A stretch of 8,459 nucleotides of DNA from positions 1 to 8,459 of the forward strand of contig JAAEPW010000704.1 of assembly GCA_024232355.1 (NCBI GenBank), given 5' to 3'. Under the pieces are notes generated by a model. The model saw only the letters and a program-made list of their open reading frames with translations, did not search any database and was not told where the DNA came from. Origin of the DNA: Chloroflexota bacterium (GTDB lineage: Bacteria; Chloroflexota; Anaerolineae; B4-G1). How positions within the stretch are numbered: position 1 is the first letter of the stretch; every line of letters begins with the position of its first letter. The translations under genes and the position numbers were made by a program. Shown here in pieces: positions 1 to 8,459 of this stretch.

Positions 1-82
1 GGACCGCCCCCAGTTTCCCCGGACAGGCAGCTCCGTCAGCCGATCTGTAACCATAACCCTAGATCCGTTACACTTTCACGAA

Positions 83-114
83 CCGACTCCAGTTACCCCG
101 GTGACTGGAGTCGG
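83..114 (+). terminator. Perfect inverted repeat, possible terminator
   Basis: Bases 83-93 (CCGACTCCAGT) are the exact reverse complement of 104-114, with a 10-base loop that can close further by A-T and C-G pairs. On the plus strand the stem is followed by a T-rich stretch (TATTTGTTT), so it could terminate a plus-strand transcript entering from the left of the window. The minus-strand side has no T-run. No gene ending is visible to its left, so the terminator role is inferred; the inverted repeat is seen directly. Confidence 0.4.
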
Positions 115-1285
115 TATTTGTTTGGACACGGATTTTGTCGCTTTGCTTGAAGAGACATGTAAGGGCATTGTCACTTGCATACGCCGCAATTACGCAAGTG
201 TCAATGGCGATTGCCCTCGCACATATGCTTTGCTCCCTAATTCGGCAATGACGGGATCACACAAGTGCATCAATGGTCTGCGATGCAGTTGGCAATCACC
301 ATATATGCTGTGGGATGGGCAAGGGGCAGGGCTGACGATGTCTCTTAGGGTGCAAGTTGCGGTCACCCTGAAAGACTGATTGGATTGCCCTCGTTACTCC
401 ACTGACCACCCCTCCCCGCGCCTTGCACCCTAATTCAGCATCAACGGGTGTCTCAATGGCTTGTGATATAATCCACAGCCCTTCTACGTATCTTGGGACG
501 ACATGTCTAGGCATTGTCACTTAGGGTGCAAGCGGCGACCAGCCTGAAAGACTCAGTGAATTGGCCGTGGTATCTCATTGACCCTCTGTGCCTTGCACCC
601 TAACTCTTATCAGGGAGATTATCCAAGCGCATCAATGGCCTGTGGTGTAATCAATAGTCCGCCTGCGTATCTTGGGACGACATGTCTGGGCTTTGTCTCT
701 TAGGGTGCAAGTGGTGGTCACCCTAAAAGACTGATTGGATTATCTTTGTTATCCCTCAGACCATACCACCCCGTGCCTTGCACCCTAAGTCGGCATCAAC
801 GGGATCACCCGGGCGTCTCGATGGTCTGTGCCGTAATCAACAGTCCACCTGCGCATCTTGAAAGGACATGTCTGGGCTGGGCATTGTCACTTGGGGTGCA
901 AGCGACGTTTACTCTGTAAGATACATTGGACTGGATGCGACGCGTCGTTGATTACCTCACCCCGCGTCTTGCACCCCAAGTCGAATCAAGGGGATTACCC
1001 AAGCGCATCACTGGTCTGTGATGTAATCAGTAGTTCGCTTGCGTATCTTGGAAAGACATGTCTAGGCATTGTCTCTTAGGGTGCAATCGGCGGTCACCCT
1101 GAAAGAATCATTGGGCTGGATGCGACGCCCCGTTGATTACCCCACCCCGCGCCTTGCACCCTAACTCGGATCAAGGAGATCATCCAAGCACATCAATGGC
1201 TTGTGATGTAATCCACAGCCCTTCTACGTATCATGAAAAGACATGTCTGGGCATTGTTACTTTGGGAGCAAACAATGTTCTGGGT

Positions 1286-1535
1286 CTGTCATTTTTTTGT
1301 GGTCTGCTGAAACATAACTCCTGTGACACACTGAACACATCCAAAACCGATCAATGCTTGTCAGGACGTTAATAAGGATGAACCATTGTCCTCACATACT
1401 TTGGCGAGTCGAAGGTCAAGCAATCCCTTAGGCATATCGTGGATGGGCGAGGGTGGCGGCGGCAGTTAGGGAGCAATCGTCGTTTACTCTGGGATGATCG
1501 TTGATCTGACTGATCACGGCCTCCCGACAACCGCC
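1286..1535. repeat. Copy 1 of a dispersed element interrupting the tandem array
   Basis: The array rhythm breaks here: the step from 1152 to 1732 is about three units long, but the middle does not match the usual unit. The core 1311-1387 aligns without gaps to 5530-5606 with 6 mismatches in 77 bases. Similarity resumes around 1444-1475 (matching 5654-5685) and again at CCCGACAACCGCC (1523-1535 and 5731-5743). No open frame with protein character runs through it. It is best described as a second repeat family nested in the array; whether it is or was mobile cannot be told from two copies. Confidence 0.75.
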
Positions 1536-2392
1536 ACATCCTTGCGCCCCCACAACTATGCGGGCGATGATCGTTGACCTGGACACGTCAATGGCCTGTG
1601 ATGTAATCAACAGTCCTCCTGCATATCTTGGGGCGACATGTCTGGGCATTGTCTCTTAGGGTGCAAGTGGTGGTCACCTCGAAAGAATCAGTGGACTGAC
1701 CGCGGTATCTCACTGACTCCCCCACCCTGCGCCTTGCACCCTAAGTCGGATCAACGGGATCACCTGAGTGTCTCGATGGTCTGTGCCGTAATCAACAGTC
1801 CACCTGCATATCTTGGGATGACATGTCGGGGTATTGTCACTTGGGGTGCAATCGGCGACCAGCCTGAAAGAATCAGCGAACTGACCGCGGTATCCCACTG
1901 ATCGCCCCACCCCGCGCCGTGCACCCTAACTCTTATCAGGGAGATTATTCAAGCGCATCAATGGCTTGTGACGTAATCAACAGCCCGTCTGAATATCTTG
2001 GAAAGACATGTCGGGGTATTGTTACTTGGGGTGCAAGCGACGACCGGCCTAAAAGAATCATTGGACTGGATGCGACGTCCCGTTGATTACCACACCCCGT
2101 GCCTTGCACCCTAACTCAGCATCAATGGGATCACCCAAGTGGATCAATGGCCTGTGATGTAATCAACAGCCCTTCTACGTATCTTGGCAAGACATGTCGG
2201 GGCATTGTCACTTGGGGTGCAACGTCGTTTACCCTGAAAGAATTAGTGAACTGACCGCGGTGTCTCACTGCTCGTCCCACCCTGCGCCTTGCACCCTAAG
2301 TTGGATCGACAGGATCACCCGAGTGTATCAATGGCCTGTAACGTAATCAACAGTCCTCCTGCATATCTTGGGACGACATGTCGGGGCCTTGG

Positions 2393-2656
2393 TCTCTTAG
2401 GGTGCAAGTGATGGTCACCCTGAAAGATATATTGGACTGGATGCGACGCCTCGTTGATTACCTCGCCCCATGCCTTGCACCCTAATTCGGCATCAATGGT
2501 ATGTGCCGTAATCAACAGCTCACCTGCGCATCTTGGCAAGACATGTCGGGGCATTGTCTCTTAGGGTGCAAACGGTGTTCGCCCTGAAAGACTTGTTGGG
2601 CTGACCGCGGTATCTCACTGACTCCCCCACCCCGTGCCTTGCACCCTAATTCGGCA
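2393..2656. repeat. Segmental duplication inside the array, copy 1
   Basis: These 264 bases match 2929-3192 without gaps at an offset of exactly 536 bases, with about 10 mismatches. That is far closer than other units are to each other. The segment holds the GGATGCGAC-type variant of the inter-arm spacer followed by one of the two shortened 164-bp units. It shows a recent multi-unit expansion by unequal exchange or slippage. Confidence 0.85.
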
Positions 2657-2928
2657 TCAATGGGATCACCCAATCGCATCACTGATCTATGACGTAATCA
2701 ACAGTCCGCCTTCGTATCTTGGGACGACATGTCGGGGCATTGGTCTCTTAGGGTGCAAGTGGCGGTCACCCTGAAAGAACCAGTGAACTGACCGCGGTAT
2801 CTCATTGACTCGCCCACCCCGTGCCTTGCACCCTAACTCGGATCAAGGAGATCATCCAAGCGCATCACTGGCCTGTGGTGTAATCAACAGCCCGTCTGAA
2901 TATCTTGGAAAGACATGTCGGGGCATTA

Positions 2929-3192
2929 TCTCTTAGGGTGCAAGTGATGGTCACCCTGAAAGATATATTGGACTGGATGCGACACCTCGTTGATTACCTC
3001 GTCCCATGCCTTGCACCCTAATTTGGCATCAATGGTATGTGCCGTAATCAACAGCTCACCTGCGCATCTTGGCAGGACATGTCGGGGCATTGTCTCTTAG
3101 GGTGCAAACGGTGTTCGCCCTGAAAGACTTGTTGGACTGACCGCGGTATCTCACTGACTCCCCCATCCTGCACCTTGCACCCTAGTTCGGCA
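2929..3192. repeat. Segmental duplication inside the array, copy 2
   Basis: Second copy of the 264-bp block at 2393-2656, also containing the GGATGCGAC-type spacer and a shortened 164-bp unit. Four of the roughly ten differences cluster near 3167-3172, just before the last array arm, so the right end has started to drift. Confidence 0.85.
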
Positions 3193-3230
3193 TCGGCAGG
3201 ATTAGATTATCCAAGTATATCGGCGATCTG

Positions 3231-3262
3231 CGCTGTAGGTGACAATCACCACGCATACAGCG
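3231..3262. other. Bulged hairpin at the right end of the repeat array
   Basis: CGCTGTA (3231-3237) pairs with TACAGCG (3256-3262), and directly inside it GGTGA (3238-3242) pairs with TCACC (3246-3250) over a CAA loop, leaving a 5-base one-sided bulge. A related but decayed sequence lies near the left end of the array at about 278-322, suggesting edge units of the same subtype. It lies about 150 bases beyond the RT stop codon on the minus strand but has no T-run there, so I do not call it a terminator. Nothing else is recognisable between 3263 and 3413. Confidence 0.55.
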
Positions 3263-3413
3263 GATGGGCGAGGCTATCCGGCTGCAAGGCAGTAAGGGGG
3301 GAAATGTGATAACGGAAAGGAGCATCGAGGATAAATCGCCAGTCACGGCCAAGGGAGGTGGACGGTGCGAGTGAGGGCAGCAACAGGCGAAACCAACCTC
3401 ACCTTTTTCGGTT

Positions 3414-4325
3414 CTACTCTCTAAGCGATTGGACGAACCCTTCATACCCACACAACTGGGCGGCAGCAACTGGGTCTTTTCTTTGCCTGCGCAAGCGTGC
3501 CATCTCACGCTTGATCCTAGAGTTGGGATGCAAGCGGCCATCGCGACCCAGCATAATGCCTGTGATGCAAGGTGTGTCACCCCGGCGCGCGCGCCACACC
3601 CGCCAGCCCTTGGCCGGGTTTAGCCAATAGTCATATGCCATCAGTTCAGATCTCACCTTGGCCTCCACACCGGATGGCACGTCGCCAACGGCCCAGGAAA
3701 AGGTGATATCGTCGCCGTAGCGGGTGTACGTTCCCCCAGAACGGCGAATGAACGTGGCTAGTGTCTCGTCCAATGGGACGTTGACCAAATTGCTGAGAGC
3801 AGGGCTGGTGGGTGCGCCCTGGGGCAATGCCCCTCGAAAGATACACAGACCCGTCAGGATCGAGGCCGCAGTGCCGTCCCAGCTCTGTGCTTGGAAAAAG
3901 TTCTCCACGCGACGAGCGCGGGTATTGTCGAAAAAGTCCGTGATGTCTGCCGTGACGACGACGGCCTGTCCCAAGTGCTGGCGCGCATTGTCGGCCACCG
4001 ACATCCCTCGCCGGAAGCCCGTCGCCGCCGGATGTACTGGCAGTTGGTCCAGGTATCCACGCAGCAACGAGCGTTGCAGCGCCTTCAAGTCGGGCGATGG
4101 GGCATAGATACGCCGCTGGCTGCCATCCCGTTTCGCGCGACGGAACGGCCGATAATGGTAGCGTCCTTCTGGCCGCCTCGGCGCGCCAAAGCCCAACAGT
4201 GCGGTAGGAGATACCTCCAGCAGGCCACCAAGACGCCACACGTCGTCAGAGACCATGTCGTCCGCTGGTGCTCGGGGGACGAATAGGCGACGCGCCCAAT
4301 GGGTCAAAATGGTGACGGCAGACAC
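3414..4325 (-). CDS. Retron-like reverse transcriptase
   Basis: A 303-residue RNA-directed DNA polymerase, a normal length for a retron RT, with no fused extra domain. Motifs in order: KRDGSQRRIYAPSPDLKALQ (residues 65-84), the fingers block; GFRRG (103-107); NARQH (113-117), matching the retron NAxxH signature; TADITDFF (125-132), with the first catalytic Asp at 127; LPQGAPTSP (167-175); YTRYGDDITFS (200-210), with the catalytic pair D205-D206 in a YGDD rather than the commoner YADD box; and CITGI (253-257), a variant of the retron VTG motif. The GTG start at 4323-4325 is chosen because GAAGGA lies 8 bases upstream and because it sits 4 bases after the SPFH stop codon. Met24 lacks a ribosome binding site. 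The QGxxxSP motif argues against a DGR-type RT, which normally has a GxxxSQ form. RT identity is near certain; retron class is likely; its RNA template is not identified. Confidence 0.93.
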   Translation of the reverse strand: MSAVTILTHWARRLFVPRAPADDMVSDDVWRLGGLLEVSPTALLGFGAPRRPEGRYHYRPFRRAKRDGSQRRIYAPSPDLKALQRSLLRGYLDQLPVHPAATGFRRGMSVADNARQHLGQAVVVTADITDFFDNTRARRVENFFQAQSWDGTAASILTGLCIFRGALPQGAPTSPALSNLVNVPLDETLATFIRRSGGTYTRYGDDITFSWAVGDVPSGVEAKVRSELMAYDYWLNPAKGWRVWRARRGDTPCITGIMLGRDGRLHPNSRIKREMARLRRQRKDPVAAAQLCGYEGFVQSLRE

Positions 4326-4329
4326 AGCC

Positions 4330-5040
4330 TCAATCCTTCTTCTCGCCTTTACCGCGAGTCAGCAGATTGTCCAATCCCGGTACGATCAACAGATTGCCGG
4401 CCTTGGACGCCAATGTTACCAGCGCCTCCAGTTCTTGCAACTGCATAATGATGGGATTGTCGCGCATCATCTTGGCCGTGTTCGCCTTGGCACGCGCGGC
4501 GGCGGTTTCGTGACGAGCCGCAATCAGCGCAGCACGCCCGGCCCGGTCCGCCTCGACCTCCTTCAAAAAGACCCGCTGCACGCTGCCGGGAAGGATAATG
4601 TCCTTGACTCCTACCCGGTGGACTGTCACACCATATTTCTGGGCACGTGTGGCGATCTCTTCGTGCAAGCGGGTGCTCAAGGCTTCTCGTTCCGACAGCA
4701 GCTCCTCCACGGCACGGGTGCTGATGATCTCGCGCAATGCCAACTGCAAATCCTGATACAGATGATCGATGTAGCTTTCAACGGTATGCACGGCCAGCAG
4801 GGGATCGGTCACCGCGTATTGTGCCACGAGAGTCACGCGGACCGGCACTTTGTCGGTGGTGATCACCTCTTGTCCACTGATCGTCTGGCTGGTTTCACGC
4901 ATATTGACCTTGTGAATGTCCCGGTATTGCCAGGCCCACAGCCAGTAACGGCCTGGATCCAATAACTTGGCAAATCGTCCCTTCTCGTAGAGCAATCCGC
5001 GCTCGTATTCCCACACTTGAACCACTTGCGTTAGCACCAT
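4330..5040 (-). CDS. SPFH/band-7 (stomatin-like) domain protein
   Basis: A 236-residue member of the stomatin/prohibitin/flotillin superfamily, proteins that form membrane-associated ring or microdomain scaffolds. Seen: the family opening with V-x-E-x-x-x-G-x-x-x-x-G-x-x-x-x-x-L-x-P-G-R-Y (about residues 8-32); ETSQTISGQEVITTDKVPV (49-67), the characteristic strand pair; a YAVTDP turn (75-80); a long helical segment with REIISTRAVEELLSERE (103-119) and YGVTVHRVGVKDIILP (136-151); and an Ala/Arg/Glu-rich coiled-coil tail (about 155-195). Unlike typical slipins I see no N-terminal transmembrane segment, so it may be soluble or recruited to the membrane peripherally. It starts after a strong AAGGAGG and is followed 4 bases later by the RT, so the two are almost certainly one operon. 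SPFH proteins are not among the retron partners I know, which makes it a candidate effector or scaffold; that role is inference. Confidence 0.9.
   Translation of the reverse strand: MVLTQVVQVWEYERGLLYEKGRFAKLLDPGRYWLWAWQYRDIHKVNMRETSQTISGQEVITTDKVPVRVTLVAQYAVTDPLLAVHTVESYIDHLYQDLQLALREIISTRAVEELLSEREALSTRLHEEIATRAQKYGVTVHRVGVKDIILPGSVQRVFLKEVEADRAGRAALIAARHETAAARAKANTAKMMRDNPIIMQLQELEALVTLASKAGNLLIVPGLDNLLTRGKGEKKD
4334..4339 (-). promoter_or_regulatory. Ribosome binding site of the RT gene
   Basis: On the minus strand GAAGGA ends 8 bases before the GTG start of the RT. It lies inside the last codons of the SPFH gene, so translation of the two is probably coupled. It decides the GTG start over the internal ATG at 4254-4256. 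Confidence 0.65.
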
Positions 5041-5045
5041 ACGCG

Positions 5046-5052
5046 CCTCCTT
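5046..5052 (-). promoter_or_regulatory. Strong ribosome binding site of the SPFH gene
   Basis: Minus-strand AAGGAGG with a 5-base spacer to the ATG at 5038-5040. It fixes the start and implies efficient translation of the first gene of the SPFH-RT operon. Confidence 0.8.
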
Positions 5053-5529
5053 GCGGTTTCCATTTGTGACTATGGATCACTGTTTTTAGCTCTGACATTA
5101 TCGGCTCAGAGAACCGGTTGTTGGCAGGCCCTGCCGACTGGCTGTGTGGGACTATCATCAGGCGGGGGCGGGATTGAGGCCGGCCCTTTGGTGAGCGGGG
5201 CGCAGGTGCGCCATACATGGCCTCAGGTCCAACCGGTATCCTCCCGTCCGCAAGGCTTGATGCTAGTTGCCCTCCTGAGCAATAACCCAGGTTGGCGGAC
5301 AGACCTATCTGCAGGGCTGTCAGGTATAGTGCGGAGCACTATACCTAAAAGGTCGATCCCCTAGATGCGGTACACTCTGACCTACCGGGGAGCGCCGCGG
5401 GAGTATCGCTTCCATTATACTTGGGTTTCGCGCTTTGCAAAAGTTCATTTTCAGCACAAGCAAACGGGATGGCACAATTTTCTACTTTTGTCATTTCTGT
5501 GGCATGCCGATGATGAATTGGCAGGCAAA
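5053..5529. other. Intergenic region upstream of the SPFH-RT operon
   Basis: No credible gene. On the minus strand a GATAAT hexamer at 5097-5102 could be a -10 box for the operon, but no good -35 lies 16-18 bases upstream. Short symmetric sequences include AACCGGTT (5112-5119), an interrupted GGCAGG/CCTGCC palindrome (5123-5135) and the perfect hairpin at 5322-5346. In retrons the non-coding RNA usually lies directly upstream of the RT or the effector-RT operon, so this is the first place to look for one. I could not identify the a1/a2 arms or the branching guanosine with confidence. Confidence 0.5.
5322..5346. other. Perfect 11-bp hairpin with GGA loop
   Basis: AGGTATAGTGC (5322-5332) is the exact reverse complement of 5336-5346 across a 3-base loop. 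There is no T-run on the 3' side on either strand that would make a classical terminator, so an operator, an RNA hairpin or a palindromic repeat is more likely. Its core GTGCGGAGCAC recurs in the hairpin at 6663-6677, read there on the other strand. Confidence 0.6.
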
Positions 5530-5743
5530 AACATAACTCTTGTGACACACTGAACACATTCAAAACCGATCAATGCCCGTCAGGACGTTAATGCGGATGA
5601 ACCATTTCCCGTTCCGGAATTATTTCCGGAACGGGCGTCTGCCCTCACATGCTTGGGCGAGGGTGGCGGTGGCAGTTAGGGAGCACGTGCCGTTTGCCCT
5701 GTGCGAATCATTGGCCTGACTGGGCGTATTCCCGACAACCGCC
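5530..5743. repeat. Copy 2 of the dispersed element, direct orientation
   Basis: 5530-5606 matches 1311-1387 (6 mismatches in 77), and the match continues after an indel: 5654-5685 with 1444-1475, and 5731-5743 with 1523-1535. Weak similarity may start earlier, near 5488. The two copies are in the same orientation and lie on either side of the SPFH-RT operon. Relative to copy 1, this copy carries 34 extra bases between CCATT (ending 5606) and CCTCACAT (starting 5643); these hold the hairpin at 5608-5635. Confidence 0.75.
5608..5635. other. Perfect 10-bp hairpin present only in copy 2 of the dispersed element
   Basis: CCCGTTCCGG (5608-5617) pairs exactly with CCGGAACGGG (5626-5635) over an 8-base A/T-only loop. 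It lacks a downstream T-run on either strand. Because homologous flanks meet with only 2 bases between them in copy 1, the hairpin looks like a discrete insertion in copy 2, or a clean loss from copy 1. Confidence 0.65.
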
Positions 5744-5860
5744 CCACCCTAGTATGCACTGCAGCTATGTGGGCGTTGGACAGGTGACGGTCTCTACGCA
5801 TATCGTGGGGGGACAGGGGCTGGCGACGGCAGTTAGGGTGCAATCGCCGCTTGTTCTGCG
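5744..5860. repeat. Decayed units related to the tandem array
   Basis: Continuing from copy 2 of the dispersed element, this segment has a second GGCAGTTAGGGTGCAATCG arm (5829-5847). It corresponds to the TTAGGGTGCAAG arm of the main array, and is preceded by CTACGCATATCGTGG, as also found near 1431-1443. It shows that the array family extends to both sides of the SPFH-RT operon. The plus-strand open frame covering this stretch has no protein-like features and is not called. Confidence 0.55.
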
Positions 5861-5927
5861 AGAAGCATTGAACTGCTCTCATTCTTCCGTGACCGCTCCA
5901 GCCGGCATGTCTGCGGGGAGTTGTGAA

Positions 5928-6134
5928 TCAATCGCCGTTCGGGGAATATCGCCTCGGGCAGCCTGCACCCTGGCCTGCCTTGTGCCGCCAAAAGTAGGTT
6001 GTCTGGTTGCCATTGCGCCGTTTGCGTCTCTGCACCTCGCTGCCACAAGCGGGACAAGTGGCCGCCGGAGGGGCGTCTTTGCTGGCTGGTATCTGACGGT
6101 CATTTACTATTGCGTCGCGCATTATCCATCTCAC
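5928..6134 (-). CDS. Small zinc-ribbon-like protein, tentative
   Basis: A 68-residue frame from GTG (6132-6134), or 64 residues from the ATG at 6120-6122. The useful signal is C-P-A-C-G (residues 27-31), then the basic run RRKRRNG (36-42), YFWRHK (47-52) and CPRRYS (59-64). This gives possible metal ligands C27, C30, H51 and C59, an arrangement like short treble-clef or zinc-ribbon domains that bind nucleic acid. No strong ribosome binding site precedes either start. It lies on the same strand as, and downstream of, the DGR template, where a canonical DGR would carry an accessory gene or the RT, but it is not the four-helix accessory protein Avd. It could equally be a decayed fragment. I do not know its function. 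Confidence 0.4.
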   Translation of the reverse strand: MRWIMRDAIVNDRQIPASKDAPPAATCPACGSEVQRRKRRNGNQTTYFWRHKAGQGAGCPRRYSPNGD

Positions 6135-6261
6135 AAATCAACTTTGGGTTGGCTGCCTGCCACACATCCTGTAGAATTTTGGGGGCTCGTGGAAACACTT
6201 GGTTTCTGAGCTGTCTGGAAAACTCTGGCCATTGCCCGACACCTGTGGCAATCTATAAGGT

Positions 6262-6621
6262 TGCCCCGGCCCAGGGACGAAACCCAGGGGCCGGGGCAGT
6301 TGCTATATGCCCGAGCCGGCGGGCCCGCAGGCCCGCGACTGCGGCCAGGAGCTAGCCGCGCTTTCTCTCTTTGGTGCTTTATTCAAAGCACACTGCCTCG
6401 GCCGCCAAGCCAGTAGCCGGGCGACATTTCTGGCGGATTGCAAAGCCCTTGGGGAGAAATGAGCCACCACCACACGAAAACCGTTGTTGTCGTTGCGATT
6501 GTTCTGGGTGTTGTTGTTCCGATATGTGGAACGCGCGTTGTCATTGTTGTTTTCGAAGGAACCGCCGCGCAACACCCGGCAGCTTCCGGCTGCCCCCGCC
6601 ACCTGGCGTGAACCAGGCAGC
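6262..6621 (-). ncRNA. Probable DGR template RNA locus with flanking hairpins
   Basis: Inferred extent of the minus-strand RNA carrying the template repeat, from a putative start just after a TATAAT box to a strong GC-rich hairpin. On the 5' side, CCTGG/CCAGG (6602-6606 with 6613-6617) and GGCAGC/GCTGCC (6578-6583 with 6589-6594) form stem-loops, the second straddling the TR edge. On the 3' side there are three stems: GTGCTTT/AAAGCAC (6374-6380 with 6385-6391), GCGGGCC/GGCCCGC (6319-6325 with 6330-6336) and TGCCCCGGCCC with its complement (6262-6272 with 6288-6298). Structured flanks suit a DGR template RNA. The actual transcript ends are unknown. Confidence 0.5.
6454..6580 (-). repeat. DGR template repeat (TR)
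   Basis: These 127 bases align without gaps to the VR at 6799-6925. They differ at 15 positions (plus-strand 6460, 6485, 6488, 6493, 6494, 6500, 6512, 6515, 6518, 6525, 6539, 6545, 6547, 6548, 6551), and at every one the TR base on the coding strand is A. There is no mismatch at any G, C or T. Read in the target's frame the TR carries 12 Asn codons (AAC or AAT), the codons DGR templates favour because mutating their first two bases reaches many amino acids without making stops. The ends are invariant: 29 bases (6552-6580) on the coding 5' side and 24 bases (6461-6484) on the 3' side, the expected place for the initiation-of-mutagenic-homing sequence. The open frame through it is not a separate protein; it reflects its origin as a copy of the target's 3' end. 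Confidence 0.95.
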
Positions 6622-6627
6622 ACCCAG

Positions 6628-6633
6628 ATTATA
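6628..6633 (-). promoter_or_regulatory. Possible -10 box of the template RNA
   Basis: A perfect TATAAT on the minus strand, about 48 bases upstream of the TR start. No convincing -35 hexamer stands 16-18 bases further upstream, and there is no extended -10 TGn. It would start a transcript near 6621, just ahead of the two leader stems. Read-through from the target gene is the alternative source of the template RNA. Confidence 0.35.
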
Positions 6634-6662
6634 CGCCAAGTCTCAAATTTCGCCAGTCGCGA

Positions 6663-6729
6663 CTGTGCTCCGCACAGATTCAATTGTTGGGGGAGGGAGG
6701 CCCCTCCCCCAAGCGACCGCAACGGTCGC
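6663..6729. other. Cluster of three perfect hairpins between target gene and TR
   Basis: Three adjacent stems lie downstream of the target stop codon on the minus strand. They are GCGACCG/CGGTCGC (6713-6719 with 6723-6729, 3-base loop), TTGGGGGAGG/CCTCCCCCAA (6687-6696 with 6703-6712, 6-base loop) and CTGTGC/GCACAG (6663-6668 with 6672-6677, 3-base loop). DGRs often have a GC-rich hairpin or cruciform just after the VR that promotes retrohoming. These begin about 70 bases past the VR edge, further than in the phage BPP-1 case. They may instead, or also, act as a transcription stop, although no T-run follows. Confidence 0.6.
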
Positions 6730-6752
6730 CCCCCTCCCCAGAGTACAGGGTA

Positions 6753-6783
6753 TCAGAGGGTTCAGAGTTCAGAGGGTTCAGAG
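6753..6783. repeat. Tandem 15-bp microrepeat over the target stop codon
   Basis: TCAGAGGGTTCAGAG occurs at 6753-6767 and again at 6769-6783. The target's TGA stop (plus-strand 6762-6764) falls inside the first copy. The last residues of the protein (about 556-564) are therefore repeat-encoded and unlikely to be part of the folded domain. Confidence 0.75.
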
Positions 6784-8459
6784 GCCAGAGGTTTGAGAGA
6801 GAAAGGAGCCACCACCACACGAAAACCGTAGTCGTCGAAGCGATCGTTCTGGGTGTCGTGGTGCCGATAAGTGGAACGCGCGTAGTCATCGCCGTCTTCG
6901 AAGGAACCGCCGCGCAACACCCGGCTACCAGTCGAACCCATATCCTCACGTCCATCATCAGCCTGATAAGGATAGCTCTTCTTCAAACTGCTGGTCCACT
7001 CCCAGACGTTGCCTGCCATATCCACACATCCATACGGGCTGTCTCCAGCCGGGCTATACTTGCCCACCGGCGTCGTGGTGCCGATGTCGGACTCTCTCGT
7101 GTTGCACTTGTCCTTGTCAAACCCGTTGCCCCACGGATACTCGCGCTTTTTGCCTCCCGATTTTTCCTCATCCTTTCCAACCAAACGACCCACCACTTGT
7201 TGCAACCGCCCTCGGTCTCTTTCCTCCCAACTTGCCGCTTTTTCCCACTGGGCCTCTGTCAACATCCGCATTCCAGCCCATGCAGCATAGTCACGGGCAT
7301 CGTACCAGGAAACACTCACTACAGGATGGTCGGATTTGCCATCCGGAACGTCAAAAGGCTGCCCAACGTCATTCCTGTACCGTTTGTACTCGGCGTTGGT
7401 CACCGGGTACTTGGCGATGTAGTAAGCGTCCAGAGTTACCTCGTGGGCCGGTTTCTCGTTGCTCTGACTGCTATTGTCATCCCCCATAATGAACGGTCCC
7501 GCCGGAACATAGCACTCGTACACCAATCGCTCGCGCCACGTGCCGTCGGGCTGCAACCGCTCCAGCGCGTGAATGGCAGTCACACGCACCTGGGGATAGT
7601 CGTCCTTGAGCATTTCTGCGAGCGGTCCGGCAAAACGTTCTCCCAATTCGCCCAGGGCAACCACGGCAGCGGCGCGCGTGTCAAAATTGTTGGATTTTAG
7701 CCCATCCCGCGCAATGTCATCCACCGGCACGTCACCCTCGCGGGCGCGCTCGAACCAGTAGGCCACCTCGTGCCCGGCGGCCAAGGCCGAACGGAATAAG
7801 AGTTCCAGTTCGTCAGGCGTAAGGCGCCGCAGCCCCTCGCGCTGCTCGTGGATCATTTTGAGCGCCGCCGGTTCGATCAACTTGTCCAGGATGCGATAGC
7901 TCTCCAACTCGCGCCGCAGCAGCTCGCGCACCAGCTTGGTCTGCATCTCTCCCTCGTCGATCCAGGTGGCGATCTCGGCCGCGATATAGTCGTGGGCCAG
8001 CTCGTAGAGTGCGCCCTCCCTCGCCTGAGAAGCAGCGGTGAAACTGCGCAGCAGGCGCAGGTCGACCAATGCCTGCCGTGTGGCGTGCAAGCGGTTTACG
8101 TCCCTTGAATTGTCGGGGTCAAAATCGGGGTCAGCCTCGGCCATTCCGGCCACCATCTCGGCATCGTTCAACGCCGCCTTGGTCGCCTGGCTGGTAACCA
8201 GCACTTTGAGCAGCGCCTCGGCCACGGCGCGGTCGCCGCCCCGTTCGGGCGCGTCGTCCAGCGCGTCCTTGACGTAATCGGCCAGGATATCGCCCGCGCC
8301 GCCCAACTCGCGGTAGAGGTCGAACGTCAGTGCTAGTTCGGGCGGCGTCCAGTCCTTTCCGGCGGCCCCTTCGGCGGGCGGCTTGAGGCCCGCTTGGGCG
8401 AGTGCCTGCCGGTAGAGGCGGTCCATCACGATCTGGAGCGAGGGCGGCGGGATCAACCC
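6762..8459 (-). CDS. DGR target: STAND-type NTPase tail, HEAT and FGE-sulfatase protein (5' end outside window)
   Basis: The 3' part of a larger gene; the frame is open to the right edge, so the N-terminus is missing. Residues are counted from the TTG at 8454-8456. Residues 1-165 (PSLQIVMDRLY, ELGGAGDILADYVKDAL, LLKVLVTSQ, RLLRSF, YELAHDYIAAEIATWID) resemble the segment that follows the P-loop ATPase in bacterial STAND proteins. Residues 253-303 are one to two HEAT-like repeats. Residues about 313-552 form an FGE-sulfatase (formylglycine-generating-enzyme-like, C-type-lectin fold) domain: [73 protein letters not shown] and GFRVVVA. The variable repeat encodes about 511-552. The likely role is a receptor-like conflict or immune ATPase whose C-terminal sensor is diversified; enzymatic formylglycine synthesis is unlikely. 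The effector domain and Walker motifs would lie beyond the right edge. Confidence 0.92.
   Translation of the reverse strand, partial: GLIPPPSLQIVMDRLYRQALAQAGLKPPAEGAAGKDWTPPELALTFDLYRELGGAGDILADYVKDALDDAPERGGDRAVAEALLKVLVTSQATKAALNDAEMVAGMAEADPDFDPDNSRDVNRLHATRQALVDLRLLRSFTAASQAREGALYELAHDYIAAEIATWIDEGEMQTKLVRELLRRELESYRILDKLIEPAALKMIHEQREGLRRLTPDELELLFRSALAAGHEVAYWFERAREGDVPVDDIARDGLKSNNFDTRAAAVVALGELGERFAGPLAEMLKDDYPQVRVTAIHALERLQPDGTWRERLVYECYVPAGPFIMGDDNSSQSNEKPAHEVTLDAYYIAKYPVTNAEYKRYRNDVGQPFDVPDGKSDHPVVSVSWYDARDYAAWAGMRMLTEAQWEKAASWEERDRGRLQQVVGRLVGKDEEKSGGKKREYPWGNGFDKDKCNTRESDIGTTTPVGKYSPAGDSPYGCVDMAGNVWEWTSSLKKSYPYQADDGREDMGSTGSRVLRGGSFEDGDDYARSTYRHHDTQNDRFDDYGFRVVVAPFSLKPLASEPSEL
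6799..6925 (-). repeat. DGR variable repeat (VR) in the target gene
   Basis: Gapless partner of the TR, at a constant offset of 345 bases. Relative to the TR the coding strand shows seven A-to-G, five A-to-T and three A-to-C changes and nothing else. Eleven of the 12 template Asn codons are altered (target residues 521 Asp, 522 Gly, 523 Asp, 525 Tyr, 532 His, 533 His, 534 Asp, 538 Asp, 540 Phe, 542 Asp, 543 Tyr; Asn537 unchanged). One change is silent (Thr529), and one outside the Asn codons gives His to Pro at 551. The constant scaffold residues (ARSTYR, GFRVVVA) are untouched. In this fold the variable residues are expected on the ligand-binding face. Confidence 0.95.

Follow-up and report, generated by a model that had tools for sequence, protein, structure and literature searches.

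A template and variable repeat pair with its own structured template RNA, and no DGR reverse transcriptase beside it, in a Chloroflexota bacterium

The contig JAAEPW010000704.1 of a Chloroflexota bacterium, analysed here over its entire 8,459 bp and called the window below, raises a simple question: which enzyme rewrote the end of one of its genes? The original prediction was of a diversity-generating retroelement (DGR), with paired repeats that diverge at adenines alone, and that footprint stands; a whole DGR does not, since the contig holds neither a DGR reverse transcriptase (RT) nor Avd. The repeats and the gene that they concern are as follows.

6454..6580, minus strand: template repeat (TR), from a gapless repeat alignment
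6799..6925, minus strand: variable repeat (VR) at the 3' end of the target gene, from the same kind of alignment
6454..6461, minus strand: IMH*-like end of the TR (CATTTCTC), set against the IMH-like VR end CCTTTCTC at 6799-6806
6762..8459, minus strand: target (variable protein) gene, truncated at the 5' side where the contig stops, encoding HEAT repeats and a C-terminal FGE-sulfatase domain (Pfam 3.7e-49)

Over 127 gapless bases the TR and VR differ at 15 sites, all 15 of them A in the template and changed to each of the three other bases (7 A>G, 5 A>T and 3 A>C), as had been described; with 34 A among the 127 bases, the hypergeometric chance of such a distribution is 1.6e-10. It was also correctly noted that 11 of 12 AAY codons, in the VR frame, are rewritten. 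One of the 15 sites probably does not belong to the footprint: the final mismatch, A>C at TR position 121, recurs in three other units (G051, L268 and L269, described below), and for that reason we prefer to see in it a fixed IMH*/IMH boundary mark, probably reflecting no mutagenic event. With this mark set aside, the opening 120 bases, of which 33 are A, retain 14 mismatches, every one at A (chance 1.2e-9): 11 fall at codon position 1, two at position 2 and one at position 3. The flanks, which had been called perfectly conserved, are so at positions 1-29 and 97-120 only and not at position 121. IMH and IMH* are terms of the DGR literature (found in the available part of PMC12875486), and we infer that the difference between CTCCTT and CTCATT at the VR and TR 3' ends, common to the window, G051, L268 and L269, acts as IMH/IMH*.

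The target frame comprises 565 amino acids, open at the contig end, and the VR closes its 3' end. Its nearest relative, P0122 (itself partial), shows 91% identity across 69% of the query and combines SIR2, nSTAND1, HEAT and FGE domains; in the second nearest, P0123, these are nSTAND1, HEAT and FGE. The architecture SIR2_2, nSTAND1, HEAT and FGE is found in P0122 and in the relative at locus L202, some full-length relatives carry the extra N-terminal SIR2 and nSTAND1, and one relative is 1104 amino acids long. Judged by domain content, the target is a defence-type sensor of the nSTAND1-HEAT-FGE family, some members of which have SIR2. The VR lies in the last part of the FGE-sulfatase domain, and so would fall in a C-type-lectin-like fold, FGE-sulfatase being called a C-type-lectin subtype in the part of PMC10907252 available to us.

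Searches of the contig with a panel of 31 DGR RTs (Brt of Bordetella phage BPP-1 and 30 from the surveyed class) found no DGR-type RT beyond scattered chance matches, a seven-RT subset found none at E 1e-6, and three queries found no Avd (best E 0.50); neither gene lies within the 6.2 kb downstream of the unit. Between the TR and an SPFH gene, tblastn matches at 5041-6453 were considered as a possible DGR RT remnant, but they are short, in mixed frames and without catalytic motifs, and we ascribe them to chance. A Zn-ribbon candidate frame at 5928-6134 fell under every cut-off. Repeats related to the window array, whose hairpins are predicted from single-sequence folds, partly occupy the stretch downstream of the TR, and the window repeat unit had no match in 298 genomes in a search run without a positive control.

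Those 298 genomes make up the surveyed set and belong to the class of G001, the Chloroflexota genome of locus L001; judging by how protein relatives of the window are named, this class is probably Anaerolineae. Matches to BPP-1 Brt at E 1e-10 or better occur in at least 80 of them, the weakest of which may be other RTs. Wherever a DGR RT and a TR/VR pair were both found (24 distinct loci), the RT lies 76-610 bp from the TR, five of the 24 having been seen as stretches of about 3.5 kb only, in which a distant TR would be invisible, and Avd is present in 23. Eight further RT loci have no TR/VR pair within the stretch examined, so a far TR is possible in general.

The sole RT in the contig is of another kind, and has a partner gene.

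3414..4325, minus strand: retron-like RT, outside the DGR (QGAPTSP and YGDD motifs; retron RT matches and tree position)
4330..5040, minus strand: SPFH/band 7 gene, partner of the retron-like RT, outside the DGR (Pfam Band_7 4.2e-30)

This RT matches the NCBIfam model retron_St85_RT at 187.5 bits, under the model's cut-off of 235, and is RT_Ec107-like in PADLOC. In a tree of 41 RTs it groups with its relatives (98/89) in the retron part, the 12 DGR RTs standing separate (100/100), and it is thus a retron-clade RT. An SPFH gene lies directly upstream of relatives of this RT in 7 of 37 distinct loci (L001, L002, L003, G222, G291, L006 and L012), L001, L002 and L003 being from Chloroflexota and L006 and L012 from planctomycetes. 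We take the SPFH gene and the retron-like RT to be a conserved gene pair of their own, separate from the DGR unit.

The TR sits about 220 bp downstream of the target gene's VR, and the sequences around it carry several features of a template RNA.

6628..6633, minus strand: -10-like TATAAT box, 53 nt before the TR, with an identical hexamer at identical spacing in the G051 unit
6591..6622, minus strand: predicted 5' leader hairpin (single-sequence fold, 60 nt before TR, -23.4 kcal/mol)
6339..6438, minus strand: structured RNA module 1 (spacer RNA), downstream of the TR (covariance model R1, 46.3 bits, E 6.7e-8)
6260..6317, minus strand: structured RNA module 2, a CGGGCATATAGCAAC anchor and a 10-bp terminal hairpin (covariance model R2, 56.7 bits, E 4.3e-13)

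A sigma-70 consensus scan, which also demands a -35 box, found no full promoter before the TR; the TATAAT box is a putative TR promoter, and across 33 TRs such -10-like boxes number 10, against 2.6 expected from simple shuffles, an excess that falls short of decisive. The two modules, which begin 15 and 136 nt past the TR, are common to the sequences 3' of the TR in RT-bearing loci and were modelled apart because a whole-element alignment (A3) misaligned the terminal hairpin. R1 was built from 15 RT-bearing loci and R2 from eight, with the window and locus L235 in neither; these training loci (15 and 8 of 24) are those with a visible motif, picked after a comparison that included the window, and the E-values are rough. 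L235 was also matched (R1 8.3e-7, R2 1.3e-5). A structured spacer RNA 3' of the TR is thus found in the window by two models made without it, and of the 16 pairs that RNAalifold predicts from 11 loci, 12 show a both-sided change in at least one sequence. Rfam returned one sub-threshold match on the window and nothing of note. Judged from its sequence, the window's template RNA is intact.

Across 53 sources, at E up to 0.05, R1 has 23 matches: the window, 22 of 34 RT-bearing sources (a figure that counts some places twice and some members of the training set) and none of 18 others. The R1 module is not universal among RT-bearing DGR sources. R2 has a match in six of ten genomes and none in G001, G002, G003 and G291, all four of which were chosen for their SPFH-RT pair. 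G001 and G291 have no DGR RT among the matches listed in the BPP-1 Brt search, and G002 and G003 lie outside the 298-genome DGR RT sample.

A second genome, G051, carries a related unit. Its target is 69% identical to that of the window; its VR ends one contig (L202), and the matching TR lies near the end of another (L272). In the columns common to all four TR and VR sequences of the window and G051, the G051 pair differs at 17 A sites and two others. The G051 unit can be aligned to that of the window from the TATAAT box through the terminal hairpin, with an identical layout, and no nucleotide similarity was found beyond the unit. Neither SPFH nor retron-like RT is present in the G051 unit loci (L202 and L272). 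The 7.3-kb TR contig, which covers 6.8 kb downstream of the unit, has no DGR RT or Avd, and there is no DGR RT in the 4.5 kb upstream of the target frame. A third contig encodes a DGR-type RT (IGNLTSQ, YGDD, 376-aa frame) together with Avd, and R1 and R2 searches of 15.1 kb at that locus gave nothing of note (best R1 E 0.94).

Comparison of the two units bears directly on whether the TR has been copied. The window and G051 templates differ at 17 non-A sites, and each VR matches its own TR at 16 of the 17, the sole exception being at the boundary mark; TR-to-VR copying therefore continued after the window and G051 split. The original prediction of a DGR footprint, and of mutagenic retrohoming having acted here, is upheld by the adenine-only differences and strengthened by this between-species comparison.

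A wider survey with R2 across the 298 genomes, under stricter filters, gave 67 rows, with matches in 48 genomes. Of these rows, 29 are on contigs without a DGR RT among the matches listed, and 26 of the 29 were examined; the RT-less share among them is no population estimate. By tblastn, 20 of the 26 loci have no DGR RT, and the other six have RT matches of varying strength: L270 (weak, antisense to Avd), L271, L277 (fragments), L281, L282 and L293. An A-biased TR/VR pair adjoins the R2 match in eight of the 26 (weakly in L287; L274 has just 0.5 kb of contig downstream) and not in the remaining 18. Seven of the 20 (L273, L275, L276, L278, L289, L291 and L292) have neither a pair nor an R1 match, and their R2 matches may be due to chance.

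Three of the loci examined, L268 and L269 of G222 and L279 of G167, have an A-biased TR/VR pair and both RNA modules, with no RT or Avd within 14, 20 and 20 kb, respectively. Their targets are CHAT-FGE proteins in L268 and L269 and a KAP-NTPase-FGE protein in L279. In each of the genomes G051, G222 and G167, a DGR RT match is present on a different contig. In G222, the RT loci L210 and L212 bear both modules (both loci are in the R1 training set, and L212 is in that of R2 too); the G167 RT reaches a contig end, and the 9.9 kb examined there contain neither module and no Avd. Since the RT loci of G051 and G167 show no module of note in the stretches examined, G222 is the one genome in which an enzyme locus and an RT-less unit are seen to have this RNA in common. 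The templates of the window and L279 differ at 26 non-A sites, and at 24 of these each VR has copied its own template, an agreement that mainly shows cis pairing because these two are distant; L268 and L269 offer one informative site only. G268 and G132 each have a VR that matches an RT-linked TR lying on a different contig, so distant service of a VR without a local TR may occur too.

The window might carry an ordinary DGR, with its RT and Avd situated just past the contig end, upstream of the target gene. The target gene does run off that end, and the eight RT loci without a pair in the stretch examined allow for an RT far from its TR. The window RT would then be at least 1.9 kb from the TR, and more than 3 kb if the gene matches the 1104-aa relative, against 76-610 bp in every pair-bearing RT locus (the five short stretches included), and the G051 unit lacks a DGR RT both in the 4.5 kb upstream of its target frame and in the 6.8 kb downstream of the unit; we think this explanation unlikely. 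Less likely again is a fossil, in which diversification ended with a recent loss of the local RT and Avd. Array-related repeats partly fill the stretch downstream of the TR where an RT would be expected, and such arrays took the place of RT genes in Thiohalocapsa PB-PSB1, according to the portion of PMC10907252 that we could consult. The template RNA is nevertheless intact, the VR equals its TR at every non-A site, and G051, G222 and G167 show the RT-less layout too. The observations would also be compatible with a local RT having been lost recently and in parallel.

It is hardly credible that the retron-like RT at 3414-4325 performs the adenine mutagenesis, which would make the locus a new kind of DGR. 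No other RT is encoded in the contig, and this one is on the same strand and 1.9 kb from the unit, but the tree assigns it to the retron side, with the 12 DGR RTs apart at 100/100, and has QGAPTSP where those 12 have IG..SQ. It pairs with SPFH in G001, a genome with no DGR RT among the matches listed, and G051 and G167, which have RT-less units, are outside the nine of 298 genomes that match this RT family at E 1e-30. Moreover, 163 loci of its relatives (three being repeats of one place) show no clear TR/VR pair, L019 and L070 having short gapped candidates. The tree, the motifs, the SPFH partner and the absence from G051 and G167 led us to reject it as the DGR enzyme.

The reading that we favour, at a probability of roughly 0.7, is that the window is a non-autonomous DGR module of a Chloroflexota bacterium, served in trans by an RT-Avd encoded elsewhere. 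That no DGR RT stands beside target and template suggests an enzyme working from elsewhere in the genome. Service in trans is supported by the adenine-only differences and the covariance matches 3' of the TR; by the presence of an RT near the TR in 24 of 24 loci and of Avd in 23, compared with neither in the window; by the RT-less G051 unit, whose VR follows its own TR; by the RT-less, Avd-less loci L268, L269 and L279 and the DGR RTs on other contigs of G051, G222 and G167; and by the distant VRs that match an RT-linked TR in G132 and G268. The division of the G051 unit between two contigs of a fragmented genome counts against it. In such a module, the TR RNA would be transcribed independently from the -10-like box, and its 3' structure would recruit an RT-Avd complex encoded at another locus; cDNA would be made with errors at A, and the A-mutagenised cDNA would replace the neighbouring VR.

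We lean slightly towards a broader view, that this is a conserved class of module in Chloroflexota (probably Anaerolineae), comprising a VR-bearing sensor, its own TR, a TR promoter and an RT-recognition RNA, without RT or Avd, and diversified in trans; its weight is lowered because the G051 and G167 RT loci have no such RNA in the stretches examined. If such a class exists, one enzyme would serve several sensors that carry their own templates (of SIR2-nSTAND, CHAT and KAP-NTPase types), much as autonomous transposons serve non-autonomous ones, and a single RT-Avd could serve several templates per genome. The portable part of a DGR would then be the template RNA with its 3' structure, which would provide a testable rule for the RNAs that an RT-Avd accepts. 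R1 and R2 would become a search model that finds templates independently of an RT, sensors of this kind being overlooked by RT-anchored surveys, and hypervariable ends would be tied to several defence-type proteins within one bacterial class.

The window RT at 3414-4325 is of like kind to the RTs of retrons (Ec86 and St85 types); it differs in having an SPFH partner, and it stands outside the TR/VR system. The DGR of Bordetella phage BPP-1 (mtd-avd-TR-brt) resembles the window in its changes at template A, in a target whose 3' end holds the VR and in a structured RNA 3' of the TR, which in BPP-1 recruits the RT-Avd complex (from the accessible part of PMC12875486). In BPP-1, the TR is flanked by brt and by bbp7, identified as Avd by PHROGs and Pfam, whereas the window has neither, and in the stretch of BPP-1 that was searched R1 matched nothing under E 0.05 (best 0.085).

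Nanoarchaea, cyanobacteria and Thiohalocapsa already provide published examples of partial or remote DGR targets that lack an RT (PMC4372165, PMC7517822 and PMC10907252, as far as the available parts of these papers go). The incomplete DGRs of Thiohalocapsa PB-PSB1 have nSTAND/FGE sensor targets like that of the window, with repeat arrays in place of the RT and activity proposed to occur in trans; there, DGR 4 and DGR 5 have VRs that correspond to the TR of DGR 2, whereas the window unit retains its own TR and its VR follows it (excerpts of PMC10907252). Nanoarchaeal partial DGRs resemble the window in having a target, a VR and cis elements but no RT gene; they are described, in the text available of PMC4372165, as target, VR and cis-acting elements only, to which the window adds a TR and RNA modules. 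Cyanobacterial remote variable proteins are encoded far from the RT, as we propose for the window target; their VRs match the TR of a DGR elsewhere in the genome, whereas the window VR has a local TR (from the portion of PMC7517822 at hand). In the literature covered, with most subscription papers outside its scope and others available in part, we found no RT-less unit that keeps its own TR and recognition RNA and tracks that TR across species; the accessible parts of PMC8144416 and PMC10053308 describe no RT-less unit keeping its own TR and recognition RNA. Because the known cases, as presented in those parts of the sources, are without their own TR and recognition RNA followed across species, we regard the window unit as a new form of RT-less DGR.

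The segment downstream of the window's diversity-generating retroelement (DGR) unit, together with the interval between its variable repeat (VR) and template repeat (TR), contains the following features.

339-3200, repeat array of about 14 units with a period of about 185 bp, downstream of the retron-like reverse transcriptase (RT)
1310-1542 and 5529-5750, a composite repeat present twice, the copies having diverged
3414-5040, minus strand, SPFH/band 7 gene followed directly by a retron-like RT gene with YGDD
6689-6729, minus strand, VR-TR interval, two G+C-rich inverted repeats, GCGACCGTTGCGGTCGC and GGGGGAGGGGCCTCCCTCCCCC

The SPFH-RT gene pair recurs in seven of the 37 distinct loci examined (L001, L002, L003, G222, G291, L006, and L012), and among the papers listed by a literature search for retrons with SPFH no title concerns such a gene pair. 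Each unit of the array has a stretch of 81-89 bases lying between inverted repeats resembling TTAGGGTGCAAG and CTTGCACCCTAA, which form long hairpins when either strand is folded; in the other loci scanned, no array with a period of ~185 bp adjoins the SPFH-RT pair. The two composite repeat copies match over 78 bases at 92%, 69 at 80%, and 21 at 90%, and the segment that they enclose, consisting of part of the array and the SPFH-RT pair, looks as if it had been inserted or rearranged.

The inverted repeats between VR and TR could form a target-site hairpin or a terminator. In G051, the genome with a 69% identical target, the TR (on contig L272) has ~20 bases that are absent from the VR, so that template and VR have changed in length relative to each other.

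Some other loci carry Avd where no DGR RT, or only fragments of one, was found. TR/VR pairs and Avd are present in L235 (17.6 kb), L283 (9.8 kb), and L285 (20 kb), in none of which was a DGR RT found; their target proteins are NACHT-FGE, TIR-FGE, and protein-kinase-FGE, respectively, FGE being the FGE-sulfatase domain. L277, within a 4.67-Mb contig of G231, encodes Avd and has a strong match (79 bits) to R1, the covariance model of a structured RNA module 3′ of TR; its DGR RT is present as short fragments only, and this is possibly a decaying locus. In two further genomes, an RT-linked TR is matched by a VR on another contig, with 81% of the differences at template A in G268 (L239/L209) and 93% in G132 (L234/L236).
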